Positions 1 to 64,000 of a stretch of DNA of 64,000 nucleotides are shown here, piece by piece. The notes beneath the pieces are model-generated. The model was not told the DNA's origin, did no database searches, and saw nothing but the letters and a program-made list of their open reading frames with translations. The stretch's first letter is position 1; each line of letters starts with the position of its first letter. The position numbers and the translations under genes are program-made. This stretch comes from a bacterium (GTDB lineage: Bacteria; Chloroflexota; Dormibacteria; Dormibacterales; Dormibacteraceae): contig SCQL01000031.1 of NCBI GenBank assembly GCA_004299235.1, positions 124,001 to 188,000 on the forward strand, given 5' to 3'.

Positions 1-532
1 CCGTCTTGAAGACCAAGTTGGGCGTCATCCCAACCAACACAGGCCAGATAAACAGCGGATAGGGCAGGGTGATCAGAAGCGAACCGACAGCGTTGGCTAG
101 ATAGAGTTGGAGGATGGTGAGGCCCTTACCCTCCCGCTTCACCATGTAGGTGCCGACCGCAGTGCCGATTGCGTAGAGACTGTTCGTGAAGAAGAAGATG
201 GGAGCCAGCGGCGTGGTCGCTGTGAGCGTACTGAAGAGGGGACTTATGACCAGGGTGATCCAACCACCCGGCAGGCCGAAGAGCGCCGGTCCGACCGCCA
301 GGGCCTGCGTGGCCGCTCCAAACAGGAAGAACGTGCCCCCGAAGATCGCCGAGTCGAGCCGCTCCGCAATGTTGAGCATGACCGCGACGACGATGCCCCA
401 CAGCACGGACGCGACGATTGTTTTCAAATCGACGCGCCAAAGCTTGAAGTCGTACGTCACGGTGCTGTACCACGGCACGCGCTCCCTGATCTGTGCCGCG
501 CCGCCCATGTCTCGAGAAGTTGTCGCCATCAT
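1..532 (-). CDS. Polytopic membrane protein, possibly an ECF-transporter S component (3' end outside window)
   Basis: An open frame runs from an ATG-ATG pair at 532/529 to the window edge, so only the first 177 residues are seen. An AGGAGG lies five bases upstream (538-543). After a polar start (about 35 residues) come at least four or five hydrophobic segments rich in Gly, Ala, Leu and Pro, with the loop motif GLPGGWIT. Size and helix layout resemble substrate-capture subunits of energy-coupling-factor importers, but no family motif proves it; another small permease is possible. It starts 52 bp after the IclR regulator on the same strand, so the two are probably cotranscribed and the regulator may control uptake of this protein's substrate. 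Confidence 0.5.
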   Translation of the reverse strand, partial: MMATTSRDMGGAAQIRERVPWYSTVTYDFKLWRVDLKTIVASVLWGIVVAVMLNIAERLDSAIFGGTFFLFGAATQALAVGPALFGLPGGWITLVISPLFSTLTATTPLAPIFFFTNSLYAIGTAVGTYMVKREGKGLTILQLYLANAVGSLLITLPYPLFIWPVLVGMTPNLVFKT

Positions 533-584
533 TCGAACCTCCTGACCCGCTAACTACGGAATGAAAGTTGGAACCGAATGGCCT

Positions 585-1526
585 CTAACCCTGCACCTCC
601 TTGCGTCTCGGTCGGCGTCGAGGCGCCGACGGTTGTCTTGGTCTCGGTTTGGACTGCAACGGGATCGACGGCCCAAGTGATTGGTTCCCGGACATATGGC
701 TTGACTTGAAGTGATCACCCAAAGGGGGGCTTACATTCGTCGCCAGAGCCGAGAGAGCTTGCGCCGTCTCCAGGACGGCGGGGATCGAGCTGTTAAGGAG
801 CTCTTGGGTCACCCGAACCGTCGGGCCGTGAACGGCGAGAGCACCCAGCAGCTGTCCCCGTGAGTTGAAGACGGGAGCTGCGACACCAACGGAACCCTGC
901 ACACGTTCGTTCCAGCTGGTCGCGTATCCCTTCTGTCGTATGAGCGCCAGCTCCTCCATATAGACACCGAGGTCGAACCGACGGCTGAATTCCTCCGGAT
1001 GCCGGCTCGCATCTTCGAATACGGCTTCAGCGAGGCCAGGGATCCCGCCGAAGGCGACCAACACCTTGCCAGCCGCACCCGCGAATAGCGGATAGGAGCC
1101 GCCAGCGCGGAGCACGTGCCGGAGCTCATGCGAGCATTCAGCGATCACTATCGGGACCCGCCTAACGCCGACCCGCACCTGTAGAGAAGTGGTCTCGTCG
1201 AGGCGATCCCGAAGCGAATTGGCGACGGGCGTCCCCAGTGATACCAGGTCGTGCCGAGACAGAAAACCACTGGCAAGCATCAGCACCCGCGGCCCCAGCT
1301 GATAGAGCTGGCTAGCCTGGTCCTTCACCAACAGGCCGTACGATTCGAGCACAGCCATTGCGCGGTGAACACTGCTGCGAGGCCAACCGAGGTGGTTTGA
1401 AAGCTCGCGCACGGTCATGGGCTGCTTCGGACCGGCCACAGTAAGCAGGACGTCTAGAGCGAGGCCAACTGGCGACGGACGCCTTCGCCTATCGGGGGTC
1501 CCTGAACCGGCTGATGCTAGGGTCAC
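585..1526 (-). CDS. IclR-family transcriptional regulator
   Basis: A winged helix-turn-helix lies in the N-terminal third (PMTVRELSNHLGWPRSSVHR), followed by the IclR effector-binding domain (for example LFAGAAGKVLVAFG and SVGVAAPVFNSRGQLLGAL). At 313 aa it is longer than the usual 250-270 because of a basic, proline-rich C-terminal tail of about 45 residues. The frame stays open upstream to 1901. An ATG at 1571 would lie on the edge of the 35-bp palindrome, so the GTG at 1526, just downstream of it, is preferred, although its ribosome-binding site is weak. It probably represses itself and the membrane-protein gene behind it. The ligand is unknown. Confidence 0.8.
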   Translation of the reverse strand: MTLASAGSGTPDRRRRPSPVGLALDVLLTVAGPKQPMTVRELSNHLGWPRSSVHRAMAVLESYGLLVKDQASQLYQLGPRVLMLASGFLSRHDLVSLGTPVANSLRDRLDETTSLQVRVGVRRVPIVIAECSHELRHVLRAGGSYPLFAGAAGKVLVAFGGIPGLAEAVFEDASRHPEEFSRRFDLGVYMEELALIRQKGYATSWNERVQGSVGVAAPVFNSRGQLLGALAVHGPTVRVTQELLNSSIPAVLETAQALSALATNVSPPLGDHFKSSHMSGNQSLGPSIPLQSKPRPRQPSAPRRRPRRKEVQG

Positions 1527-1535
1527 AAGGCTGCC

Positions 1536-1570
1536 TGCCTTAAATTGGGACGATGTCCCACTGTAAGGCA
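1536..1570. promoter_or_regulatory. 35-bp near-perfect palindrome, likely IclR operator
   Basis: The arms TGCCTTAAATTGGGAC and GTCCCACTGTAAGGCA flank a GAT spacer; 14 of 16 positions pair. The core is TGGGAC-GAT-GTCCCA. A second palindrome, GGCAT-A-ATGCC at 1567-1577, overlaps its right edge. It sits immediately before the proposed start of the IclR gene, where autoregulatory operators of this family usually lie. Confidence 0.6.
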
Positions 1571-1649
1571 TAATGCCACATCCGCAGCCTGGGGTCAATG
1601 ACACTGTCACGACCCCCCCGAGCTCTAGAAGTCCGGTCCGGGCTCGGAG

Positions 1650-1856
1650 GTGAGCGTGTTGCGTCGGGACAAGCTCGATGCCGGCGGCCGAGTCACCGTT
1701 CGCCCCTTGGGTCGGCTTCGCCACATCTACGTCAGCTACAAACGCAAGCGGCACCCAGTCACCCTCTGGTTGCCGGGCCCACCTGCGAGTCATCGCCGAG
1801 GACGGCTCATCCTGCGGGAACGGACACTCAATGCCCGCCGGAATTACCAGCCGACA
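1650..1856 (+). pseudogene. IS481-family transposase remnant (C-terminus)
   Basis: Joining two reading frames recovers the C-terminal signature of IS481-type transposases: LDAGGRVTVRPLGRLRHI in one frame, HLRVIAEDG in the next, then LRERTLNARRNYQP back in the first. These match the family pattern 'VD..G.VTLR..GRLHHI ... DLRVI...GELLRELTLDP.RDYQ'. The catalytic domain is absent and at least two frameshifts are needed, so the copy is dead. Palindromic repeats typical of an element end follow it. Confidence 0.6.
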
Positions 1857-1870
1857 CCCGCAGCCGGTCG

Positions 1871-1975
1871 GTCTACGATGTCGCGAGACATAGGGCGGCA
1901 CGAGCGCACTACGCGTGAGACAGCAGCGGGTCTACGATGTCTTGTGACAGGCTCCACCATGTCGTGAGACATGAG
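1871..1975. repeat. Three copies of an ATGTCnnnnGACAT-type palindrome
   Basis: Related units are seen at 1874-1891 (ACGATGTCGCGAGACATA), 1934-1950 (ACGATGTCTTGTGACAG) and 1957-1972 (CCATGTCGTGAGACAT). The first two are preceded by TCT. They lie directly behind the IS481-type remnant and look like ends of that element or of nested copies. Confidence 0.55.
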
Positions 1976-2163
1976 ATGGCTCCCCTTGGTGGACGCTCTT
2001 CGAACTCGTTTGCTGGCGCCGTCGGACGACATTCGGGAGCAGCTCACCGATTTCGTCCCTCGGAACCCGTCGGCGCTCAGCCCACGTGAACGTGCAGCGA
2101 ACGAACTGCGGAGCAGTGCAACTGCCATCGAAGTCCCCGATGATCTTCGATGTGCCCGCACCG

Positions 2164-2406
2164 TCAAGGTCCAGTCGGCTCTCCCGGTGGTTTCGGTGCC
2201 GACTCGACGCGGCGCTGGAAGGACGTTTCGCTGAAGAGATCAAGGTAGGGTTCATAGCTGAATACGCGGTTTCGGCGCCGCCCCGTGGTTTCGGGTAGCA
2301 GTCCGAGGGCCGACAGCCGATTGATCACCGACATGGCCGTGACCTCGCTGACGTCTAGACGTCCGGCGAGCCTGAGAGCGGAGCTAGATCCCTCCCGTGT
2401 CTCCAA
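2164..2406 (-). pseudogene. Fic-like protein remnant (C-terminal winged helix)
   Basis: The 80-residue frame has no proper start (TTG only). It encodes a winged-helix stretch, LDVSEVTAMSVINRLSALGL, then GRRRNRVFSYEPYLDLFSE. The pattern 'pTa...i..L...GiL.e.tGrkRNRvy.Y..YLdlf' is typical of the C-terminus of Fic/DUF4172-type proteins, from recall of the family. The Fic core motif HxFxxGNGR is absent from the flanking DNA. Immediately upstream another frame reads MRLLMAIGDTGG, suggesting a frameshift near 2390. It is probably a leftover of a mobile or toxin-like gene beside tRNA-Asn. Confidence 0.4.
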
Positions 2407-2555
2407 TGGCCATAAGCAGCCGCATCCGTCCGTCCTCCTACCGTTCGACGATAGCGTGGCTCAAAGGCACCTCACGGGTCAGAAGGTCATTGGCGTGACC
2501 CTCTTCTCGAGGACGACCAGATCCCAATACCTGGGGCCGTCGCGCTATCGCGAGT

Positions 2556-2630
2556 TGGCTCCGGAGCAGGGATTCGAACCCTGAACCTTGCGGTTAACAG
2601 CCGCCTGCTCTACCGTTGAGCTACTCCGGA
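2556..2630 (-). tRNA. tRNA-Asn (anticodon GTT)
   Basis: The minus strand folds as a cloverleaf: acceptor TCCGGAG pairs with CTCCGGA, the D arm is GCTC/GAGC, the anticodon loop is CTGTTAA (GTT at 2596-2598), and the T arm is CAGGG TTCGAAT CCCTG. The discriminator is G, as expected for Asn, and CCA is encoded (2556-2558). The 3' end faces the IS481 and Fic remnants, the usual side for tRNA-targeted integration. Confidence 0.95.
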
Positions 2631-2644
2631 AAAGGGTCCGTTGA

Positions 2645-2650
2645 ATTCTA
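2645..2650 (-). promoter_or_regulatory. Candidate -10 box of the tRNA-Asn promoter
   Basis: TAGAAT on the minus strand ends 14 bp before the tRNA 5' end, which suits a short 5' leader. No convincing -35 hexamer is visible at 16-18 bp spacing. Confidence 0.35.
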
Positions 2651-2926
2651 GGCGCTGAGTTCGCTTCACCGCCCAGAGCCACGGGTGCTGGGGCTTCCAC
2701 CGTAACCCCACTACAACCTGCACTCGTCTCGACGACCCGGTGTCGGCGAGCGGTCGGTGTCGCGAATCGCCCGGCACCGTAGGCCGTGGAGCACCCGGCA
2801 GGCTCTGACCGTGGTGGAGGCCACGCCGAGCACGAACCGCTGCTCGAGGTTGAGTCTCAGCCACATATTAAAAGACGCGCGCGGGAGGCGGATTGGGTAG
2901 CGGTTGGGGTGGCCATAAGTTATCGG
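2651..2926. other. Non-coding stretch between tRNA-Asn and the PAS gene
   Basis: No frame here has protein-like composition together with a plausible start. I see no repeat or strong hairpin. It probably holds only the tRNA promoter and the 3' region of the PAS gene. Confidence 0.4.
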
Positions 2927-3394
2927 TCAGTCGACGTCGAGATCAGGATCCTCCGCCAGGTTCTCCGCCATGACCAAGCGCGCGGTGTGCTCGCCGAATT
3001 CGACCGCGTGGGAGGTGATCAGAACCTGAATGATGGTGCCGTCGCGCAGGACGTGCCGCCAAGGGCCGGTTCGATCGGAGCGTGGGACGTCGGCGATCAG
3101 CTCGAGGAACTTCGGCACATCTTCCCGTGGCCGGATGTCCTTGATCGTGAGACCCAGGAATTCGTCGCGTGAGTATCCATAGCGCTCCAGGGCGGCCTGG
3201 TTGACGTCGAGGATTCGAAGCGTCTTGACGTCATAGATCCACATCGGCTGGGGGCTGTTCGCAAAGAGGGATGGGTATCCATGCTTGGAGATTCGTGCGG
3301 CCTGCTCTCCCCAGATGCGCTGTGCCAGCTCGTGCTTGATGGCGTGCGTGAGCCTGTCGCGGTCAGCAGGCGACCGACCTGATCGACTCGTCAT
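2927..3394 (-). CDS. Single-domain PAS protein
   Basis: About 155 aa. A basic helical N-terminus of roughly 50 residues is followed by a PAS fold: SLFANSPQPMWIYDVKTLRI, LDVNQAALERYGYSRDEFLG, then the PAC-like region WRHVLRDGTIIQVLITSHAV. The PAS signature 'N.aa...yGys..E' is clear. There is no kinase, GGDEF or HTH output domain, so it probably senses a ligand or mediates protein contacts. It lies near the GAF histidine kinase at 4623 and could feed that pathway, but this is inference. ATG 3394 was chosen over a GTG at 3484 because the extra residues look non-native. Confidence 0.75.
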   Translation of the reverse strand: MTSRSGRSPADRDRLTHAIKHELAQRIWGEQAARISKHGYPSLFANSPQPMWIYDVKTLRILDVNQAALERYGYSRDEFLGLTIKDIRPREDVPKFLELIADVPRSDRTGPWRHVLRDGTIIQVLITSHAVEFGEHTARLVMAENLAEDPDLDVD

Positions 3395-3585
3395 CGGCGG
3401 ATGGCTCAGTGTGACCGAGATGGCGCCCTCATGCACGCCTGCGCCGCGCCGGTCGTGGACTCGATGGAGCCGGCCTTCAGGCACGGCCCGCCCGCGGGCG
3501 AAACCGCTCTCGCTAGGGCGGAGTCACCGGCCGCCGGCCTGACCCGCGAGCCATCGGCCGGCCCAGCGGATGCCTGCCTTGCCGG

Positions 3586-3777
3586 TCAGCGCTCGGCCGC
3601 TTTGGCCGCCTCGGCCAGGATGCGCTCCTCATCGAGCCTGTGCTTGATGTCTGGGTGCGCGTCGGTGAGACAGCAGGGGCAAGCGGCGTACCAGGCGCGG
3701 AATCCGTCATCGATGCCAAGCTCTCCTCGCTGACCGCTGTCAGCGGCGTGAGTGTGCTCTCCCGCTTTCGGTTTCAT
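3586..3777 (-). CDS. Small hypothetical protein with a CPCC motif
   Basis: 63 aa. An AAAGAGGTGA ribosome-binding site precedes the ATG at 3777. The centre reads FRAWYAACPCCLTDAHPD and the C-terminus is a charged helix (LDEERILAEAAKAAER). The paired cysteines with a nearby His suggest a small metal site or redox pair. I recognise no family. Confidence 0.5.
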   Translation of the reverse strand: MKPKAGEHTHAADSGQRGELGIDDGFRAWYAACPCCLTDAHPDIKHRLDEERILAEAAKAAER

Positions 3778-3795
3778 CTCATTCACCTCTTTCAA

Positions 3796-4131
3796 CTATT
3801 CCGGCCTGTTCCGCGGCGCATTGCCGGGATCACGTCCCAACGAACCCTGAATGCGACTCTCGAGGCGCCACATCCGCTCCTCACGCCAGACAGAGTCGAG
3901 GATCGCCTCCAGCTGGGTATGGAGGTCAGGAGGCGTCTTGCCTGCGGCCGGCGCGGTTGAGACTGTCTCATTGTCCAGGCTGATGGAGTCGAGGCTGACG
4001 GCTCCGGAAAGACACGCCAGATCGCGCATCCAGCAATCCAGCAGAGCCGCCACTCGCCGCCACGGCGAGTGTTTCGTCGATCGCCTCGATTTGGATCCGT
4101 GGTCGCGAGGCTTCTGTACCAGACCCGCCAT
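3796..4131 (-). CDS. Hypothetical protein, uncertain
   Basis: A 111-residue frame with ATG at 4131, ending 18 bp before the 63-aa gene on the same strand. The C-terminal half (LHTQLEAILDSVWREERMWR) looks like an amphipathic helix and is more protein-like than the basic N-terminus. No ribosome-binding site is obvious, and a shorter form from ATG 4029 is possible. It fills the divergent region before the response regulator and may be spurious. Confidence 0.3.
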   Translation of the reverse strand: MAGLVQKPRDHGSKSRRSTKHSPWRRVAALLDCWMRDLACLSGAVSLDSISLDNETVSTAPAAGKTPPDLHTQLEAILDSVWREERMWRLESRIQGSLGRDPGNAPRNRPE

Positions 4132-4219
4132 GGGAACCAGTTTGAGAACTTGGAGGACAGGTGTCGACGTACGAAGGAGGGCGGAGAATCTACCTCAATG
4201 GTACGTGGCGTTTAACGCA

Positions 4220-4657
4220 ATGGACCGGGACACTGGTACCCGCATGGACGCACAGCGCCTGGTTTCTGCGCGGCCGGTCCGTCGAGTTCGTGTCCTGGTC
4301 GCTGACGACGACCCCACGTTCCGCGCTGCCCTCGAGTACCTGCTGAACAACACGCCGGGAGTGGAGCTGGTGGCGGCGGCGAGCGACGCCGAGGTTGCCA
4401 TCCGCGATGCCTGCCGGCTGCTTCCGGACGTCGCCATCCTGGACGTGAAGATGCCTCAGGGTGGCGGCCCCCGCGCGGCGCGTGAGATCTTGCAGTGCTC
4501 GCCGCGAACGCGCCTGATCGCCCACTCCGTCTATCGTGACGTCGACAGTGTGCGCACCATGGCGGACGCGGGTTGCGCAACTTACCTCGTGAAGGGGCTC
4601 TCGGCTATGGGAGACCTGGTCAGTGCGATTCTCCGACCGGCTGCCGGCAAAGACTGA
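4220..4657 (+). CDS. Receiver-only response regulator
   Basis: 145 aa, one CheY-like receiver domain and no DNA-binding output. Acidic pocket DDD follows strand 1 (VRVLVADDDP), the phospho-acceptor Asp is in AILDVKMP, and the switch residues are Ser in LIAHSVYRD and Lys in TYLVKG. It overlaps the following histidine kinase by 35 bp, so the two are translationally linked and probably partners. A receiver alone could be a phosphate sink, a relay intermediate or an allosteric subunit. Start is uncertain: ATG 4220 and ATG 4244 both fit; an AAGGAGG at 4173-4179 is too far upstream for either. Confidence 0.8.
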   Translation: MDRDTGTRMDAQRLVSARPVRRVRVLVADDDPTFRAALEYLLNNTPGVELVAAASDAEVAIRDACRLLPDVAILDVKMPQGGGPRAAREILQCSPRTRLIAHSVYRDVDSVRTMADAGCATYLVKGLSAMGDLVSAILRPAAGKD

Positions 4658-6407
4658 GCCAAGCAGGCGGCCCAACACGGTTTCCGACCGGTTGAAGGCC
4701 GGGCTCGATGGCGCAGCGCTGTTGCTCCTCGCGCGGCGGGCGCTTCGGCTCGACGCGATCGCGCAGTGCACCGTCGACGAAGGGTGGGTTGACGTTAAAT
4801 TGGCCGCGAAATCCCGCGCCCCCGTGTCGAGCAGCCGCACACGAACTTGGCCCGCCCTGTCCCGGATGCTCGAGGAGCAGGAGGCGCACAGCCTGGTCGG
4901 AGAGGACCACAGCTCGACAGCCGCCGCGTTGCAGCCGCTTCCAGCCGGCTCGAGCTTGGCCGCAGCTCGTGTGGACGACCGCACGGTGATCATCGCTGGA
5001 CGCCGCGGCCGGTTCACGGCCCAAGACCTCCGTGACCTGCAGCTCACGGCGACCGCAAGCGGACTCGTCCGTCGAAATCAAGACTTGCTTGCCGACCTTC
5101 GACGCGGTGCGCGTGTTTCGTCTGACACCGTTCGGGCGCTCAAACTGCGAAATCGCCAGCAGCATGCCATCGCCGAATTGGGACTCATGGCCTCGTCGGG
5201 CGGCAGTGAGGAGCAGCTCATCGAGATGGCGGTCGATCAGGTCGCTGACGTGTTGCGAGTCGAGTTCGTGAAGGTGATCGAAGCCATGCCCGGAGGCAGG
5301 ACCGCCCGAGTGCGCGCCGGCATCGGCTGGCCGGAGGGCGTCGTCGGCTCCGACATCTCGATGGCCGACATTCCGCAGGCCGCGCTGGCCATGGAAACGA
5401 ACCGCTCCGCAGTGGTGAGAAACATACAGACCGATCGCCGGTTCAAACCCTCACGGTTCCTGATCGAGCATGGAATCGTCAGCGGCATCAGCTCGGTCAT
5501 CCGCGGGAAGACGGCCCCGTTTGGCGAGCTTGGGGTTCACTCCCCCCGCCTTCGACGCTTCAGCCGAGACGACGTGAATTTCGTGCGGGCGATGGCCAAC
5601 ACCTTGGCGGAGGCCATCACGGCGCGCCGCGCCGAGACAGAGCTGCGGAGCAGCCTGCAGGCTCTGCACCGGACTGCCGAAGAGCGCCATCGCCTGATGC
5701 GTCGCCTGGTCGACGCGGTCGAAGAGGAGCGCAAGCGCATCGCCGGCGACGTTCACGACGACTACCTTCAGGTGCTCGCCGCCGTGACCCTCCGCCTGGG
5801 GGTGCTCGCCCGCCAGATCCGGGACCCGGCCCGCAAAGAGATGATCGGGGGTCTCGCTCAGACGGTCGAGACGGCTTCGAACCGGCTGCGAGGGCTGATC
5901 TTCGAGCTCCGAGCGGACGCGCTGCAGGATGGCCTGGCCGCCGCGCTGCGCTCTTATCTCGCCGAGATCTGGGAGGGCGGGCCGGTCACGTGGTCCGTGA
6001 ACGATGAGAAGTTGACCGACGATCCGCCGCCCGACCTCCGATTGGTCGCCTATCGCATCTGCCAGGAGGCGATCTCCAACGTTCGCAAGCACTCTGGCGC
6101 CAGCCGCATGGCGATCACCCTTGCCAACGTCGATGGCGGCCTCCTGGCCGGGATCGCAGACAACGGCGCAGGCTTCGATGCGAAGGCGCACCTGCGGCCC
6201 CAGCCCGGCCACCTCGGTTTGGTGGCGATGCGCGAACGAGCTGAGCTCGCAAGCGGCTGGCTCCGCGTGAAAAGTCGAATCGGCAAGGGATCGAACGTGG
6301 AATTCTGGATTCCGTTCGAAGCGGTTCCCGAACCCCCGATGCCGCGACCGGAAGCGCGGCGGGCACGGCAACGCAAGCGCAACCGCGCCGAGTCAGCGAT
6401 CGATTAG
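4623..6407 (+). CDS. Cytosolic GAF-domain histidine kinase, NarX/DegS class
   Basis: 594 aa with no membrane segment. An unassigned N-terminal third (about 170 residues) is followed by a GAF domain (about 180-330), a coiled linker, a HisKA_3 dimerisation domain with phospho-acceptor His378 in RIAGDVHDDYLQ, and a HATPase domain with N box CQEAISNVRKHS and G box IADNGAGFD. HisKA_3 kinases normally phosphorylate NarL/LuxR-type regulators. One such regulator ends head-on with a 15-bp overlap (6393), and a close paralogue lies at 14490. The cytosolic GAF suggests a small-molecule or redox signal. The upstream receiver-only protein overlaps its start. Confidence 0.88.
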   Translation: MRFSDRLPAKTEPSRRPNTVSDRLKAGLDGAALLLLARRALRLDAIAQCTVDEGWVDVKLAAKSRAPVSSSRTRTWPALSRMLEEQEAHSLVGEDHSSTAAALQPLPAGSSLAAARVDDRTVIIAGRRGRFTAQDLRDLQLTATASGLVRRNQDLLADLRRGARVSSDTVRALKLRNRQQHAIAELGLMASSGGSEEQLIEMAVDQVADVLRVEFVKVIEAMPGGRTARVRAGIGWPEGVVGSDISMADIPQAALAMETNRSAVVRNIQTDRRFKPSRFLIEHGIVSGISSVIRGKTAPFGELGVHSPRLRRFSRDDVNFVRAMANTLAEAITARRAETELRSSLQALHRTAEERHRLMRRLVDAVEEERKRIAGDVHDDYLQVLAAVTLRLGVLARQIRDPARKEMIGGLAQTVETASNRLRGLIFELRADALQDGLAAALRSYLAEIWEGGPVTWSVNDEKLTDDPPPDLRLVAYRICQEAISNVRKHSGASRMAITLANVDGGLLAGIADNGAGFDAKAHLRPQPGHLGLVAMRERAELASGWLRVKSRIGKGSNVEFWIPFEAVPEPPMPRPEARRARQRKRNRAESAID

Positions 6408-7115
6408 ACCGAGCTCGGTCGCCTTCACCACCGCCTCCAGCTTGGAATGCGCGTCGAGCTTGCCGATCAGGTTGCGCATGTGCCCGCGCAACGTCGCGTA
6501 ACCGATGCCCATTCGCTCGGCCAGGGTTCGGTTGTCCAGTCCTTCGGCGGTCAATCGCAACAGTTCCCGCTCCCGCGGGGTGAGCTTGACCATCAGGTGC
6601 CCGAACTCGCCCTGGTCCGCGACCAGCTGGGCGAGGGTGGCGCTCGGAATCAGCATCTCGCCGCCTGCCGCTCGCCGAAGGGCGGACACCGTCTCGGCCG
6701 CCGATTGCGTCTTGAGCAGGTAGCCGCGGGCGCCCGCCCGAACCGCGGCGAACAGCATGGCGGGGCTGGAGACCACACTCAGGAAGACGACCACCACCCT
6801 CTGATGCTGCTTGCGCACCAGGCGTGCGACGTCGGCGCCGGTTCCATCGGGCAACCGGAAGTCGACCAGGAGCAGGTCGGGCTGGATTTTGGGCGCCAGT
6901 GCGGCCGCATCCGCCACCGATCCGACTCGTGCGATCACGTGCATGTCGCCTTCCGCGTCGATGAGCATCGTCAGGGCCTCGGCCACCAGCTGATGGTCTT
7001 CGACCAGAAAGATGTCGATGACCTTGCCGCCGGCGCCAGGACGGGCCTTGGCGGCATCGCCGCGGGGAGCTGTCGGGCTGATCGGGCCAACCAATGGCGG
7101 AACAGGACGGGCCAC
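6393..7115 (-). CDS. NarL/LuxR-family response regulator
   Basis: 240 aa. Receiver domain from IDIFLVEDHQ with phospho-acceptor Asp in LLVDFRLPDG and Lys in YLLKTQ; C-terminal LuxR-type HTH with KLTPRERELLRLTAEGLDNRTLAERMGI. The start is probably GTG 7115, because the frame continues upstream through the mug gene and residues before that point look non-native. It ends convergently into the kinase gene, overlapping by 15 bp. It is the likely target of that kinase. Its tail (KATELGLIDR) nearly matches the regulator at 14490 (RATELGLIDP), so the two are recent paralogues and may share a kinase or target sites. Confidence 0.85.
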   Translation of the reverse strand: MARPVPPLVGPISPTAPRGDAAKARPGAGGKVIDIFLVEDHQLVAEALTMLIDAEGDMHVIARVGSVADAAALAPKIQPDLLLVDFRLPDGTGADVARLVRKQHQRVVVVFLSVVSSPAMLFAAVRAGARGYLLKTQSAAETVSALRRAAGGEMLIPSATLAQLVADQGEFGHLMVKLTPRERELLRLTAEGLDNRTLAERMGIGYATLRGHMRNLIGKLDAHSKLEAVVKATELGLIDR

Positions 7116-7201
7116 CGCCGCCAAGTCTAATGCGACCTGGTCGCGGCTATTCGAGCGGTGCCTGGAAGGTTCGAGCACCGGGCGGAAAGCTGGGCAGAGT
7201 T

Positions 7202-7777
7202 CTATCCGGGACGCATCGCATCCCGCAACCTCTCGAATTCCCGCACGGCCGCCGCCATCGGATAGTGGGCATTCAGGCCACTGGGGCCGGGCAACACCCA
7301 GACCAAGGTGCCGGCGACCAGATCCTGTTGAAGCCCGACGCGAGCTCCGGGCCGGTTGAAGGCCAGCCTGAACGCGCCCACGCCGAGGACGGCTAGCCGT
7401 GCCGGACGGTATCGGCGCACCTTGCGCCTCAGTTGCACGGCACCTTCGATCAGCTCCGTCCGGCTGAGGTCCTTGGCCGCCGCGGTGGCGCGGTCGACTA
7501 GGTTTGTCAACCCCAAACCATGGCTGAGCAGCTCGCCCTCTTCGAATGCCGTCAGCAGGCGAGGGGTGAATCCGGAGCGATGAATCGCCTTCCAGAACCT
7601 GCTGCTGGGATGCGCGAAGTGGTGGCCCACCGCTCCCGACCACAGCCCGGGGTTGATGCCGACGAACAGCAGGTCCAAGCCCGGCCCGATCACGTCCTCG
7701 ACGCGACTGTTCCAAGCTCGCTCCAGCTGCTCTGAGGTGGGCCGCCAGGTACCTGGTGGAGGATGGTCAGGCGACAC
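7202..7777 (-). CDS. mug: Mismatch-specific uracil/thymine-DNA glycosylase (Mug/TDG family)
   Basis: 191 aa, normal length. Motif 1 GINPG (FVGINPGLWSGAVGHHFAHP) and motif 2 LPGPSGLNAHY define the family. It removes uracil or thymine from G:U and G:T mispairs and ethenocytosine, starting base-excision repair in the cytoplasm. The Asn of motif 1 activates water. It ends 86 bp before the NarL-type regulator and follows folE on the same strand with a 27-bp gap, so it may be the last gene of the folE unit. Confidence 0.9.
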   Translation of the reverse strand: MSPDHPPPGTWRPTSEQLERAWNSRVEDVIGPGLDLLFVGINPGLWSGAVGHHFAHPSSRFWKAIHRSGFTPRLLTAFEEGELLSHGLGLTNLVDRATAAAKDLSRTELIEGAVQLRRKVRRYRPARLAVLGVGAFRLAFNRPGARVGLQQDLVAGTLVWVLPGPSGLNAHYPMAAAVREFERLRDAMRPG

Positions 7778-7804
7778 GGTCGCAGATCCGGTCCGAGCGG
7801 CCGC

Positions 7805-8494
7805 TTACGAGCCCCCCAGTCCGCACATCCTGAAAAAGCCGGCGCGCAGCTCGGGATCGGTATCGTATGCGCCCCGCCAGAAGCTCGTCCGGGTGCTGGA
7901 CTCCCGCTCGCGAACGCCGCGCATCTGGGTGCACAGATGGACGGCCTCCAGGTAAACAGCGACCCCGTGGGCCTGAAGGATCTCGTCCAGCGCCTCGACG
8001 ATCTGGTGGCCGATCCGTTCCTGGACCGTGAAGCGCCGGCCGAACAGCCGGACCAGCCGGGTCAGCTTGGAGATACCGATGATCCGCTCGTGGGCGATGT
8101 AGCCCACATAGGCATGTCCGAAGAAAGGCAGTGAATGGTGCTCGCACAAGGAGAAAAACGGAATCGGCCCCTCCACCACCTGGCTGATGCGGCAGTCGGG
8201 CTCGCCACGGCACTCGGTCGGGAAGGCGGTGACAAGCTTGGGGTCGCCTTCAAATCCCTCGGTGGCGTCGAACAGCGCCCGCAGGAAGCGCGTCGGCGTC
8301 CGCTCGGTTCCCGGCGTCTTGAGGTCGAGGCCCAGGGCGTGCAGAACCTCCGCCATGTAGCCCTCGAAGCGCTGCCACTGCTCTGGGGAAATCTCGCGGT
8401 GACGCAACCGCTCCCAGGCGGGCGCCTCATCCTCTTCGGCGGTGTCGTGCAGGCGCTCCAGCTGCCGGCCGGCGCCATCGGTTGGGCTCGTCAT
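7805..8494 (-). CDS. folE: GTP cyclohydrolase I
   Basis: 229 aa. Zinc and active-site motifs are present: FFSLCEHHSLPFFG (Cys and His) and HLCTQMRGVRE (second Cys), with SKLTRLVRLFGRRFTVQERIG between. It converts GTP to 7,8-dihydroneopterin triphosphate for folate or deazapurine synthesis. The first 60 residues are acidic and variable. Its start overlaps the stop of the small upstream gene by four bases (8491-8494), indicating coupled translation. No other folate gene is in the window. Confidence 0.93.
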   Translation of the reverse strand: MTSPTDGAGRQLERLHDTAEEDEAPAWERLRHREISPEQWQRFEGYMAEVLHALGLDLKTPGTERTPTRFLRALFDATEGFEGDPKLVTAFPTECRGEPDCRISQVVEGPIPFFSLCEHHSLPFFGHAYVGYIAHERIIGISKLTRLVRLFGRRFTVQERIGHQIVEALDEILQAHGVAVYLEAVHLCTQMRGVRERESSTRTSFWRGAYDTDPELRAGFFRMCGLGGS

Positions 8495-8868
8495 TCGTCC
8501 TCCGTTTCACCATACGCCCACTCCCAATCCGGTCCCGCCCTCATCGCCAGCAGCTGTTGCTGGACGTTGAACAGCTCATCCATCAAGCGCTGGGGAGTGC
8601 ACTTGGGGTCGATGCGGATCCCACATTCGCCGGGCATCGCCTGGCGGAGCGACCTGATGCGCGACGCCAGCGCGCCAGGAGCCGGCGCCTTGCCCTCCAG
8701 GTTCAGGTATTCGAGGGAACAGAGCATCGAATCGACCAGGGTGATCGCGCGGCTGAGTCGCTGGCGTGGCGCCTTCTGAAGCGTACGGAGCTTCGAGGTC
8801 TCCGCGATTTGCGCCACCGCCTGGGCGATCGGGCCGTTGATCGTGGATTTCTCCGATCGGCAGTCCAC
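8491..8868 (-). CDS. Hypothetical protein coupled to folE
   Basis: 125 aa starting at GTG 8868, with AGGTCAG upstream. It appears mostly helical; recognisable stretches include LSRAITLVDSMLCSLEYLNL and LMDELFNVQQQLLAMR. No membrane segment or catalytic motif is seen. Four-base overlap with folE suggests the products are made together, but I do not recognise the family. Confidence 0.6.
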   Translation of the reverse strand: MDCRSEKSTINGPIAQAVAQIAETSKLRTLQKAPRQRLSRAITLVDSMLCSLEYLNLEGKAPAPGALASRIRSLRQAMPGECGIRIDPKCTPQRLMDELFNVQQQLLAMRAGPDWEWAYGETEDE

Positions 8869-9204
8869 CTGACCTGCACCTCTACTTCACTGAATTCCGG
8901 CTCGACGACTCCGAGAAGGATGCAGTCCTTCGGACAGCCTGTCGCCGTACGGGAGGTTGGCCCCGACCTGCCTCGAATGAGGTAGTTCTCTGTGCTTCTC
9001 GCTGGGCCGAATCCGCTTGGCGCGAAAGAGCGGCAGGGGCGGGCTGGAAGATGCTCCAGCCCGCGACGAGCCCGCCTTCGCCCATGCCAACGGTGTCGAT
9101 CCAGCGGCGAGAGCATGCCTCGTTTGGGGGATGTGCTTCTGTTACGCGGGTACGGCGACACGGCGATCTCGTTGGGCCATGCTCGCCTTATGGAGCTTGA
9201 GAAC
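8869..9204. other. Intergenic region with a strong orphan hairpin
   Basis: No convincing gene: the frames crossing it are rich in Arg, Ser and Pro and lack ribosome-binding sites. It separates the folE unit from a rightward small gene. The one clear structure is the perfect stem-loop at 9039-9064. Divergent promoters must lie here but I cannot place them. Confidence 0.4.
9039..9064. repeat. Perfect 10-bp stem-loop
   Basis: GCGGGCTGGA, loop AGATGC, TCCAGCCCGC. No T-run follows on either strand, so it is not a standard intrinsic terminator. It could be part of a small RNA, a leader structure for the gene at 9205, or a repeat-family element. Confidence 0.6.
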
Positions 9205-9432
9205 ATGGCAATCACGACCGAGGCCGCCGGCGATGGAGCGCGGGCGCTCCTGCATGCGCAATTCGCGGCCAGCCTGGCCGATTCGCTCGCCGATCTGCTC
9301 AGCACGGTCTGGCAGTGCGAGCGTAACGCCGACAGGCTGCGCCTGACCTATGCCACGATCGCCCCGGCATCCTACGCCCTGGAGTGCGAATGCGCCTCGT
9401 GCGTCGATCGCCGCGAGCGCCAAGCCTCGTAA
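9205..9432 (+). CDS. Small hypothetical protein
   Basis: 75 aa. ATG 9205 has a GGAG nine bases upstream; in-frame ATGs at 9190 and further left lack one. The N-terminal part is helical (LLHAQFAASLADSLADLL), and the C-terminus holds a cysteine cluster (YALECECASCVDRR), with a further Cys in VWQCERN. The CxCxxC pattern could bind a metal. It lies 77 bp before transaldolase on the same strand. Confidence 0.5.
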   Translation: MAITTEAAGDGARALLHAQFAASLADSLADLLSTVWQCERNADRLRLTYATIAPASYALECECASCVDRRERQAS

Positions 9433-9509
9433 TGCCCCTGGTCCCCGAGTCCCGGTTTCGGAAGGGGCGTTGTCGAGTCCGGTAGCGGTAGCAATTGGGA
9501 GGTAACGTC

Positions 9510-10676
9510 ATGGCGACGGAAACAAGCGTCAAGAGCGGTCCAATCGCCCAGCTCAGGAACCTGGGCCAGAGCCTGTGGCTGGACAACATCCAGCGCCAGC
9601 TGATCACATCGGGCGAGCTCGCCAAGCTCCGAGACGAGGGCGTGACCGGAGTCACCTCCAACCCCACCATCTTCGAGAAGGCCGTCACCGGCTCCAGCGA
9701 CTACGACGAGGCGTTGGCACGCCTGGTCAGAGCCGGGCGGCAGCCACAGCAAATCCTGTGGGACCTGATGGTCGAGGACATCCAAGGCGCCGCCGACGTG
9801 TTCCGGCCGGTGTTCGACCGGACCGGCGGAGCGGACGGGTACGTGAGCATCGAGGTCCCCCCAGACGTTGCGTCAAGCACCCAGCGGACGATCGCGATGG
9901 CCGAGGAGCTGCGTGAGCGGTGCGGCCGGCCCAATGTGATGGTGAAGATCCCAGCCACGAGGGAAGGGATTCCGGCGATTGCGGACCAGATCGGCAAGGG
10001 CCACAACATCAACGTCACGCTCATCTTCGCCGTCGATCGCTACTCGGAGGTCGCCGAGGCCTTCCTGTCAGGGCTGGAGACGTTCAAGCATCGAGGAGGC
10101 GATCTCAGCACAGTGTCGAGCGTGGCGAGCTTCTTCGTGAGCCGGGTCGACACCAAGGTGGACGCCCTGCTGCAGGCGAGAATCCAGGCCGCCACCGACG
10201 TCGACCAGAGAAACGCGCTGGAGCGTCTGCGAGGCAGGGCAGGGATCGCCAACTCGAAGCGTGCATATCAGCGCTTCAAGGGATTTCATTCGGGAATGCG
10301 CTGGGATGCCCTCGCCAGAGCAGGCGCCCGCGTCCAGCGCTGTCTTTGGGCGAGCACCTCGACCAAGAACCCGATGTATCGCGACACGATGTACGTCGAG
10401 GAGCTGATCGGACCGGACACCATCAACACGTTGCCGAACAAGACCCTGGCAGCCTTCGCCGATCACGGCGTCGTCAGGCGAAGCCTGGATGAGGACGTGA
10501 AGGGATCGCGCCAATTGCTCAATCAGCTGGCCCGCCGGCGTATCGATCTCGACGCGGTGACCAGGGAGCTCGAGATCGAGGGTGTCAATCAGTTCGAGAA
10601 GTCGTATGAAAGCCTAACCGCCGTCCTCGATCAGTCCGCGCAATCGATCCGGCGAGCGAGGAACGGCAGCAGCTGA
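9510..10676 (+). CDS. tal: Transaldolase
   Basis: 388 aa, the length of the longer bacterial/actinobacterial-type transaldolases. Motifs: SLWLDNIQR, GVTGVTSNPTIFEKA, and the Schiff-base lysine in NVMVKIPAT; then STKNPMYRD and TLPNKTLAAFADHG. It moves a dihydroxyacetone unit between sugar phosphates in the non-oxidative pentose phosphate pathway. GGGAGG precedes ATG 9510 (an in-frame codon at 9495 is rejected because it lies before this site). It stands alone; no transketolase or G6PDH gene is adjacent. Confidence 0.94.
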   Translation: MATETSVKSGPIAQLRNLGQSLWLDNIQRQLITSGELAKLRDEGVTGVTSNPTIFEKAVTGSSDYDEALARLVRAGRQPQQILWDLMVEDIQGAADVFRPVFDRTGGADGYVSIEVPPDVASSTQRTIAMAEELRERCGRPNVMVKIPATREGIPAIADQIGKGHNINVTLIFAVDRYSEVAEAFLSGLETFKHRGGDLSTVSSVASFFVSRVDTKVDALLQARIQAATDVDQRNALERLRGRAGIANSKRAYQRFKGFHSGMRWDALARAGARVQRCLWASTSTKNPMYRDTMYVEELIGPDTINTLPNKTLAAFADHGVVRRSLDEDVKGSRQLLNQLARRRIDLDAVTRELEIEGVNQFEKSYESLTAVLDQSAQSIRRARNGSS

Positions 10677-10737
10677 GCGGCCCTCTCGTCCGGTAGCACG
10701 GGGAGACACAGCTCTGCGCTTCGCCACCCACCGCCAG

Positions 10738-12408
10738 TCAGCGCCTGGGCGGTCCCTGCGCCGGGGTCCTCCGGCGGGGCCGGAACCGGCCTTGGGTCGT
10801 GGCGGCGCCGGCCGCTCCGGCCGCGAGCGCGACGGCGATCAACGCGATCAACCATCGCGGGGTGACCGGGGGAGCCGATCCGAGGTTGTATTCGTAGACG
10901 CCGTCGCTGGTCGCCGCGACGAGTCGATCCCCGATACGCGCGACGTCCCAGGTCCCCTGCGGTAGTCCCGAGCCGAGGCTCGACCAGGAGCGAGCGCCGT
11001 CCGAGCTGAAGGCGACGCCACCCGGCACGACGGCAAACAGGCCCCCGGATGGTGGCGCCACCACCTCCGCCACGTGCGCGGCGTGGCCAGCGCCGTGGCT
11101 GTGGCCCGGCAGGCCGGACCCGGCGCGCCGCCAGGAGGCGCCGTCGTAGACGCTGACGCCGAGGCTGAAGGAGGTCGCGACCAGATAGTTCGCGTTCGCG
11201 GTCAGCGACACCACGCCGAGCTCATCCAGCACCCGCGTCCAGGTCCCGCCGGCGGCGTCCCAGCGGTAGACGCCACTGAGATCGCTCGCGTAGGGCACGT
11301 CCCGATAGAAGGCGATGGCATACGCGCCGTTCGGCTCCCGCAGCCCGGACGACTCATTCGTCCAGCCGTGGCCGAGCACCCACGCAAACCAGATGCCCGA
11401 ACCCGTGGCCACCCAACGCTCGTACGGATTGCGCGGATCGACGGCGACGGCCCGGACCTCGCCACCTGGAAAATGGTCTTGGGTGAGCGGCGCGGTCGCA
11501 TCGGTGGTGGTGAACAGGCCGGTGCTGGACCCCGCATAGATCGCGACCGGGCCGGAAGGCAGGGTCAGCGCCGAGATCGCGCCCGCCGGGACCAAATGCT
11601 CCGAATGTCCGCCTGGGGCTGCGGTCTGGGCGCCGGGCGCACCGTGGCTGTCGGCGCCTGACGGCCCAAGAAGATCAAGGGGATGCCATCGCCGCCCGGC
11701 GGAGTCGCCGACGTAGACGCCATCCCCGGCCGCCACCAGGTGCGCCCCATCGGGAGTGGACCCGATGCGGTCCAGCAGGACACCCTGCAGCCCGGCAGGC
11801 TGCCAGGCCCCGCCGGCGAGAGCCTGGGTCGCCGGCGCCACGGCGCGGGGAAACGGCAGCCAGAACACCGCCGGCAGCGCCGCCAGGGCGATGCCGGCCC
11901 ACAGGACCGAGCGGCTCCGGCCGGGACGTGTCCGCGAGAGGCGAGCGACGGCGCGGCGCCGATGGTGGAGAACGTGAAGCGTCGTCGGGACGAGCGACCA
12001 GACCGACGTCATCAGGTGCGCCTGGACGAGCGCTTCCCGCCAGCTCGCCCCCAGGGGCAGGATCGCGGCGAACCCGGTGAGGAAGACGGACGGGTAGAGG
12101 ATGACGAGGCTCAGGCTCACCCACCGCTGCCACAGCGTGAGGCTCGGCGCCGCGGCCACCTTGCGCTTGAATCCGACGCTCCAGACCTTCAGGGCGAAGA
12201 AGGCCGCCGCGGCGACGCCGACGTAGATGTGGACGCCGTCTATGAGTGCCAGGCGGACCGGCGAGGGAAGGCCGGCCCGCGAGGTGACGTACAGAAGGCC
12301 GGTGCCCCAGGTGATCCCGACAAGGACCACCAGCCCGATGCCCAGCGCGGCCAGCGACAGCGACGCCGGCCGCGAGCGGGGCGCAGGCAGGGCGGAGACG
12401 GCCGCCAA
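10738..12408 (-). CDS. b561-like membrane domain fused to an extracytoplasmic beta-propeller
   Basis: 556 aa in three parts. Residues about 15-185 hold four or five membrane helices with histidines placed as in cytochrome b561/DUF4405-type haem proteins (IDGVHIYVG; QAHLMTSV; TTLHVLHHRR). Residues about 195-520 form a beta-propeller of BNR/sortilin-like repeats (DGVYVGDSAGRRWHPL, TGLFTTTDA, GVYRWDAAGGTWTR, VAFSSDGARSWSSL) with His-rich loops (HSHGAGHAAH). A final helix (about 525-543) and an Arg-rich tail follow. Start is TTG 12408. It is the last gene of a set with a two-helix protein (5-bp gap) and a cupredoxin lipoprotein, so an electron-transfer or redox-sensing role at the membrane is likely. 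Haem binding is inferred, not proven. Confidence 0.6.
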   Translation of the reverse strand: MAAVSALPAPRSRPASLSLAALGIGLVVLVGITWGTGLLYVTSRAGLPSPVRLALIDGVHIYVGVAAAAFFALKVWSVGFKRKVAAAPSLTLWQRWVSLSLVILYPSVFLTGFAAILPLGASWREALVQAHLMTSVWSLVPTTLHVLHHRRRAVARLSRTRPGRSRSVLWAGIALAALPAVFWLPFPRAVAPATQALAGGAWQPAGLQGVLLDRIGSTPDGAHLVAAGDGVYVGDSAGRRWHPLDLLGPSGADSHGAPGAQTAAPGGHSEHLVPAGAISALTLPSGPVAIYAGSSTGLFTTTDATAPLTQDHFPGGEVRAVAVDPRNPYERWVATGSGIWFAWVLGHGWTNESSGLREPNGAYAIAFYRDVPYASDLSGVYRWDAAGGTWTRVLDELGVVSLTANANYLVATSFSLGVSVYDGASWRRAGSGLPGHSHGAGHAAHVAEVVAPPSGGLFAVVPGGVAFSSDGARSWSSLGSGLPQGTWDVARIGDRLVAATSDGVYEYNLGSAPPVTPRWLIALIAVALAAGAAGAATTQGRFRPRRRTPAQGPPRR

Positions 12409-12413
12409 TTTGC

Positions 12414-12614
12414 CTAAGCGCGCACCTGGCTCATGCGCCGAAGGCCCGCAAGGGCGAGCCCCGCGCCCAGGCCGCCGCCGAAGATGAGCCCGTGCTGGAT
12501 CCAGTGGACCACTGCGATCGTGTCCGCTGGGCCGTCAAGCATGAATTGGGCGATCAGCACGGTCAGCATGGCGACCGCAAATCCGATGACGGGCCAGCTG
12601 TTGCGACCCGGCAT
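12414..12614 (-). CDS. Small two-helix membrane protein with a HWIQH motif
   Basis: 66 aa. Two membrane segments (VIGFAVAMLTVLIAQFML and LIFGGGLGAGLALAGL) are joined by a short loop holding HWIQH. Start ATG 12614 overlaps the cupredoxin stop (TGATG), so translation is coupled. The two His residues at the membrane face could ligate a metal or haem together with the neighbouring b561-like protein. No known family. Confidence 0.65.
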   Translation of the reverse strand: MPGRNSWPVIGFAVAMLTVLIAQFMLDGPADTIAVVHWIQHGLIFGGGLGAGLALAGLRRMSQVRA

Positions 12615-13066
12615 CAGCTCACCACCAGGGTGCCGACCATGCCCAGCGCCTCATGTCCAGCGTAGGCACAGAAGAACGTGTAGCTGCCGGCCGCCAGCGT
12701 GGCCGTGAACGTGTCGGATTGGCCGGGGTCCAGGTCCTTTGAGTGGGCGATGATCTTGCTGCTCGAGTCGAGCGCGCCCTGCGGCGTCCTGATGTCGAAG
12801 TTGTGCGGGGTCTTGCCGTCGTTGGTGACGTGGAAGGTGACCTGGCCCGCAGGCAGGCTGAGCTTGGCCGGGGCGATGGAGAAGTCGAGGAGACTGACGT
12901 GGACGGCGCCTGCCGGTGCGGATGGATTGGCGGCTGCGGCGGATGGACTGGTGGCTGCGGCGGATGGACTGGCGTCCCCGGTCGGGGTCGCCGCACCGCA
13001 GGCGCCGACCAGCAACGCGACCACCAGCAACTGCAATAGACGACGAAGCGCGATCAACATTTTCAT
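12614..13066 (-). CDS. Cupredoxin (plastocyanin-like) lipoprotein
   Basis: 150 aa. A signal peptide ends in the lipobox LLVGAC; a Ser/Ala/Pro linker of three 7-residue repeats follows; then a cupredoxin domain. Type-1 copper ligands are present: His in TPHNF and the C-x4-H-x4-M group FCAYAGHEALGM. It should carry single electrons or store copper on the outer face of the membrane. It is the first gene of the tightly packed group leading to the b561/propeller protein, its probable redox partner. The lipoprotein gene upstream is separated by 69 bp containing a strong hairpin. Confidence 0.85.
   Translation of the reverse strand: MKMLIALRRLLQLLVVALLVGACGAATPTGDASPSAAATSPSAAAANPSAPAGAVHVSLLDFSIAPAKLSLPAGQVTFHVTNDGKTPHNFDIRTPQGALDSSSKIIAHSKDLDPGQSDTFTATLAAGSYTFFCAYAGHEALGMVGTLVVS
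12918..12980. repeat. Three tandem 21-bp units in the cupredoxin linker
   Basis: Units start at 12918, 12939 and 12960, each beginning GCGGATGGA(C/T)TGG. The first two differ at only two positions; the third diverges at its end. They encode 7-residue Ser-Pro-Ser-Ala-like units between the lipid anchor and the copper domain, so copy number would set linker length. Confidence 0.75.
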
Positions 13067-13088
13067 TCAACCTCTGGGTGAAGGTGTT

Positions 13089-13117
13089 GGCGGCCCGGGC
13101 TCGAAGCCCGAGCCGCC
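13089..13117 (-). terminator. Strong hairpin between lipoprotein and cupredoxin genes
   Basis: A 13-bp stem with one mismatch (GGCGGCCCGGGCT / AGCCCGAGCCGCC) and a CGA loop lies 18 bp after the lipoprotein stop. There is no U-run, so it may act as a partial terminator, an RNA-stability element or an attenuator that lowers expression of the downstream redox genes. Confidence 0.45.
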
Positions 13118-13135
13118 GATTGGGGGGAAGGAGTC

Positions 13136-14359
13136 TTACGAGGTGAACTTGGCCGGGAACTTCTTCACGAATGCGTCAGCCAGCGGGTCCGAGATGCTCT
13201 GCATGTCGTGGGCCGCGGTGCGGTCGTCGGTCGAGGCCTTGGCGAAGTCCTTGGCCCCCTGGTCGTCGACGATGGCCGCGGTGGTGGCGACATGGGTGGT
13301 CAAGAGACCGCTGAGCGCGTCCTGCGGAATGCCGGTGGCGCCCGCGAGGAAGGCGGCGAACGGTGTGATGAACTTGGCCTTCAGGTTGTCAGCGGCCGCG
13401 CCCTTCTTGGCGGAGTCCTTGGTCGCGACGCCGATGGTGTAGTCGACGAAGAAGCCGTTGTGGGCGCTCCACATGGCGTTGAACTGGTTCTGGGCGTCCG
13501 TCCCGTACAGCGAGCCGACCGCGGCGCCGATGTCGGTGCCGTTCGTGTTCAGAGCCGTCGAGGCAGCCACGAACTCGGGGTCGGTGGCGCCGTAGCGGAG
13601 CGCAGCGCTGGTGGCCATGCTCGCCAGGTACATGTGCTCCTGGAAGAGCTCATTCAGGCTGACACGCAGCTGGACGGCGCTGTTGGTGGCGTTGCCCGGA
13701 AACTTGGCGGGCAGCTTGGTTGAGATCGCACCGGCGAGCGCATCGCCGATCTTGTACACCTGCGCGTAGGCGGCGCGAAGGTCGGCGTAGGCCTTGGTGT
13801 AGTTCTTCGCCCCCTGGTCGTCAACCACCGCCGCGGTATCGACGACGTGCGTGGTGAGGACGTCCGTCAGCGCGCTCTCGGGCAAGCCCGTCGGCCCGGC
13901 GAGGAAGGCGGCGAACGGTGCGATGAACTTGGTCTTGAGGTTGGCGACCGCCTGGCTCTTCTTGGCCGCGTCGTTGGAGGCGACACCGACCGTGTAATCG
14001 ACAAAGAAGCCGTTGTGGGCGCTCCACAGGGCGTTGAACTGGTTCTGGGCGTCGGTCCCGTAGGCGGCTCCGATGAGAGCGCCGATGTCGGTTCCGTTCG
14101 TCCCGAGCAAATCCCCATAGGCCTTGAACTCGGGGTCACCGACCCCACCGCGGAGCGCCGCATCGGTCGCCTTGGCGGCAAGGAACATGTGCTCGCCCAG
14201 CAGGTTGTCGAGCCCAACCCGGAGATCGGCCGCCTTAGAGTCGGCCGAAACCGACGCGGGGCTCGAAGAGCTCGGCGTACTGGAGGCGCCGCCACTTCCG
14301 CAGGCCAGGGTCATGAAAACGGCCGCAACCCCTACGGCCAGGACCTTGAAGATTCTCAA
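13136..14359 (-). CDS. Lipoprotein with two tandem copies of a His-containing helical domain
   Basis: 407 aa. TTG 14359 is chosen because AAGGAG lies seven bases upstream and the product then begins with a clean signal peptide ending in the lipobox MTLACG. Two repeats of about 165 residues follow. Each contains EHM(F/Y)LA near its start, NGTDIGA, YGTDAQNQFNA(L/M)WSAHNGFFVDYT, and LTTHV...DDQGAK. The three conserved His per repeat (EHM, SAHN, TTHV) suggest metal-binding helical bundles. The 'NxxDIGxxxxxYYGxxAxNxxxxLxxxH' pattern recalls a poorly characterised short helical family common in Firmicutes; this is recollection. Context points to a redox or metal role outside the membrane. Confidence 0.7.
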   Translation of the reverse strand: MRIFKVLAVGVAAVFMTLACGSGGASSTPSSSSPASVSADSKAADLRVGLDNLLGEHMFLAAKATDAALRGGVGDPEFKAYGDLLGTNGTDIGALIGAAYGTDAQNQFNALWSAHNGFFVDYTVGVASNDAAKKSQAVANLKTKFIAPFAAFLAGPTGLPESALTDVLTTHVVDTAAVVDDQGAKNYTKAYADLRAAYAQVYKIGDALAGAISTKLPAKFPGNATNSAVQLRVSLNELFQEHMYLASMATSAALRYGATDPEFVAASTALNTNGTDIGAAVGSLYGTDAQNQFNAMWSAHNGFFVDYTIGVATKDSAKKGAAADNLKAKFITPFAAFLAGATGIPQDALSGLLTTHVATTAAIVDDQGAKDFAKASTDDRTAAHDMQSISDPLADAFVKKFPAKFTS

Positions 14360-14489
14360 GTCGCTTCTCCTTACAAACAGATGGGTGATGATGACTGCGA
14401 TCCACTTTGGGCCGCCAACGGCACCGCTGTCGACGTACTGGCGGGTGTGGTTTGGCACCCTCAACTGAGGTACGTCGCCGGCGCCGGGA

Positions 14490-15194
14490 TCACTCCATCC
14501 GCACGGGAGCTGTGTCAGGGTCGATCAGGCCGAGCTCCGTAGCCCGCACAACGGCCTGCAGCTTGGTGTGGACCTCGAGCTTGGCCAGGATGTTGCGAAC
14601 ATGGCTGCGCACGGTCCCGTACTCGATCTCGAGCGCTTCGGCCAGCTCGTGGTTGCTCAGGCCGCGCGATATCAAACGCATGATGTCTCGTTCCCTCGCC
14701 GTCAAAGTGTCGACGAGGTGGGTCTGTTCGCCCTTCTCTTTGATCAGCTGAACCAGCACCGCTGGTGAGATCAGCATCTCGCCCGCGGCCACTCGCCGGA
14801 CCGCGGCGGCCAGAGTGGCGGCCGCCTGTGACTTCAGGACATAACCTCTGGCTCCAGCCTGAATGGCCGCCATCAACGCGGCCGGACTGTCGACGGCGCT
14901 CAAGAAGAGCACTGGGAGGCGAGGCCGGCTTCGCCGGATCGCCGCGGCGGCCTCCGCCCCGTTGCCATCAGGCAGCCTGAAGTCTGCGATCAGAACATCG
15001 ATCTTGGTCTCCGGCGGCAGTGCCGCCGCCTCGTGAACCGTACCCACGATTCCGATGACGCTGATGTCCGGTTCCTGGCTGAAGAGGAACTCGAGGCCGG
15101 CGGCCAGGACCGGGTGGTCTTCAATGATGAGAAGACGCAGAGTGCGCGTCGCCGGGGCGGCGGCGGCAGCGGGGCGAGCGATTGTGTTCTCCAT
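14490..15194 (-). CDS. NarL/LuxR-family response regulator (paralogue)
   Basis: 234 aa. ATG 15194 has GGAGGT upstream. An Ala-rich N-terminus precedes the receiver domain (LRLLIIEDHPVLAAG; phospho-acceptor Asp in LIADFRLPDG; Lys in YVLKSQ), then the LuxR HTH (TLTARERDIMRLISRGLSNHELAEAL). No kinase gene is adjacent. Sequence closeness to the regulator at 6393 suggests it may be served by the GAF kinase at 4623. It is 130 bp upstream of the helical lipoprotein on the same strand, making it the likely regulator of the redox cluster, and diverges from the PTS operon. Confidence 0.85.
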   Translation of the reverse strand: MENTIARPAAAAAPATRTLRLLIIEDHPVLAAGLEFLFSQEPDISVIGIVGTVHEAAALPPETKIDVLIADFRLPDGNGAEAAAAIRRSRPRLPVLFLSAVDSPAALMAAIQAGARGYVLKSQAAATLAAAVRRVAAGEMLISPAVLVQLIKEKGEQTHLVDTLTARERDIMRLISRGLSNHELAEALEIEYGTVRSHVRNILAKLEVHTKLQAVVRATELGLIDPDTAPVRME

Positions 15195-15414
15195 AGAGCT
15201 GGGCACCTCCGGTTGATCTTCCGCGGCAGGTTGTCCGCACCCTCCACATTGATCCCGGCATCCGGCGATGTCCACGTACTACCGGCGCGGACCTGCTCCC
15301 CCCCAACTGAGGTGGTCCGGTAGAGGGGCTCTGGCCTCAGGACCGCCATGCCTCATATGTGGGAGTCCCATTTGTGCCCGGGGTACGGCGACGGCGAGAA
15401 GGGCCGGCCAGACA

Positions 15415-15747
15415 ATGGACGCAAATGCCTACGCAAAAACTTCGAGCACGACGGCGCCGATGAAGATCCTTGCTGTTTGCGGCATGGGACTGGGGAGCAG
15501 CATGGTGCTGAAGCTGACGCTCGGCAAAGTTCTCGCGGAGCTGAAACTCAAGGCGGACGTCGAGGTCACTGACATCAGTAGCGCCAAATCTCAATCGGCC
15601 GATCTGATCGTCACCTCGGCCGAGCTGGCACAACGCCTGAGCGACAGCCGCGTTCCCATCATCGCGATCAAGAACTACGTCGACAGAAAAGAGATGAAAG
15701 AGAAGCTCTTGGCCGTCCTTGATCACGACCAAGTCAAGGAGGGTTGA
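15415..15747 (+). CDS. PTS EIIB component, ascorbate/Ula-like
   Basis: 110 aa. The phospho-cysteine lies in the P-loop LAVCGMGLGSS, as in EIIB proteins of the ascorbate (Ula) and galactitol families. It passes phosphate from EIIA to the incoming sugar at EIIC. ATG 15415 has GAAGGG upstream; ATG 15460 would give a form starting MKILAVCG and is the alternative. First gene of a five-gene PTS operon. The sugar is not known, because no ulaD/E/F-type enzyme is next to it. Confidence 0.82.
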   Translation: MDANAYAKTSSTTAPMKILAVCGMGLGSSMVLKLTLGKVLAELKLKADVEVTDISSAKSQSADLIVTSAELAQRLSDSRVPIIAIKNYVDRKEMKEKLLAVLDHDQVKEG

Positions 15748-15751
15748 ACCC

Positions 15752-17125
15752 GTGGTCGTACTTCAGTTCATAGTCGACGAGATCCTGAGCAAGCCGGCCC
15801 TGCTGGTGGGGCTGATCGCCCTGATCGGTCTGCTCGCGCTGCTCAAGAGTCCAAGCGACATCCTGACCGGCTCCCTCAAGACAATCCTGGGCTTCATCAT
15901 CCTGATCGGAGGCGCGGGCATCCTGGTCGGCTCCCTGACTCCGCTGGGCAACATGATCCAGTCCGGCCTCCACCTGCATGGCGTGGTACCGACCAATGAA
16001 GCCATCGTCGCCCTGGCCCAGAAGGCGTTCGGCGCCGAGACGGCGGTGATCATGGCGGTTGGATTCCTCATCAATCTGGTCCTGGCGCGCGTCACCCCGG
16101 CCAAGTTCGTCTTCCTGACCGGTCACCACCTTTTCTACATGGCAACCCTGTTCGCGGTGGTGCTGGGTTCGGCGAACATCACCGGGCTCAACGAGGTGGT
16201 ACTCGGCTCGGTCATGCTCGGCACGATGGCGTTGGTCATGCCCGCGTTCACCTACCCGTTCATGCGGAAGCTGAACGGCGACGCCGGCTTCGCCCTCGGC
16301 CACTTCAACTCTCTCGGCTACATCGTTTCGGCTCTCGTCGGCAAGGTGGTCGGCAAGGGCAGCCGCAGCACCGAGGAGATCCACGTCCCGGAGAGGGTGA
16401 GCTTCCTGCGGGACAGCCTCGTGATGACGACGATCGTGATGATCGCCTTCTATCTCGTCTTCGCTTTGATCGCCGGACCTGGCGCTGTGGCCAAGGACGC
16501 CGGCACCGGCAACTATGTGATGTACGCCTTCACACAGGCCCTCACCTTCGGTGCGGGTGTGGCGGTGATCCTCCTCGGAGTCCGCATGGTTCTGGCCGAA
16601 ATCGTCCCGGCCTTCCAGGGCATCGCCGAAAGGTTCGTCCCCAGCGCGATGCCGGCCCTGGACTGTCCCACCACGTTTCCATACGCTCCCAACGCCGTCG
16701 TCATCGGGTTCATCAGCAGCCTGGTCGGCGGCCTGGTCGGGCTGCTGCTGGTCGGTCCCATCGGCCTGGCTCTGATCATCCCGGGGATGGTCCCGCATTT
16801 CTTCGACGGAGGCACCGCCGGAGTCTTCGGCAACTCGACCGGCGGACGGCGGGGCGCTGTGATCGGCTCTTTCGTCAACGGCCTGCTCATCACCTTCCTG
16901 CCCGCCCTGCTGCTCAGCTTCCTCGGCGGTCTTGGGCTGGCCAACACGACTTTCGGCGACTCCGACTTCGCCTGGGCCGGCATCGCGGTCGGCATCTTCG
17001 CCAAGACCGGGATCGTCGGCGCGTACGCCATGACGCTGGTCTTCTGCGCGGTTCTGGTTGCCGTCGCGAGCTGGATCTCCGTGCGCCAGCGCACTGGCAA
17101 GGAGACGATTGAAGTTGCAGCGTGA
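15752..17125 (+). CDS. PTS EIIC permease, UlaA family
   Basis: 457 aa integral membrane protein with about eleven hydrophobic segments. Family-like stretches include KTILGFIILIGGAGILVGSL, FLTGHHLFYMA and DCPTTFPYAPNAVVIGF. It forms the sugar channel and presents substrate for phosphorylation by EIIB. GTG 15752 follows AAGGAGG with nine bases of spacing. The UlaA family mainly carries L-ascorbate, but distant members may carry other sugars or sugar acids. Confidence 0.85.
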   Translation: MVVLQFIVDEILSKPALLVGLIALIGLLALLKSPSDILTGSLKTILGFIILIGGAGILVGSLTPLGNMIQSGLHLHGVVPTNEAIVALAQKAFGAETAVIMAVGFLINLVLARVTPAKFVFLTGHHLFYMATLFAVVLGSANITGLNEVVLGSVMLGTMALVMPAFTYPFMRKLNGDAGFALGHFNSLGYIVSALVGKVVGKGSRSTEEIHVPERVSFLRDSLVMTTIVMIAFYLVFALIAGPGAVAKDAGTGNYVMYAFTQALTFGAGVAVILLGVRMVLAEIVPAFQGIAERFVPSAMPALDCPTTFPYAPNAVVIGFISSLVGGLVGLLLVGPIGLALIIPGMVPHFFDGGTAGVFGNSTGGRRGAVIGSFVNGLLITFLPALLLSFLGGLGLANTTFGDSDFAWAGIAVGIFAKTGIVGAYAMTLVFCAVLVAVASWISVRQRTGKETIEVAA

Positions 17126-17654
17126 CCAGTCGCCGGCTGACCCAGAGGTTGCGGCCGCGTCCACGGAATCGACCGTGGAGCGGCCGGCGGCGGACGGACT
17201 GATGGATCTGCTCACTGAACGAACGATCCGGCTGCGCGCCCACGCGTCGACACCGAACGAAGTCATCGACGACGCCGCCAGCCTGCTCATCGCTGAAGGT
17301 GGAATCGAGGACCGCTATGTGAAGGCGATGAAGGCAAGCCTGGCCGTCAACGGCCCGTACATGGTGATCGTGCCCGGCGTGGTGCTGCTCCACGCCAGGC
17401 CGGGGGATGGCGCCGTCAAGCTCTGCATGAGCTTGATCACCCTCGATCCGGGCATCGCCTTCGGCAACCCCGACAACGATCCCGTGACGGTCGCCATCGC
17501 CTTCGCGGCCGCGGACAATCACAGCCACCTGAACGCCCTGGCCAGGCTGACCACCTTGCTCAGCAACGAAGCGGCGATGGCCGCCCTGCGTGAGGCCCAC
17601 ACGGTGGAACAGGCGCTGGCGGCCATAGCGGACGGCAGCCGGCCGGAAGCCTAG
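17109..17654 (+). CDS. PTS EIIA component, mannitol/fructose-Ula type
   Basis: 181 aa. A TTG at 17109, five bases after CAAGGAG, overlaps the permease gene by 17 bp; the domain itself begins near the Met of GLMDLLTERTIRLRA. The phospho-His lies in VVLLHARPGDG. It takes phosphate from HPr and passes it to the EIIB cysteine. The first 30 residues are poorly conserved and could be trimmed if ATG 17202 is used. Confidence 0.82.
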   Translation: MKLQRDQSPADPEVAAASTESTVERPAADGLMDLLTERTIRLRAHASTPNEVIDDAASLLIAEGGIEDRYVKAMKASLAVNGPYMVIVPGVVLLHARPGDGAVKLCMSLITLDPGIAFGNPDNDPVTVAIAFAAADNHSHLNALARLTTLLSNEAAMAALREAHTVEQALAAIADGSRPEA

Positions 17655-17678
17655 TGCCCCCGAGAAGGAGCTTCAAGC

Positions 17679-17939
17679 ATGCCACGAGCTAGGGTCACCA
17701 TCCAGCGAGGCGCCGGTCTCCATGCGAGACCGGCCGCCGAGTTCGTGAAGCTCGCCAATCGCTTCACGGCTTCGACCAAGGTGCGCTTGAACGGCCGTCA
17801 GGCCGACGCCAAGAGCATTCTCGGCATCCTCGGTCTCGGCGCCAACGGCGGTGCCGAGGTGGAGCTTGAAGTCGAAGGCGAGGATGCCGAACCGGCGTTG
17901 GCCGCGCTGCGGGACTTTCTGGAGACCCCCACCGAATGA
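17679..17939 (+). CDS. ptsH: Phosphocarrier protein HPr
   Basis: 86 aa, normal length. The active His is in RGAGLHARPAAEFV, and the regulatory-serine region is KSILGILGLGA, so Ser is present although no HPr kinase gene is seen here. GAGAAGGAG precedes the ATG. The stop overlaps the ptsI start by four bases (ATGA). Confidence 0.93.
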   Translation: MPRARVTIQRGAGLHARPAAEFVKLANRFTASTKVRLNGRQADAKSILGILGLGANGGAEVELEVEGEDAEPALAALRDFLETPTE

Positions 17940-19654
17940 GGGTGAGCACGAAACTGCGCGGCATCGCGGCCTCACCCGGAGTGGTGATCGGTCGGGCCGT
18001 GGTGATCGGAGCCTCGTCCTTGCGCGCCGGCTCGCATGCGGAATCCGGCAAGGCGGCGATCGAGCGCTGGTCCTCCGCCCGCGAAGAGGTGAAGGCGAGC
18101 CTGGAACAGCTCGTGCGGGCCGCCGAGCGAAACTCCCTGGTCCAGGAACAGGCGCTGTTGGAAGCCCAGCAGATGATGGTCATGGACCCGGGCCTGGAAG
18201 AGTCGGTACGGGCGATGGTGCTCGGCGGAACGTCAGCTGAGCGTGCCACGCACGACGCGATCGAGCGGTACGCGGTGGCGATGGACCGCTTCGAGGACGC
18301 GTACCTGCGCCAGCGCTCGTCGGACGTTCGCGAGATCGGCCAGGCCCTCCTCCGCGTGCTGGCCGGGCAGTCGCCGTTTCCGATCGCCAACCTCGCGCCG
18401 GGATCGGTGCTCTGCGCGGCCGAGCTCGGCGCGGCCAGCCTCCTGATGCTGGACCGGGCGGCATTGGCCGGCATCGCATTGGGATCTGGTGGGCCGACGT
18501 CACACGTTGCGATCCTGGCTCGTTCCTGGGGTGTACCCGCGGTTCTGGGCATCACCGGTCTCCTCGACACGGTCTCGGAAGGTGATCTGCTCGCGCTTGA
18601 CGGCGGGCGCGGCGAGCTCTGGGTCCAACCCTCAGCCGACGAGCAGGCCCGATTGGAGGCCAATGCGCAGAAGTACTCTCGGGACAAGGCGGAACTGACC
18701 GCGCTGCGCGACCGGCAGGCGGTCACGGTCGATGGCGTCCGCGTCGAGCTGCTGGCCAACATCGGAGGGCCTCAGGATGTCGTCGCCGCGCTCGAGGCCG
18801 GCGCGGAGGGCGTGGGCCTGTTTCGGACGGAGTTCCTGGTCACCGGGCGGCGAGCCGTGCCGTCGGAGCGGGAGCAGCGCGAGATCTACGGCCAGGTGCT
18901 CGAGGGCATGGAGGGACGCCCGGTCACGGTTCGCACCTTCGACATCGGCGGCGACAAGCAGGTCCCCGCACTCGACCTGAAACCGGAGCTGAATCCCTTC
19001 TTGGGGTACCGCGGGATCCGCATGGGCCTCGATCGGCCCGAGCTCCTCGCCACCCAGTTGCGAGCCCTGCTCACGGCTGCCGCGGGCGGGCCTCAGCTCA
19101 AGGTCATGCTGCCCATGATCTCGACGCTGGACGAGGTCCGGCAAGCCCGCGCGATCCTGGACCGGGCGCGCTCAGAACTCGGACCCGGGTCAGGTGATGG
19201 AGTCCTTCTGGGCGTCATGATCGAAATCCCGGCGGCCGCGCTGCTGGCGAGTCAGCTCGCCCGCGAGGTGCAGTTCTTCAGCATCGGGACCAATGATCTG
19301 ATTCAGTACACGATGGCCGCCGACCGTACGAACGATCGAGTCGCACGGCTGTATCAGCCCTTCCACCCCGCGGTGCTGCGCCTCATCGGCCAGGTCGCCG
19401 CCGCTGCCACCGGGGCCGGAATCCCGTGCGGGGTGTGCGGTGAGATGGCCGGCGATCCCAGAGCGACGGCGCTGCTCCTGGGACTTGGCATCCGTGAGCT
19501 GAGCATGAGCCCTGGATCCATCGCGGCGGTCAAGCGCCAGGTCTTGCGCATCCAGCTCGCGGACGCCCAGCGATTGGCCCAGGATGCCCTGGAAAAGGCG
19601 ACGACGCGCGAGGTCGAGGGCCTTGTGGATGCGTTCCTCGCCCGGCTTGCCTGA
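17936..19654 (+). CDS. ptsI: PTS enzyme I (PEP-protein phosphotransferase)
   Basis: 572 aa, full length. Phospho-His in GGPTSHVAILARSWG; PEP-binding elements NPFLGYRGIR and FSIGTNDLIQYTMAADR; active-site Cys in CGVCGEMAGD. It takes phosphate from PEP and loads HPr. Its place behind the sugar-specific components makes the operon a self-contained phosphate chain. Transcription probably ends at the hairpin 40 bp downstream. Confidence 0.94.
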   Translation: MRVSTKLRGIAASPGVVIGRAVVIGASSLRAGSHAESGKAAIERWSSAREEVKASLEQLVRAAERNSLVQEQALLEAQQMMVMDPGLEESVRAMVLGGTSAERATHDAIERYAVAMDRFEDAYLRQRSSDVREIGQALLRVLAGQSPFPIANLAPGSVLCAAELGAASLLMLDRAALAGIALGSGGPTSHVAILARSWGVPAVLGITGLLDTVSEGDLLALDGGRGELWVQPSADEQARLEANAQKYSRDKAELTALRDRQAVTVDGVRVELLANIGGPQDVVAALEAGAEGVGLFRTEFLVTGRRAVPSEREQREIYGQVLEGMEGRPVTVRTFDIGGDKQVPALDLKPELNPFLGYRGIRMGLDRPELLATQLRALLTAAAGGPQLKVMLPMISTLDEVRQARAILDRARSELGPGSGDGVLLGVMIEIPAAALLASQLAREVQFFSIGTNDLIQYTMAADRTNDRVARLYQPFHPAVLRLIGQVAAAATGAGIPCGVCGEMAGDPRATALLLGLGIRELSMSPGSIAAVKRQVLRIQLADAQRLAQDALEKATTREVEGLVDAFLARLA

Positions 19655-19693
19655 CCGCCGCTGTCTCCTGCCGAGCCCGCGCCCCGACCCTCG

Positions 19694-19716
19694 CCCTCTC
19701 CCCTGAGGGGAGAGGG
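19694..19716. terminator. Bidirectional hairpin between ptsI and gap
   Basis: CCCTCTCCCC, loop TGA, GGGGAGAGGG: a perfect 10-bp stem in the 108 bp between convergent genes. No U-run, but position and strength fit termination from both sides. Confidence 0.7.
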
Positions 19717-19762
19717 AATGGCTGTGGTCTCGTCTCTCGCCTACTCGACGAGGTAGAGCCGT

Positions 19763-20821
19763 CTACTGAGCGGAGCGAGCTTGCTTTGGCGCCGGCTCAG
19801 CCAGGCCATCGACCGCCAGGCGCCGGCCGACATAGGCGGCCAGGTCGACCAGACGGCTGGCGTAGCCCCATTCGTTGTCGTACCAGGCGAGGACCTTCGC
19901 CTGCTTGTCCCCGGCGACCATGGTCGATGACGCGTCGACGATCGCCGAATGAGGGTTGCCTTCGAAATCCACCGAGACAAGGGGAGCGTCGGCAACCGCC
20001 AGGATCTCCTTGAGCGGTCCGGCGGCGGCCGCGCGGAACGCGCTGTTGATCGCCTCGGCGGTGACCGCGGCCTTGGTCACCACGGTCAGATCGACGATCG
20101 ACACCGACGGCACCGGCACGCGCAGCGCCATCCCCTGGAACCTGCCCGCCAACTCGGGTATCACCTTGGCCAGCGACCGGACCGCACCGGACGTCGTCGG
20201 AATGATCGAAAGCGTGGCCGCACGCGCTCGCCGCAGGTCTTTGTGGGGCGCGTCGAGCAGCCGCTGGCTGTTGGTGAAGGCATGGACCGTGGTCATGACC
20301 CCGCTCTCGACCCCGAACCGGTCGTGGAGCACCTTCACCACCGGAACCAGGCAGTTGGTGGTGCAAGACGCGTTGCTGATGACATGGTGGCGATCGGGCT
20401 CGTACCGGCTTTCATTGACGCCCAGGACGATCGTCATGTCTTCGTTGGTCGCCCCGGCCGAGATGATCACCTTGCGGGCGCCGCCCGGATCGATGTGCGC
20501 CCGCGCCTTGGTCGCATCGGTGAACTTCCCGGTGCAGTCGAGCACCACGTCCACCTTGAGGTCACCCCAGGGGATCTTCCCCGGCTCCTTCTCGCCAAAG
20601 ACCCGGATCCGCCGTTCTCCGACGACCAGCGACTCGCCATCAACGTTGACGGCCTCCGGGTAGGTGCCGAGGATGGAGTCATACCTCAGGAGGTAGGCCA
20701 GGGTCGCGACGTCGGTGATGTCGTTCGCCGCCACGACCTCGAGATCCGGCTGGCGGACGGCGGCTCGAAACGCGTTTCGGCCTATGCGGCCCAGACCGTT
20801 GATGCCGACGCGAATGCTCAT
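19763..20821 (-). CDS. gap: Glyceraldehyde-3-phosphate dehydrogenase
   Basis: 352 aa. NAD-binding GINGLGRIGRNAF at the start, catalytic Cys in SNASCTTNCLVPV, and the C-terminal WYDNEWGYASRLVDL are all present. It oxidises glyceraldehyde 3-phosphate to 1,3-bisphosphoglycerate. ATG 20821 has GGGGAGG upstream; upstream codons in frame lack this. The last 15 residues form a variable tail. No pgk or tpi gene is adjacent. Confidence 0.95.
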   Translation of the reverse strand: MSIRVGINGLGRIGRNAFRAAVRQPDLEVVAANDITDVATLAYLLRYDSILGTYPEAVNVDGESLVVGERRIRVFGEKEPGKIPWGDLKVDVVLDCTGKFTDATKARAHIDPGGARKVIISAGATNEDMTIVLGVNESRYEPDRHHVISNASCTTNCLVPVVKVLHDRFGVESGVMTTVHAFTNSQRLLDAPHKDLRRARAATLSIIPTTSGAVRSLAKVIPELAGRFQGMALRVPVPSVSIVDLTVVTKAAVTAEAINSAFRAAAAGPLKEILAVADAPLVSVDFEGNPHSAIVDASSTMVAGDKQAKVLAWYDNEWGYASRLVDLAAYVGRRLAVDGLAEPAPKQARSAQ

Positions 20822-20960
20822 GACAAGGACCTCCCCATTAGACAAAGCCGTGGAATCGAGGCTTGGTCTCATCTTCTGGCATGGATTCCCGTCAAGTCGT
20901 GGTCCAAATGAGGCAGCGCACCCTGCCGCAGCGTCTGGCGGGGCGTCCGCGAAAGTTCTG

Positions 20961-21683
20961 CTAGCGGACCCGGCCCTCACGCTGGCGGACCACTCTTGCG
21001 AACGCGGCAAACACCGCATCGGAATGCCTCTGCTGGTGGGTGAGATAGTGGTCGGCCTCACTCAGCAGGGCGTCACGCGACGTCCCCCACATCGCCTGGA
21101 GGCGCGGCCCGGCCGCGTCGAGCCAGGCATGCAACAGGTCATCGTCCACCTCGATGTGGAACTGGACACCCCAGGCGCAGGCGCCGACGCGAAACGCTTG
21201 ATGCGGCAGGTCGTGCGAAGTCATCAGCAGTTCGGCCGCGGCGGGGAGCGTGAACGTATCCTCGTGCCACCGCAACACCCGATCCACGTTGCAGTAGGTG
21301 CGGAAGAGCGGGTCAGACGCGGCGGCGGGCAATTTCATCACGGAGCGGAAGCCCAACGTCCGGTGCGGTGCTCGGAATACGTCGGCCCCGGCAGCGGCGG
21401 CCAGCAGTTGAGCGCCCAGGCAGATGCCCAGCACAGGCAGCGAGTGGTGCAGCGCATCTCGAATCGTCGCCAGCTCGGTATTCAGGAAGGGAAACCGGTC
21501 GATATCCGGCACGCCCATGGAGCCGCCCAGGACCACGAGAGCCGAGGCCTCTTCGAGCGGCGGAACCTCTTGCCCCGACCACACATCTATATATGTGGCG
21601 TCGAGCTCCGACCATGAAAACGACGCATCACCCGCCCCCAGGGTGTCCGGCTGCTCGTGACGCAGGCAGAAGACCGGCTTCAC
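20961..21683 (-). CDS. Class I glutamine amidotransferase-like protein
   Basis: 240 aa. Nucleophile Cys in VLGICLGAQLLA and the His-Glu pair in WGVQFHIEVD form a GATase-1 triad. It resembles stand-alone GMP-synthase-like amidotransferases, which often act on gamma-glutamyl compounds. It sits among nitrogen-compound catabolic genes (amidase, RidA), so hydrolysis of a gamma-glutamyl intermediate is possible. Substrate unknown. Confidence 0.82.
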   Translation of the reverse strand: MKPVFCLRHEQPDTLGAGDASFSWSELDATYIDVWSGQEVPPLEEASALVVLGGSMGVPDIDRFPFLNTELATIRDALHHSLPVLGICLGAQLLAAAAGADVFRAPHRTLGFRSVMKLPAAASDPLFRTYCNVDRVLRWHEDTFTLPAAAELLMTSHDLPHQAFRVGACAWGVQFHIEVDDDLLHAWLDAAGPRLQAMWGTSRDALLSEADHYLTHQQRHSDAVFAAFARVVRQREGRVR

Positions 21684-21704
21684 GGTGCGCTCGAGATCGA
21701 CGGT

Positions 21705-21851
21705 TCAGTCAAGCCTCGGCGGCTCCTCTGAGCGGGCGGTGTCGACACGTGCCGCGAAAGCTCGCACCATTTCGTCAAACAGCCGCCTCCCTTTTTCCTG
21801 GGTCGCCCGGCTCGGGGCGCCGGTGAGGCCGTTACGGCGGGCATGGGTCAC
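21705..21851 (-). pseudogene. Possible creatininase C-terminal remnant
   Basis: A 48-residue frame begins at GTG 21851, overlapping the amidase stop. GLTGAPSRATQEKGRRLFDE resembles the C-terminal 'GvxGdPtlATaekGrrll' segment of creatininase-family amidohydrolases (recollection). The metal-binding core is missing from the surrounding DNA. It is either a decayed creatininase end or a small coupled gene of unknown role. Confidence 0.35.
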
Positions 21852-23287
21852 GAGGCGGACGCGAATTCGGGCCGGCGCTGTGCCCACGGACGAACCCGCT
21901 CGAGAGCCGCAGCCACCCTGAAAACCGAGACATCGTCATAGGTCCGGCCGACGATCTGCAGGCCGGTGGGAAGCCGGCTCGACGACGTACCCGAGGGCAC
22001 GCTGATGACCGGGCAGCGGCTGCAGATGTTGAAGGGCACGGTCATCATCGTCTCCAGGATTTCTGGAATCTCGCGGCCGTTGACGCTGGGCCCGTGGCCG
22101 ATATAGTCATCGCCGGCGACAAAGGCCTGCGCTGAAAGCGTCGGGCAGATGAGGGCTTGGTAGCGGTCCAGCACGCCGGCCAGCCCCGAGTGGATCCGGG
22201 CTTCCTTCTCCAAGCCCTCGACGAGCTCTTCCTTCTTGACCCCCGCGGCCCGCTCGGCGAAGCCGATCGCGTAATCGGTCATCAGGTCGCGGTGCGCGGC
22301 CACCTCCCTGTCCACGTAGGGTCCGAAGATGACCCCGTAGTGGATCCGCGCGGCGTCGATGATGTCCGCCATCGTCCAGCCCAGGTTGACCTCTTCAACC
22401 ACAGCTCCCGCCTCTCGCAGCGCCTCGGCGGCGGCCAAGGTGTTGGCGGCAACGTCAGCGTCGACCGTGTACGAGTCGAGATCGACCGAGAGGGCGATGC
22501 GCCAGCCTTCGATGCCTTGCAGAGTCGGCGGTACTCGCACTTTCGGCCGGAGCGAAACCGGGTCCGAACCATGAGGGCCGGCGATGGTGTTTTCCAGCAG
22601 GGCGCAATCCGCGACCGTGCGAGCGAGTGGACCTTCGTGGGAGTAGTGATCCAGGTTGAACGGCGGCAACGCCGGCACCCGACCATACGGGGGTTTGAAT
22701 CCGACGACCCCACAGAACGCCGCCGGCATTCTGACGGAGCCTCCGATATCCGTCCCGTTGGCCAGCGTCGTCGCCCCCGTCGCCAGGGCTACGGCAGCAC
22801 CACCCGACGAGCCCCCCGGACTGTAGTTGAGATTCCATGGGTTTCTGGTCACGCCCCAGAGGCGTGAGTGCGTGAACGGCACGCAGGTGAATTCCGGCGA
22901 AGTGGTGCGCGCGTGAATGATGCCCCCGGCGCGCAGAATCCGTTCCACCAAAGCGGCGCTTTGCTGTTCGAGCGGAGCCGAGGCGTAGATGAGGGACCCA
23001 TTTGTGGTCCGCTGTCCCTTGACCGGCGTCACTTCCTTGATGGCGACGGTGATCCCTTCCAGGGCGCGCGGTCGAGGGCCGCGACCGCCATATCGCGCTT
23101 CGGCGGCTCGCGCTGCCACGAGAGCGCGCTCGTAGAAGGTTTCGCTGAACGCATTGACTCGAGGTTCAACCTCTTCGGCTCGCGAGATGATGGCCGCCGT
23201 CACTTCCACGGGTGACAGCTCCCGGCTGCGGAACAGCCGAAGCGAGTCAGCGGCCGACAGGTAATGCAGTTCGTCCATGAACGTCAA
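21848..23287 (-). CDS. Amidase, amidase-signature family
   Basis: 479 aa. The Ser-cisSer-Lys triad is visible: Lys in TVAIKEVTPV, cis-Ser in SPGGSSGGAAVA, and nucleophile Ser in TDIGGSVRMPAAF. It hydrolyses a carboxamide to acid and ammonia; specificity in this family cannot be read from sequence (it may also be GatA-like, but no gatB/gatC is near). Thirteen bp separate it from the upstream M24 gene, so they share an mRNA. Confidence 0.88.
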   Translation of the reverse strand: MTFMDELHYLSAADSLRLFRSRELSPVEVTAAIISRAEEVEPRVNAFSETFYERALVAARAAEARYGGRGPRPRALEGITVAIKEVTPVKGQRTTNGSLIYASAPLEQQSAALVERILRAGGIIHARTTSPEFTCVPFTHSRLWGVTRNPWNLNYSPGGSSGGAAVALATGATTLANGTDIGGSVRMPAAFCGVVGFKPPYGRVPALPPFNLDHYSHEGPLARTVADCALLENTIAGPHGSDPVSLRPKVRVPPTLQGIEGWRIALSVDLDSYTVDADVAANTLAAAEALREAGAVVEEVNLGWTMADIIDAARIHYGVIFGPYVDREVAAHRDLMTDYAIGFAERAAGVKKEELVEGLEKEARIHSGLAGVLDRYQALICPTLSAQAFVAGDDYIGHGPSVNGREIPEILETMMTVPFNICSRCPVISVPSGTSSSRLPTGLQIVGRTYDDVSVFRVAAALERVRPWAQRRPEFASAS

Positions 23288-23300
23288 CCTCGCTCAGCCG

Positions 23301-24530
23301 CTACCAGAAGATCATCGGGGTCGTGGTGAGATGTTCGACCCCGCCCGGTTGCAGGATGACGACGTGCTCGGTGGTGGCCGTGCCCACCCCCGGCTTTTGA
23401 ATGAAGAACTCCACGGTGCAGACCTGGCCGGCGTGAAACGGCTCCTCGACGCGCCACCCCACCCGCCTGGCTTCTGAAATATTGCCGAACGCCGGGATCA
23501 TCGGCGGCAGCCAGTAGGTGCTGAGGCTGTGTCCATACAGCTCCCAGGTGCTGGCGGAGCGCACGTCGTCGGCGTAACCGAAATCCTGGATCAGACGGTC
23601 ACCGACCGCCCCCAGCTCCTTGCCCGTGATGCCCGGCCGGAGGGCGCCGACGACCCCGTTCACGATGGCCACGCAATCCTCGATCAGCTTCTTCTGCTCG
23701 GCGTTGGGCTTGCCGCCGCAGACAGCGGTCCGGCCAGGGTCGATCCAATAACCGCCGAAGATGGGGCCGTAGACGAACCCGCGCACGATGTCCCCCGGCT
23801 CGGGGGCATCCATCGAATAGCCGTAGAGCGGATTGTTCAAAAATGCGTGCTCGCTCTTGGCGCCGTGGTGGCACATCACGCGCTGAAACCCGCCCCCGGC
23901 GCTGATGATGATCGACGCCGCCTTGGCTGCCGCGTCACACTCGCGCTCACCCTTGATCAGGGACTCCATCAATGTGGTGAGAGCTCTGGAAGAGATTTCA
24001 CCGACCGTTCGGAAGACGTCCAGCTCGCGCGGGCTCTTATGGGACTGGAGCTCGTAGAGGAGCGCGTTCTCGGGCACCCACTCGATGGCGGGGGTGGCCG
24101 CGATCAGGTAGCGGTAGAGCTCCACAGGCAGGACAGCCTCGCCCTGGTTGGCGACGGGACCCTCGATGCCGAGCTCCTTCAGCCGGTTGGCCAGTCCGAT
24201 TGCCAGGTTCGAGTCATGGCCGAAGACTTGCCCGCATGCGATCTCATCCCGGTCGAGCACCGAGACCGGCTCCGCGGTGTGGAGCTCCGGCTCCGCACCG
24301 ACGCGCACGATCAGTGCCGCCAGGCCTCTGCCGACCACCGCGGCGCCGCCGTAGTTGGGCTCCAAACCGGAGGCAAGAGAGGCGTAGTTGGTCAGGTAAT
24401 AGACGTCGCCGGCACCGTCGTAGCTGCCGCCGGTGCGCTGCCAGAAGACCGCCGTCGAGTAGCCGCGCTTCTTGAGCTGGGCTTGAAGAAGGGCCCAGCG
24501 GTTTTCATATTCATCACGTGGAAAGATCAA
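23301..24530 (-). CDS. M24-family protein with one metal-ligand Asp missing
   Basis: 409 aa: creatinase-like N-terminal domain (about 1-165), then the pita-bread fold. Compared with the five ligands of aminopeptidase P, the second Asp (YWIDPGRT), the His (LYGHSLS) and both Glu (CTVEFFI; TTEHVVI) can be placed, but the first Asp, eleven residues before the second, is Val in FVYGPIFGG. Creatinases have this fold and lack metal, so it may be a C-N hydrolase rather than a peptidase. It lies with an amidase, RidA and a creatininase-like remnant, which favours degradation of a guanidino or ureido compound. Confidence 0.78.
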   Translation of the reverse strand: MIFPRDEYENRWALLQAQLKKRGYSTAVFWQRTGGSYDGAGDVYYLTNYASLASGLEPNYGGAAVVGRGLAALIVRVGAEPELHTAEPVSVLDRDEIACGQVFGHDSNLAIGLANRLKELGIEGPVANQGEAVLPVELYRYLIAATPAIEWVPENALLYELQSHKSPRELDVFRTVGEISSRALTTLMESLIKGERECDAAAKAASIIISAGGGFQRVMCHHGAKSEHAFLNNPLYGYSMDAPEPGDIVRGFVYGPIFGGYWIDPGRTAVCGGKPNAEQKKLIEDCVAIVNGVVGALRPGITGKELGAVGDRLIQDFGYADDVRSASTWELYGHSLSTYWLPPMIPAFGNISEARRVGWRVEEPFHAGQVCTVEFFIQKPGVGTATTEHVVILQPGGVEHLTTTPMIFW

Positions 24531-24638
24531 GCCGAAACCTCCTAACGCGCATTCCGAAACTCAACTGAGAACGGAACCGCCGGCGACGCGATCCGCGTGC
24601 TGGCTCACGGCGATTCCGAACGCGGCGGTCTTTGCCGG

Positions 24639-25115
24639 TTACCGCCCTCTGTCGTCGATTTCGACGATCATCTCGATCTCCACGGAGATGCGCATCGGGA
24701 GCGCTCCCAGACCCACCGCCGAGCGCGCGTGTGCGCCTCGCTTGCCGAAGATCTCGACCAGGAGGTCGGAGGCCCCGTTGATCACCTCCGGCTGTCGACT
24801 GAAGTTCGGATCGCTGTTGACCATTCCGAGCAGCTTCACGATCCGCGTCACCCGGTCGAGCGATCCGATCTCGGCCTTGAGCGAGGCCAGGGAGTTGATG
24901 ATCGTCAGCCGGGCCGATTCGTACCCCTGCTCGACGGAGACCTCACTCTCGACCTTGCCGATGTATTGATAGCTTCCGTCGCGGTAGGGGCCATGACCGG
25001 AAACGAACACGAGGTTGCCGCTCGTGACCGCGCCCACGTATGTCGCGATGGGGGGCGCCGGCGCCGGAAGTTGCAATCCGAGCTGAATCAATCTCTCTTC
25101 TGCACTGTCAGCCAT
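24639..25115 (-). CDS. RidA (YjgF/YER057c) family protein
   Basis: 158 aa. Typical features include VFVSGHGPYRDG near the N-terminus and ARSAVGLGALPMRISVEIE with the conserved Arg near the C-terminus. RidA proteins hydrolyse reactive enamine/imine intermediates; some subfamilies serve specific catabolic routes. It is in line with the M24, amidase and hydrolase genes (108-bp and 123-bp gaps), supporting a nitrogen-compound pathway. Confidence 0.88.
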   Translation of the reverse strand: MADSAEERLIQLGLQLPAPAPPIATYVGAVTSGNLVFVSGHGPYRDGSYQYIGKVESEVSVEQGYESARLTIINSLASLKAEIGSLDRVTRIVKLLGMVNSDPNFSRQPEVINGASDLLVEIFGKRGAHARSAVGLGALPMRISVEIEMIVEIDDRGR

Positions 25116-25238
25116 GGCTCTTGCTCCCTTGTGATGTCATGAATCCGGGTGGGCTTGGAAGTGGATCAGGCCATTGATCCGCCGGCGCCGGCGGGAGGCG
25201 GAGCCGCCGGCGTCGAGCACCGGGCATCGGCGCGGTCA

Positions 25239-26063
25239 TCAAATTCTGGGGGCGGTGTCCGCGAGAAACCGAAGCGTGAGCTCATTGAATTCGGGGGCCA
25301 GTTCGAAGAACGCATTGTGGCTGGATCGTGAGCCCTGGAAGACATGCAGGCGGCTGCCGGCGATTTCTTGATGGACAGCTCGGCCGTAGCGAGTCGGGAC
25401 CTGCCAATCCATCTCTCCTGACGTGATCAGCGTGGGCACCTTGATGTTGTGCAACCGGTCGAGGGAGTCATGCATGAGGTCGGCATGGAGGTGCCCCCGC
25501 AGCGTGACATGGGTCGGCGCGTAGGGATCGCGAAGGAATTGCGCCTCTTCCGCCGCCATTGCCCGTGGGTCCCGGTTGAGAAAGTCGGCGCTGTAGATCC
25601 AGACGTTGTCGGTGTGGAAGTACGCGTCGAGCGTGGGCCGTTCCAAAAGGTACTGGAGGCTCTCGAAGACACGACGCAGCCAGTCGTCGGTGCGCCCCCA
25701 GGTGCAGTGCAGCTGGAGGGAGGCCACCTTGTCCGGGTGGTTGATGGCCAGCTCCTGAGCAATGGCTGAGCCCAACGACATGCCCGACACATGGCAGACG
25801 CCGACACCCAGGCAATCCAGCAGGGCAGCCACGTCATCCGCCATCCCTCGGGCGCTGTAGCTCCCTGGGTCTTCCGGCCGATCGGTTCGCCCGGTACCCC
25901 GTTGATCAAAGGTGATGACTCGGAAATTGGCGGCATACGCCTGCGCGGTCGCGTCCCACGGAGTGTGGTCGGCGCCGGTGCCCATGATCAGCACGATGGG
26001 CTCCCCCTCACCAACGGTTTGGTAGAACATCGAAATGCCGGTGGACAGAGATACGTTTGGCAC
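25239..26063 (-). CDS. Alpha/beta hydrolase
   Basis: About 274 aa. Nucleophile elbow SGMSLGSAIAQ, acid in GEMDWQVPTRYG and His in SRSSHNAFFELAP form a catalytic triad; FDQRGTGRTDRP follows strand 4. The fold is that of esterases and 3-oxoadipate enol-lactonase-like enzymes. GTG 26063 gives a normal N-terminus but lacks a good ribosome-binding site; ATG 26030 is the alternative. It is divergent from the FadR-type gene at 26286, with two palindromes between. Confidence 0.82.
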   Translation of the reverse strand: MPNVSLSTGISMFYQTVGEGEPIVLIMGTGADHTPWDATAQAYAANFRVITFDQRGTGRTDRPEDPGSYSARGMADDVAALLDCLGVGVCHVSGMSLGSAIAQELAINHPDKVASLQLHCTWGRTDDWLRRVFESLQYLLERPTLDAYFHTDNVWIYSADFLNRDPRAMAAEEAQFLRDPYAPTHVTLRGHLHADLMHDSLDRLHNIKVPTLITSGEMDWQVPTRYGRAVHQEIAGSRLHVFQGSRSSHNAFFELAPEFNELTLRFLADTAPRI

Positions 26064-26088
26064 CCGGACATTATTGGTGGCAGGGGTC

Positions 26089-26108
26089 AACTGGTCAAGC
26101 CACTTGAC
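26089..26108. promoter_or_regulatory. Candidate operator 1 for the FadR-type regulator
   Basis: GTCAAG-CCA-CTTGAC at 26094-26108 is a perfect inverted repeat. The overlapping 17-mer at 26089-26105 matches the E. coli FadR consensus AACTGGTCnnACCAGTT-type site well (AACTGGTC at the left, CCA and TT at the right). It lies 26-45 bp before the hydrolase start. Confidence 0.5.
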
Positions 26109-26163
26109 TGGCTGGGCGAGCTCTACGCCCGCCGGCGCGAGCAGCGAAACGTGGCTTGGATTG

Positions 26164-26184
26164 ACAGGTGGCCAGGCCACTTGT
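26164..26184. promoter_or_regulatory. Candidate operator 2 for the FadR-type regulator
   Basis: Arms ACAGGTGGCC and GGCCACTTGT around a central A pair at 9 of 10 positions. It shares the half-site CCACTTG with operator 1 and lies 102 bp before the regulator start, so the two sites could control both divergent genes. Confidence 0.5.
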
Positions 26185-26285
26185 AGCATCTCGGCCAAGG
26201 ACCTTTCCCACGCGCCCAAAGCCATCCGGAACGGGCCGGCAAGATGCGAATCACAATTGGCGACGCACGGGCGCGGTGATCTCCA

Positions 26286-27068
26286 TTGGCCTTTGAAAAG
26301 ATCCAGCGGCGCACGGTTCCCGACGAAGCCATCCGGCAGATCAAAGCTCTGGTGGCGTCCGGAGAGCTCGAGCCGGGTCACAAATTGCCGTCGGAGCGAA
26401 CCCTGTCCGAGATGCTCGGTCTGTCCCGGCCATCGCTGCGCGAAGCCATCAGAGCCCTGGGTGCGTTGGGAATTCTTGAAATCAGGCAGGGCAGCGGCAC
26501 CTACGTAACCAGCCTCAGCGCCGAATTGCTGGCCCATCCACTCAGCTTCGTCCTGGCCAGCAACATCCCAGCGCTCCAGGGTCTATTCGAGGTGCGGCTG
26601 ATGCTCGAGGTCGGCGCGGCGAGGTCCGCCGCGGCACGGATAACCGATGCCGATCTGAAGCGCATCAAGACCCTGACCAGCCAGCTGCCAGGTCAGATCG
26701 GCGACCTGGAGCGATTCATTGAAGGCGACATCGCCTTCCATCAGATGATCCACGAAGCCTCGGGCAACGCGGTACTGGTGGCGCTCATGGAGAGCCTCGT
26801 GATCCTGGGCAAGGGGAGCCGGATGCTGACGGCCAAGCGTCGGGAGATCCGGGAGCGGACCCTGGCCGAGCACCGTCAGATCTACAGGGCGCTCAAGGCA
26901 CATGACCCCGATGCCGCCGCGGCGGCGATGGCCGCCCACCTGCGGCACGTGCGGGACGAGTTGGGGAGTGATCAGCCGGCGCAACCGCCGCCGGCGGGTC
27001 AGCGACGCCCGGCCGGGGCGCTCAGCAAGGGCCGGGGCCGAAAACCTGTCCGTTCCGGCGATCGGTGA
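26286..27068 (+). CDS. FadR-subfamily GntR regulator
   Basis: 260 aa. N-terminal GntR winged helix (LPSERTLSEMLGLSRPSLREAIRAL, then IRQGSGTYV) and C-terminal FCD domain. Its metal-site residues are seen in GDIAFHQMIH, AEHRQIYR and AAHLRHV. The C-terminus has a basic, Pro-rich tail. Start TTG 26286. It is divergent from the hydrolase/RidA/M24/amidase genes and probably represses them until a small acid is bound; the FAH-family gene follows convergently. Confidence 0.88.
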   Translation: MAFEKIQRRTVPDEAIRQIKALVASGELEPGHKLPSERTLSEMLGLSRPSLREAIRALGALGILEIRQGSGTYVTSLSAELLAHPLSFVLASNIPALQGLFEVRLMLEVGAARSAAARITDADLKRIKTLTSQLPGQIGDLERFIEGDIAFHQMIHEASGNAVLVALMESLVILGKGSRMLTAKRREIRERTLAEHRQIYRALKAHDPDAAAAAMAAHLRHVRDELGSDQPAQPPPAGQRRPAGALSKGRGRKPVRSGDR

Positions 27069-27098
27069 TTCGACTCGAGGTCCCCACCCAAGACGGGC

Positions 27099-28016
27099 TC
27101 AGCGTCCGGAGTCGAGGTCCGCGGAACCCTCCAGCGCGACGGCGCCTCGAACCGGGTTGCGGATCGTGCCCACGCGCTCGATCTCGACTTCCACGGTGTC
27201 CCCCGGCTTGAGATAGACGGGCGGCCGCCGGGTGAAACCGACCCCTGCCGGCGTCCCCGTCGCGATGACATCACCGGGCTCGAGGGTCATCAGCGAGCTG
27301 ATGAAGGCGATGGTGGCGGCCACCGAGAACATCATCAGGGCGGTGCTCGCCTGCTGCATGACGTCGCCGTTGACACGCGTCGTCAGGAGGAGATTCTGGG
27401 GATCGGAGATGTCCTCCGCCAGCGCCATGCCTGGACCCATCGGAGCGAAGGTGTCGAGCGCCTTGCCGGCGGTCCACTGGCTCGTGACGAACTGGACATC
27501 CCGCGCGCTGACGTCATTGAAGCACGCGTAGCCCGCGACACAGCTCATCGCGTCCTGCTCACTGACGTCCTTGCAGCGCCTGCCGATCACGACGGCCAGC
27601 TCGCCTTCGAAATCAATTTCCCGGGAGCTGGCAGGCAGCCTGATCGGATCAGCCGGGCCGACCAGGCTGTTGCGGAATTTGGGGAACAGGATCGGAGCCT
27701 TGGGGACCTCCATCGACACCTCACCGACGTGGGCGAAGTAGTTGAGCCCAAGGCACAGGATCTTGTCCGGATCCGGTACCGGCGGACCGACGGCAAGTTC
27801 CTCCAGGCGCAGAGTGCCGGCCGCGCCCGAAGCGAGGAGCTTTCTGGCCGCCGCGGCCGCCGCCTTGAGCGCATCGGGCCCCGCCTCCAGAAGGCTCCTG
27901 GCCTCGCTGCCGCAAGCCGAGAGCTGCACACCGCAAGCGGCCACTGGAACCAGCGCTGCGTTCTCGCTGAAGCCGGCTCGCCAGCGACCGTCGTGGGCAT
28001 AGCTGATCAGGTTCAC
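27099..28016 (-). CDS. Fumarylacetoacetate hydrolase-family enzyme
   Basis: 305 aa. The C-terminal catalytic domain has the Glu/Glu/Asp metal site (IDFEGELAVVIG; CFNDVSARD), plus LDTFAPMGPG and IATGTPAGVG. The family includes hydrolases, decarboxylases and isomerases of 2-oxo or acylpyruvate acids. The N-terminal 90 residues are variable. It diverges from the acyl-CoA ligase over 92 bp and runs towards the FadR-type gene. Confidence 0.9.
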   Translation of the reverse strand: MNLISYAHDGRWRAGFSENAALVPVAACGVQLSACGSEARSLLEAGPDALKAAAAAARKLLASGAAGTLRLEELAVGPPVPDPDKILCLGLNYFAHVGEVSMEVPKAPILFPKFRNSLVGPADPIRLPASSREIDFEGELAVVIGRRCKDVSEQDAMSCVAGYACFNDVSARDVQFVTSQWTAGKALDTFAPMGPGMALAEDISDPQNLLLTTRVNGDVMQQASTALMMFSVAATIAFISSLMTLEPGDVIATGTPAGVGFTRRPPVYLKPGDTVEVEIERVGTIRNPVRGAVALEGSADLDSGR

Positions 28017-28041
28017 ATTGTGATTTTATTGGAACCACAAT
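28017..28041. promoter_or_regulatory. Inverted repeat in the FAH/ligase divergent promoter region
   Basis: ATTGTG (28017-28022) and CACAAT (28036-28041) flank a notably AT-rich 13-bp spacer, directly upstream of the FAH start. It is a candidate operator or promoter for the divergent pair. Confidence 0.35.
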
Positions 28042-28108
28042 CTCGACCAGGACTTTGGCGGCCGCCGTCAGCGCTCGTCTATCATGACCCTCTGCTTGGG
28101 CGAAGCCG

Positions 28109-29659
28109 GTGAACCTCGGCCTTTCAATCCACCACCACGCGATCCGGCACCCTGATCGCCCCGCGGTCGTAGCAGACGGGTTCCGACGCACCTATCGCGA
28201 GCTCGACGCACGCTCGAACCGGATCGCGCACATGCTGCTCGGGCGGTACGGCGTCAATCGCGGAATGCGCGTCGCCTACCTGATGCCCAACCGTCCGGAG
28301 ATCCCCGAGCTGCTCGCGGGAATATTGAAGCTCGGCGCCATCGCCGTGCCCATCAACTTCCGCCTCGAGCTCTCCGACCTGGCCGCTCTCTGCGACAGCG
28401 CCTTGCCGCACGTAATGGTCACGGATTCGGCCACCGCCGCAAGCGCCCAATCGGTGGCGGAGGCCCGGGGCATTCCCCTGGTCGTGATCGACGCGGAGGA
28501 GACCGGAAACGACCTCGAACGATCGAGCGCCGAATTCTCGGCCGGCTTTGCCTCGATCCCCAGCTCGGACGATGCCTGCATCCTGTACACGAGTGGGACG
28601 ACGGGGCTGCCCAAGGGCGCCGCCTTCACCCATCTCGCGGTCATGCATCACGCCGCCAACTTCGCGCTGGAGTGCGAGGTGAACGGTGCCAGCCGGTACC
28701 TGGTCAGCCTGCCGCACCATGTCAGCGTGACGGTGGGATTTGCACCCTGCTTCTACGTCGGCGCGACGATCGTCATGACCGAGGTCAGATCATTCGACGG
28801 CGAGCGCTTTCTGCGCACCGTGAACGACCACGCGGTCACCCATACCGAGATCGTGCCCACCCAGCTCTACAGGGTGCTCAAATCCGGTCGCGGTGGCAAG
28901 GCCTCGATCCCTTCGATCCACACCATCGCATACGGGTCCGCCCCGGCAGCCCCCGACCGGGTCGCCGAGATGATCGAGCGATTCGGCCCCGTGCTGACGC
29001 AGCTCTACGGGATGACGGAGATTGGAGGCATCGGAACCACCCTCCGCAAGCACGAGCACGTCGAGGCGCTGCGGGGCGACAGGTCCCGGCTGTCGTCGGC
29101 CGGCCAGCCGTCCTACGGCATGCACGTACGCGTGGTCTCGGATGCGGGAGAGGATGCCGACGCGGGAGCGCGCGGCGAAGTCTGGTTCAGCAGTTCCTAC
29201 ATGATGCGCGGCTACTGGCAGGACCCGGAACAGACGGCGGCCACCATCGTCGACGGTTACCTGCGCTCCGGCGACATTGGTGAGATGCGCGATGGCTTCC
29301 TCTATCTGGTCGATCGCAAGAAGGATCTCATCGTGCGTGGCGGCCAGAACCTGAGCAGCAAGGAGATCGAGGAGGTGCTGTTCCAGCACCCCGGTGTCTT
29401 TGAGGCGGCGGTGATCGCAGCCCCGGACCCGGAGTGGGGCGAGCAGGCCGTCGCCGTCATCGTCGCGCGAGGCGAGCCCGTGAGCGCCGATGAGCTGCGG
29501 GCGTTCTGCTCCGACCGCGGTTTGAGTCGCTTCAAAACACCGACGCGCTTCGAGTTCATCGATTCGCTGCCGAAGAACGGCAGCGGCAAGGTGGCCAAGG
29601 CCGAGCTGCGCGAGCGCTATCGCGGCGAGGCGGGACCGGCTCCGCTGGTCGGTCGCTGA
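28109..29659 (+). CDS. Acyl-CoA synthetase (AMP-forming)
   Basis: 516 aa, GTG start. ANL-family motifs are complete: ILYTSGTTGLPKGAAFTH (P-loop), YGMTEIGG, YLRSGDIGEM, VDRKKDLIVRGGQNLSSKEIEE, and the C-terminal lysine in PKNGSGKVAK. It activates a carboxylic acid to acyl-AMP and then acyl-CoA; the acid is unknown. It meets the IlvD-type gene head-on with 13 bp between stops. Confidence 0.9.
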   Translation: MNLGLSIHHHAIRHPDRPAVVADGFRRTYRELDARSNRIAHMLLGRYGVNRGMRVAYLMPNRPEIPELLAGILKLGAIAVPINFRLELSDLAALCDSALPHVMVTDSATAASAQSVAEARGIPLVVIDAEETGNDLERSSAEFSAGFASIPSSDDACILYTSGTTGLPKGAAFTHLAVMHHAANFALECEVNGASRYLVSLPHHVSVTVGFAPCFYVGATIVMTEVRSFDGERFLRTVNDHAVTHTEIVPTQLYRVLKSGRGGKASIPSIHTIAYGSAPAAPDRVAEMIERFGPVLTQLYGMTEIGGIGTTLRKHEHVEALRGDRSRLSSAGQPSYGMHVRVVSDAGEDADAGARGEVWFSSSYMMRGYWQDPEQTAATIVDGYLRSGDIGEMRDGFLYLVDRKKDLIVRGGQNLSSKEIEEVLFQHPGVFEAAVIAAPDPEWGEQAVAVIVARGEPVSADELRAFCSDRGLSRFKTPTRFEFIDSLPKNGSGKVAKAELRERYRGEAGPAPLVGR

Positions 29660-29672
29660 CCGCCGGCGGCGT

Positions 29673-31430
29673 CTACCACCCGCCGATCCAGCCCGACAGA
29701 ATCCCGTGAGGCTCGCTTTCAGCCGGCTGACCGGGAACCTTGCGCAGGAAATCGAAGTCGCATCCCTGATCGCTCTGCAGGACGTGCTCGAGATAGAGCC
29801 GTCCGTATCCACGGCTGTACTTGGGCTTCGGCGGGGTCCACGCGCGCCGGCGGCGCTCGAGTTCTGAGCTCGGGACGTCCAGATCGATCCGGCCCGCTTC
29901 GACGTCGATGAGGATCGGGTCTCCGTCTCGCACGAACGCGAGCGGGCCGCCGGCGGCGGACTCCGGCGCGACATGGAGCACGACGGTGCCGAACGCGGTG
30001 CCGCTCATGCGCGCGTCCGAGATCCGGACCAAATCGGAGATGCCCTGTTGCAACAGCTTCCTCGGGATGGGAATCTGACCCCACTCGGGCATCCCGGGGC
30101 CGCCCCGCGGCCCCGCGTTCTTGAGCACCAGGACTGAAGTCGCATCCACGGGCAGCTCGGGGGCATCGATGCGCGCCGCCAGGTCGTGGATGTCCTCGAA
30201 GACGACGGCCGTCCCCCGATGGCGGAGCAGATGCGGCGATGCGGCGCTGACCTTGATGACCGCCCCAGCCGGCGCCAGGCTTCCCCTCAGCACGGTGATC
30301 GCGCCCTTGGGATGCAGCGGCGCCTCGAGTGCCGCGATCACGTCCCGGTCGGTGGTCGGGTCGGCGGAGATCTGCTCGCCGATCGGCCTGCCGGTGATGG
30401 TGACGGCATCCAGGTGCAGCAGCGCCGCCAGCTCCCGCATCAGTGCGGGAACTCCGCCGGCCCGGTAGAACTGCTCCATGAGGTGACTGCCGCTGGGCCG
30501 CAGATTGACCAGCACCGGAGTTCGCCGGCTGATCTCCGCAAACCGCTCCAGCGGCAGATCGACCCCCACCCGGCCGGCCAGCGCCAGCAGATGCACCACG
30601 GCGTTGGTCGAGCCGCCCAGGGCCATGAGCACGGTGATCGCGTTGTCGAATGCCTTGGCATTCAGGATTTGCGAGGGTCGCGGGCCGTCGTGGGCCAGCC
30701 CGACCGCGCGCCGGCCGGCTGCTTCCGCGCTCACGTAGCGGCGTGCGTCGACGGCGGGGATCGCGCTCGACCCGGGCAGCGACAGGCCCAGCGCCTCGAC
30801 GATCGCGCTCATCGTGGAGGCGGTGCCCATCTCGTTGCAGTGCCCGGTGGATGGGATCAGGGCGGCCTCCAGGTCGTCATAATCGCGTTCACTGATCCGG
30901 CCGGCGCGATAGTCGTCCGTGTAATGCCAGAGATCGGTGCCCACGCCCAGGCTCCGGCCCCTGAATGAGCCCGCCTCCGACGGCCCACCCGTGACCATCA
31001 GCGCCGGCAGGTCAACACTGGCGGCTCCCATCAGCTGCGCCGGGATGGTCTTGTCGCAGCCGGCCACCAGGACGATCGCATCGAAGGGGTTGGAGCGGAT
31101 CGATTCCTCGACGTCCATGGCCATCAGGTTGCGAAAGAGCATCGTCGTCGGCTTCATCAGGTTCTCGCCGAGCGAGATGGTGGGGAACTCCAGCGGCAGC
31201 CCCCCGGCGGCCAGGACCCCACGCTTGACGGCCTGGGCGAGCGCCCGGAAGTGCAGGTTGCAGTTGACCACCTCGCTCCAGGAGTTGCAGATGCCCACCA
31301 CCGGCCGGCCGGCAAGGCCCTCGGTGGAGATCCCCTCGGAACGCAACGAGGCTCGGTGCAGGAGGCCGCTGACGTCATGGGATCCGAACCAGCGCTGGCT
31401 TCGCAGCCCCCCGGCCTTGCCGCTCATCAC
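29673..31430 (-). CDS. IlvD/Edd-family dehydratase, sugar-acid type
   Basis: 585 aa. The three Fe-S cysteines are in VGICNSWSE, VAGCDKTIP and STGHCNEMGTAST. Length and the short C-terminus (YSRGYGRLYLEHVLQ...) fit pentonate/hexonate dehydratases (L-arabonate, D-xylonate, related) better than the amino-acid enzyme IlvD. It removes water from an aldonic acid to give a 2-keto-3-deoxy acid. Last gene of the thirteen-gene operon; its start overlaps the HD gene by four bases. A DapA-type aldolase in the same operon could use the product. Confidence 0.85.
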   Translation of the reverse strand: MMSGKAGGLRSQRWFGSHDVSGLLHRASLRSEGISTEGLAGRPVVGICNSWSEVVNCNLHFRALAQAVKRGVLAAGGLPLEFPTISLGENLMKPTTMLFRNLMAMDVEESIRSNPFDAIVLVAGCDKTIPAQLMGAASVDLPALMVTGGPSEAGSFRGRSLGVGTDLWHYTDDYRAGRISERDYDDLEAALIPSTGHCNEMGTASTMSAIVEALGLSLPGSSAIPAVDARRYVSAEAAGRRAVGLAHDGPRPSQILNAKAFDNAITVLMALGGSTNAVVHLLALAGRVGVDLPLERFAEISRRTPVLVNLRPSGSHLMEQFYRAGGVPALMRELAALLHLDAVTITGRPIGEQISADPTTDRDVIAALEAPLHPKGAITVLRGSLAPAGAVIKVSAASPHLLRHRGTAVVFEDIHDLAARIDAPELPVDATSVLVLKNAGPRGGPGMPEWGQIPIPRKLLQQGISDLVRISDARMSGTAFGTVVLHVAPESAAGGPLAFVRDGDPILIDVEAGRIDLDVPSSELERRRRAWTPPKPKYSRGYGRLYLEHVLQSDQGCDFDFLRKVPGQPAESEPHGILSGWIGGW

Positions 31431-32092
31431 TCCGTCCGACCCAAGTCGCGATGAGGTCTTGGAATCGCTCTGAGCCCGTCGCTCGGCCAGGCCAGCCGGA
31501 TGGCCTGCTCCTCAGACAGTCCGGTGCGCGCCTTCGCGACCAATTCCCAGAAGGCGAAGTCGGCGTAGTGGACGGCCACCGCCTCCAGGCTGCGCTGGAT
31601 CATCTCCCCTTCTTTCGCGTGCGCGGCGCAGATGTGCGCGACCGCCTCCGGCAGTCCCACCCGCAACGCGAGGTGGACGCCGTATGCCGGATGGCGGATG
31701 GGCGGGTAGCCGGCCGCCTGGGGGCGGTTACGCCACAGGGCGGCGCGCTCCGGGTCGTATTCGAACGCCTTGCCGACGTCGTGGACGAGAGCCCCGGCGA
31801 CCAGCACGTCGCGGTCGAAGTGGATCGCGGGCAGTGTGGCCTCCATGACATCCGCGATCTGCCATGCCAGCCTGGCCACGGCACGCTGGTGGGTCAGCTG
31901 GTTCACCGAAGGATCGATCTCCGGCTCTCCCGGCACCTCCTCGATGCGAGTGAACGAGCTTTCGGCCAGCGCGAGCGCCCAGACCTCGAGCACCTTCCGG
32001 CGGAGGGCGGCATCCTGGATGAGCTCCACCTCGGGCATGGCCCTGGCGATGCGATCCACATCGGAGTCCGCCGGCCCGCCAGACTCGCTCAC
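31427..32092 (-). CDS. HD-domain protein
   Basis: 221 aa. Metal-binding HD motif in LVAGALVHDVGKAFEYD, with further His in RHPAYGVHLAL and ICAAHAKEGEM. The fold is that of HD phosphohydrolases, but small HD proteins in catabolic operons can act on other substrates. GTG 32092 has AGGGGA upstream; GTG 32113 is possible. It overlaps the dehydratase by four bases, so its role is likely in the same pathway. Function unknown. Confidence 0.75.
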   Translation of the reverse strand: MSESGGPADSDVDRIARAMPEVELIQDAALRRKVLEVWALALAESSFTRIEEVPGEPEIDPSVNQLTHQRAVARLAWQIADVMEATLPAIHFDRDVLVAGALVHDVGKAFEYDPERAALWRNRPQAAGYPPIRHPAYGVHLALRVGLPEAVAHICAAHAKEGEMIQRSLEAVAVHYADFAFWELVAKARTGLSEEQAIRLAWPSDGLRAIPRPHRDLGRTE

Positions 32093-32105
32093 TCTCCGTC
32101 CCCTA

Positions 32106-32915
32106 CTAGGCACCCCTTTGCGGTCGAGCGCCCGGCGCCGTTCGCTTTTCCCTCTGGCGCAAGAATTCGCCGATCGCCCTCGAAGGCGCGCCGCTCGCGA
32201 AAACCACGCTGGTCGCGCCGATGCTGTAGTCGATGGCGGTCATGAGATCGGTGGTCATCCACTTGGTCATGATGTCCTTCTGCATGCGCAGGGCGACGGG
32301 ATCGTGGCGCGAGATCTCGAGCGCCAGCCGCTGAGCCGTCTCGCGCAACTCGGCCTGCGGGACGACCCGGGTGCACAGCCCGATGGAGAGCGCCTCTGAG
32401 ACGCTGACGTGGCGGGCGGTGTAGATGATGTCCCGGGCTCGGCCGTGGCCGACCAGAAGCGGCAGCAACGCCGCCTCGATGGGCACCGGCGCACCCATGT
32501 TGAGTTCGGTCAGACCGAAGGCGGCGTTATCGGCCGCCACCCGGATGTCAGCGGTCATGGCCAGCACGCAGCCGCCCCCAAGGGCATAGCCGTTGACCGC
32601 CGCGATGCACGGCTTTTGCATGAGCAGCACGGAGCGGTAGGCGTGGCTCTCGAGCTCGGTGAAGTTCTGGCATGCAAGGGCGTCCATGCCCGCCATCTCG
32701 TCCACGAACACCCCGGCGCTGAACGCCCGGTCGCCAGACCCCGTCAGGACAACCGCTCGGACCAGATCGTCGCGCTCCAACCGCTGGATCGCGTCGGTGA
32801 TCTCGGTGAGGGTGCTGATCTTCAGCGTGTTGAGCTTGTCGGGCCGCTCGATGGTCAACCAGGCGACGGGCCCGTCCATCGAAACCGAGATGTCCTCATA
32901 CGTTCCTGACTTCAA
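32106..32915 (-). CDS. Enoyl-CoA hydratase/isomerase family protein
   Basis: 269 aa. Oxyanion-hole segments SGDRAFSAGVFVDEMAG and NGYALGGGCVLAMTAD define the crotonase fold. TTG 32915, with AGGAGGAG eight bases upstream, overlaps the ABC ATPase stop. One of two crotonase-fold proteins in this operon. It implies that part of the imported compound is handled as a CoA thioester, unless it is one of the non-CoA family members. Confidence 0.85.
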   Translation of the reverse strand: MKSGTYEDISVSMDGPVAWLTIERPDKLNTLKISTLTEITDAIQRLERDDLVRAVVLTGSGDRAFSAGVFVDEMAGMDALACQNFTELESHAYRSVLLMQKPCIAAVNGYALGGGCVLAMTADIRVAADNAAFGLTELNMGAPVPIEAALLPLLVGHGRARDIIYTARHVSVSEALSIGLCTRVVPQAELRETAQRLALEISRHDPVALRMQKDIMTKWMTTDLMTAIDYSIGATSVVFASGAPSRAIGEFLRQREKRTAPGARPQRGA

Positions 32916-33970
32916 CCTACTTGCTCCTCCTGCGGGGCCAGCCACTCCCCCCGCGAAAGCGGGAAATAACACGCGACCCGGTGGTCGGGATCAAGCTCGT
33001 CCAGCGGCGGTGGCTCGCCGGCGCAGACCTCGCGCGCCCGCGGGCAGCGGGTGCGGAACCGGCAGCCGCTGGGCGGCGACATCGGAGAGGGCGGATCCCC
33101 CGCGAGCAGAACGCGGGCCACGGTCCGGCGGCCCGGCAGGGACGGGACCGCGGAGAGCAACGCCGCGGTGTACGGGTGGCGAGGGTTGAGGCAGACCTCC
33201 TCCGCGGGGCCGTACTCGACGATCTTGCCCAGGAACATGATCGCGATGTTGGTGCTGATGTGCCGGACCACGCGCAGGTCGTGACTGATGAAGACGTAGG
33301 TGAGCGACAGCTTCTCCTGAAGGTCCAGGAGCAGGTTGATGATCTGAGCCTGGATCGACACGTCCAGAGCGGAAAGCGGCTCGTCGGCGACGATCAGCTC
33401 CGGTTTCAGAATGATGGCCCGCGCGATGCTTATCCGCTGGCGCTGGCCGCCGGAGAACTCATGCGGGAAGCGTTCTCCCATCCGTGGATTGAGTCCCACG
33501 AGGTCGAGAGCTTCTTTGACCCGGTCGCGGACGTCACCGCCACCGAAACCATGAGCGATCAGCGGCTCGGCGACGATCTCCCGCACCGTGGCCCGCGGAT
33601 TGAGCGAGGCGTATGGATCCTGAAAGATGGGCTGCATGTTCTTGCGGATGTGGCGTAGCTGCTGTCCGCGCAGGTGCGTGATGTCCTGGCCCTTGAAGCG
33701 GATCGTGCCCTCATCCACGTCATACAGCCGCAGGATGCAGCGGGCAAGCGTTGACTTGCCGCATCCCGTCTCACCGACCAATCCCAGTGTCTGCCCCCGA
33801 GACGCGGTGAGCGAGACATCGTCGACCGCGTGGACGCGGCGGCCGGGCTTGAAGGGCACCCCGCTCGGGACTTTGAAGTTCAGCCGCAGGCGATCCACCG
33901 CCAAAAGCGGCTCGGGCGGAGCAGTCGGTGACATCGATACCACGGTGTGGTCCACTCCCCTATCAGGCAT
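32912..33970 (-). CDS. Oligopeptide/dipeptide-type ABC ATPase (DppF/OppF-like)
   Basis: 352 aa. Walker A GETGCGKSTLAR, signature HEFSGGQRQRISIARAI, Walker B LIVADEPLSALD and switch His ISHDL. The C-terminal oligopeptide-family tail with cysteines (GCRFRTRCPRA) is present. Energises import with the neighbouring DppD-like subunit. ATG 33970 overlaps the preceding gene by 8 bp. Confidence 0.92.
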   Translation of the reverse strand: MPDRGVDHTVVSMSPTAPPEPLLAVDRLRLNFKVPSGVPFKPGRRVHAVDDVSLTASRGQTLGLVGETGCGKSTLARCILRLYDVDEGTIRFKGQDITHLRGQQLRHIRKNMQPIFQDPYASLNPRATVREIVAEPLIAHGFGGGDVRDRVKEALDLVGLNPRMGERFPHEFSGGQRQRISIARAIILKPELIVADEPLSALDVSIQAQIINLLLDLQEKLSLTYVFISHDLRVVRHISTNIAIMFLGKIVEYGPAEEVCLNPRHPYTAALLSAVPSLPGRRTVARVLLAGDPPSPMSPPSGCRFRTRCPRAREVCAGEPPPLDELDPDHRVACYFPLSRGEWLAPQEEQVG

Positions 33971-35006
33971 CCTGCTCCACCTCCATCGGCGGCAGCTTAC
34001 GGTCCTGGGCGACCCAGCAGGCGGATCGCGTACCTGCGACTTCCAAAAGCGGCGGCTCCTCGACCATGCATCGGTCCACGCGATAGCTGCAACGAGGGTT
34101 GAATTTGCATCCGGCCGGCAGATCCTCCATGTTGGGAGGCTCGCCTCCGATCGCCTGCAGGCGGGTCCCGGGTTCGGCGTCGGGCCTCGGCACCGCCGCC
34201 AGAAGCGCGCGCGTGTATGGGTGCTGAGGCTCCCTGAGGAGCTGCTCGGTGCGCCCGATCTCGACGATGCGCCCGGCGTACACCACGGCGATGCGCTCAC
34301 ACGTCTCGGCGACCACCCCCAGGTCGTGGCTGATGAGGATGATGGCGGTGCCGCGCTCGCGGTGCAGCCGCTTGAGGAGGCTCAGGACCTGTGCCTGAAC
34401 CGTGACGTCGAGCGCGGTCGTCGGCTCGTCGGCGATGATCAGGTTCGGCCCCGCCGTCAGTGACATGGCGACCATCGCCCGCTGCCGCATCCCGCCGGAG
34501 AATTCGTGCGGGTAGCGCGACATCCGGTCGTGGGGCTCAGGGATTCCGACTCCTTTGAGCAGCCCTTCGGCGAGCTCTCGAGACTTGGCCCTGTTCGCCA
34601 GGTGGTGCAGGCGAGCCGGCTCGGCGACCTGCGCGCCCACGCGCACGATCGGATTCAAAGAGGTCATCGGGTCCTGGAAGATCATGGCCACGTGCCGGCC
34701 TCGAATCGCCGCGAGGTGGCGGCGCGGCATGCCGATCAGCTCACGGCCCTCGAACCTGATCGAGCCCGAGCGGATCCGGACTCCGGAGGGTAGGAGTCCC
34801 ATGACGCTGAGGGCGGTCAGGCTCTTGCCGGAACCGGACTCGCCCACGATCCCCACCATCTCGGCACGGCCGACGGAGAGGGTGATCCCGCGCACCACCA
34901 GGTGAGAGCGCCGGCGCGGGCCGACTTCGACCTGCAGGTCCGAGATCTCCAGCAGCTCTCCGGTCTGTGCCGGCGACTCGCCTTGCGCTTGGGGCCGCGC
35001 CTTCAT
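33963..35006 (-). CDS. Oligopeptide/dipeptide-type ABC ATPase (DppD/OppD-like)
   Basis: 347 aa. Walker A GESGSGKSLTALS, signature HEFSGGMRQRAMVAMSL, Walker B LIIADEPTTALD, switch ISHDL, and C-terminal GCKFNPRCSYRVDRC. The start is ATG 35006 or GTG 35012, right at the end of the permease gene. Partner of the DppF-like ATPase. Confidence 0.92.
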   Translation of the reverse strand: MKARPQAQGESPAQTGELLEISDLQVEVGPRRRSHLVVRGITLSVGRAEMVGIVGESGSGKSLTALSVMGLLPSGVRIRSGSIRFEGRELIGMPRRHLAAIRGRHVAMIFQDPMTSLNPIVRVGAQVAEPARLHHLANRAKSRELAEGLLKGVGIPEPHDRMSRYPHEFSGGMRQRAMVAMSLTAGPNLIIADEPTTALDVTVQAQVLSLLKRLHRERGTAIILISHDLGVVAETCERIAVVYAGRIVEIGRTEQLLREPQHPYTRALLAAVPRPDAEPGTRLQAIGGEPPNMEDLPAGCKFNPRCSYRVDRCMVEEPPLLEVAGTRSACWVAQDRKLPPMEVEQDA

Positions 35007-35008
35007 CT

Positions 35009-35887
35009 TCACCGCCTTCCCCGGAGCCAGGGATCCATGGCGTCGCGGATCGAGTCGCCCGCCAGGTTGAATGCGAAGACCAGGCTGAGGATGGCGAGGG
35101 CCGGCGCGGCGGCCACCCACCACTGGTCCATGACCTGGGCGCCGGAGGCCACCATCGAGCCCCATTCGGGATCGGGGGGCTTGGCGCCGAGTCCGAGGAA
35201 GCTCAGCATGGCGAAGTTGAGGATCGCGCGGCCGACGTCGATGGCCGCCATCACCAGCAGCGTGGGCAGCGCGTTGGGTAGAACCACCCGCAGCAGGATG
35301 CTCGACGGCCGGCGGCCGGCCGCCCGCGATGCGACCACGTACTCCTTGGACTTCAACTCCAGCACCAGGCCCCGGCAGACGCGGGCGTACTGCGGCCACC
35401 AGATCGCCGCCAAGGCCATCACGCCGTGGATCAGGCCGGCGCCGAGGGCGGCGGCAACGGCCATCGCCAGGATGATCACCGGGAAAGCCAGCACCATGTC
35501 GGTGATCCGCATCAACAGCTCGTCGAGAGCACCACCGGCGAAGCCCGCGATGGCTCCGAGCGCGGTTCCCACCCCGAATCCGACCACGACGACGATCGCC
35601 GCCGCGGGCAGGGAGATCCGGCCGCCGTAGATGACCCGGCTGAACATGTCGCGGCCCAGCTGGTCCGTACCGAACAGGTGGGCCAGGCTCGGAGGCTCGA
35701 TGCGATGGACGATGTCCTGGGCGAGGGGGTCGGCATGGGTGAAGAGCGGCGCCAGCGCGGCGAGGACGAGCCAGGCTGCGACGACCAACACGCTGATCAC
35801 GACCAGCGGACTGTGTCCCGAGAGCGCGGATTTCAGCTTGGCCCAGCGGGCGGAGCGAACGGTCAGCGGGATGGAGGTGACTGCCAT
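35009..35887 (-). CDS. ABC permease, DppC/OppC-like
   Basis: 292 aa, about six membrane helices. N-terminal OppC-type segment with FGTDQLGRDMFSRVIYGGR and the coupling EAA-like loop ASRAAGRRPSSILLRVVLPNALP. It forms the membrane channel with the DppB-like subunit one base upstream. The substrate could be a peptide or, as in many family members, an oligosaccharide. Confidence 0.92.
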   Translation of the reverse strand: MAVTSIPLTVRSARWAKLKSALSGHSPLVVISVLVVAAWLVLAALAPLFTHADPLAQDIVHRIEPPSLAHLFGTDQLGRDMFSRVIYGGRISLPAAAIVVVVGFGVGTALGAIAGFAGGALDELLMRITDMVLAFPVIILAMAVAAALGAGLIHGVMALAAIWWPQYARVCRGLVLELKSKEYVVASRAAGRRPSSILLRVVLPNALPTLLVMAAIDVGRAILNFAMLSFLGLGAKPPDPEWGSMVASGAQVMDQWWVAAAPALAILSLVFAFNLAGDSIRDAMDPWLRGRR

Positions 35888-35888
35888 C

Positions 35889-36908
35889 TCAGCTCATTGC
35901 CGCCCGCACACGCGGATCGATGACGCCGTAGACGACGTCGATGATCAGGTTGACCACCAGGTAGGTGAAGGCGACGACGAGAGCCACCCCCATGATGGCG
36001 GGGAAGTCCGAGAGGGTCGCCGCCTGGTACGCATAGCGTCCGATACCGGGCCAGCTGAAGATGGTCTCCGTCATGACGGCTCCAGAAAGCAGGTCACCGT
36101 AGGCAAGCCCGACCACCGTCACCACCGGAATGACCGCGTTGCCAAAGGCATGACGCCAGATCACGTACCTCTCCGACGCGCCCTTGCTGCGCGCGGTGCG
36201 CAGGAAGTCCTGGTGCAGGATCGCGAGCATGCTCGTCCGCGTGATCCGAGTCAGGAGACCGATGCTCCAGCTGGCGAGCACCAGCGACGGCAGGGCCAGG
36301 TGCCGCAAGGCGTCGAAGAAGGTGTCGAACTGCCCGGCCCAGAGGCTGTCGACGGTGTAGAGGCCGGTGACGGCCGGCGGGGGCGTGTCGGTCGCGTCCA
36401 AGCGCCCGAGGCCGGGGGCGATGCCGAGCCGCAGATAGAAGACGTCCAGCGCGACCAGGGCCAGCCAGAAGATCGGCATGGACACGCCAAGCAAGGTGAA
36501 GGCGCGAATGAGAGCGTCCACCACGCTGCCTCTACGCGTCGCCGCCAAGATGCCCAGCGGAACCGACACCAGCGCGCTGAGCAGCACGGCCAGGGTCGCC
36601 AGCTCGACGGTGGCGGGCAGGTACTCCTTGATGTCCTGCGCCACCGGCCGGTGGCTGTTGATGGAGATCCCGAAATCGCCGTGGAGCAGATTGGTGACGT
36701 AGGTCACGTATTGGAAGGGCAGCGGCCGGTCCAGGCCCCACCTCTCGCGGTAGGCCTGCACGATCGCCGGATGCTCGGAGGCCTGCTCGCCGATCACGGC
36801 CAGCACCGGATCCGTCGGCAGCGAGTGGCTGACGATGAAGATGATCACGGTGACCCCGAAGAGGATCGGGATCATCAGCCCGAGGCGCCGGAGGACGTAG
36901 GTGATCAA
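35889..36908 (-). CDS. ABC permease, DppB/OppB-like
   Basis: 339 aa. N-terminal helix LITYVLRRLGLMIPILFGVT, then the long loop and PATVELATLAVLLSALVSVP, and the coupling loop RTARSKGASERYVIWRHAFGNA, all typical of DppB. TTG 36908 is the most likely start; upstream in-frame residues look non-native. It lies 19 bp after the dehydrogenase gene. Confidence 0.9.
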   Translation of the reverse strand: MITYVLRRLGLMIPILFGVTVIIFIVSHSLPTDPVLAVIGEQASEHPAIVQAYRERWGLDRPLPFQYVTYVTNLLHGDFGISINSHRPVAQDIKEYLPATVELATLAVLLSALVSVPLGILAATRRGSVVDALIRAFTLLGVSMPIFWLALVALDVFYLRLGIAPGLGRLDATDTPPPAVTGLYTVDSLWAGQFDTFFDALRHLALPSLVLASWSIGLLTRITRTSMLAILHQDFLRTARSKGASERYVIWRHAFGNAVIPVVTVVGLAYGDLLSGAVMTETIFSWPGIGRYAYQAATLSDFPAIMGVALVVAFTYLVVNLIIDVVYGVIDPRVRAAMS

Positions 36909-36927
36909 GTCCGGTCCCGGCCCCCTG

Positions 36928-37935
36928 TCAAGGCTGTAGGGCCACCTTGACGAAGCGCTCGGGCATGTCCGCCAGCTCGCGCATCGCGCGCTCACCCTCA
37001 GCCAACGGCTCGATCGTAATCCAAGGCAGGAAGGTCTTATGCAGCTGGTTCATCAGCCCGATGGCCGCCACAAAATCGTCTCTGACATAGGCGAACGAGG
37101 CCAGGATCCGCAACTCCTTGCGGATGGCCTCGTTCATGGGCAGCTCCGATGCCTGGGCGTGCAGCCCCAGCGCGATCACGGTGCCTCCGGGCACCGCCAT
37201 GCCGATCGCCGCCTGACGCGTGGCCGCGGCGCCCACGGCATCGATCACCAGGTCGAACTCAGGCGTCGGGTCGGCGTCGGGTTCCCGAGCGGTGAAGGCG
37301 AGGCCACGACCGAGGTCCTCCGCCAGAGGCAGCGCGAGCCGGCGTCTCTCTGCGACGGGGTCGATCACGGTCAACCCGGCGGGACCGCCAAGCAGAGCGA
37401 CCGACAGGCAGGCAAGGCCGATCGGGCCACAGCCGATGATGGCGACGCGGCGGCCCAAAAGCTTGGGGAGAAGACGCACGACGTGGACGGCGTTGGCCAG
37501 CGGCTCGGCCATGACCGCGACCTGGTCCGGGACTTCGGGGGAGACTTCGAGCAGGTTGCGCGCGGGCGCGACCACGAAGTCGGCGAAGCATCCGGGCACC
37601 TCCGCTCCCAGCAGTCGTCTGGACGCGCACACGTTGCTTCGACCCGACAGGCAGGCGCTGCAGGAGCCGCAGGTGGTGATCGGATCGACGACGAATCGGC
37701 GCCCGGCGACATCGGGGGAGACCCCCGCGCCGCAGGCGTCGACCACGCCGACCAGCTCGTGGCCGAAGATCGTGCCCGGGCGCCGGTAGGTCGAGTGCCC
37801 GAGAAAGCTGTGCATCTCAGAGCCGCAGACACCGGCCATCAGCGTTCGAAGCCGGACCTCGCCCGGGCCGGGTTCCGGCGCCGGGACGCTGGCCAGCTCC
37901 ATGCTGCGAGTGCCCTTGAAGACCAGTGCCTTCAT
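36928..37935 (-). CDS. Zinc-dependent alcohol/polyol dehydrogenase (MDR family)
   Basis: 335 aa. Catalytic zinc residues in AGVCGSEMH and IFGHELVGVV; structural-zinc cysteines in CGSCSACLSGRSNVC; nucleotide-binding IIGCGPIGLA. It should oxidise a sugar, polyol or sugar acid with NAD(P). Its stop-start overlap (ATGA) with the DapA-like gene ties it to aldonic-acid catabolism. Confidence 0.9.
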   Translation of the reverse strand: MKALVFKGTRSMELASVPAPEPGPGEVRLRTLMAGVCGSEMHSFLGHSTYRRPGTIFGHELVGVVDACGAGVSPDVAGRRFVVDPITTCGSCSACLSGRSNVCASRRLLGAEVPGCFADFVVAPARNLLEVSPEVPDQVAVMAEPLANAVHVVRLLPKLLGRRVAIIGCGPIGLACLSVALLGGPAGLTVIDPVAERRRLALPLAEDLGRGLAFTAREPDADPTPEFDLVIDAVGAAATRQAAIGMAVPGGTVIALGLHAQASELPMNEAIRKELRILASFAYVRDDFVAAIGLMNQLHKTFLPWITIEPLAEGERAMRELADMPERFVKVALQP

Positions 37936-38822
37936 CGGACGGACGCCTGGGCCGCGAGCTCGATGCTGCCCACGATCTCGCGGTGGCGCAGATCCGAGAG
38001 CGCCTGCAGGGGCCGGCGCACCTCGGGCGACGCGATGACGCCTTTCTTCCATAGGGCATATTTGATGGTCGCCGGGTATTCGTCGACCCCCACCATCACC
38101 TCGCCGATGAACGAAGCGAAGGCGGTCTTGGCCCGGAAAGCCGCCCCTTCGTCCCCCGTCGTCAGCGCATCGAACCACCGCCGGCTCTCGGCGGGGAAGA
38201 CCTGAGGAGTGGCACAGATGACGCCGATGCAACCCCGGCGGATGTGGTGGTCCATGACCTCGTCCGAGCCCGCGATCAACTTAACACCGCTCAGCTGACC
38301 GAGCTCGATCGGCTTGTCGATGTCCACGTCCGTGAGCTTGATGTACTCGATCGTCGGCACCGACTCGACCAGGCTGGCCAGCAGCGAGGCCGAAAGCGTG
38401 GTCTTCGTGGAGTAGGGGTTGTCATAGAGCACTATCGGCCGGCCGGTGAGGCTGGCGATCCACTTGAAGTAGGCGTGGATGGATTGGCCCGTATGCCGGA
38501 AGTAGTACGGCAGCGGGACCAGGTAGGCGGCGACCGGGAGATCTTCACAGAAGCGCACCAGGTCTTCGGTCACGGGTGCGGCCGTGTCACTCAGGCCCAC
38601 GACGAGGGGCTTGCGGCCGGCTAGCGCGTCGAGATAGGAGGTGACCAGCTGCTTGCGTTCGTCCAGGCTCAGGCTCGCCGCCTCCCCGGTGCTGCTGCAG
38701 ATGCACAGCCCATCCAGGTGCGGCGCCACGAAGTCGACCAATGATCGGATGGATTTCACGTCGATCGCCCCGTCGCGCATCGGGGTGACCATCGGCGGGA
38801 TCAAGCCGCGAAGATCGCTCAT
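37932..38822 (-). CDS. DapA-type aldolase/dehydratase
   Basis: 296 aa, normal length for the DHDPS/NAL superfamily. Key residues are intact: SSTGEAASL in the GTTGE position, Tyr in VLYDNPYS, and Schiff-base Lys in EYIKLTD. Members here are usually 2-keto-3-deoxy-sugar-acid aldolases or dehydratases rather than lysine-pathway enzymes. With the IlvD-type dehydratase it would complete a non-phosphorylative sugar-acid route ending in pyruvate or 2-oxoglutarate semialdehyde. ATG 38822 overlaps the GH88/105 stop by one base. Confidence 0.85.
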   Translation of the reverse strand: MSDLRGLIPPMVTPMRDGAIDVKSIRSLVDFVAPHLDGLCICSSTGEAASLSLDERKQLVTSYLDALAGRKPLVVGLSDTAAPVTEDLVRFCEDLPVAAYLVPLPYYFRHTGQSIHAYFKWIASLTGRPIVLYDNPYSTKTTLSASLLASLVESVPTIEYIKLTDVDIDKPIELGQLSGVKLIAGSDEVMDHHIRRGCIGVICATPQVFPAESRRWFDALTTGDEGAAFRAKTAFASFIGEVMVGVDEYPATIKYALWKKGVIASPEVRRPLQALSDLRHREIVGSIELAAQASVR

Positions 38823-39823
38823 CAATTCTCTCCCAGCCACTCGAGCAGGGCCAGGATCGTGAACCCCTGACCCCATGAATAGACACCCAGCGGGATCCGC
38901 TTGTAGTGGGCGATGTCGCCGGGGTGCGTTTCGCCTGACACCTGGTTGACGTTGCCACCAGCGTCGATGTACTTCACGCAGGCCTCGAATCCGCGGTCCG
39001 CCACCGCCTCCAGGCCCGCGTCCAGATAGCCCCTCCTCACCCCCCGCTTGATCGCCAGCGCCAGCATCACGCTGGCGGAGACCTCGAGGTATGTGCTCGG
39101 CTGGTCGAGGACCGTGTGCCACAGCCCGGATTCGTCCTGCAGCTCCTGGACGCGAGCAATGTGGCGGCGCAGGATGTTGAGCAGGATCTCGGGGACTCCC
39201 GGCACCGAAGCCAGGTCGGTCAGCATCTCCACCCCGGCGAGGGCAGCCCAGCCGTTGGCCCGCGCCCAGAACCACTGGGAGTTGCGCCGGTTGATGTCGT
39301 AGTACGCGTGGTGGAACAGCGAGCCGGCGGCATCCCACGAGGAATGGATGAACGCGAACGACTGCTCCACGGCCCACCCGGTGAACCGAGTCTCGCCCGT
39401 GATGCGCGCCATGCTGGTCAAAAAGGGCGTGATCTCATACCAGTAGTCGACCCAGACCGGGATGTCCACCGAGTCCTGGTAGACGCCATGCACGCTCCGG
39501 GGCTGGGACTCGAGGAGCTTGACGACCCGGCCGGCCAGGTCCAACGCCAGGGGCTCCTTGGTCGCCTCGTACACGGAGGTGGCGACGAGCCCCGGGATGA
39601 CCTCACGCAGCTGGGTCGGCCGGACATCCGCGTGTGAGTCGAGCCAGGCCCTGGCCGAATCCAGGAGGCTGCGGTCCTTGAGGCGGATGCCGGCCTCGGC
39701 GACGCCGTGCCAGGCGACCGCCTCGCCCCAGTCCCACTTCGGATAGCCGATCTCGACGGTGCGGCGGGCGACGCGCAGGGCCAACTGCGCCAGCTCCCCC
39801 TTCTCTCGGACCCTTGCCTGCAT
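38822..39823 (-). CDS. Glycoside hydrolase of the GH88/GH105 type
   Basis: 333 aa, an (alpha/alpha)6-barrel protein with no signal peptide, so it acts on imported oligomers. Family hallmarks: IPVWVDYWYEITPFL with the catalytic-region Asp, LFHHAYYD, and FWARANGWAALAG. These enzymes release unsaturated uronic acid from pectin or glycosaminoglycan fragments by hydrating the double bond. This suggests the ABC importer brings in unsaturated uronyl oligosaccharides. ATG 39823 is preceded by GGGAGA. Confidence 0.8.
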   Translation of the reverse strand: MQARVREKGELAQLALRVARRTVEIGYPKWDWGEAVAWHGVAEAGIRLKDRSLLDSARAWLDSHADVRPTQLREVIPGLVATSVYEATKEPLALDLAGRVVKLLESQPRSVHGVYQDSVDIPVWVDYWYEITPFLTSMARITGETRFTGWAVEQSFAFIHSSWDAAGSLFHHAYYDINRRNSQWFWARANGWAALAGVEMLTDLASVPGVPEILLNILRRHIARVQELQDESGLWHTVLDQPSTYLEVSASVMLALAIKRGVRRGYLDAGLEAVADRGFEACVKYIDAGGNVNQVSGETHPGDIAHYKRIPLGVYSWGQGFTILALLEWLGEN

Positions 39824-39831
39824 CTTTATCT

Positions 39832-40623
39832 CTATCTCCCTGTGAACTTGGCTAACCGCTTCTCCCGAAAGGCCGCCGCGCCCTCGACGAAGTCGTCTGT
39901 CATCGCGATCAGGGCCACGCCCAGCGACTCGAGCTTGGCGTGGGCGAGCGGAATTTCGCTCGTCAAAGCCGCGACCTCCTTGCCGATCGCCAGGGCAAGG
40001 GGTCCGCGGCGCGCCAGGACATCCGCCATCTCACCCGCCGCGTCCGCCAGCCGGTCCGCCGGCACGACCTGGTTGACCAGGCCCCATTCCGCCGCCCGCT
40101 CGGCGGTGATCGGCTCACCCAGGAGGAACAGCTCCTTGGCCCGGCTCAGGCCGACGTGGCGCACCAGGCGAGAGATTCCCTGCCATCCCGGATAGGCGCC
40201 CAGCGTCACCTCGGGCTGGCCGAGGCGCGCACCCTCAACCGCGATGCGGAGGTCGCAGGCCATTGCCAGCTCCAGGCCGCCCCCCAGCGCGACGCCGTTG
40301 ATGGCGGCGATCACCGGCTTGGGACAGAGCTCGATGCGCCGGAAGACCTCTTGGCCCAGGTTGCAGAACTCGCGGACCGCCTGATAGTTCTTGGGCTCCA
40401 TCCATTCCTTCACGTCCGCGCCGGCCGAAAACGCCTTGGAGCCCTCGCCGGTCAGCACCACGCACCTGACGTCTGGATCGCTTCCGACTTCGTCGAGGGC
40501 GCCGTCCAACGCTCGCAGCAGTGCTCGGCTGAGCGCGTTCAGACGCTCCGGTCGATTCAGCGTGAGCCAGAGCGAGGCGCCGCGCCTTGCAACTTGAAGG
40601 CCGGCCGCCGCGTAATCGTTCAT
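39832..40623 (-). CDS. Enoyl-CoA hydratase/isomerase family protein
   Basis: 263 aa. Crotonase motifs SKAFSAGADVKEWM and NGVALGGGLELAMACDLR. The Glu of ARLGQPEVTLGAYPGWQG corresponds to the general-acid/base region of hydratases. ATG 40623 has GGGGAGGA upstream. Together with the CoA-transferase next to it, it forms a CoA-ester submodule within the sugar-acid operon. Confidence 0.88.
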   Translation of the reverse strand: MNDYAAAGLQVARRGASLWLTLNRPERLNALSRALLRALDGALDEVGSDPDVRCVVLTGEGSKAFSAGADVKEWMEPKNYQAVREFCNLGQEVFRRIELCPKPVIAAINGVALGGGLELAMACDLRIAVEGARLGQPEVTLGAYPGWQGISRLVRHVGLSRAKELFLLGEPITAERAAEWGLVNQVVPADRLADAAGEMADVLARRGPLALAIGKEVAALTSEIPLAHAKLESLGVALIAMTDDFVEGAAAFREKRLAKFTGR

Positions 40624-40698
40624 CTGGATCCTCCCCACTTCACGCGGTTGATCAATGCAGCCTCCGAACACCGTCACGAGGATCACCTCGCATCCCGG

Positions 40699-42237
40699 TC
40701 ACGAGCACTCGGTGAAGAGCTCCGCCGGCATCGCTCGCACGTGCTCCGCCACCTTGAGCGGGAAACCCACCAGGGCCGCCACCTGGGCCACGGTCACACC
40801 CGAGGCCATCTCGACGAGGGTCAGACCCTCCGACCGGAGCTCAAAGACGGCGCGCTCCGTCACCACGGTCATGCGCTGCCCGCGCTGCCGCGCGTCGCGA
40901 CCGTTGAAGGTCGGCTGCGGAACCGTCGAGATCAGCTTTCGATATTTGCCCTCCTGCAGCACGCGCAGGCGGCCGTCCGTCACCTCCACGCGCAGTCCGC
41001 CCGAGGTGAGGGTGCCGCAGAAGATGACGTGGGGGGCGCGTGAGGTGATGTCGATGAAGCCGCCGCAACCGGTCAGCACGTTGCCGATCCAATGGTTGTT
41101 CACGTTGCCTTCTCCGTCGACTTCGCCCAGCCCCAGACAGGTGGCGCTGAAGTTGCCTCCGTCGATGAAGTCGAACCAGCTGGGCATCTCGAGGAAGGCT
41201 TCCGGATTCTGCGCCACCCCGAACATCAGGCCGCTGAGCGGCACTCCCCCGATCGCCCCCTGCTCGACGAGGAATCGGATCGCCGCCTCGGGACGCTCAG
41301 CGGCGATCACCCGGGGGACCAGCGCGCCCATCCCGAACCCGACGTTGACGAGCGCCCCATCGGGCAGCTCCTGGGCGGCTCGGCGGGCCACGATCCTGGC
41401 CGCCAGGGGGGCGTCGTCGAGTGACGGCGGCGGGGCGAGCACTCTGGCCTCACCCGAGACGGCGGGATCGCGATCGACCCCCTCGATCTGCTCCTGCATC
41501 GGATCGACCACCAGCAGGTCCACCAGCATGCCGGGGATGCGGACGTCCTTCGCCCGCAGGCTGCCCCGCCGGACCAGGCGCTTGACCTGGGCCACGACGA
41601 CGCCTCCGCTTCCCTTCGCCGCCATCGCCTGGGAGAGGCTGCCGAGGAGCGAGGCCTCCTCCTCGACGGTGATGTTGCCGTCCTCGTCCGCCACAGTGCC
41701 GCGGATGAATGCCACGTTGAACCTGGGTGCCGGATAGAAGAGATAGGTCTCCCCCTCCACGGTCACTCGCTTGACGATGTCCTCCTTTGTCCTGGAGTTG
41801 AGCTTGGCGCCGGAGTAGAGCGGGTCGACGAACGTCCCGAGACCGACGCGGGTCAAAAGCCCCGGACGGCCGGCCGCCGCCTCCCGGAAAAGGTGGAACA
41901 TGACTCCCATCGGCAGGTTGTAGGCCTCGGCCTCGCCCGACTGGATCAGCCTCACCGTGTCGGCCGTCTCCTTGGTGCCGGTGAAGATGAAGGCGCCGCC
42001 GACCAGGCGCTTGAGCATTCCGTCGCGGGCCAGCATGTCCATGCCCTCGCCGCGGGCGCCGCCGGATTCAACTGGGAAAAACAGCGTCAGATCCCGCGGC
42101 TCGCCGGTCGCGTCAAAGCGTCGCGCCAAAGCTTCGAAGAGCAGCGATGGCACGCCGACGCCGGCCGAGCCGCAAAAGGTGAGGGTGTCGCCGTTGGCGA
42201 CAACGGCGACAGCCTCGTCAGGGGTAACCAGCCTCAC
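40699..42237 (-). CDS. Acyl-CoA:carboxylate CoA-transferase (family I)
   Basis: 512 aa, both halves (alpha and beta) in one chain. The catalytic Glu is in FLVEQGAIGGVPLSG, with AFIRGTVADEDGNI and the glycine-rich GSAGVGVP nearby. It moves CoA between short-chain acids (acetate, propionate, 3-oxo acids). Second gene of the operon, 12 bp after the binding protein. It activates the acid that the hydratases act on, or recovers CoA. Confidence 0.88.
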   Translation of the reverse strand: MRLVTPDEAVAVVANGDTLTFCGSAGVGVPSLLFEALARRFDATGEPRDLTLFFPVESGGARGEGMDMLARDGMLKRLVGGAFIFTGTKETADTVRLIQSGEAEAYNLPMGVMFHLFREAAAGRPGLLTRVGLGTFVDPLYSGAKLNSRTKEDIVKRVTVEGETYLFYPAPRFNVAFIRGTVADEDGNITVEEEASLLGSLSQAMAAKGSGGVVVAQVKRLVRRGSLRAKDVRIPGMLVDLLVVDPMQEQIEGVDRDPAVSGEARVLAPPPSLDDAPLAARIVARRAAQELPDGALVNVGFGMGALVPRVIAAERPEAAIRFLVEQGAIGGVPLSGLMFGVAQNPEAFLEMPSWFDFIDGGNFSATCLGLGEVDGEGNVNNHWIGNVLTGCGGFIDITSRAPHVIFCGTLTSGGLRVEVTDGRLRVLQEGKYRKLISTVPQPTFNGRDARQRGQRMTVVTERAVFELRSEGLTLVEMASGVTVAQVAALVGFPLKVAEHVRAMPAELFTECS

Positions 42238-42249
42238 AGGGGACCCAGC

Positions 42250-43962
42250 TCAGGCAAGCTCGACCGTGCTGGGCTCGAAGAACCAGATTGGGTTGGCGTC
42301 GAACCTGGAAACGATGTCCTTGCGGACGCCGAACTGGTAGAAGGCCTCGAAGAGCCACGAGTACGGCCCGTGCTGGTTGAGCATTCGTTGAGCCTGCTGC
42401 ACCATCTGCAGCTGTTTCGTCTGGTCCAGCGTCGTCAGCGCCGTCGTCGCCAGGTCGGAGATCTGCTTGGCTTCGGCCGAGGCGCTCGAGTCCCACTGGA
42501 ACCGCTTCCTGGCGACAGAGCCACCGGCGGCGAAGTAGGGCAGGGAGTCCGTCCAGCTGGCGAAGTCCAAGGACCACCAGTGAAGGTACGCCTCGAGCTT
42601 ACCCGCGCGGTTGGCGGTCTGGGCCTCGGAGAACAGCTTCGGGTCCAGGTTGGCGGTGATCCCGACCCGAGCGAGGTCGGACTTGATCTTGGTCGCCACG
42701 TCCGGTGAGTGCACGGTGCCGAAGACCTCGTCCGTGCCGAAGGTCAGGGTGAAGCTGAATCCGTTCGGGTTGCCGGCCTGTGCGAGCGCGGCCTTGGCCT
42801 TGTCGAGATCCTGCGCCTGGTGCTCGCCGCGAGGCAGGCCGCCGGCCAGCTCGGGAGGCGTGCACGAGCCGATGTAGTCGCCACCACCCTGATAGATGCT
42901 GCGGAGACCGTCGTAGTCGATGGCGAACTTGATCGCGTCCCAGTTCGCGGTATTGCGCAGCGCCGGGTTGAGCTGGGCGCTCCAGCCGAGGAAGACGGGA
43001 GCCACGGCCCCGATCTTGACGATCGAGATGTCGGGGTGCCCCTGAGCCAGGCTGGCGGCGATGTCGGGGGTCAGGTTGAGCGCCACGTGAGCATCCCCAC
43101 GCAGGAGCACGTCCCTCTGAGTTCCGGGGTCGGCGACAAAGTTGAAGATGATCTGGTCGACCTTGGGCGCGGGCCCCCAGTAGTTCGGGTTCCGCTTCAG
43201 GACCAGCTTGGTGCCCCGGGTCCAGCTGTCCAGCACGAACGGACCCGAGCCCGCCGAATGCTGGTCCAGCCACGGGCCCGCGGTGTCGGTCTTCGCCGCG
43301 TCGGCGGCGTTGGTGCCGCCGTGCGCCTTCATCGCCGAGGTCTGGGCCAGGTTGAGGGAAGGCGTGGTCAGGATCGAGAGCAGGCCGACGTTGATACCGT
43401 CAAGCGAAAGCTTGACCTGGTTGGGGCCGGTCTTTTCGACCGACTTCACCCCGTCCAGCAGGTACGAACCAGGGCCCTTCAGGTTCAGGAACCGCTGGAA
43501 GGACCAGACGAGGTCGTCGGCGGTCGCCGCCGTCCCGTCCGAGAACTTCACGGCGGGGTCGAGATTGAAGACGTACGAAAGCCCGTCCTGGCTGACGTCC
43601 CACGTCTTGGCGTAATCGGCGACGAGGTCGCTGATGTTGGCCGCCCGGTAGGTGACCAGCTGGTCGTAGAGCGCCCGGCCGAAGATCGGCCATTCCGGCT
43701 CGTAGGCGCTGTCCGGGTCGAGGGTGCGCAGGGAGCCCTGGCTCATGGCCACGAGCAGGGTCTTGGTCTTGGCGGTGGACTGGCCGCCGGTGGCGCAGGC
43801 GCTCAGGACCCCGGCCATGAGCGACGGGACGACAGCGGCGGCGATGCTGCGACCCATGAACTGGCGACGCGTGGTGTCGGCGTTCAGCAACGACCGGAGG
43901 AAGTCGGCCCCCTGCTCGGAGTCGGGGACCATGCGCTTGGGCTCCCGGGTGCTCTGGCTCAC
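42250..43962 (-). CDS. ABC solute-binding protein, family 5 (Opp/Dpp type)
   Basis: 570 aa. A twin-arginine-type signal (TRRQFMGR) ends in the lipobox VLSACA; the mature part has the family-5 pattern (LDPDSAYEPE, VKFSDGTAATADDLVWSF, GSGPFVLDSW, NPNYWG, FAIDYDGL). It captures substrate for the DppBCDF-like proteins encoded later in the operon. It is the first gene of the thirteen-gene unit, facing the FadR-type gene at 44154. Confidence 0.9.
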   Translation of the reverse strand: MSQSTREPKRMVPDSEQGADFLRSLLNADTTRRQFMGRSIAAAVVPSLMAGVLSACATGGQSTAKTKTLLVAMSQGSLRTLDPDSAYEPEWPIFGRALYDQLVTYRAANISDLVADYAKTWDVSQDGLSYVFNLDPAVKFSDGTAATADDLVWSFQRFLNLKGPGSYLLDGVKSVEKTGPNQVKLSLDGINVGLLSILTTPSLNLAQTSAMKAHGGTNAADAAKTDTAGPWLDQHSAGSGPFVLDSWTRGTKLVLKRNPNYWGPAPKVDQIIFNFVADPGTQRDVLLRGDAHVALNLTPDIAASLAQGHPDISIVKIGAVAPVFLGWSAQLNPALRNTANWDAIKFAIDYDGLRSIYQGGGDYIGSCTPPELAGGLPRGEHQAQDLDKAKAALAQAGNPNGFSFTLTFGTDEVFGTVHSPDVATKIKSDLARVGITANLDPKLFSEAQTANRAGKLEAYLHWWSLDFASWTDSLPYFAAGGSVARKRFQWDSSASAEAKQISDLATTALTTLDQTKQLQMVQQAQRMLNQHGPYSWLFEAFYQFGVRKDIVSRFDANPIWFFEPSTVELA

Positions 43963-44038
43963 GCTATCTCACCTCTCTGAAAGCCCGGAGAACGCAGTCC
44001 GCCGGGCAATTTTGGCCGGATTGCCGATTTACAAATGC

Positions 44039-44058
44039 TATCAGCAATCTATCTGATA
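44039..44058. promoter_or_regulatory. Inverted repeat in the operon/FadR divergent region
   Basis: TATCAG (44039-44044), 8-bp spacer, CTGATA (44053-44058), in the only AT-rich part of the 191-bp gap. GCTATCAGC at 44037-44045 is the reverse complement of the GCTGATAG seen before the second FadR module (58544). Candidate binding site for the neighbouring regulator. Confidence 0.4.
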
Positions 44059-44153
44059 TCTGGTACCTTAGTAGCCTCATGAGTGCATGTCAAGCCGCCG
44101 GTGGCCCAAAATGCCGTAGCACCGCAAGATTCATGGGAAGGGAACGGTAGGAA

Positions 44154-44921
44154 ATGCAACACGGGCGGCCGCGTCGATCGAAGCTGAGCGATCACGTCGT
44201 CCTCCACCTGGCCCGAGAGATCGTCAGCGGCCGGCTGGCGCCCGGCGAGGCCGCTGCGCCGGCGGCGGAGATGGCTGTCGGCTTCGAGATCAGCCAACCG
44301 GTGGTGCGGGAATCCATCCACGCCCTGGTCAACCTGGGAATGCTTCGCGTCCACCAGGGCAAGCGCACACAGGTGCTACCGCCGCGCGAATGGAACGTGA
44401 TGGCCCCGATCGTGCAGCAGGCGTATCTGCTCGAAGGCCGCGCCGACAAGCTCACCGCGCACTTCTACGAGGTCCGGCTGGCGCTGGAGAGCAGGGCGGC
44501 CAGCTGGGCGGCGGAAAGAGCTGGGGGGGAGGAGCTGGCGCGGCTTCAACGTCTCGCCCAACAGCTGTATGCCATCTCCACGGGAACCCGAGATGTCGAG
44601 GCCTTCTTAGCGGTCGATCACGACTTCCATACGGCTGTCGCCAGCGCGTCCGGGAACGAGGTCCTGCTTGGCGTGCTGCGCAACCTGCAGGTTTTTCTGT
44701 CCCGGGCGTGGTCCGCGTCCCGCGTTGCCGCGCAGCACCTGGCCCTCCTGGCCGAGCAGCACGGCGCGATCGCGCGAGCCATCGCCGCCGGCGACTCCAA
44801 GGCGGCATCGCACGCGATGGAGGACCACATCCAGTGGGCGATGCAGTTGGAGGCTTCCGGACACGATCGACGCGATTCCCACGCCGGCCGGGTCGAGCTC
44901 CAGCCTCGCTCCGCGCCCTGA
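44154..44921 (+). CDS. FadR-subfamily GntR regulator
   Basis: 255 aa. GntR helix-turn-helix followed by an FCD domain with metal residues in DHDFHTAV, AEQHGAIARA and EDHIQWA. The usual 'LPSE..LA' motif is altered (EAAAPAAEMAVGFEIS), so DNA specificity may be unusual. It is divergent from the thirteen-gene operon and probably its repressor. It is a clear paralogue of the regulator at 59642 (shared GKRTxVLxxREWN and ISTG segments). Confidence 0.86.
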   Translation: MQHGRPRRSKLSDHVVLHLAREIVSGRLAPGEAAAPAAEMAVGFEISQPVVRESIHALVNLGMLRVHQGKRTQVLPPREWNVMAPIVQQAYLLEGRADKLTAHFYEVRLALESRAASWAAERAGGEELARLQRLAQQLYAISTGTRDVEAFLAVDHDFHTAVASASGNEVLLGVLRNLQVFLSRAWSASRVAAQHLALLAEQHGAIARAIAAGDSKAASHAMEDHIQWAMQLEASGHDRRDSHAGRVELQPRSAP

Positions 44922-44922
44922 C

Positions 44923-44942
44923 CGCAAGGCCGTCGCCTTGCG
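44923..44942. terminator. Hairpin between convergent genes
   Basis: CGCAAGGC, loop CGTC, GCCTTGCG: a perfect 8-bp stem in the 27 bp between the FadR-type stop and the dehydrogenase stop. Likely shared terminator. Confidence 0.65.
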
Positions 44943-44948
44943 CCCTGT

Positions 44949-45911
44949 TCAGTAGCCGAGCCGCGCGCTCGCCTGGCCTAGCAGAGTCCGGCCGTCGGCA
45001 AACCGCCTGACGTTGTCGCGAACCAGCTCGGCCAGAGGCCCCCGGCCTCGCTCGTCCGGGTTGGCCGAGTGCGGAGTGATGAGGACGTTGTCCATCCCCC
45101 ACAGCGGATGATCCTTGGGCAGCGGCTCGGGATCGGTCACATCCAGCGCGGCGCCGCCGATCAGGCCCCGCTCGAGGGCGGCCACCAGCTCCCCGGTGCG
45201 CACCAGGGCGCCCCTTGCCACATTGACCAGGAGCGCGTGCTTCGGCATGGCCTCCAGCTCTCGCGCACCGATCATGCCGGCCGTCTGGGCGGTCAGCGCA
45301 CACGCCAGCACCACGCAGTCCGCGGCGGACAGCGCTTCGAGGAGCCTGTCCTGCCCCCAGGTGCCGTTCGCGCCGTCGACTGCTGTTGGATGGCGCCTGA
45401 CCACGGTCACAGAGACGCGGAACGGCGCCAGCAGAGGCAGCAGGGCGCCGGTGATGCCTCCCGCGCCGACGATGGTGATTCGAGAGTCGTACAGGCTCCC
45501 GCCCACAACCTCGATCCAGGCTCGGCGACGCGCCAGGGACGGAATGTCTCGCAAAGAGGCCAGGATCATGGCGAGGGCATGCTCGGCGACCGCCTCCCCG
45601 TAGATGGCCTTGGCGCAGGTCCAGAGCCGGCCGTCACCGATCAGTTCGAGGTATCTCTCGATCCCCGCGGACGGGAGCTGGACCCACCGTACGGAGGGAG
45701 CCGCCTCGAGCAGGCGGCGCAGCTGACCGGCATCGCGGCCGTACCAGACAAGACCGGTCGCATCGGCCGGTGACGTCAGCACACCACCGCCGGCGACCAC
45801 TGCCTCGGCGAGCCAGTGAGGAGCGCCCTCAGGCTCGATTGCGATTGATGGAGCGCGCGCCAACGCCGCGAGCATACCGCCTCGAAAACGCAGGCCGCGA
45901 GGGCGACCCAT
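44949..45911 (-). CDS. D-isomer 2-hydroxyacid dehydrogenase family protein
   Basis: 320 aa. NAD-binding IVGAGGITGALL; the catalytic Arg in VNVARGALV, Glu in DVTDPEPLP and His in LITPHSANP are all present. The third Gly of the dinucleotide motif is Thr. It reduces a 2-oxo acid or oxidises a D-2-hydroxy acid. ATG 45911 has GGAGGG upstream; ATG 45875 is possible. Last gene behind the Pot-like importer, 25 bp after the permease. Confidence 0.86.
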   Translation of the reverse strand: MGRPRGLRFRGGMLAALARAPSIAIEPEGAPHWLAEAVVAGGGVLTSPADATGLVWYGRDAGQLRRLLEAAPSVRWVQLPSAGIERYLELIGDGRLWTCAKAIYGEAVAEHALAMILASLRDIPSLARRRAWIEVVGGSLYDSRITIVGAGGITGALLPLLAPFRVSVTVVRRHPTAVDGANGTWGQDRLLEALSAADCVVLACALTAQTAGMIGARELEAMPKHALLVNVARGALVRTGELVAALERGLIGGAALDVTDPEPLPKDHPLWGMDNVLITPHSANPDERGRGPLAELVRDNVRRFADGRTLLGQASARLGY

Positions 45912-45936
45912 GGGATGAAGTCCCTCCGCTCCAGCC

Positions 45937-47691
45937 CTATCCTTTGGCGCTGAGCCGGCGCTGCACGATCTGCATGCACAGCAGTGCCAGCAGCGCGCCG
46001 ACAACGATCACGGTGCCGATCGCATTGACCGTGGGGGAGACTTCCGTGCGCAGCTGACTCCACACATAGAGCGGAAGAGTCTCCGTCGAACCGGCGACGA
46101 GAAACGTGATCACGAACTCATCCAGGGACAGGGTGATCGCGAACAGAAGGGCCGCCACGATGCCCGGCACCATCAGGGGCAGGACCACCCGCACGAACCG
46201 GCCCGTCCACGTCGCCCCGAGATCGCTGGCCGCCTCTTCCAATCGGCGGTCGAATCCATACTGCTGCGCCGCGATCACCAGGAACGCGTAGGGCACGACG
46301 TACGTGATATGGCCGGCGATGATCGTCGCGAGCGAGAGCTGCAGATGAATGGCGGTGAACAGCTCCAGCAGGCCGAACCCGACCAACAGCGGCGGTACCA
46401 CCAGCGCCGCGATCATCAGCTGACGAAGCATCGCTCCACCGATGAAGCGGCTTCGGGTGACGACATAGGCGGCCGGTGCCGCGATGACCACCGCACCGAG
46501 GCTGGCGGCCGCCGCCACCTCGAGGCTGGTGCCGATGGAGTGGAGCATGCTGCTGTCGTTCAACAGGCCTCTGTACCAGTCGAGGGTGAAGCCGGTCGGC
46601 GGGAAGACTCCGGCTCGTGACGCATCGAAGGAGAACACCACCAGCATGGCGATGGGCATGAACAGGAAGGCGTAAACGCACACCGCGTAGGCGCTCATCA
46701 GAATGCTTCGCCGGGGCTTGCGGGCTCCCCCGGCGGCCAACATCGAGCCGGTGCCACCCGCATAGACCTTGCCGAGGTCCGCCGACCGTCCGAACACCGC
46801 CATCACCCCGAGCGCCGAAACCAGCACCAGGAAGGCCAGTGCCGAACCGAGGGGGAAGTCCAGAGCCTCGAACAAGGTGACCGCAAGGTTGCCGACCATC
46901 GTCCCCCGGCCGCCGCCGAGGAGCTCGGGTGTGATGAACAGGCCGAGGGTCGGCACGAAGACGAAGATGACCGCCACCTGGACTCCCGACGAGGTCAACG
47001 GCACCGTGATCCGGCGAAACACCGTCGACGCCGACGCGCCGAGGTCGCGAGCCGCCTCGTGAAGATCCTCACCGACCCGGTCCAATGAGCTGTGGATGGC
47101 CAGGATGGCAAACGGCAACGACAGGTACGCGGCCGCAACCACGACCGCACCCGTCGTGTAGAGCATGTGGAGGGGGTGTCGAATCAGGCCGATCTGAAGC
47201 AATAGTGAGTTGATGACCCCATGCTCCCCGAGCACGCCGATCCACGCGTAGTTCCGAATCAAGGAGCTGGTCAGGAAAGGAACCAGGATCAGGATGATCA
47301 AGAACGTCCGCCAGGTGGAGGTGAAGCGCGCCAGGAAGTACGCCATCGGATACGCCGCGACGACGACGCATATGGTCGTCAGGGCAGCGATCCAGACCGT
47401 CTTCACGAGCACTCCGGTGTATGCCGAATCCCGTAGGACTTCGATGTAGTTCGACAGGTTCCAGGTCGGGATCATCTGGAAGTCCCGGAATTGCCAGAAG
47501 CTGAAGACGAGCATCATCACGGCCGGGACGAGGATGAAGCCGATCGTCCACAAGCTCAGGGGAATTGCCGGGGCCGCCCTCCTGAGAGCGCCCAGCACCC
47601 GAGTCGCCGAGCCCGCGGGGACGGGCACCGGCCGTCCGTTCCGGGCGGCGGTCCGAGCCCTAAGCATCTGCCGGAAGGACGTAGGCGTCAT
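45937..47691 (-). CDS. Fused ABC permease (two PotB/PotC-like halves)
   Basis: 584 aa with twelve or so membrane helices. The first half has the coupling loop EAARDLGASASTVFRRITVP and the second EEAASDLGATWTGRFVRVVLP, so both permease units are in one chain, separated by a short Gly/Ala/Arg linker near residue 300. Fused permeases are known for Fe3+ (FbpB) and some polyamine-type importers. ATG 47691 has GGAG upstream and overlaps the ATPase gene by 32 bp. Confidence 0.88.
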   Translation of the reverse strand: MTPTSFRQMLRARTAARNGRPVPVPAGSATRVLGALRRAAPAIPLSLWTIGFILVPAVMMLVFSFWQFRDFQMIPTWNLSNYIEVLRDSAYTGVLVKTVWIAALTTICVVVAAYPMAYFLARFTSTWRTFLIILILVPFLTSSLIRNYAWIGVLGEHGVINSLLLQIGLIRHPLHMLYTTGAVVVAAAYLSLPFAILAIHSSLDRVGEDLHEAARDLGASASTVFRRITVPLTSSGVQVAVIFVFVPTLGLFITPELLGGGRGTMVGNLAVTLFEALDFPLGSALAFLVLVSALGVMAVFGRSADLGKVYAGGTGSMLAAGGARKPRRSILMSAYAVCVYAFLFMPIAMLVVFSFDASRAGVFPPTGFTLDWYRGLLNDSSMLHSIGTSLEVAAAASLGAVVIAAPAAYVVTRSRFIGGAMLRQLMIAALVVPPLLVGFGLLELFTAIHLQLSLATIIAGHITYVVPYAFLVIAAQQYGFDRRLEEAASDLGATWTGRFVRVVLPLMVPGIVAALLFAITLSLDEFVITFLVAGSTETLPLYVWSQLRTEVSPTVNAIGTVIVVGALLALLCMQIVQRRLSAKG

Positions 47692-48781
47692 CAGGGCTCC
47701 AGGTGGCGACCACGGTCTGCCCCACCTCGAGTTGCAGACGGCGCCACAGGTCGGATGCTCCACCGAAGGCGCGCAGCTTGACTCCGAAGCTCAGCTCCAC
47801 CACCGCCTCGACATACGCTCCGACGAACAGCACCTCCGTCACCCGGCCCGTCAGGCGGGGCCGCGACCCGTTCTCGGTGGCGGTTCCCGTCTCGAGGCGC
47901 ACGTCCTCGGGCCGTATGAGCATCACCGCCGGTGTGTCAGCGCCGATGTCGACCCACCTCGCACACTCTGTCGCCTGGCCGTCGGGCAGCCTGACCCTGG
48001 CCCGATCGGGCAACGCCTGGAGCAGCTCCACCGGGATGACGGTGTTGTTGCCGATGAAGTTGGCAACCCAGACTGACGACGGACGCCGGTAGACATCCCG
48101 CGGCGAACCCAGCTGAACGATGCGCCCTCCGGACATGGCCGCGATCCGGTCCGACATCACGAGCGCCTCTTCCTGGTCGTGCGTCACGTGGATGAAGGCG
48201 ATGCCGGACTCGCGGTGGATGCGCTTCATCTCCATCTGCATCTCCTTGCGCAGCTTCAGATCCAGGGCGCCGAACGGTTCATCAAGCAGGAGCACGGCCG
48301 GCCGATCGACCAGGGCCCGCGCCAGCGCCACGCGCTGCTGCTGACCTCCACTCAATTGGTAGGGCCGCCGATGCCCCAACCCGCCCAGCCCGACCGAACG
48401 CAAGGCCGCTTCCACCCGTTCTCGCACCTGCTGGGCCGGCGCACGCTTGGTCTGCAGCGAGAACGCCACGTTCTCGAAGACATCGAGGTGTGGGAACAGC
48501 GCATAGCTCTGAAAGACCGTGTGCACATCCCGCCGGTTGGGGGGCACGCGGTCCATCGGCCGCCCGCCGATGTGGAGCGAGCCCTGGTCCTGGGCCTCGA
48601 ACCCGGCAATGATCCGAAGGGTTGTGGTCTTGCCACACCCGCTCGGCCCCAGGAGCGTCAGGAACTCGCCTTCTCGCACCTCCAGCGTGATTTCACGCAG
48701 CACCTGCACGTCCTCAAACCATTTGGAGACCCCATCCAGCTTGAGCACCACCGGGCCGCCTGGCGCCCCCTCGGTGCTCAT
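47660..48781 (-). CDS. Spermidine/putrescine-type ABC ATPase (PotA-like)
   Basis: 373 aa. Walker A GPSGCGKTTTLR, signature YQLSGGQQQRVALARAL, Walker B LLLDEPFGALD, switch VTHDQEEAL, and a C-terminal TOBE-like domain. The frame is open to 48886; ATG 48781 is chosen because the domain starts 13 residues later, but no clear ribosome-binding site decides it. Energises the fused permease. Confidence 0.9.
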   Translation of the reverse strand: MSTEGAPGGPVVLKLDGVSKWFEDVQVLREITLEVREGEFLTLLGPSGCGKTTTLRIIAGFEAQDQGSLHIGGRPMDRVPPNRRDVHTVFQSYALFPHLDVFENVAFSLQTKRAPAQQVRERVEAALRSVGLGGLGHRRPYQLSGGQQQRVALARALVDRPAVLLLDEPFGALDLKLRKEMQMEMKRIHRESGIAFIHVTHDQEEALVMSDRIAAMSGGRIVQLGSPRDVYRRPSSVWVANFIGNNTVIPVELLQALPDRARVRLPDGQATECARWVDIGADTPAVMLIRPEDVRLETGTATENGSRPRLTGRVTEVLFVGAYVEAVVELSFGVKLRAFGGASDLWRRLQLEVGQTVVATWSPDDAYVLPADA

Positions 48782-48940
48782 GTCGCCGAGGGGGGTTGTG
48801 GCAACTCGATCGGGGTTCGGCTCCGCCCGGCCGTTGCCTGGCTCGATCGACGGCAATGCGCCACGCGGCTCATGCGGGGGCATCACACCGCACGCCGCCG
48901 AGGGACCTCTCGAGCGGAACCCAGAACGTGATCGACAAGG

Positions 48941-50065
48941 CTATGCCGCCTTGAATTCGTTCCAGACGTTGAGCCACTTCTGGTCGTCGGACGGCGGCGC
49001 CAGCTCCACCATCTTCTCGACGACGTCCCAGTTCTCCATGCCCATCGCGGTGACCCAATCGTCGTGGCCGTTGTCCTTGAGCCACTTGACGGCCTTTTCG
49101 TTGGCCGACGGGTACTTGACCGCCAGCGCCTGGGCCACCTGCGACTCGGTGCTGCCGTAGTAGTCGATCCACTTCAAGGCCGAGGCCCGGTGGGCCGCTC
49201 CCGCGACCAGCATGTTGCCATCAACCCACCCGACTGTGCCCTCCGTCGGGACGATCAGGGAAAAATCTCCGCCGCCCGCGGCCTTGATTCGAAGCACCAC
49301 GCCGACCGAGGTGGCGAGCCCGAGATCGCCTTCACCAGCGGCCATCAGTTTGGAGAAGTCGCCGCTCGAAGCCGTGAACGCCTTGATGTTGGGCTTCAGG
49401 TCCAGCAGCCTCTTTTTGACCTCGCCCAGCTGGGCGTCGGTGAGGTCGAACGGCTTCGGATAACCCAGCCAGACGGCGATGGCGGCGATGGTCTCCTCCG
49501 GGCGGTCCATCTGAATCACACGCCCGCGGAACTTTTTGTCCCACAGATCCCAGGCCGACGTGAACGTGGGCACCACGCCCTTGCGCGCGACGATCGGCTC
49601 GACCGACCAGGCATTGGGGAACTGCATCATTCGCCCATCCGACGTCAGCCAAGGCTTGAACTTCTGGAACTGTGGTGCCAGTGACTGCGTGCTCGCGAGC
49701 TGCGCCATGTCGATCGGCTCGATCAGGTGGTTCTGGTTGCAGATCTGCGGCCAGAAGCCGTCCACCTGACCGACGTCATAGGTCCCGCCGCCGCCCTGCT
49801 TGAGCTTCAGGAAGGCCGTGCTGTCGTCCTCGACGTCAATGGCGTTGACCGAGGGGCCGTACTTGCTTTGGAAGCCGTTCATGATCGTCGGAATGTGATA
49901 CGAGCCGAAACTCAGCCAGTTGACAGGTCCGGTGAGAGCCTCTGAGGTCGCCGGGCTGGAGCTCCCTCCGCACGCGGCCAGCGCCTCGCTCGCACCTCCG
50001 AGGGCGAGGAGGCCGCCTCCAACCATCAGGCCCTTGCGAATGAATTCGCGGCGACTCGTGTCCAT
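48941..50065 (-). CDS. Spermidine/putrescine-type solute-binding protein (PotD-like)
   Basis: 374 aa. Tat signal SRREFIRKG and lipobox ALAACG, then a family-1 binding-protein fold (WDLWDKKFRGRV; VGWVDGNMLVAGAAH). First gene of the Pot-like unit, divergent from the flavoprotein at 50298. The substrate may be a polyamine or another small organic ion; the downstream 2-hydroxyacid dehydrogenase does not point to polyamines. Confidence 0.88.
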   Translation of the reverse strand: MDTSRREFIRKGLMVGGGLLALGGASEALAACGGSSSPATSEALTGPVNWLSFGSYHIPTIMNGFQSKYGPSVNAIDVEDDSTAFLKLKQGGGGTYDVGQVDGFWPQICNQNHLIEPIDMAQLASTQSLAPQFQKFKPWLTSDGRMMQFPNAWSVEPIVARKGVVPTFTSAWDLWDKKFRGRVIQMDRPEETIAAIAVWLGYPKPFDLTDAQLGEVKKRLLDLKPNIKAFTASSGDFSKLMAAGEGDLGLATSVGVVLRIKAAGGGDFSLIVPTEGTVGWVDGNMLVAGAAHRASALKWIDYYGSTESQVAQALAVKYPSANEKAVKWLKDNGHDDWVTAMGMENWDVVEKMVELAPPSDDQKWLNVWNEFKAA

Positions 50066-50297
50066 GCGTTAACTCCTTTTGAATCTTCCGCGCTGGTTCT
50101 GATGCCTGACGCCGGACTCTGCCGACCTGGGCGAGTCCTTCGCCTGCCCGTCCCTGATTCCGGCGGGCAGCGCTCCCGTTCGATGGCGGATTTAATCACT
50201 CCACGGGCCCGGTGTCAAATATCGCAACGCCTTTGTTACAGTGGTCGATACATCGCCTCCGCCCCTGGAGGCCGCCCGGGTTGATGGAGAGCGGGTA

Positions 50298-52007
50298 ATG
50301 GTTCAGCGCGGCGCCCTTTGGAAGCTCGACTGCGACGTGCTCGTCGTGGGTGCCGGAGGCGCCGCCGGGAGGGCTGCCTTGGCCGCTTCGGACGCCGGCT
50401 GCCGAGTGGCCGTCGTCACCAAGCGACGCGCCGGCAAGGCCGGAGCCACCGCTGTCGGAGGCCGGATCACGGCCGTCGGCGCCTTCAACTGTGCTCGGCC
50501 GGAGCGCGGTGATCACCCCGACCTCTACTACCAGGACATGGCCGCCGCCGCCGCGGGCACCTGCAGCCCGCCCCTGGCGAGGATCATCGCCGATGAAGCC
50601 CCCGCCGCCTTCGATCGCCTCAGGGCGATGGGCGTTCCCTTCGTGACCGAGGGTGACGGCCTCCTCCAGGTGACGGGATGCTTCTCCACCCGGCCGCGCT
50701 CTTACCTGATCCCCGGTCACGGATTGCCCATCGTGACGGCCCAGACAGAGGAGCTCAGGCGGCGCGGCGTCCCCCTGCTCGACGACTGCAGCCTGGTGGA
50801 ACTGCTGGTCGACTCCGAGCGGGTGATCGGCGCCGTTGTCTGGCATCCCGAGCGCGGCTTCGGGGTCGCCCGCTGCGGCGCGGTGATCCTGGGCACCGGC
50901 GGCGCCGGCAACGTGTTCCCGCTCACGTTCAGCCCGCCTGACGTGACCGGCGACGGCTATGGGGCCGCCCTGCGGGCGGGCGCGGTGCTGGCCAACATGG
51001 AGTTCGTTCAATTCGGCTACTCCCTCCTCCATCCGGCCAAGAATGAGTTCGAGTCCTGGGTTTGGGCCCTGCAGCCCAGGGTGCTGAATGGGGAGGGACG
51101 CGAGTTCCTGCCCGCACGCATCGGAGGCTTGCCGGTCGCGGACGTTTTCGCCGAACGCTCGACGCACTATCCGTTCAGCGCCAGCAGGCCGGGTTCCCGG
51201 ATGCTCGACGTCCTCATCCAGAGGGAGATCAGCCGTGGCTCACCCACTCCCCATGGAGGCGTCTGGCTCGACTTCAGCGCCGTGGGCGCGCTGCCCGACG
51301 GCCTGTCCCGGTTGTGGCGTATCACCGCCGACTGGTTCCAGTCCCGAGGCGTCGATCTGGAGCACCAGCCGATCGAGGTCGGCCTCGTGGCCCATGCGTT
51401 CAATGGCGGGCTGGCGATCGACGAAAACGCCGAAAGCTCCGTCGGAGGCCTGTTTGCGGCCGGGGAGTGCGCGACCGGACCGCACGGAGCTGACCGGTTG
51501 GGAGGCAACATGCTCCTCGCGAGCCAGGTGTTCGGCGAGCGCGCCGGGCGTTACGCGGCCGGGGCTCGTGACGTCGCGTCCTGGCCGCGGGTGGAAGACG
51601 GGGCGGAGGCCCATCTCGGGCGGCTGCTGGCCGGACGGGCGGCCACCGACCAGCGCCGGCTGCGCCGCCAGCTGCAGCTGCGGATGGCCGCCGCCGGCGC
51701 CCTGGGGAGGGAGCGGGAAGGCATGTCTGAAGCCTTGACGTGGGTTCGGGAGGCCCAAGAGGTGATGTCCGGCCTACGCTGGGAGGATCGCACCGGGCCG
51801 CTCCTGCTGGATATGAGGAACCTCCTGCTCTCGGCCGAGTCCCTGCTGATGGCAGCGCTGCTGCGCGAGGAGTCGCGGGGGTCCCACTTCAGGACCGACC
51901 TTCCCGACCGAGACGACCGCCGCTGGGCAAAGCCGGTCTTCTCGCGGCTGGCCGGGGGGACGGTGCAACCCCTCTCCGCAACCTGGCCGGCGGTGCGCTC
52001 CCGGTGA
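50298..52007 (+). CDS. FAD-dependent oxidoreductase, fumarate reductase/succinate dehydrogenase flavoprotein family
   Basis: 569 aa. FAD-binding VLVVGAGGAAGRAALAA at the N-terminus and HGADRLGGNMLLASQVFGER near the FAD-contact helix. There is no signal peptide, haem domain or partner Fe-S subunit nearby, so it is probably a soluble dehydrogenase rather than a respiratory complex. GGAG precedes ATG 50298; an upstream ATG at 50241 lacks a site. First of three genes with RraA and SDR. Confidence 0.85.
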   Translation: MVQRGALWKLDCDVLVVGAGGAAGRAALAASDAGCRVAVVTKRRAGKAGATAVGGRITAVGAFNCARPERGDHPDLYYQDMAAAAAGTCSPPLARIIADEAPAAFDRLRAMGVPFVTEGDGLLQVTGCFSTRPRSYLIPGHGLPIVTAQTEELRRRGVPLLDDCSLVELLVDSERVIGAVVWHPERGFGVARCGAVILGTGGAGNVFPLTFSPPDVTGDGYGAALRAGAVLANMEFVQFGYSLLHPAKNEFESWVWALQPRVLNGEGREFLPARIGGLPVADVFAERSTHYPFSASRPGSRMLDVLIQREISRGSPTPHGGVWLDFSAVGALPDGLSRLWRITADWFQSRGVDLEHQPIEVGLVAHAFNGGLAIDENAESSVGGLFAAGECATGPHGADRLGGNMLLASQVFGERAGRYAAGARDVASWPRVEDGAEAHLGRLLAGRAATDQRRLRRQLQLRMAAAGALGREREGMSEALTWVREAQEVMSGLRWEDRTGPLLLDMRNLLLSAESLLMAALLREESRGSHFRTDLPDRDDRRWAKPVFSRLAGGTVQPLSATWPAVRSR

Positions 52008-52095
52008 GGATTCTCGATCGCTGCGAACACCATGTGCGGTTCACCAAACCAGGGGCAGAAACGACGCCCGGCGGATTCAAGGAGGAGGCTGACAA

Positions 52096-52764
52096 TTGAA
52101 AGCTCAAGCACCCGTCGACGATGCGCTGCTGGCGCGATTCGACAAGCTCTACACGGCGGTGGTTTCGGACGTTCTCGACCAGCTCGGACTGCGGCACCAG
52201 GTGATGGCGGCCTCGATACGCCCGCTCTACCCGGAGGCTCGGCTGGCCGCCTACGCCGTGACCGTGAAGGTCGCTCCGGTCCCCGGTGTGCCCGCCAGGC
52301 GAGAGGATTACTACAAGGGTGAGCTCCTCGCCATCGACAGCCTCCAACCCGGCCAGGCCATGGTCGTGTCGTCGGCCGACAGCTGCTTTTGGGGCGAGCT
52401 GCTGTCCACGGCGGCGCGGGCACGGGGCGCCCGTGGCGTGGTTCTGGACAGTTTCACCAGGGACGCGAAGCGTGTCATCGACATGGCATTCCCGACTTTC
52501 TGCCGGGGCATCCACGCGCAGGACTCGCTGGGCAGGGCCGACGTGGCGGAGATCAACGTCCCGATCGTGGCGGGCGGTGTCAGCGTGAACTTTGGCGATC
52601 TGCTGCTGGGCGACTATGACGGGGTGGTCGTGGTGCCCGCATCGGCGGCCGCGGAGGTGATCGCCCTGGCCGAGAAGAAGGCGCTCGACGAGAACCGCGT
52701 GAGGCCCCACCTCGAACAGGGCATGTCGGCAGCCGAGATGTTCAAGCGCTACGGGGTGCTCTGA
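52096..52764 (+). CDS. RraA-family protein (4-hydroxy-4-methyl-2-oxoglutarate aldolase-like)
   Basis: 222 aa. Hallmarks VVLDSFTRDAKRV (metal-binding Arg-Asp) and GVSVNFGDLLLGDYDGVVVVP. Family members cleave 4-hydroxy-2-oxo acids to pyruvate, or decarboxylate oxaloacetate. TTG 52096 is set by AAGGAGGAGG upstream. Five bp before the SDR gene, so the two probably act in sequence. Confidence 0.88.
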   Translation: MKAQAPVDDALLARFDKLYTAVVSDVLDQLGLRHQVMAASIRPLYPEARLAAYAVTVKVAPVPGVPARREDYYKGELLAIDSLQPGQAMVVSSADSCFWGELLSTAARARGARGVVLDSFTRDAKRVIDMAFPTFCRGIHAQDSLGRADVAEINVPIVAGGVSVNFGDLLLGDYDGVVVVPASAAAEVIALAEKKALDENRVRPHLEQGMSAAEMFKRYGVL

Positions 52765-52769
52765 CGGAG

Positions 52770-53522
52770 ATGGGTGAGGGTCGATTCGACGGACGCGTGG
52801 CGATCGTGACCGGCGCCGCCTCCGGCATCGGCGATGAGGTGTGCCGGGTGCTGGCCGCGGGCGGCGCCACCGTGTACGGGGCCGACCTCCGGACCGGCGG
52901 CCGGGCAACCGAGGTGGCCGACGTGCGGGACGGCGACGCCATGCGCGCGCTGGCCGATCGAGTCATGGCCCAACACGGACGTATCGACGTGCTCTGCAAC
53001 GTGGCCGGCATCGGCGCGGTGGGCGACATCACCGCCAATTCGATCGCCGAATGGCGCGCGGTGTTCGAGGTCAACGTGCTCGGCATCGTCAACACGTGCC
53101 AGGCGGTGGTGCCGCACATGCGCGCACGCCGATCCGGAGTCATCGTCAACGTTTCGTCGGTGGCGGCGCTGGTCGGCCTCGTCGACCGCGCGCTGTACTC
53201 GGCGTCGAAAGGGGCGGTCAGCGCCCTCACGCGAGCGATGGCGGCCGACCACGTTCGAGAAGGCATCCGCGTCAACGCGGTCTGCCCGGGTACCGCCGAC
53301 ACGCCCTGGGTCCAGCGCCTGCTCGACGCCTCCCCGGACCCGGCGGCAACTCGCCGCCGTCTCGTCGCCCGCCAGCCGCTGGGCCGCCTGGCGACCGCGG
53401 CCGATGTCGCGGCAGCGATCGCCTACCTGGCTTCAGACGACGCGGCCTTCGTCATCGGCACCGAGCTGGTGGTGGATGGGGGAATCGCCGGCCTTTCGAT
53501 CCCGCCCCCCGACCCATCCTGA
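52770..53522 (+). CDS. Short-chain dehydrogenase/reductase
   Basis: 250 aa classical SDR: TGAASGIGDE (NAD(P)), NVAGIG, Ser in VNVSSVAAL, and YSASKGA catalytic Tyr-Lys. Acts on a hydroxy acid or ketone, with RraA and the flavoprotein, in a three-gene catabolic unit. The IclR-type gene is convergent, 34 bp downstream. Confidence 0.9.
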   Translation: MGEGRFDGRVAIVTGAASGIGDEVCRVLAAGGATVYGADLRTGGRATEVADVRDGDAMRALADRVMAQHGRIDVLCNVAGIGAVGDITANSIAEWRAVFEVNVLGIVNTCQAVVPHMRARRSGVIVNVSSVAALVGLVDRALYSASKGAVSALTRAMAADHVREGIRVNAVCPGTADTPWVQRLLDASPDPAATRRRLVARQPLGRLATAADVAAAIAYLASDDAAFVIGTELVVDGGIAGLSIPPPDPS

Positions 53523-53525
53523 CCC

Positions 53526-53542
53526 GGGGGGACGCTACCCCC
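53526..53542. terminator. Short G/C hairpin between SDR and IclR genes
   Basis: GGGGG(G), loop ACGCTA, CCCCC directly after the SDR stop and before the convergent IclR stop. Short stem, so only a weak candidate. Confidence 0.3.
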
Positions 53543-53556
53543 AACCAGGCTGGCGC

Positions 53557-54375
53557 TCATGGTCGCGTGCGTCTGACCGTGTCGCTGTTCGCCAGCAGCG
53601 AGGATATCCGCTCGCAGCGGCGCTTCACCGATTCGCCGAGGGCGGCTCGGGTGCTGGGCGGCATCCTCGCCGCGAGGCCTGACACCGAGATGGCGCCGAT
53701 CGGCTCGCCACCGGTGCCGATGATCGGAGCCGCCACGCAGTAGGCGCCGACCGACATCTCCTCGTCGTCGATGGCATAGCCCCGCGCCCGAACCTGCTCG
53801 AGCTCCCGCTGCAGCTTCTCCTCGGTCGTTATGGTGCGTGTCGTGAAGGCGGCGTACGGGGGCCTGCCGGCCAAAGTCGAGCGGCGGGCAGGCTCGAGCC
53901 AGGCGAGAATGGCCTTGCCGAGCGCGGTGCTGTGAGGCGGCACCTCTTCGCCGACAGCAGCCGATATCCGGAGGCTGTGCTCCCCGTCCAGGACCATCTC
54001 GTACACGATTCGATTGCGCCGGACCGCGGCCAGGTTCGCTGACTCCCCCGATTCCGCCCGGAGCTCGGAGAGGGAGGGCAGCGCCAGGCGCGTGAGCGCC
54101 GATTGCTCGGCCCAGGAGGCCAGCTCTCGGATCTGGGGCCCGAGGCGGTAGGTGTGCTGCGCACGCAGGTGCTCCACGTAGCCACGCGACTGGAGCTTGG
54201 ACAGCATCCGGAAGGCGGTGGCTCGAGAGGAGCTGAGGCCGGCCGCCGCTTCCGCAAGGCTCAGTTCGTCGCGCTTCGCCAGGAGTTCAAGGAGATCCAG
54301 AGCCCGCTCGACGGGACCGGATGGTTTCTCTAAGGGCAATAGGGCTCGCTCAGGGTCGCGTTTGAGCGTAGGCAC
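53557..54375 (-). CDS. IclR-family transcriptional regulator
   Basis: About 272 aa. HTH with LSLAEAAAGLSSSRATAFRML, then the effector domain (STALGKAILAWL; GAYCVAAPIIGTGGEPIGAISV). GTG 54375 has AGGA upstream; GTG 54414 gives 13 more residues. A 20-bp palindrome lies 64 bp before it. It likely controls the flavoprotein/RraA/SDR unit or the ABC importer to its right. Confidence 0.87.
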   Translation of the reverse strand: MPTLKRDPERALLPLEKPSGPVERALDLLELLAKRDELSLAEAAAGLSSSRATAFRMLSKLQSRGYVEHLRAQHTYRLGPQIRELASWAEQSALTRLALPSLSELRAESGESANLAAVRRNRIVYEMVLDGEHSLRISAAVGEEVPPHSTALGKAILAWLEPARRSTLAGRPPYAAFTTRTITTEEKLQRELEQVRARGYAIDDEEMSVGAYCVAAPIIGTGGEPIGAISVSGLAARMPPSTRAALGESVKRRCERISSLLANSDTVRRTRP

Positions 54376-54438
54376 GGCTCGCCGTCCTGTCAAGCGCAAC
54401 GCCTCGCCGCGCACGAGCTGTCTGGGGCCGCATTAATG

Positions 54439-54458
54439 TGGACGCGCGCGCGCGTCCA
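54439..54458. promoter_or_regulatory. 20-bp perfect palindrome upstream of the IclR gene
   Basis: TGGACGCGCG and CGCGCGTCCA without spacer. The TGGA...TCCA ends match the outer bases of known IclR operators (TGGAAATnATTTCCA in E. coli). The alternating CG core could also form Z-DNA or a cruciform. Confidence 0.45.
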
Positions 54459-54512
54459 GGGCGGACACGAGTCTGAGCTTCCGAGCGCGAGCACTGCGGT
54501 GGGGCCTGTGAC

Positions 54513-55604
54513 TCACTGGGTCACGACCACGGGCTGGGACCGCAGGACGAGCCGGGCGCGCATTCCGACCGTGAAGTCCCCGACATCCGCTGTGGGGAGC
54601 AGCACGACCACGCTGAGCCCGCCATCGAGGGCGACCGTGATACGGCTCAGAGCGCCGTGAAACGCGATGGTGATCACGGTGCCGACCGTCGGGTCCCGGT
54701 TCGTGTCGCCCTCCAGGTGCCGGGCGAGGCCGATCGCCTCGGGCCGGACGATGGCGATGGCGTCGCCGTCAGGCGTCGACGGGTTCACCAAAGGCAGCCG
54801 CACGCCAAGGATCTCGACCGTGTCCCCGGCGACCCGTGCCGGCAGCCGGTTGGACAGGCCGACAAACTCCGCCACGAATGGCGTCTGTGGCCGGGCGTAG
54901 ACGTCGGCAGGCGAGCCGAGCTGCTCGAGCCGGCCGGCCTGCATGACGCCGATCCGGTCGGAGATCGCGAGCGCCTCTTCCTGGTCGTGCGTGACGAACA
55001 GCGTGGTGGTGCCAACCTCGAGCTGGATCCTGCGGATCTCGTCGCGCAGCTGGGCGCGGATCTTGGCGTCGAGCGCGGCCAGCGGTTCGTCGAGCAACAG
55101 CACCGCGGGGCGGATCGCGAGCGCGCGGGCGAGCGCGACCCGCTGCTGCTGGCCGCCGGACATCTGGCGGGGGTAGCGGTCGGCCTGCGCTGAGAGCCCG
55201 ACCAGATCCAGCATGTCCCTGGCGCGGGCCTTGCGCTCGGCGCTGGCGACGCCTCGCATGCGCAGCCCGAACGCGACGTTGTCCCGTGCCGTCATGTGGG
55301 GGAAGAGCGAGTAGGCCTGGAACACCATGCCCATGCCGCGCTTGTTCGATGGCATCTGGGTCACGTCCTTGCCGCCGACGATCACACGGCCGCCGTCGAC
55401 GTCATCCAGCCCGGCCACCAGGCGCAGCGCCGTGGTCTTGCCGCAGCCCGACGGCCCAAGCAGAGCGACGAGCTCGCCCGGCCGCAGCGTGAGGGAGAGC
55501 CCGTCGACGGCCGCGACCGAGCCGAATCGCCGCTGGAGGTCTTCCAGCCGCACCTCGATTCCCGCGGGAGCCGTCGACTGCACGCCGGTGTGCGGTTGGA
55601 TCAC
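54513..55604 (-). CDS. ABC ATPase, PotA/FbpC-like
   Basis: 363 aa. Walker A GPSGCGKTTALR, signature RQMSGGQQQRVALARAL, Walker B LLLDEPLAALD, switch VTHDQEEAL, C-terminal TOBE-like domain. GTG 55604 follows GAGGAGGGGTGAC and starts just after the permease stop. Last gene of the four-gene importer. Confidence 0.9.
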   Translation of the reverse strand: MIQPHTGVQSTAPAGIEVRLEDLQRRFGSVAAVDGLSLTLRPGELVALLGPSGCGKTTALRLVAGLDDVDGGRVIVGGKDVTQMPSNKRGMGMVFQAYSLFPHMTARDNVAFGLRMRGVASAERKARARDMLDLVGLSAQADRYPRQMSGGQQQRVALARALAIRPAVLLLDEPLAALDAKIRAQLRDEIRRIQLEVGTTTLFVTHDQEEALAISDRIGVMQAGRLEQLGSPADVYARPQTPFVAEFVGLSNRLPARVAGDTVEILGVRLPLVNPSTPDGDAIAIVRPEAIGLARHLEGDTNRDPTVGTVITIAFHGALSRITVALDGGLSVVVLLPTADVGDFTVGMRARLVLRSQPVVVTQ

Positions 55605-55605
55605 G

Positions 55606-56439
55606 TCACCCCTCCTCGACGGGCTGCGCGTCACGACGCCCGGCGCCCACAAACGACAGGGCCACGAGCAGGGCGAATGTCAGCAGCAGCGATCCCAGGG
55701 CGACGGCGATCGAGACCCTCGCGTCGATACGGCCGAGCACGTATATGGCCACCTGCAGGTTCTGGAAGTTGAGCAGCGCGGCCACGGTGAATTCGCCGAG
55801 CACCAGCGCGACCGACAGCAGTGCGGCATTCAACAGCGCGGCCGACATGTTCGGCGCCACCACGCGGAACATCACCGTCGGCCAACCGGCGCCGAGGGTG
55901 CGCGCCGCCTCCGAGAGGGTCCGCACGTCGATGGCGGAGAGCCCCGCGTCGAGGGCCCGGTAAGCATATGGCATGGCGAGGATGACGTACGCGAAGGCCA
56001 GGGTCAGCGAGGAGTTGCCGAAGAAATACGTGACCCAGAGGTAGATGGGGGCAAAGCCGACGACGAGCACGATCGCGGGGATCGCAAGGGGCAGCAGGCA
56101 CAGGAATTCGATCATCCGCTGCAGCCGGGGCAGGCGGAGCCGGACCCAGATCATCGTCGGTACGAGGAGCAGGAGCATCGCGACCGACGTGATCGCCGCC
56201 AGCTCCAGCGAGATGGTGATCGCGGCGGTCAGCCCGGGGTACGTCACCAGCGTCCGCCAGGCGGCGAACGAACGCGGAGCGTTCACGCCGATCCCTCGGG
56301 TCGTGAATTCGGCCATCGCATACAGCGGCAGGAGGAAGAAGAACCCGACGACGACGAAGATCACGCCCCGCAGGAGGTTGAGCCTGGTCCGGCGGCGCGC
56401 ATTGACCCCGCGTGGGACCAGGGCCGCTACCGCAGCCAT
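55606..56439 (-). CDS. ABC permease (PotC-like)
   Basis: 277 aa with six membrane helices and the coupling loop SEAARTLGAGWPTVMFRVVAP. ATG 56439 overlaps the other permease gene by 13 bp. Unlike the importer at 45937, the two halves are separate here. Confidence 0.88.
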   Translation of the reverse strand: MAAVAALVPRGVNARRRTRLNLLRGVIFVVVGFFFLLPLYAMAEFTTRGIGVNAPRSFAAWRTLVTYPGLTAAITISLELAAITSVAMLLLLVPTMIWVRLRLPRLQRMIEFLCLLPLAIPAIVLVVGFAPIYLWVTYFFGNSSLTLAFAYVILAMPYAYRALDAGLSAIDVRTLSEAARTLGAGWPTVMFRVVAPNMSAALLNAALLSVALVLGEFTVAALLNFQNLQVAIYVLGRIDARVSIAVALGSLLLTFALLVALSFVGAGRRDAQPVEEG

Positions 56440-57323
56440 CGCGAGGTCCGGCGCTGGAGCAGCGCGTATAGGGTCATGACCACCGCGACCATGACGATCA
56501 TCGCGAGGGCGAGCGCGTTGGCGAAGTTCTCCCGGCCGAGCCCGACCTCGCTCGAGAGCGCGCCGCTGATCTGCAGCGGGATGATGATGCCGCCCTGGCT
56601 GATCAGGGCCGCCGCGGTGGCGAACGCCGAGAACGCGTTGGCGAACAGCAACAGCGTCGCGCCGAGGAACGCCGGCGTCAGCAGAGGGCCGGCGACGAGC
56701 CGCCAGTAGTCCCACGTCGTGCCGCCGAGGTTCTCAGCCGCTTCGCGCCACTGCGGCTGAACTCCGTCGAGCGCGGGCAGGAACACGAGCACCATCAACG
56801 GGATCTGGAAGTACGCGTAGACGAGGGTCAAGCCGCTGAGCTCGTAGAGCCAGACGCCGTGCGCGTAGATGTCGATGCCGTGGTTGCCCAGCCAGACGGT
56901 GACCAGCCCCGCGCCGCCGATCGTGGCGATGAACGCGAAGGCCAGGGCGACGCCGCCGAACAGGGCGAGCACCCCGCAGGCGGACGTGATGATCCGGCGC
57001 AGCACACCGTCCCGGTTCCCGGTGGTGACCGCGTACGCCAGCAGGGCGCCGAACACGGCGCCGATCACGGAGCTCGCCGCCGAGACGACGAAGCTGTGCA
57101 CGAAGGAAGCGACGACGTACGGCTCGCCGAGGGCTCTCAGATAGTCGAAGGTGATGCCGCCCTGCCCGTCGAACGCGCCGAACACGACGATCGCGGTGGG
57201 CAGCAGCAAGAAGGTCGCGACGTACCCCAGGAACGGAACCACGGGCAGCCAGGCTCGCGGCAGCCGACGGCCATCCCGTGAGGGATGACCGCCGGCCCCG
57301 ACCACGGTGTCGCCGGAGATCAC
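56427..57323 (-). CDS. ABC permease (PotB-like)
   Basis: 298 aa, six membrane helices, coupling loop REAAENLGGTTWDYWRLVAGP. GTG 57323 overlaps the binding-protein stop (TAGTG). Forms the channel with the PotC-like subunit. Confidence 0.88.
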   Translation of the reverse strand: MISGDTVVGAGGHPSRDGRRLPRAWLPVVPFLGYVATFLLLPTAIVVFGAFDGQGGITFDYLRALGEPYVVASFVHSFVVSAASSVIGAVFGALLAYAVTTGNRDGVLRRIITSACGVLALFGGVALAFAFIATIGGAGLVTVWLGNHGIDIYAHGVWLYELSGLTLVYAYFQIPLMVLVFLPALDGVQPQWREAAENLGGTTWDYWRLVAGPLLTPAFLGATLLLFANAFSAFATAAALISQGGIIIPLQISGALSSEVGLGRENFANALALAMIVMVAVVMTLYALLQRRTSRWLR

Positions 57324-58432
57324 TAACTGATGGCGTTCGCCCAGTTCGCGACGAGGTACGCCTTGGCCGCCGTCGCCTGGTTGAGGTTGATGAAGTTACC
57401 GGGGCCGCTCACGGGCGGCAGCTTGGCGGCCGCCGGCGCGTCGATGACGCCCTGCTTGGTCATCGCGTCCATCCGGACCGGACGCGCGCCGCCTTCGAGA
57501 AACAGGTTCTGGCCCTCGTTCGAATACAGGTACTCCATCCACAGGCGCGCCGCGGCCGGGTGCGGCGCCCCTTTGTTGACCGCCTGGTTGTAGAAACCGG
57601 CGACGATCGCGCCGGAGGGGATGAGGAGCGTCCACGCCGGCACGTCCGTCGCGAACGAGACCGCCAGGTAGTCCCAGTTGATCACGACCGGAGTCGTCCC
57701 GTTGGCGACCGTGGCCTTCGTCGCCGCCACCGGCACGAAGTTGCCGGCCTTCTTCAGCTTGGCGAAGAACTCCACGCCCTTGCTGATGTCGTCGAGCGAG
57801 CCGCCGTTCGCCAGCGAAGTCATCATGACCGCGCTGAGAGCCGAGTTGGAGGCCGTCGGGTCGGCGAAGAGTGCGATCTTGCCCTTGAACTCCGGCTTGA
57901 GCAGGTCCTGGACCGAGGTGATGGCAGACACCTTGCTGGAGTCGTACCCGATGGCCATGTAGCCGCCGTAGTCCTGGACCCACAGGCCGCTGGGCTCCTT
58001 CTGGGCGTCGGGGATGTCTTTCCAGGTCGCGACCTGGTACGGGGCGAAAAGGCTCGTGTCCGCGAGCTCGCGCACACCGATGTCGAGGGCATCCGGCGCG
58101 CGGTCGGTGCCGGCCAGCCGCTTGACGGCGTTGATCTCGTCCTGGCTGCTGCCCTCCGGGTTGTCGTCGTTGATCTTGATCCCATACTTGGCCTGGAAGC
58201 CGGCCATGATGGCGGCGTAGTTGGCCCAGTCCGGGGCCGTGGAGACGAGGTTGAGCTGCCCCTCCTTCTTGGCCGCGGCGACGAGCGCGTCCATGCCGCC
58301 CAAGGCGGCGGCACTCGTCGCGGTGGCGGCGGTGCTCGGGGCGCCCGATGTGCTGGGCGGCGCACAGCCCGCGATCGCGAGAACGGCCCCGACCGCCACA
58401 CCTACGCGTGCGTAACGACCCGAATGCCTCAT
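57323..58432 (-). CDS. ABC solute-binding protein, family 1 (Fe3+/polyamine/phosphonate type)
   Basis: 369 aa. Signal peptide with lipobox LAIAGC, then a small Ala/Ser/Thr linker and a family-1 fold (LNLVSTAPDWANYAAIMAGF; GYDSSKVSAITSVQDLLKPE; FLEGGARPVRMDA). ATG 58432 lies seven bases after GGGAGG, so it is preferred to ATG 58438. First gene of the importer. The substrate cannot be read from sequence. Confidence 0.87.
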   Translation of the reverse strand: MRHSGRYARVGVAVGAVLAIAGCAPPSTSGAPSTAATATSAAALGGMDALVAAAKKEGQLNLVSTAPDWANYAAIMAGFQAKYGIKINDDNPEGSSQDEINAVKRLAGTDRAPDALDIGVRELADTSLFAPYQVATWKDIPDAQKEPSGLWVQDYGGYMAIGYDSSKVSAITSVQDLLKPEFKGKIALFADPTASNSALSAVMMTSLANGGSLDDISKGVEFFAKLKKAGNFVPVAATKATVANGTTPVVINWDYLAVSFATDVPAWTLLIPSGAIVAGFYNQAVNKGAPHPAAARLWMEYLYSNEGQNLFLEGGARPVRMDAMTKQGVIDAPAAAKLPPVSGPGNFINLNQATAAKAYLVANWANAIS

Positions 58433-58532
58433 GTCCATGCCTCCCTGTTTGCTGGGCCTGGGTCGGGGTTCTGGCAGCCTTGAGGCCGAGACACGGCCCG
58501 ATCACGGCCAGGGCCATGTATCCAGACCCAAC

Positions 58533-58548
58533 TCAGCTAATGAGCTGA
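58533..58548. promoter_or_regulatory. Palindrome upstream of the second DapA-like gene
   Basis: TCAGCT-AATG-AGCTGA, overlapping GCTGATAG (58544-58551), a word also present in reverse before the FadR gene at 44154. Candidate operator for the DapA/FadR pair or for the divergent importer. Confidence 0.4.
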
Positions 58549-58678
58549 TAGGCTAAGGTGCGGATCGCAGGACGTCAAGCGGTAGACGGCACCTCGAGGG
58601 TCACCGCCCGGAACCACCCGCCCACCGCCGTGAGAAGTCACCGACGAGCAGGCGTCCCATAGGAGGCAGTTGCAACAG

Positions 58679-59605
58679 ATGAGTCAGGATGTCGCGAGCG
58701 CCGGATCATGGAAAGGCGTGTTCCCTGCTTTGTGCACGACGTTCAACTCGGATGGCGCGCTGGACATCGAGGCGCAAAGAGCCGTCGTCAGATTCGCGCT
58801 TGCGAGCGGAGCTCACGGCCTGGTCTGTTTCGGCCTGGCGGGAGAGGTCAACAAGCTGACGCCGGGCGAGCGAGAGGCGGTCGGAACGGCCATCATCGAG
58901 GAGGCGGCCGGCCGCGTCCCCGTCCTGGTCGGCGTGGGCGCCGAAGCGACCCACACCGCGCGGCGGCTGGCGCGCTTCTTCACCGATCACGGCGCCGACG
59001 GATTGGTCATCGCCGCGCCCGCCACCACGCGGCTCGCGGACCGGGAGCTGTACGTTCATTTCAGCGCGGTGGCGGGCGAGACCGATCTCCCTGTCGTCAT
59101 TCAGGACGCCCCCGAGTACCTGGGCGTCAAGATCTCGCCTGAATTTGTGGCGCGCCTGGCCGCCGAGCATCCCCACGTCCGCTACGTGAAGGTGGAGTGC
59201 GGGCCCGAGGATACGGTGCCATGGGTCGACTCCATGGGGCCGGACATCGGCGTGTTCACCGGCGACGCGGGTCTATTTCTCACCGAGACGCTGCGGGCCG
59301 GGGCGGTTGGCAGCGTGCCCGGCGTCGAGGTCACAGACCTTCTGGTCGAGATCTATGAAACCGAGATGCGAGCCGATCGGGTGGCGGCCGATCAGCTGCT
59401 CATGAAGCTGCTGCCGTATCTTCGGTTCAGCCTGCAGGGAATAGATCACTACAACGCCTGCGCCAAAGAGGTTTTGCACCGACGTGGCATCATTCCGCGC
59501 AACGGCTTGCGGGGTCCGGGTCCCGTGCTTTCAGACGTGGCCTCGGCGCTGCTCGACGGGTATCTCGCCAACCTCGACCTGAGGCCGTCAAGGCTCAGTT
59601 CCTAA
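58679..59605 (+). CDS. DapA-superfamily protein with substituted catalytic Tyr
   Basis: 308 aa. Schiff-base Lys is kept in VRYVKVECG, but the GTTGE motif reads GLAGE and the Tyr of the usual YNxP is Gln (VVIQDAPEY). The pattern differs from true DHDPS and from the operon copy at 37932, so chemistry may be altered (dehydratase or racemase-like rather than aldolase). AGGAGG sits at 58661-58666: ATG 58679 is slightly far and TTG 58670 too close, so the start is unsure. It precedes a FadR-type gene by 36 bp. Confidence 0.82.
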   Translation: MSQDVASAGSWKGVFPALCTTFNSDGALDIEAQRAVVRFALASGAHGLVCFGLAGEVNKLTPGEREAVGTAIIEEAAGRVPVLVGVGAEATHTARRLARFFTDHGADGLVIAAPATTRLADRELYVHFSAVAGETDLPVVIQDAPEYLGVKISPEFVARLAAEHPHVRYVKVECGPEDTVPWVDSMGPDIGVFTGDAGLFLTETLRAGAVGSVPGVEVTDLLVEIYETEMRADRVAADQLLMKLLPYLRFSLQGIDHYNACAKEVLHRRGIIPRNGLRGPGPVLSDVASALLDGYLANLDLRPSRLSS

Positions 59606-59641
59606 ACACAACGGGGTCCAGATCGGACAAGATGGCATCCG

Positions 59642-60388
59642 ATGGCAGTGCTGGTTAGCCTGCAGCGGTTCCGCCTCAGCGATCAGATCGTCGACCTTCT
59701 GGCAGGCGAGATCATCTCCGGTCGCTTGCAGGCGGATGAGTCGCTGCCCAGCGAACCTCAGCTGGTCGAGAGGTTTCGCGCCAGCAAGGTCGTCATTCGA
59801 GAGTCGATTCAAAAGCTGGCCGGGCTGGGCCTCATCCGCGTCAGCTGGGGCAAGCGCACGGTTGTCCTGGACGAGCGCGAGTGGAACATCCTTGCCGCCC
59901 CGGTGCAGCGGGCGTACGTCGAGGCGGGCCGCGCGGTGGAGCTTCTCACCCACCTGTATGAGGCTCGTCTCATCGTCGAGCCCGCGGCCGCGGAGCACGC
60001 GGCGGCTCGCGCCACAGCTGATGAGAGGGATGACCTGTTGACCATCGTGAAGGAGATGCGCGCCATCTCGACCGGCTCCCATGACACGCAGCGCTTTCTC
60101 AAGGTCGACCGGGACTTTCACGATGCCGTGGCCAGAATGGGGCGCAACGCCGCGTTGCGGGCCGTCTTGCGCGACTTGCACGCCACCATGTCGCAGCGCT
60201 GGCTGAACTCGAAGATAACTCCAGCCGAGCTGGAGGTTCTCGTCGGCCAGCACCAGAAGGTCGCCGAGGCGATTCGACTGGGCGATCGCAACGGGGCACG
60301 CGCCGCGATGGCCGAGCACATCGCCTGGGCAGCGGACCTGGAGACCTCTCGGGCCGCGCGGGAGGCTTCGCACGACCCGCTGAGCTGA
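59642..60388 (+). CDS. FadR-subfamily GntR regulator
   Basis: 248 aa. HTH with LPSEPQLVERFRASKVVIRESIQKL; FCD domain with metal residues in DRDFHDAV, GQHQKVAEA and AEHIAWA. Closely related to the regulator at 44154. Same strand and 36 bp after the DapA-like gene, so probably cotranscribed and autoregulated through the upstream palindrome. Confidence 0.88.
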   Translation: MAVLVSLQRFRLSDQIVDLLAGEIISGRLQADESLPSEPQLVERFRASKVVIRESIQKLAGLGLIRVSWGKRTVVLDEREWNILAAPVQRAYVEAGRAVELLTHLYEARLIVEPAAAEHAAARATADERDDLLTIVKEMRAISTGSHDTQRFLKVDRDFHDAVARMGRNAALRAVLRDLHATMSQRWLNSKITPAELEVLVGQHQKVAEAIRLGDRNGARAAMAEHIAWAADLETSRAAREASHDPLS

Positions 60389-60414
60389 TGTCAGCGGCCG
60401 GCGATGGCGCTAGT

Positions 60415-61329
60415 TCAGCCGGCGGCCTCCACGCGGTCGAGAAAGCCGGCCGCCACCTGCCGGTACCGCTCAGGCTCTTCCGCGTGGGCGAAATGGGCGC
60501 TGGCCTCGAACACCACCAGCTCAGCCCCCGGGATCTGCCTCACGATCGCAGCCGCCATCTCAGGCGTGCACTCGTCGTGCCTGCCGCACGTGAACAGCGT
60601 CGGCACCCTGATCTCGCCCAACCGCTCGGCGACGCTCCACGAACGCAGCGTCCCGGTGACGTGAAACTCGCTGGGGCCGTTCATGGTCAGGTAGACCTCG
60701 GGATTGGACATCAGCTGCGCCACCGATTGCCGCACCGGGTCGGGCCATGGCTTCCGACGGCAAACGTGGCGCTCGTAAAAGGCGAGCATGGCCTGTTGGT
60801 ATTCCGGGCTGTCCGTGGAGCCTTCGCTCTCATGGCGTAGCAGCGTCTCTTGCACCTCGGCCGGCAGCATGCGGCGGAGGCGGTCGGCCTCTGACACCCA
60901 CGATGCCATGCTGGCCGGGGCGCTGGCGAGAATCAGGCTCTCCAGGCCGGCCGGCCGGCGAAGGGCGTACTCCATGGCCAGCATCCCACCCCACGAAAGG
61001 CCGAACAGATGGATCCGCTCCAGCCCGAGTGCGGCCCGCACCGTGTCGAGCTCCTCGAGGAAAAGCTCGATCGTCCACAACGAGGGGTCGTGCGGTTGAT
61101 CAGAACGCCCGCAGCCCAGCTGGTCGTAGAAAACCACGTCTCGTCCGCCGCCTGCCAGCTCACCCAGCGGCTCGATGCAGTCGTGCGCGGCGCCAGGGCC
61201 GCCGTGGAGCGTCAGCAGCGGCCACCGTCCAGGCGTGCTCTCGCCCACGACCTGGTACCAGATGGCGTGGCCCCGGAATCCCAGGTGACCCTCGCGGACC
61301 TTCAGGCCCGGCATCGGGTCAGACGTCAT
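60415..61329 (-). CDS. Proline iminopeptidase-like alpha/beta hydrolase (S33 family)
   Basis: 304 aa. HGGPG oxyanion motif, YDQLGCGRSD, nucleophile GLSWGGMLAMEYA, Asp in GRHDECTP and His in SAHFAHAEEP. Members remove N-terminal proline from small peptides or hydrolyse esters and amides. The last gene of the right-hand operon, overlapping the cupin gene by 11 bp; a M24 peptidase lies at the other end, which supports a peptide or amide substrate. Confidence 0.86.
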   Translation of the reverse strand: MTSDPMPGLKVREGHLGFRGHAIWYQVVGESTPGRWPLLTLHGGPGAAHDCIEPLGELAGGGRDVVFYDQLGCGRSDQPHDPSLWTIELFLEELDTVRAALGLERIHLFGLSWGGMLAMEYALRRPAGLESLILASAPASMASWVSEADRLRRMLPAEVQETLLRHESEGSTDSPEYQQAMLAFYERHVCRRKPWPDPVRQSVAQLMSNPEVYLTMNGPSEFHVTGTLRSWSVAERLGEIRVPTLFTCGRHDECTPEMAAAIVRQIPGAELVVFEASAHFAHAEEPERYRQVAAGFLDRVEAAG

Positions 61330-61732
61330 CGACCGCCTCGGAAGCCGTGTAGCTCACGCTGTCGTATGCCTCCTTGGGGCTCTGGGTGAGCACGTAGCAG
61401 AACTCTTCGCCGGCGCACGAGACCTCGTGCGGGCTGCCCGGCTCGACCACCACGACAGAGCCCGGTTCGACGGTGTGGTCCTCGTGCTTGCCATCCGCGT
61501 CCCAGACCCTGACCCTGCCCCGGCCCCGCACGCCGACGAAGACGTCGTCGATGGCCGAGTGCCGGTGGGCCGGGATCCGCTGCCCGGACCGCAGCAGGTA
61601 CAGCTCCGCCTGCGATCGAGGCGTCTCGTACACGGGGAGGAACAGGATCGGCTGACCCTCCACGTCCACCGCCGTGCCGCCACCGGCCAGGAGCCGGTCC
61701 ACCAGAGCGTTCAGGTCCCGCGATGCGGCCAT
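61319..61732 (-). CDS. Small cupin protein
   Basis: 137 aa. Cupin motif 1 contains HRHSAIDDVFVGVRGRGRV and motif 2 PGSVVVVEPGSPHEVS, so a metal site with at least three His is likely. ATG 61732 has GGAGGAGA upstream. Could be a dioxygenase, isomerase or binding protein; the role is unknown. Confidence 0.8.
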   Translation of the reverse strand: MAASRDLNALVDRLLAGGGTAVDVEGQPILFLPVYETPRSQAELYLLRSGQRIPAHRHSAIDDVFVGVRGRGRVRVWDADGKHEDHTVEPGSVVVVEPGSPHEVSCAGEEFCYVLTQSPKEAYDSVSYTASEAVDDV

Positions 61733-61748
61733 GCCAATCTCCTCCAAG

Positions 61749-62171
61749 TCACCAGGTGAACGTGCCACGCGCGGTCGCCAACACCCTGCCGTCGGGCGCC
61801 GTCACCGACGCATCAGCCCAGCCGAACCGGCGGCCGGCCCGAAGCAGAGTGCCGGTCACGACCAGCTCCGGGGCGGCGGCCGGTCTCAAGAAATCGGTCC
61901 GCAGGTCGACCGTGGCGCAGTCGACCCCCACGGCGGCGATGACGGCAAAGCAGGCGGCGGTGTCCAGGGCAGTGGCCAGCGCACCACCGTGGACCACCCC
62001 CGCCTCGCCCGATCGCACCGACGCCGGCGGCCGGAACAGGAACCTGACGCGTCCAGGCTCCCAATCGGCGAGCTCAAGGCCGATGTCGCGATGAATCGCG
62101 CAGGAGGCAAGCAACCGCTCCGCGTCCTCGCGCGCCAGAGCCGGCGTGGTGGCGTCCACCGGACCCGTCAT
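61749..62171 (-). CDS. PaaI-type hotdog thioesterase
   Basis: 140 aa. Core GEAGVVHGGALATALDTAAC with the active-site Asp/Gly region, then VDLRTDFLRPA. Hydrolyses acyl-CoA esters. Its start overlaps the acyl-CoA ligase stop by four bases, pairing a CoA-activating and a CoA-releasing enzyme. Confidence 0.88.
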   Translation of the reverse strand: MTGPVDATTPALAREDAERLLASCAIHRDIGLELADWEPGRVRFLFRPPASVRSGEAGVVHGGALATALDTAACFAVIAAVGVDCATVDLRTDFLRPAAAPELVVTGTLLRAGRRFGWADASVTAPDGRVLATARGTFTW

Positions 62172-63745
62172 CGCTTGGCTTCCAGGCCGTGCGGCAGCAG
62201 CTCCGCGGCCCGTCCCTTGAGCGCGCCGCGATCCAGCTTGTTGGTCGACGACAGGGGCAGCGAAGCGACAAAAAAGACCCGCCGGGGATGCGCGTAGGCG
62301 GGCCCGTTGGCGAGGCAGTGCTGCTTGATCTCATCCTCTGTGGCCCGCGCGCCCGCCTTCAACACGACGAACGCGACCGGCGCAGATCCCTTGACCGGGT
62401 GGAGGGCGGGAACCACGGCCACGTCGGCCACCGCAGGGTGCGACAGAACGACCGTCTCGACCTCTTTCGGATAGACGTTCTCGCCGCCCACGCTGATCAT
62501 GTCGTCGGTACGCCCGCAGAAATAGCAGTAGCCCTGCTCGTCGCGCCGCATGAGATCGCCGGTGCGCATCCAGCCGCCAGGCCAGAAGCGCTCCGCGGTG
62601 AGTCCCGGCTCGTGAAGGTAGCCGAGCGCATTGGCCGGGGAGCGCGACCACAGCTCCCCCACCTCGCCGGGGCCGCACTCGCGGTCGGGTTGGTCGGGGA
62701 CCGTGATCTTGATCTCGACATCCGGGACCGGCAGCCCGGTGCTGCCCAGCTTCTTTATCCCCCAGCGTGGGGAGAGGACGTTCGCCCCCGCCTCGGTGAG
62801 TCCATACGTCTCCACCACGTCGCACCGGAACCGAGCCTTGATGCGGCTCATCAGCTCGTCCGGCACGGGCGCCGACCCGCACTGCAGCAGGTTGATCGAC
62901 GACAGATCGAAGCGGTCGGCGTCGGGGTCCGCCAGCAGCAGGGAGTACATCGAGGGCGTGCCGGACGTGTAGGTGACGCCGTGCCGCTGGATCGCTTCGA
63001 GGACGCTGCGGCGCTCGAACTGCGGGAGGATCACGACGCCTCCACCCACAAACAGCATCGGCAGCAGGATCGCCCACAGCGCGTTGGCGTGATACAGGGG
63101 CCCCATGACGAGCCCGGTGTCGCCGTGGTCCAGCAGCATGCAGCGGGCGCTCGATCGCGCCTGCCACCAGGTGTTGCTGTGGCTGAGCATGCATCCCTTC
63201 GGCCGGCCCGTGGACCCGGACGTGTACATGAGCAGCGCCAGGCCGTCGGGATCGCTGGGGCGCACCTCGCCGAGCGGACTGGCGGAGGCGAGCGCCGCGT
63301 CGTAGTCGATCGCCTTCAGGCCGTCGCCGATGGCGAGCATGGCCTTGAGCCCTGGCGAGCCCCCGGCCATGGCCGTGATCCGGTCGCCCAGGCTCGCGTC
63401 GGCGACGATCAGCTTGGCGTCGCTGTGGCCTGAGATGTACGCCAGGGTCTCGCGGCTCAGTTTGATGTTGACCAGCAACGCCACCGCGCCCGCCATCAGC
63501 GTTCCGAGCAGGGACTCGACAAAGCGCCAGTCGTTGCCGGTCGCGAGGGCGACCGTGTCGCCGGGCGAGACGCCCAACGCCGGCAGGAGCCCGGCGAAGC
63601 GCCGGGCGCGCTCCTCCAGCTGCGCGAATGAGAGTTCCCGGTCGCCGGCGACGATCGCCCGGCGGTCGGGGTCGATGCGCAGGGCTTCCGTGCACACCTC
63701 GCCGAAGTTGCCACCGCGAAGCCAGGGACGGGGCCGCTCGCTCAC
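62168..63745 (-). CDS. Acyl-CoA synthetase (AMP-forming)
   Basis: 525 aa. ANL motifs: LLMYTSGSTGRPKGCMLSHS, YGLTEAGAN, MRTGDLMRRDEQGY, GRTDDMISVGGENVYPKEVE and the C-terminal Lys in SSTNKLDRG. GTG 63745 overlaps the M24 stop (GTGA). Related to the ligase at 28109 but clearly distinct. Confidence 0.9.
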   Translation of the reverse strand: MSERPRPWLRGGNFGEVCTEALRIDPDRRAIVAGDRELSFAQLEERARRFAGLLPALGVSPGDTVALATGNDWRFVESLLGTLMAGAVALLVNIKLSRETLAYISGHSDAKLIVADASLGDRITAMAGGSPGLKAMLAIGDGLKAIDYDAALASASPLGEVRPSDPDGLALLMYTSGSTGRPKGCMLSHSNTWWQARSSARCMLLDHGDTGLVMGPLYHANALWAILLPMLFVGGGVVILPQFERRSVLEAIQRHGVTYTSGTPSMYSLLLADPDADRFDLSSINLLQCGSAPVPDELMSRIKARFRCDVVETYGLTEAGANVLSPRWGIKKLGSTGLPVPDVEIKITVPDQPDRECGPGEVGELWSRSPANALGYLHEPGLTAERFWPGGWMRTGDLMRRDEQGYCYFCGRTDDMISVGGENVYPKEVETVVLSHPAVADVAVVPALHPVKGSAPVAFVVLKAGARATEDEIKQHCLANGPAYAHPRRVFFVASLPLSSTNKLDRGALKGRAAELLPHGLEAKR

Positions 63746-64000
63746 AGCGTCAGCTCCAGCCCGCGCTCGGACGTGGTCAGCGCCTCGCACCCGCTCTCGG
63801 TGATGAGGAAGTCGTCCTCCAGCTTCATGTTGCCGGCGCCCGGGAAGTACACGCCAGGCTCGATGCAGATGGTCACGCCAGGCTCGAGCGGGGCCTCCTC
63901 GGTGTCGAGGCTCGGCCATTCATAGGAGGTCGCAAGACCGATGCCGTGGCCGGCGCGATGGGCCACCTTGTAGCCCGCGGCCTCGATGATGCCGGAGGCC
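63742..64000 (-). CDS. M24 peptidase, Xaa-Pro aminopeptidase-like (5' part outside window)
   Basis: The C-terminal 85 or so residues are seen. Metal-ligand elements AHRAGHGIGL, CIEPGVYFPG and KLEDDFLITESG are intact, unlike the copy at 23301. The frame is open to the right edge. First visible gene of the operon running to 60415. Confidence 0.85.
   Translation of the reverse strand, partial: ASGIIEAAGYKVAHRAGHGIGLATSYEWPSLDTEEAPLEPGVTICIEPGVYFPGAGNMKLEDDFLITESGCEALTTSERGLELTL

Follow-up and report, generated by a model that had tools for sequence, protein, structure and literature searches.

It was found that five genes lie side by side on the minus strand, from position 15194 down to 10738, of the window, the 64,000-nucleotide stretch of DNA that was analysed in this study. 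The source assembly, from the class Dormibacteria, is 2.87 Mb in size and 97% complete. The products are given below in gene order, with HEL as a short name for the duplicated helical lipoprotein.

14490..15194, minus strand: NarL-type response regulator, with an ATG start at 15194 (PF00072, 2.1e-20; PF00196, 1.5e-16)
13136..14359, minus strand: HEL, 407 aa, with a TTG start (14359) after AAGGAG, a lipobox (C20) and two repeats; His positions 57, 115, 171 and 200 in repeat 1 and 242, 300, 356 and 385 in repeat 2
12614..13066, minus strand: cupredoxin lipoprotein, 150 aa, with a lipobox (C23) and type 1 copper ligands
12414..12614, minus strand: two-helix protein, 66 aa, whose helix 2 carries H37-W-x-Q-H41 at the end predicted to face outward; it resembles the His hairpin of CtaG
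10738..12408, minus strand: b561-propeller fusion, 556 aa, with a b561-like membrane domain (about 18-185; H60, H131 and H145), an outside propeller of the F510_1955/YCF48 kind (about 195-510) and a C-terminal membrane helix (about 517-540)

All five genes have coding-type codon use (GC3 of 0.77-0.88). The gap is 130 bp between the regulator gene and the HEL gene and 69 bp between the HEL gene and the cupredoxin gene. The stop codon of the cupredoxin gene overlaps the start codon of the two-helix gene by 1 bp, and the fusion gene begins 5 bp past the two-helix gene. Thus, the preliminary description was right about the five genes on one strand and about the tight spacing of three of them (coupled or within 5 bp). 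It was also right that all products except the regulator are exported or membrane-bound. Divergent from the cluster, an apparently complete PTS operon (IIB, ascorbate-type IIC, IIA, HPr, and enzyme I) lies at 15268-19654 on the plus strand, as judged from the sequences only.

The five genes had been taken for a single system. This did not hold in the relatives, since the regulator gene is not conserved with the rest, and a co-transcribed five-gene system was therefore ruled out. Judging from the gene orders compared, the cluster is two conserved pieces, HEL with the cupredoxin and the two-helix protein with the b561-propeller fusion, which meet at the cupredoxin. The search for the same gene order in relatives, proposed earlier, recovered these two sub-modules, both touching the cupredoxin gene, but not the regulator. 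Among the genomes searched, all four exported or membrane genes occur together in this genome only. As a complete system, the four genes may thus be local, but the two halves are not. The cupredoxin of the Dormibacteria locus G018, where it precedes the other sub-module, is 33% identical to the window cupredoxin, while the HEL-linked copies are 36-47% identical; thus, the joining of the modules at the cupredoxin may have happened more than once. The cupredoxin itself is as claimed in the preliminary description. It has the full His-Cys-His-Met set of type 1 copper ligands (H88, C133, H138, and M143) and matches two Pfam models above their cut-offs, PF13473 (4.7e-13; 49.5 bits, cut-off 27) and PF00127 (6.3e-10; 39.8 bits, cut-off 21.2).

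The regulator has both a receiver domain and a GerE domain, as expected for the NarL/LuxR type. Relatives of the cluster have other regulators, more often a pair of an ECF sigma factor and an RskA-type anti-sigma factor. With a HEL profile, I scanned 84,980 species, each represented by a single genome; this gave 382 confirmed relatives, and the best 80 of them were analysed. Among these best 80 of 382, 55 loci have an ECF sigma or anti-sigma gene near the HEL gene. The anti-sigma factor is of the RskA type, and many Bacillota loci also have a class F sortase gene. Outside this genome, HEL is probably under ECF control, and the response regulator beside HEL is a local feature. Elsewhere in the window, a response regulator gene and a NarX-like histidine kinase gene (3851-6407, plus strand) face a second NarL-type regulator gene (about 7100 to 6393, minus strand), which is a paralogue of the cluster regulator gene with 65% DNA identity. 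This region (3851-7130) is a possible source of the missing kinase for the cluster regulator.

Full-length relatives of the b561-propeller fusion were found in 8 of the 110 genomes of the class, its own genome included. In the haem-ligand scheme of cytochrome b561, His residues lie in TM1, TM2, and TM4. The TM2 His (H60) and the first TM4 His (H131) are present in all seven orthologues whose N-terminus is available, and the H-x13-H motif of TM4 (H131 and H145) in five of them, the His at the end of TM4 having been lost in G370 and G367. A TM1 His is absent from the window fusion and from the seven orthologues, so that the full set of b561 ligands is not there. The matches to PF03188 are all under the cut-off of 23 bits (12.1 bits and E 0.24 for the window; 22.9 bits and 1.1e-4 for the best orthologue). 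Thus, the b561 assignment made earlier is retained only in part: the fusion resembles Cytochrome b561 and DUF4405-type domains in the TM2 His, the TM4 motif and the sub-threshold profile matches, but it has one complete bis-histidine site and, unlike them, a propeller attached. The positive-inside rule would place the propeller at the outer face, together with two His residues of the fusion (H60 and H131) and two of the two-helix protein (H37 and H41). It was also considered whether the His at the end of TM4 and the His residues of the two-helix protein share one site, as G370 and G367 lack the one as well as the other; this idea was set aside because they are predicted to lie on opposite faces. 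In G172, one protein (L070, 4866-6020) combines a b561-like membrane domain of this kind with a molybdopterin oxidoreductase domain (PF00174, 1.2e-30).

By profile, the propeller appears to belong to the F510_1955/YCF48 group, below the family cut-offs. The model NF045728 (F510_1955 glycosylhydrolase) gives 21.1 bits for the window propeller and 50.1 bits for that of G217, under its cut-off of 175. The nearest solved structures are BNR-type propellers. An AlphaFold2 model of the b561-propeller protein alone was discarded (pLDDT 43). Like Ycf48/HCF136 and the F510_1955 propellers, the propeller is predicted to lie outside the membrane, but the fusion is anchored in the membrane at both ends. 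The window propeller has an insertion of about 27 residues (residues 247-273; 11590-11670, minus strand) with three His residues, which is absent from all seven orthologues.

The two-helix gene lies directly upstream of the b561-propeller gene in five of the seven Dormibacteria loci with upstream sequence, by six-frame reading: the window, G018, G194, G217, and G361, but not G370 and G367. The G018 locus has the order cupredoxin, two-helix, and b561-propeller, as in the window. A two-helix profile, when run over 400 genomes, matched only the b561-propeller loci and one further protein (E 3.6e-5), which proved to be a Caa3_CtaG protein (2.5e-63). The two-helix protein aligns to the CtaG helix pair that carries H-x-x-Q-H (hhalign probability 68%; E 4.8e-5 in one comparison). 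In the other direction, when 18,665 ORFs were searched with a CtaG profile, the two-helix proteins came out first, though weakly, with E values from 0.007 to 0.26 for the orthologues and 1.3 for the window copy. Five unrelated membrane families, used as a control for CtaG likeness, scored at most 1.2%. There is no full-length PF09678 (Caa3_CtaG) match in the two-helix protein; the hairpin alone is similar, and the similarity is short and moderate. CtaG, a copper-site assembly factor, is polytopic and belongs to an oxidase operon, while the two-helix protein has only two helices and is encoded beside the b561-propeller. On the alignments, the best description of this protein is a free-standing His hairpin of the CtaG type rather than a CtaG. 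A true CtaG is encoded on another contig of the same genome, and CtaG is present in 39 of the 41 relatives searched. CtaG has been described as supporting the function of copper sites, and in Corynebacterium glutamicum it is joined to CopD in a fusion protein (PMC13344008).

The neighbours of the fusion orthologues include BlaI/M56, CsoR-family, ArsP/YHS, CcdA, TlpA, Rieske, and DUF2933-like genes; TlpA, CcdA, and DUF2933-like companions surround the orthologues in G217, G194, and G367. In G018, a molybdopterin oxidoreductase gene precedes the cupredoxin gene. A soluble YCF48-related propeller on proteobacterial plasmids is accompanied by varying sets of TlpA, CcdA, cytochrome c, SCO, DUF411, DUF2933, and metal P-type ATPase genes, and one such set adjoins a mercury operon. 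The window propeller itself had no match on a plasmid, but the propeller of a relative did. The metal islands on the plasmids of Halomonas (pHAL1), Jiella pelagia, and Burkholderia contaminans carry the same kind of propeller with TlpA, CcdA, and DUF2933-like genes, within sets of DUF411, TlpA, CcdA, YCF48-related, cytochrome c, and DUF2933 genes. These companions are also found around a soluble propeller in a groundwater Chloroflexi contig, L096. In contrast to the window propeller, which is fused to the membrane domain and lies with the two-helix protein and the cupredoxin, the island propeller is soluble and paired with cytochrome c. TlpA and CcdA genes adjoin the island propeller gene but not the window cluster, which is therefore not a member of such islands. 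No TlpA, CcdA, DUF2933, or DUF411 gene was found next to the window cluster; the contig does carry a CcdA-like gene, but at a distance of 32 kb. No copper-specific gene was found adjoining the cluster within the window.

In the preliminary description, electrons or copper were to pass from the cupredoxin to a haem membrane protein with a propeller that senses or binds an outside partner. Of this, a link to copper is supported. The context in the relatives suggests copper or metal handling and thiol-metal redox, rather than plain electron transfer to a haem sensor. The latter would mean that electrons are exchanged between the cupredoxin and the haem of the b561-like protein, so that the membrane quinone pool is connected with a redox partner outside. 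The complete type 1 copper site and the likeness of the TM2 His and the TM4 motif to b561 haem ligands agree with such a chain, as do the fusion of a similar membrane domain to a molybdopterin oxidoreductase in G172, the oxidoreductase gene ahead of the G018 cupredoxin gene, and the pairing of soluble propeller relatives with cytochrome c. However, the missing TM1 His leaves only one complete haem site, the His at the end of TM4 is also lost in two of the seven orthologues, and the CtaG-like hairpin and the CsoR, BlaI, and ArsP neighbours would go unexplained. I consider this chain rather unlikely. It is still less probable that the cluster is an assembly set for one cuproenzyme such as a terminal oxidase, in which the two-helix protein and the propeller would hold an unfilled site while the cupredoxin and HEL deliver copper. 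The CtaG-like hairpin, the YCF48-like propeller, the TlpA and CcdA genes near the orthologues, and the SCO family gene beside soluble propellers would fit. In contrast, there is no oxidase gene next to the cluster, the genome already encodes a CtaG elsewhere, on a different contig, and the fusion is far rarer in the class than CtaG is among the relatives searched.

HEL was found in 29 of the 110 genomes of the class, all within the window's own family. Four His residues in each repeat are kept in 41-42 of the 42 aligned sequences, together with an invariant Trp and Tyr. A Glu precedes the first His in 40 and 38, and a Met follows the last His in 39 and 42, of the 42 sequences (repeats 1 and 2, respectively). 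The pattern is best read as that of a predicted metal site. The window HEL has Q200 and D385 at the fourth His positions, with a His at 384, and is the only one of the 42 in which the fourth His is replaced in both repeats; its metal site may be altered. The AlphaFold2 model, made with the 42 sequences, has two repeats of six helices each (pLDDT 92, pTM 0.88). A Foldseek search of the PDB gave no fold match (best E 0.09; TM-scores below 0.3), sequence searches of the PDB with two HEL profiles gave nothing convincing, and no Pfam or NCBIfam model scores over its cut-off for the window HEL or for Bacillota members. Among viral models, Foldseek matched a single repeat to predicted proteins from uncultured phages and from Bodo saltans virus (TM-score 0.76-0.77 by target), which have no assigned function. 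A tblastn search for HEL in phages found none.

Some Bacillota and plasmid copies of HEL are labelled as a copper amine oxidase. This label was rejected, since none of the HEL proteins tested, the window HEL and a Bacillota member among them, showed an amine oxidase domain. WP_065524945 of Planococcus versutus, which bears this label, is a true homologue that shares the His positions; Bacillota homologues such as this are 33-38% identical. The lipoprotein form with a cupredoxin is a variant of Dormibacterota, Chloroflexota, and Actinomycetota. A second HEL of the same genome (L080, 7560-8777; G000:C33) is 39-40% identical and has lost several His residues of the second repeat. Its setting of aminotransferase, 5'-3' exonuclease-like protein, and ECF sigma genes is conserved in the family.

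The copper link proposed for the cluster recurs in other phyla. Among the best 80 of the 382 relatives, a cupredoxin gene lies within 400 bp of the HEL gene in 14 of the 21 non-Bacillota loci, in three phyla, and in one Planococcus locus. Apart from these, the flanks of the 80 loci together gave only five cupredoxin matches. A plastocyanin-type gene adjoins HEL on a Planococcus plasmid. Three Exiguobacterium loci have CopC-like and CopD-like genes directly downstream of HEL, as read from sequence. Most Bacillota HEL genes in this set of 80 do not adjoin copper genes. On the HEL tree, the window HEL is one of ten sequences in a clade with full support; its members come from Dormibacterota, Chloroflexota, and Actinomycetota and are cupredoxin-linked without exception. 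The cupredoxin link is far more clustered on this tree than in shuffles. Within the class, a cupredoxin gene follows every HEL gene of 54-59% identity (one in G026 and two in G027); most HEL copies there are of a paralogue type of about 40% identity, in another setting. It is very improbable that HEL acts in stress at the surface or cell wall, has no role that involves a metal and lies near copper genes only by chance: this would suit the many Bacillota copies that lie with ECF sigma/anti-sigma and class F sortase genes, and the different neighbours of the second HEL of this genome and family, but not the repeated cupredoxin pairing in three phyla, the Bacillota copper genes, the well-supported clade and the near-invariant His residues. 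In the L096 contig (4356-11277), HEL with a cupredoxin and the soluble YCF48-like propeller lie within 7 kb, so that counterparts of both cluster halves are in one place. Between the cupredoxin and the propeller are TlpA-like, DUF2933-like, possible CopD-like membrane protein, and AhpC-like genes.

I therefore favour, with a confidence that falls just short of even, an extracytoplasmic cassette for copper handling and copper redox, in which two older modules would be joined at the cupredoxin. The HEL-cupredoxin pairs, the ten-member clade, the CopC-like and CopD-like genes and the conserved His residues of HEL argue for it, as do the position of the two-helix gene in five of seven loci and the CtaG likeness seen in both directions. 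So do the CsoR, BlaI/M56, ArsP/YHS, CcdA, and TlpA genes near the orthologues and the similar plasmid sets. Against it count the lack of an adjoining copper-specific gene, the restriction of the four-gene set to one genome, Q200 and D385 of the window HEL, the short and moderate CtaG likeness, and the distance of most Bacillota HEL genes from copper genes.

In the first module of this copper cassette, two lipoproteins would be placed outside the membrane. HEL, as a duplicated helical bundle, would bind a metal, most likely copper, at the His-rich site of each repeat, and the type 1 copper protein would exchange copper or an electron with it. In the second module, the CtaG-like His pair of the two-helix protein would lie in the membrane at the outer face, beside the bis-His site of H60 and H131. 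The outside propeller might dock a partner or client and cover the open metal site; Ycf48, the best-studied propeller of this kind, does so in photosystem II assembly for a metal site that is still unfilled (PMC10403576). The cupredoxin would move copper, or an electron, between the two modules. The purpose may be the loading of a cuproenzyme or the control of copper redox state under stress; the metal, the direction of transfer, the protein contacts, and the topology are likewise predicted. A bolder version, possible but held with clearly less confidence, is that HELs are new exported metalloproteins with four-His sites and a fold unmatched in the PDB, wired through the cupredoxin to a new hairpin/b561-propeller machine for inserting copper, or oxidising it, on the outer side of the membrane.

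The HEL family, the free hairpin and the b561-propeller fusion are undescribed in the libraries and papers searched, which include few subscription journals, though their parts are near known kinds. The literature searched also contained no account of the HEL-sortase-ECF and YCF48-DUF411 gene sets. The free hairpin suggests that the His hairpin of CtaG could act as a separate subunit. Such a hairpin would help to isolate the copper role of CtaG, which was left open in a 2026 study of B. subtilis (PMC13344008). HEL adjoins copper proteins in four phyla and spans hundreds of species, partly misnamed as an enzyme and with no Pfam or NCBIfam model or PDB fold match. Thus, this large family could gain its first function from a simple metal-binding assay.
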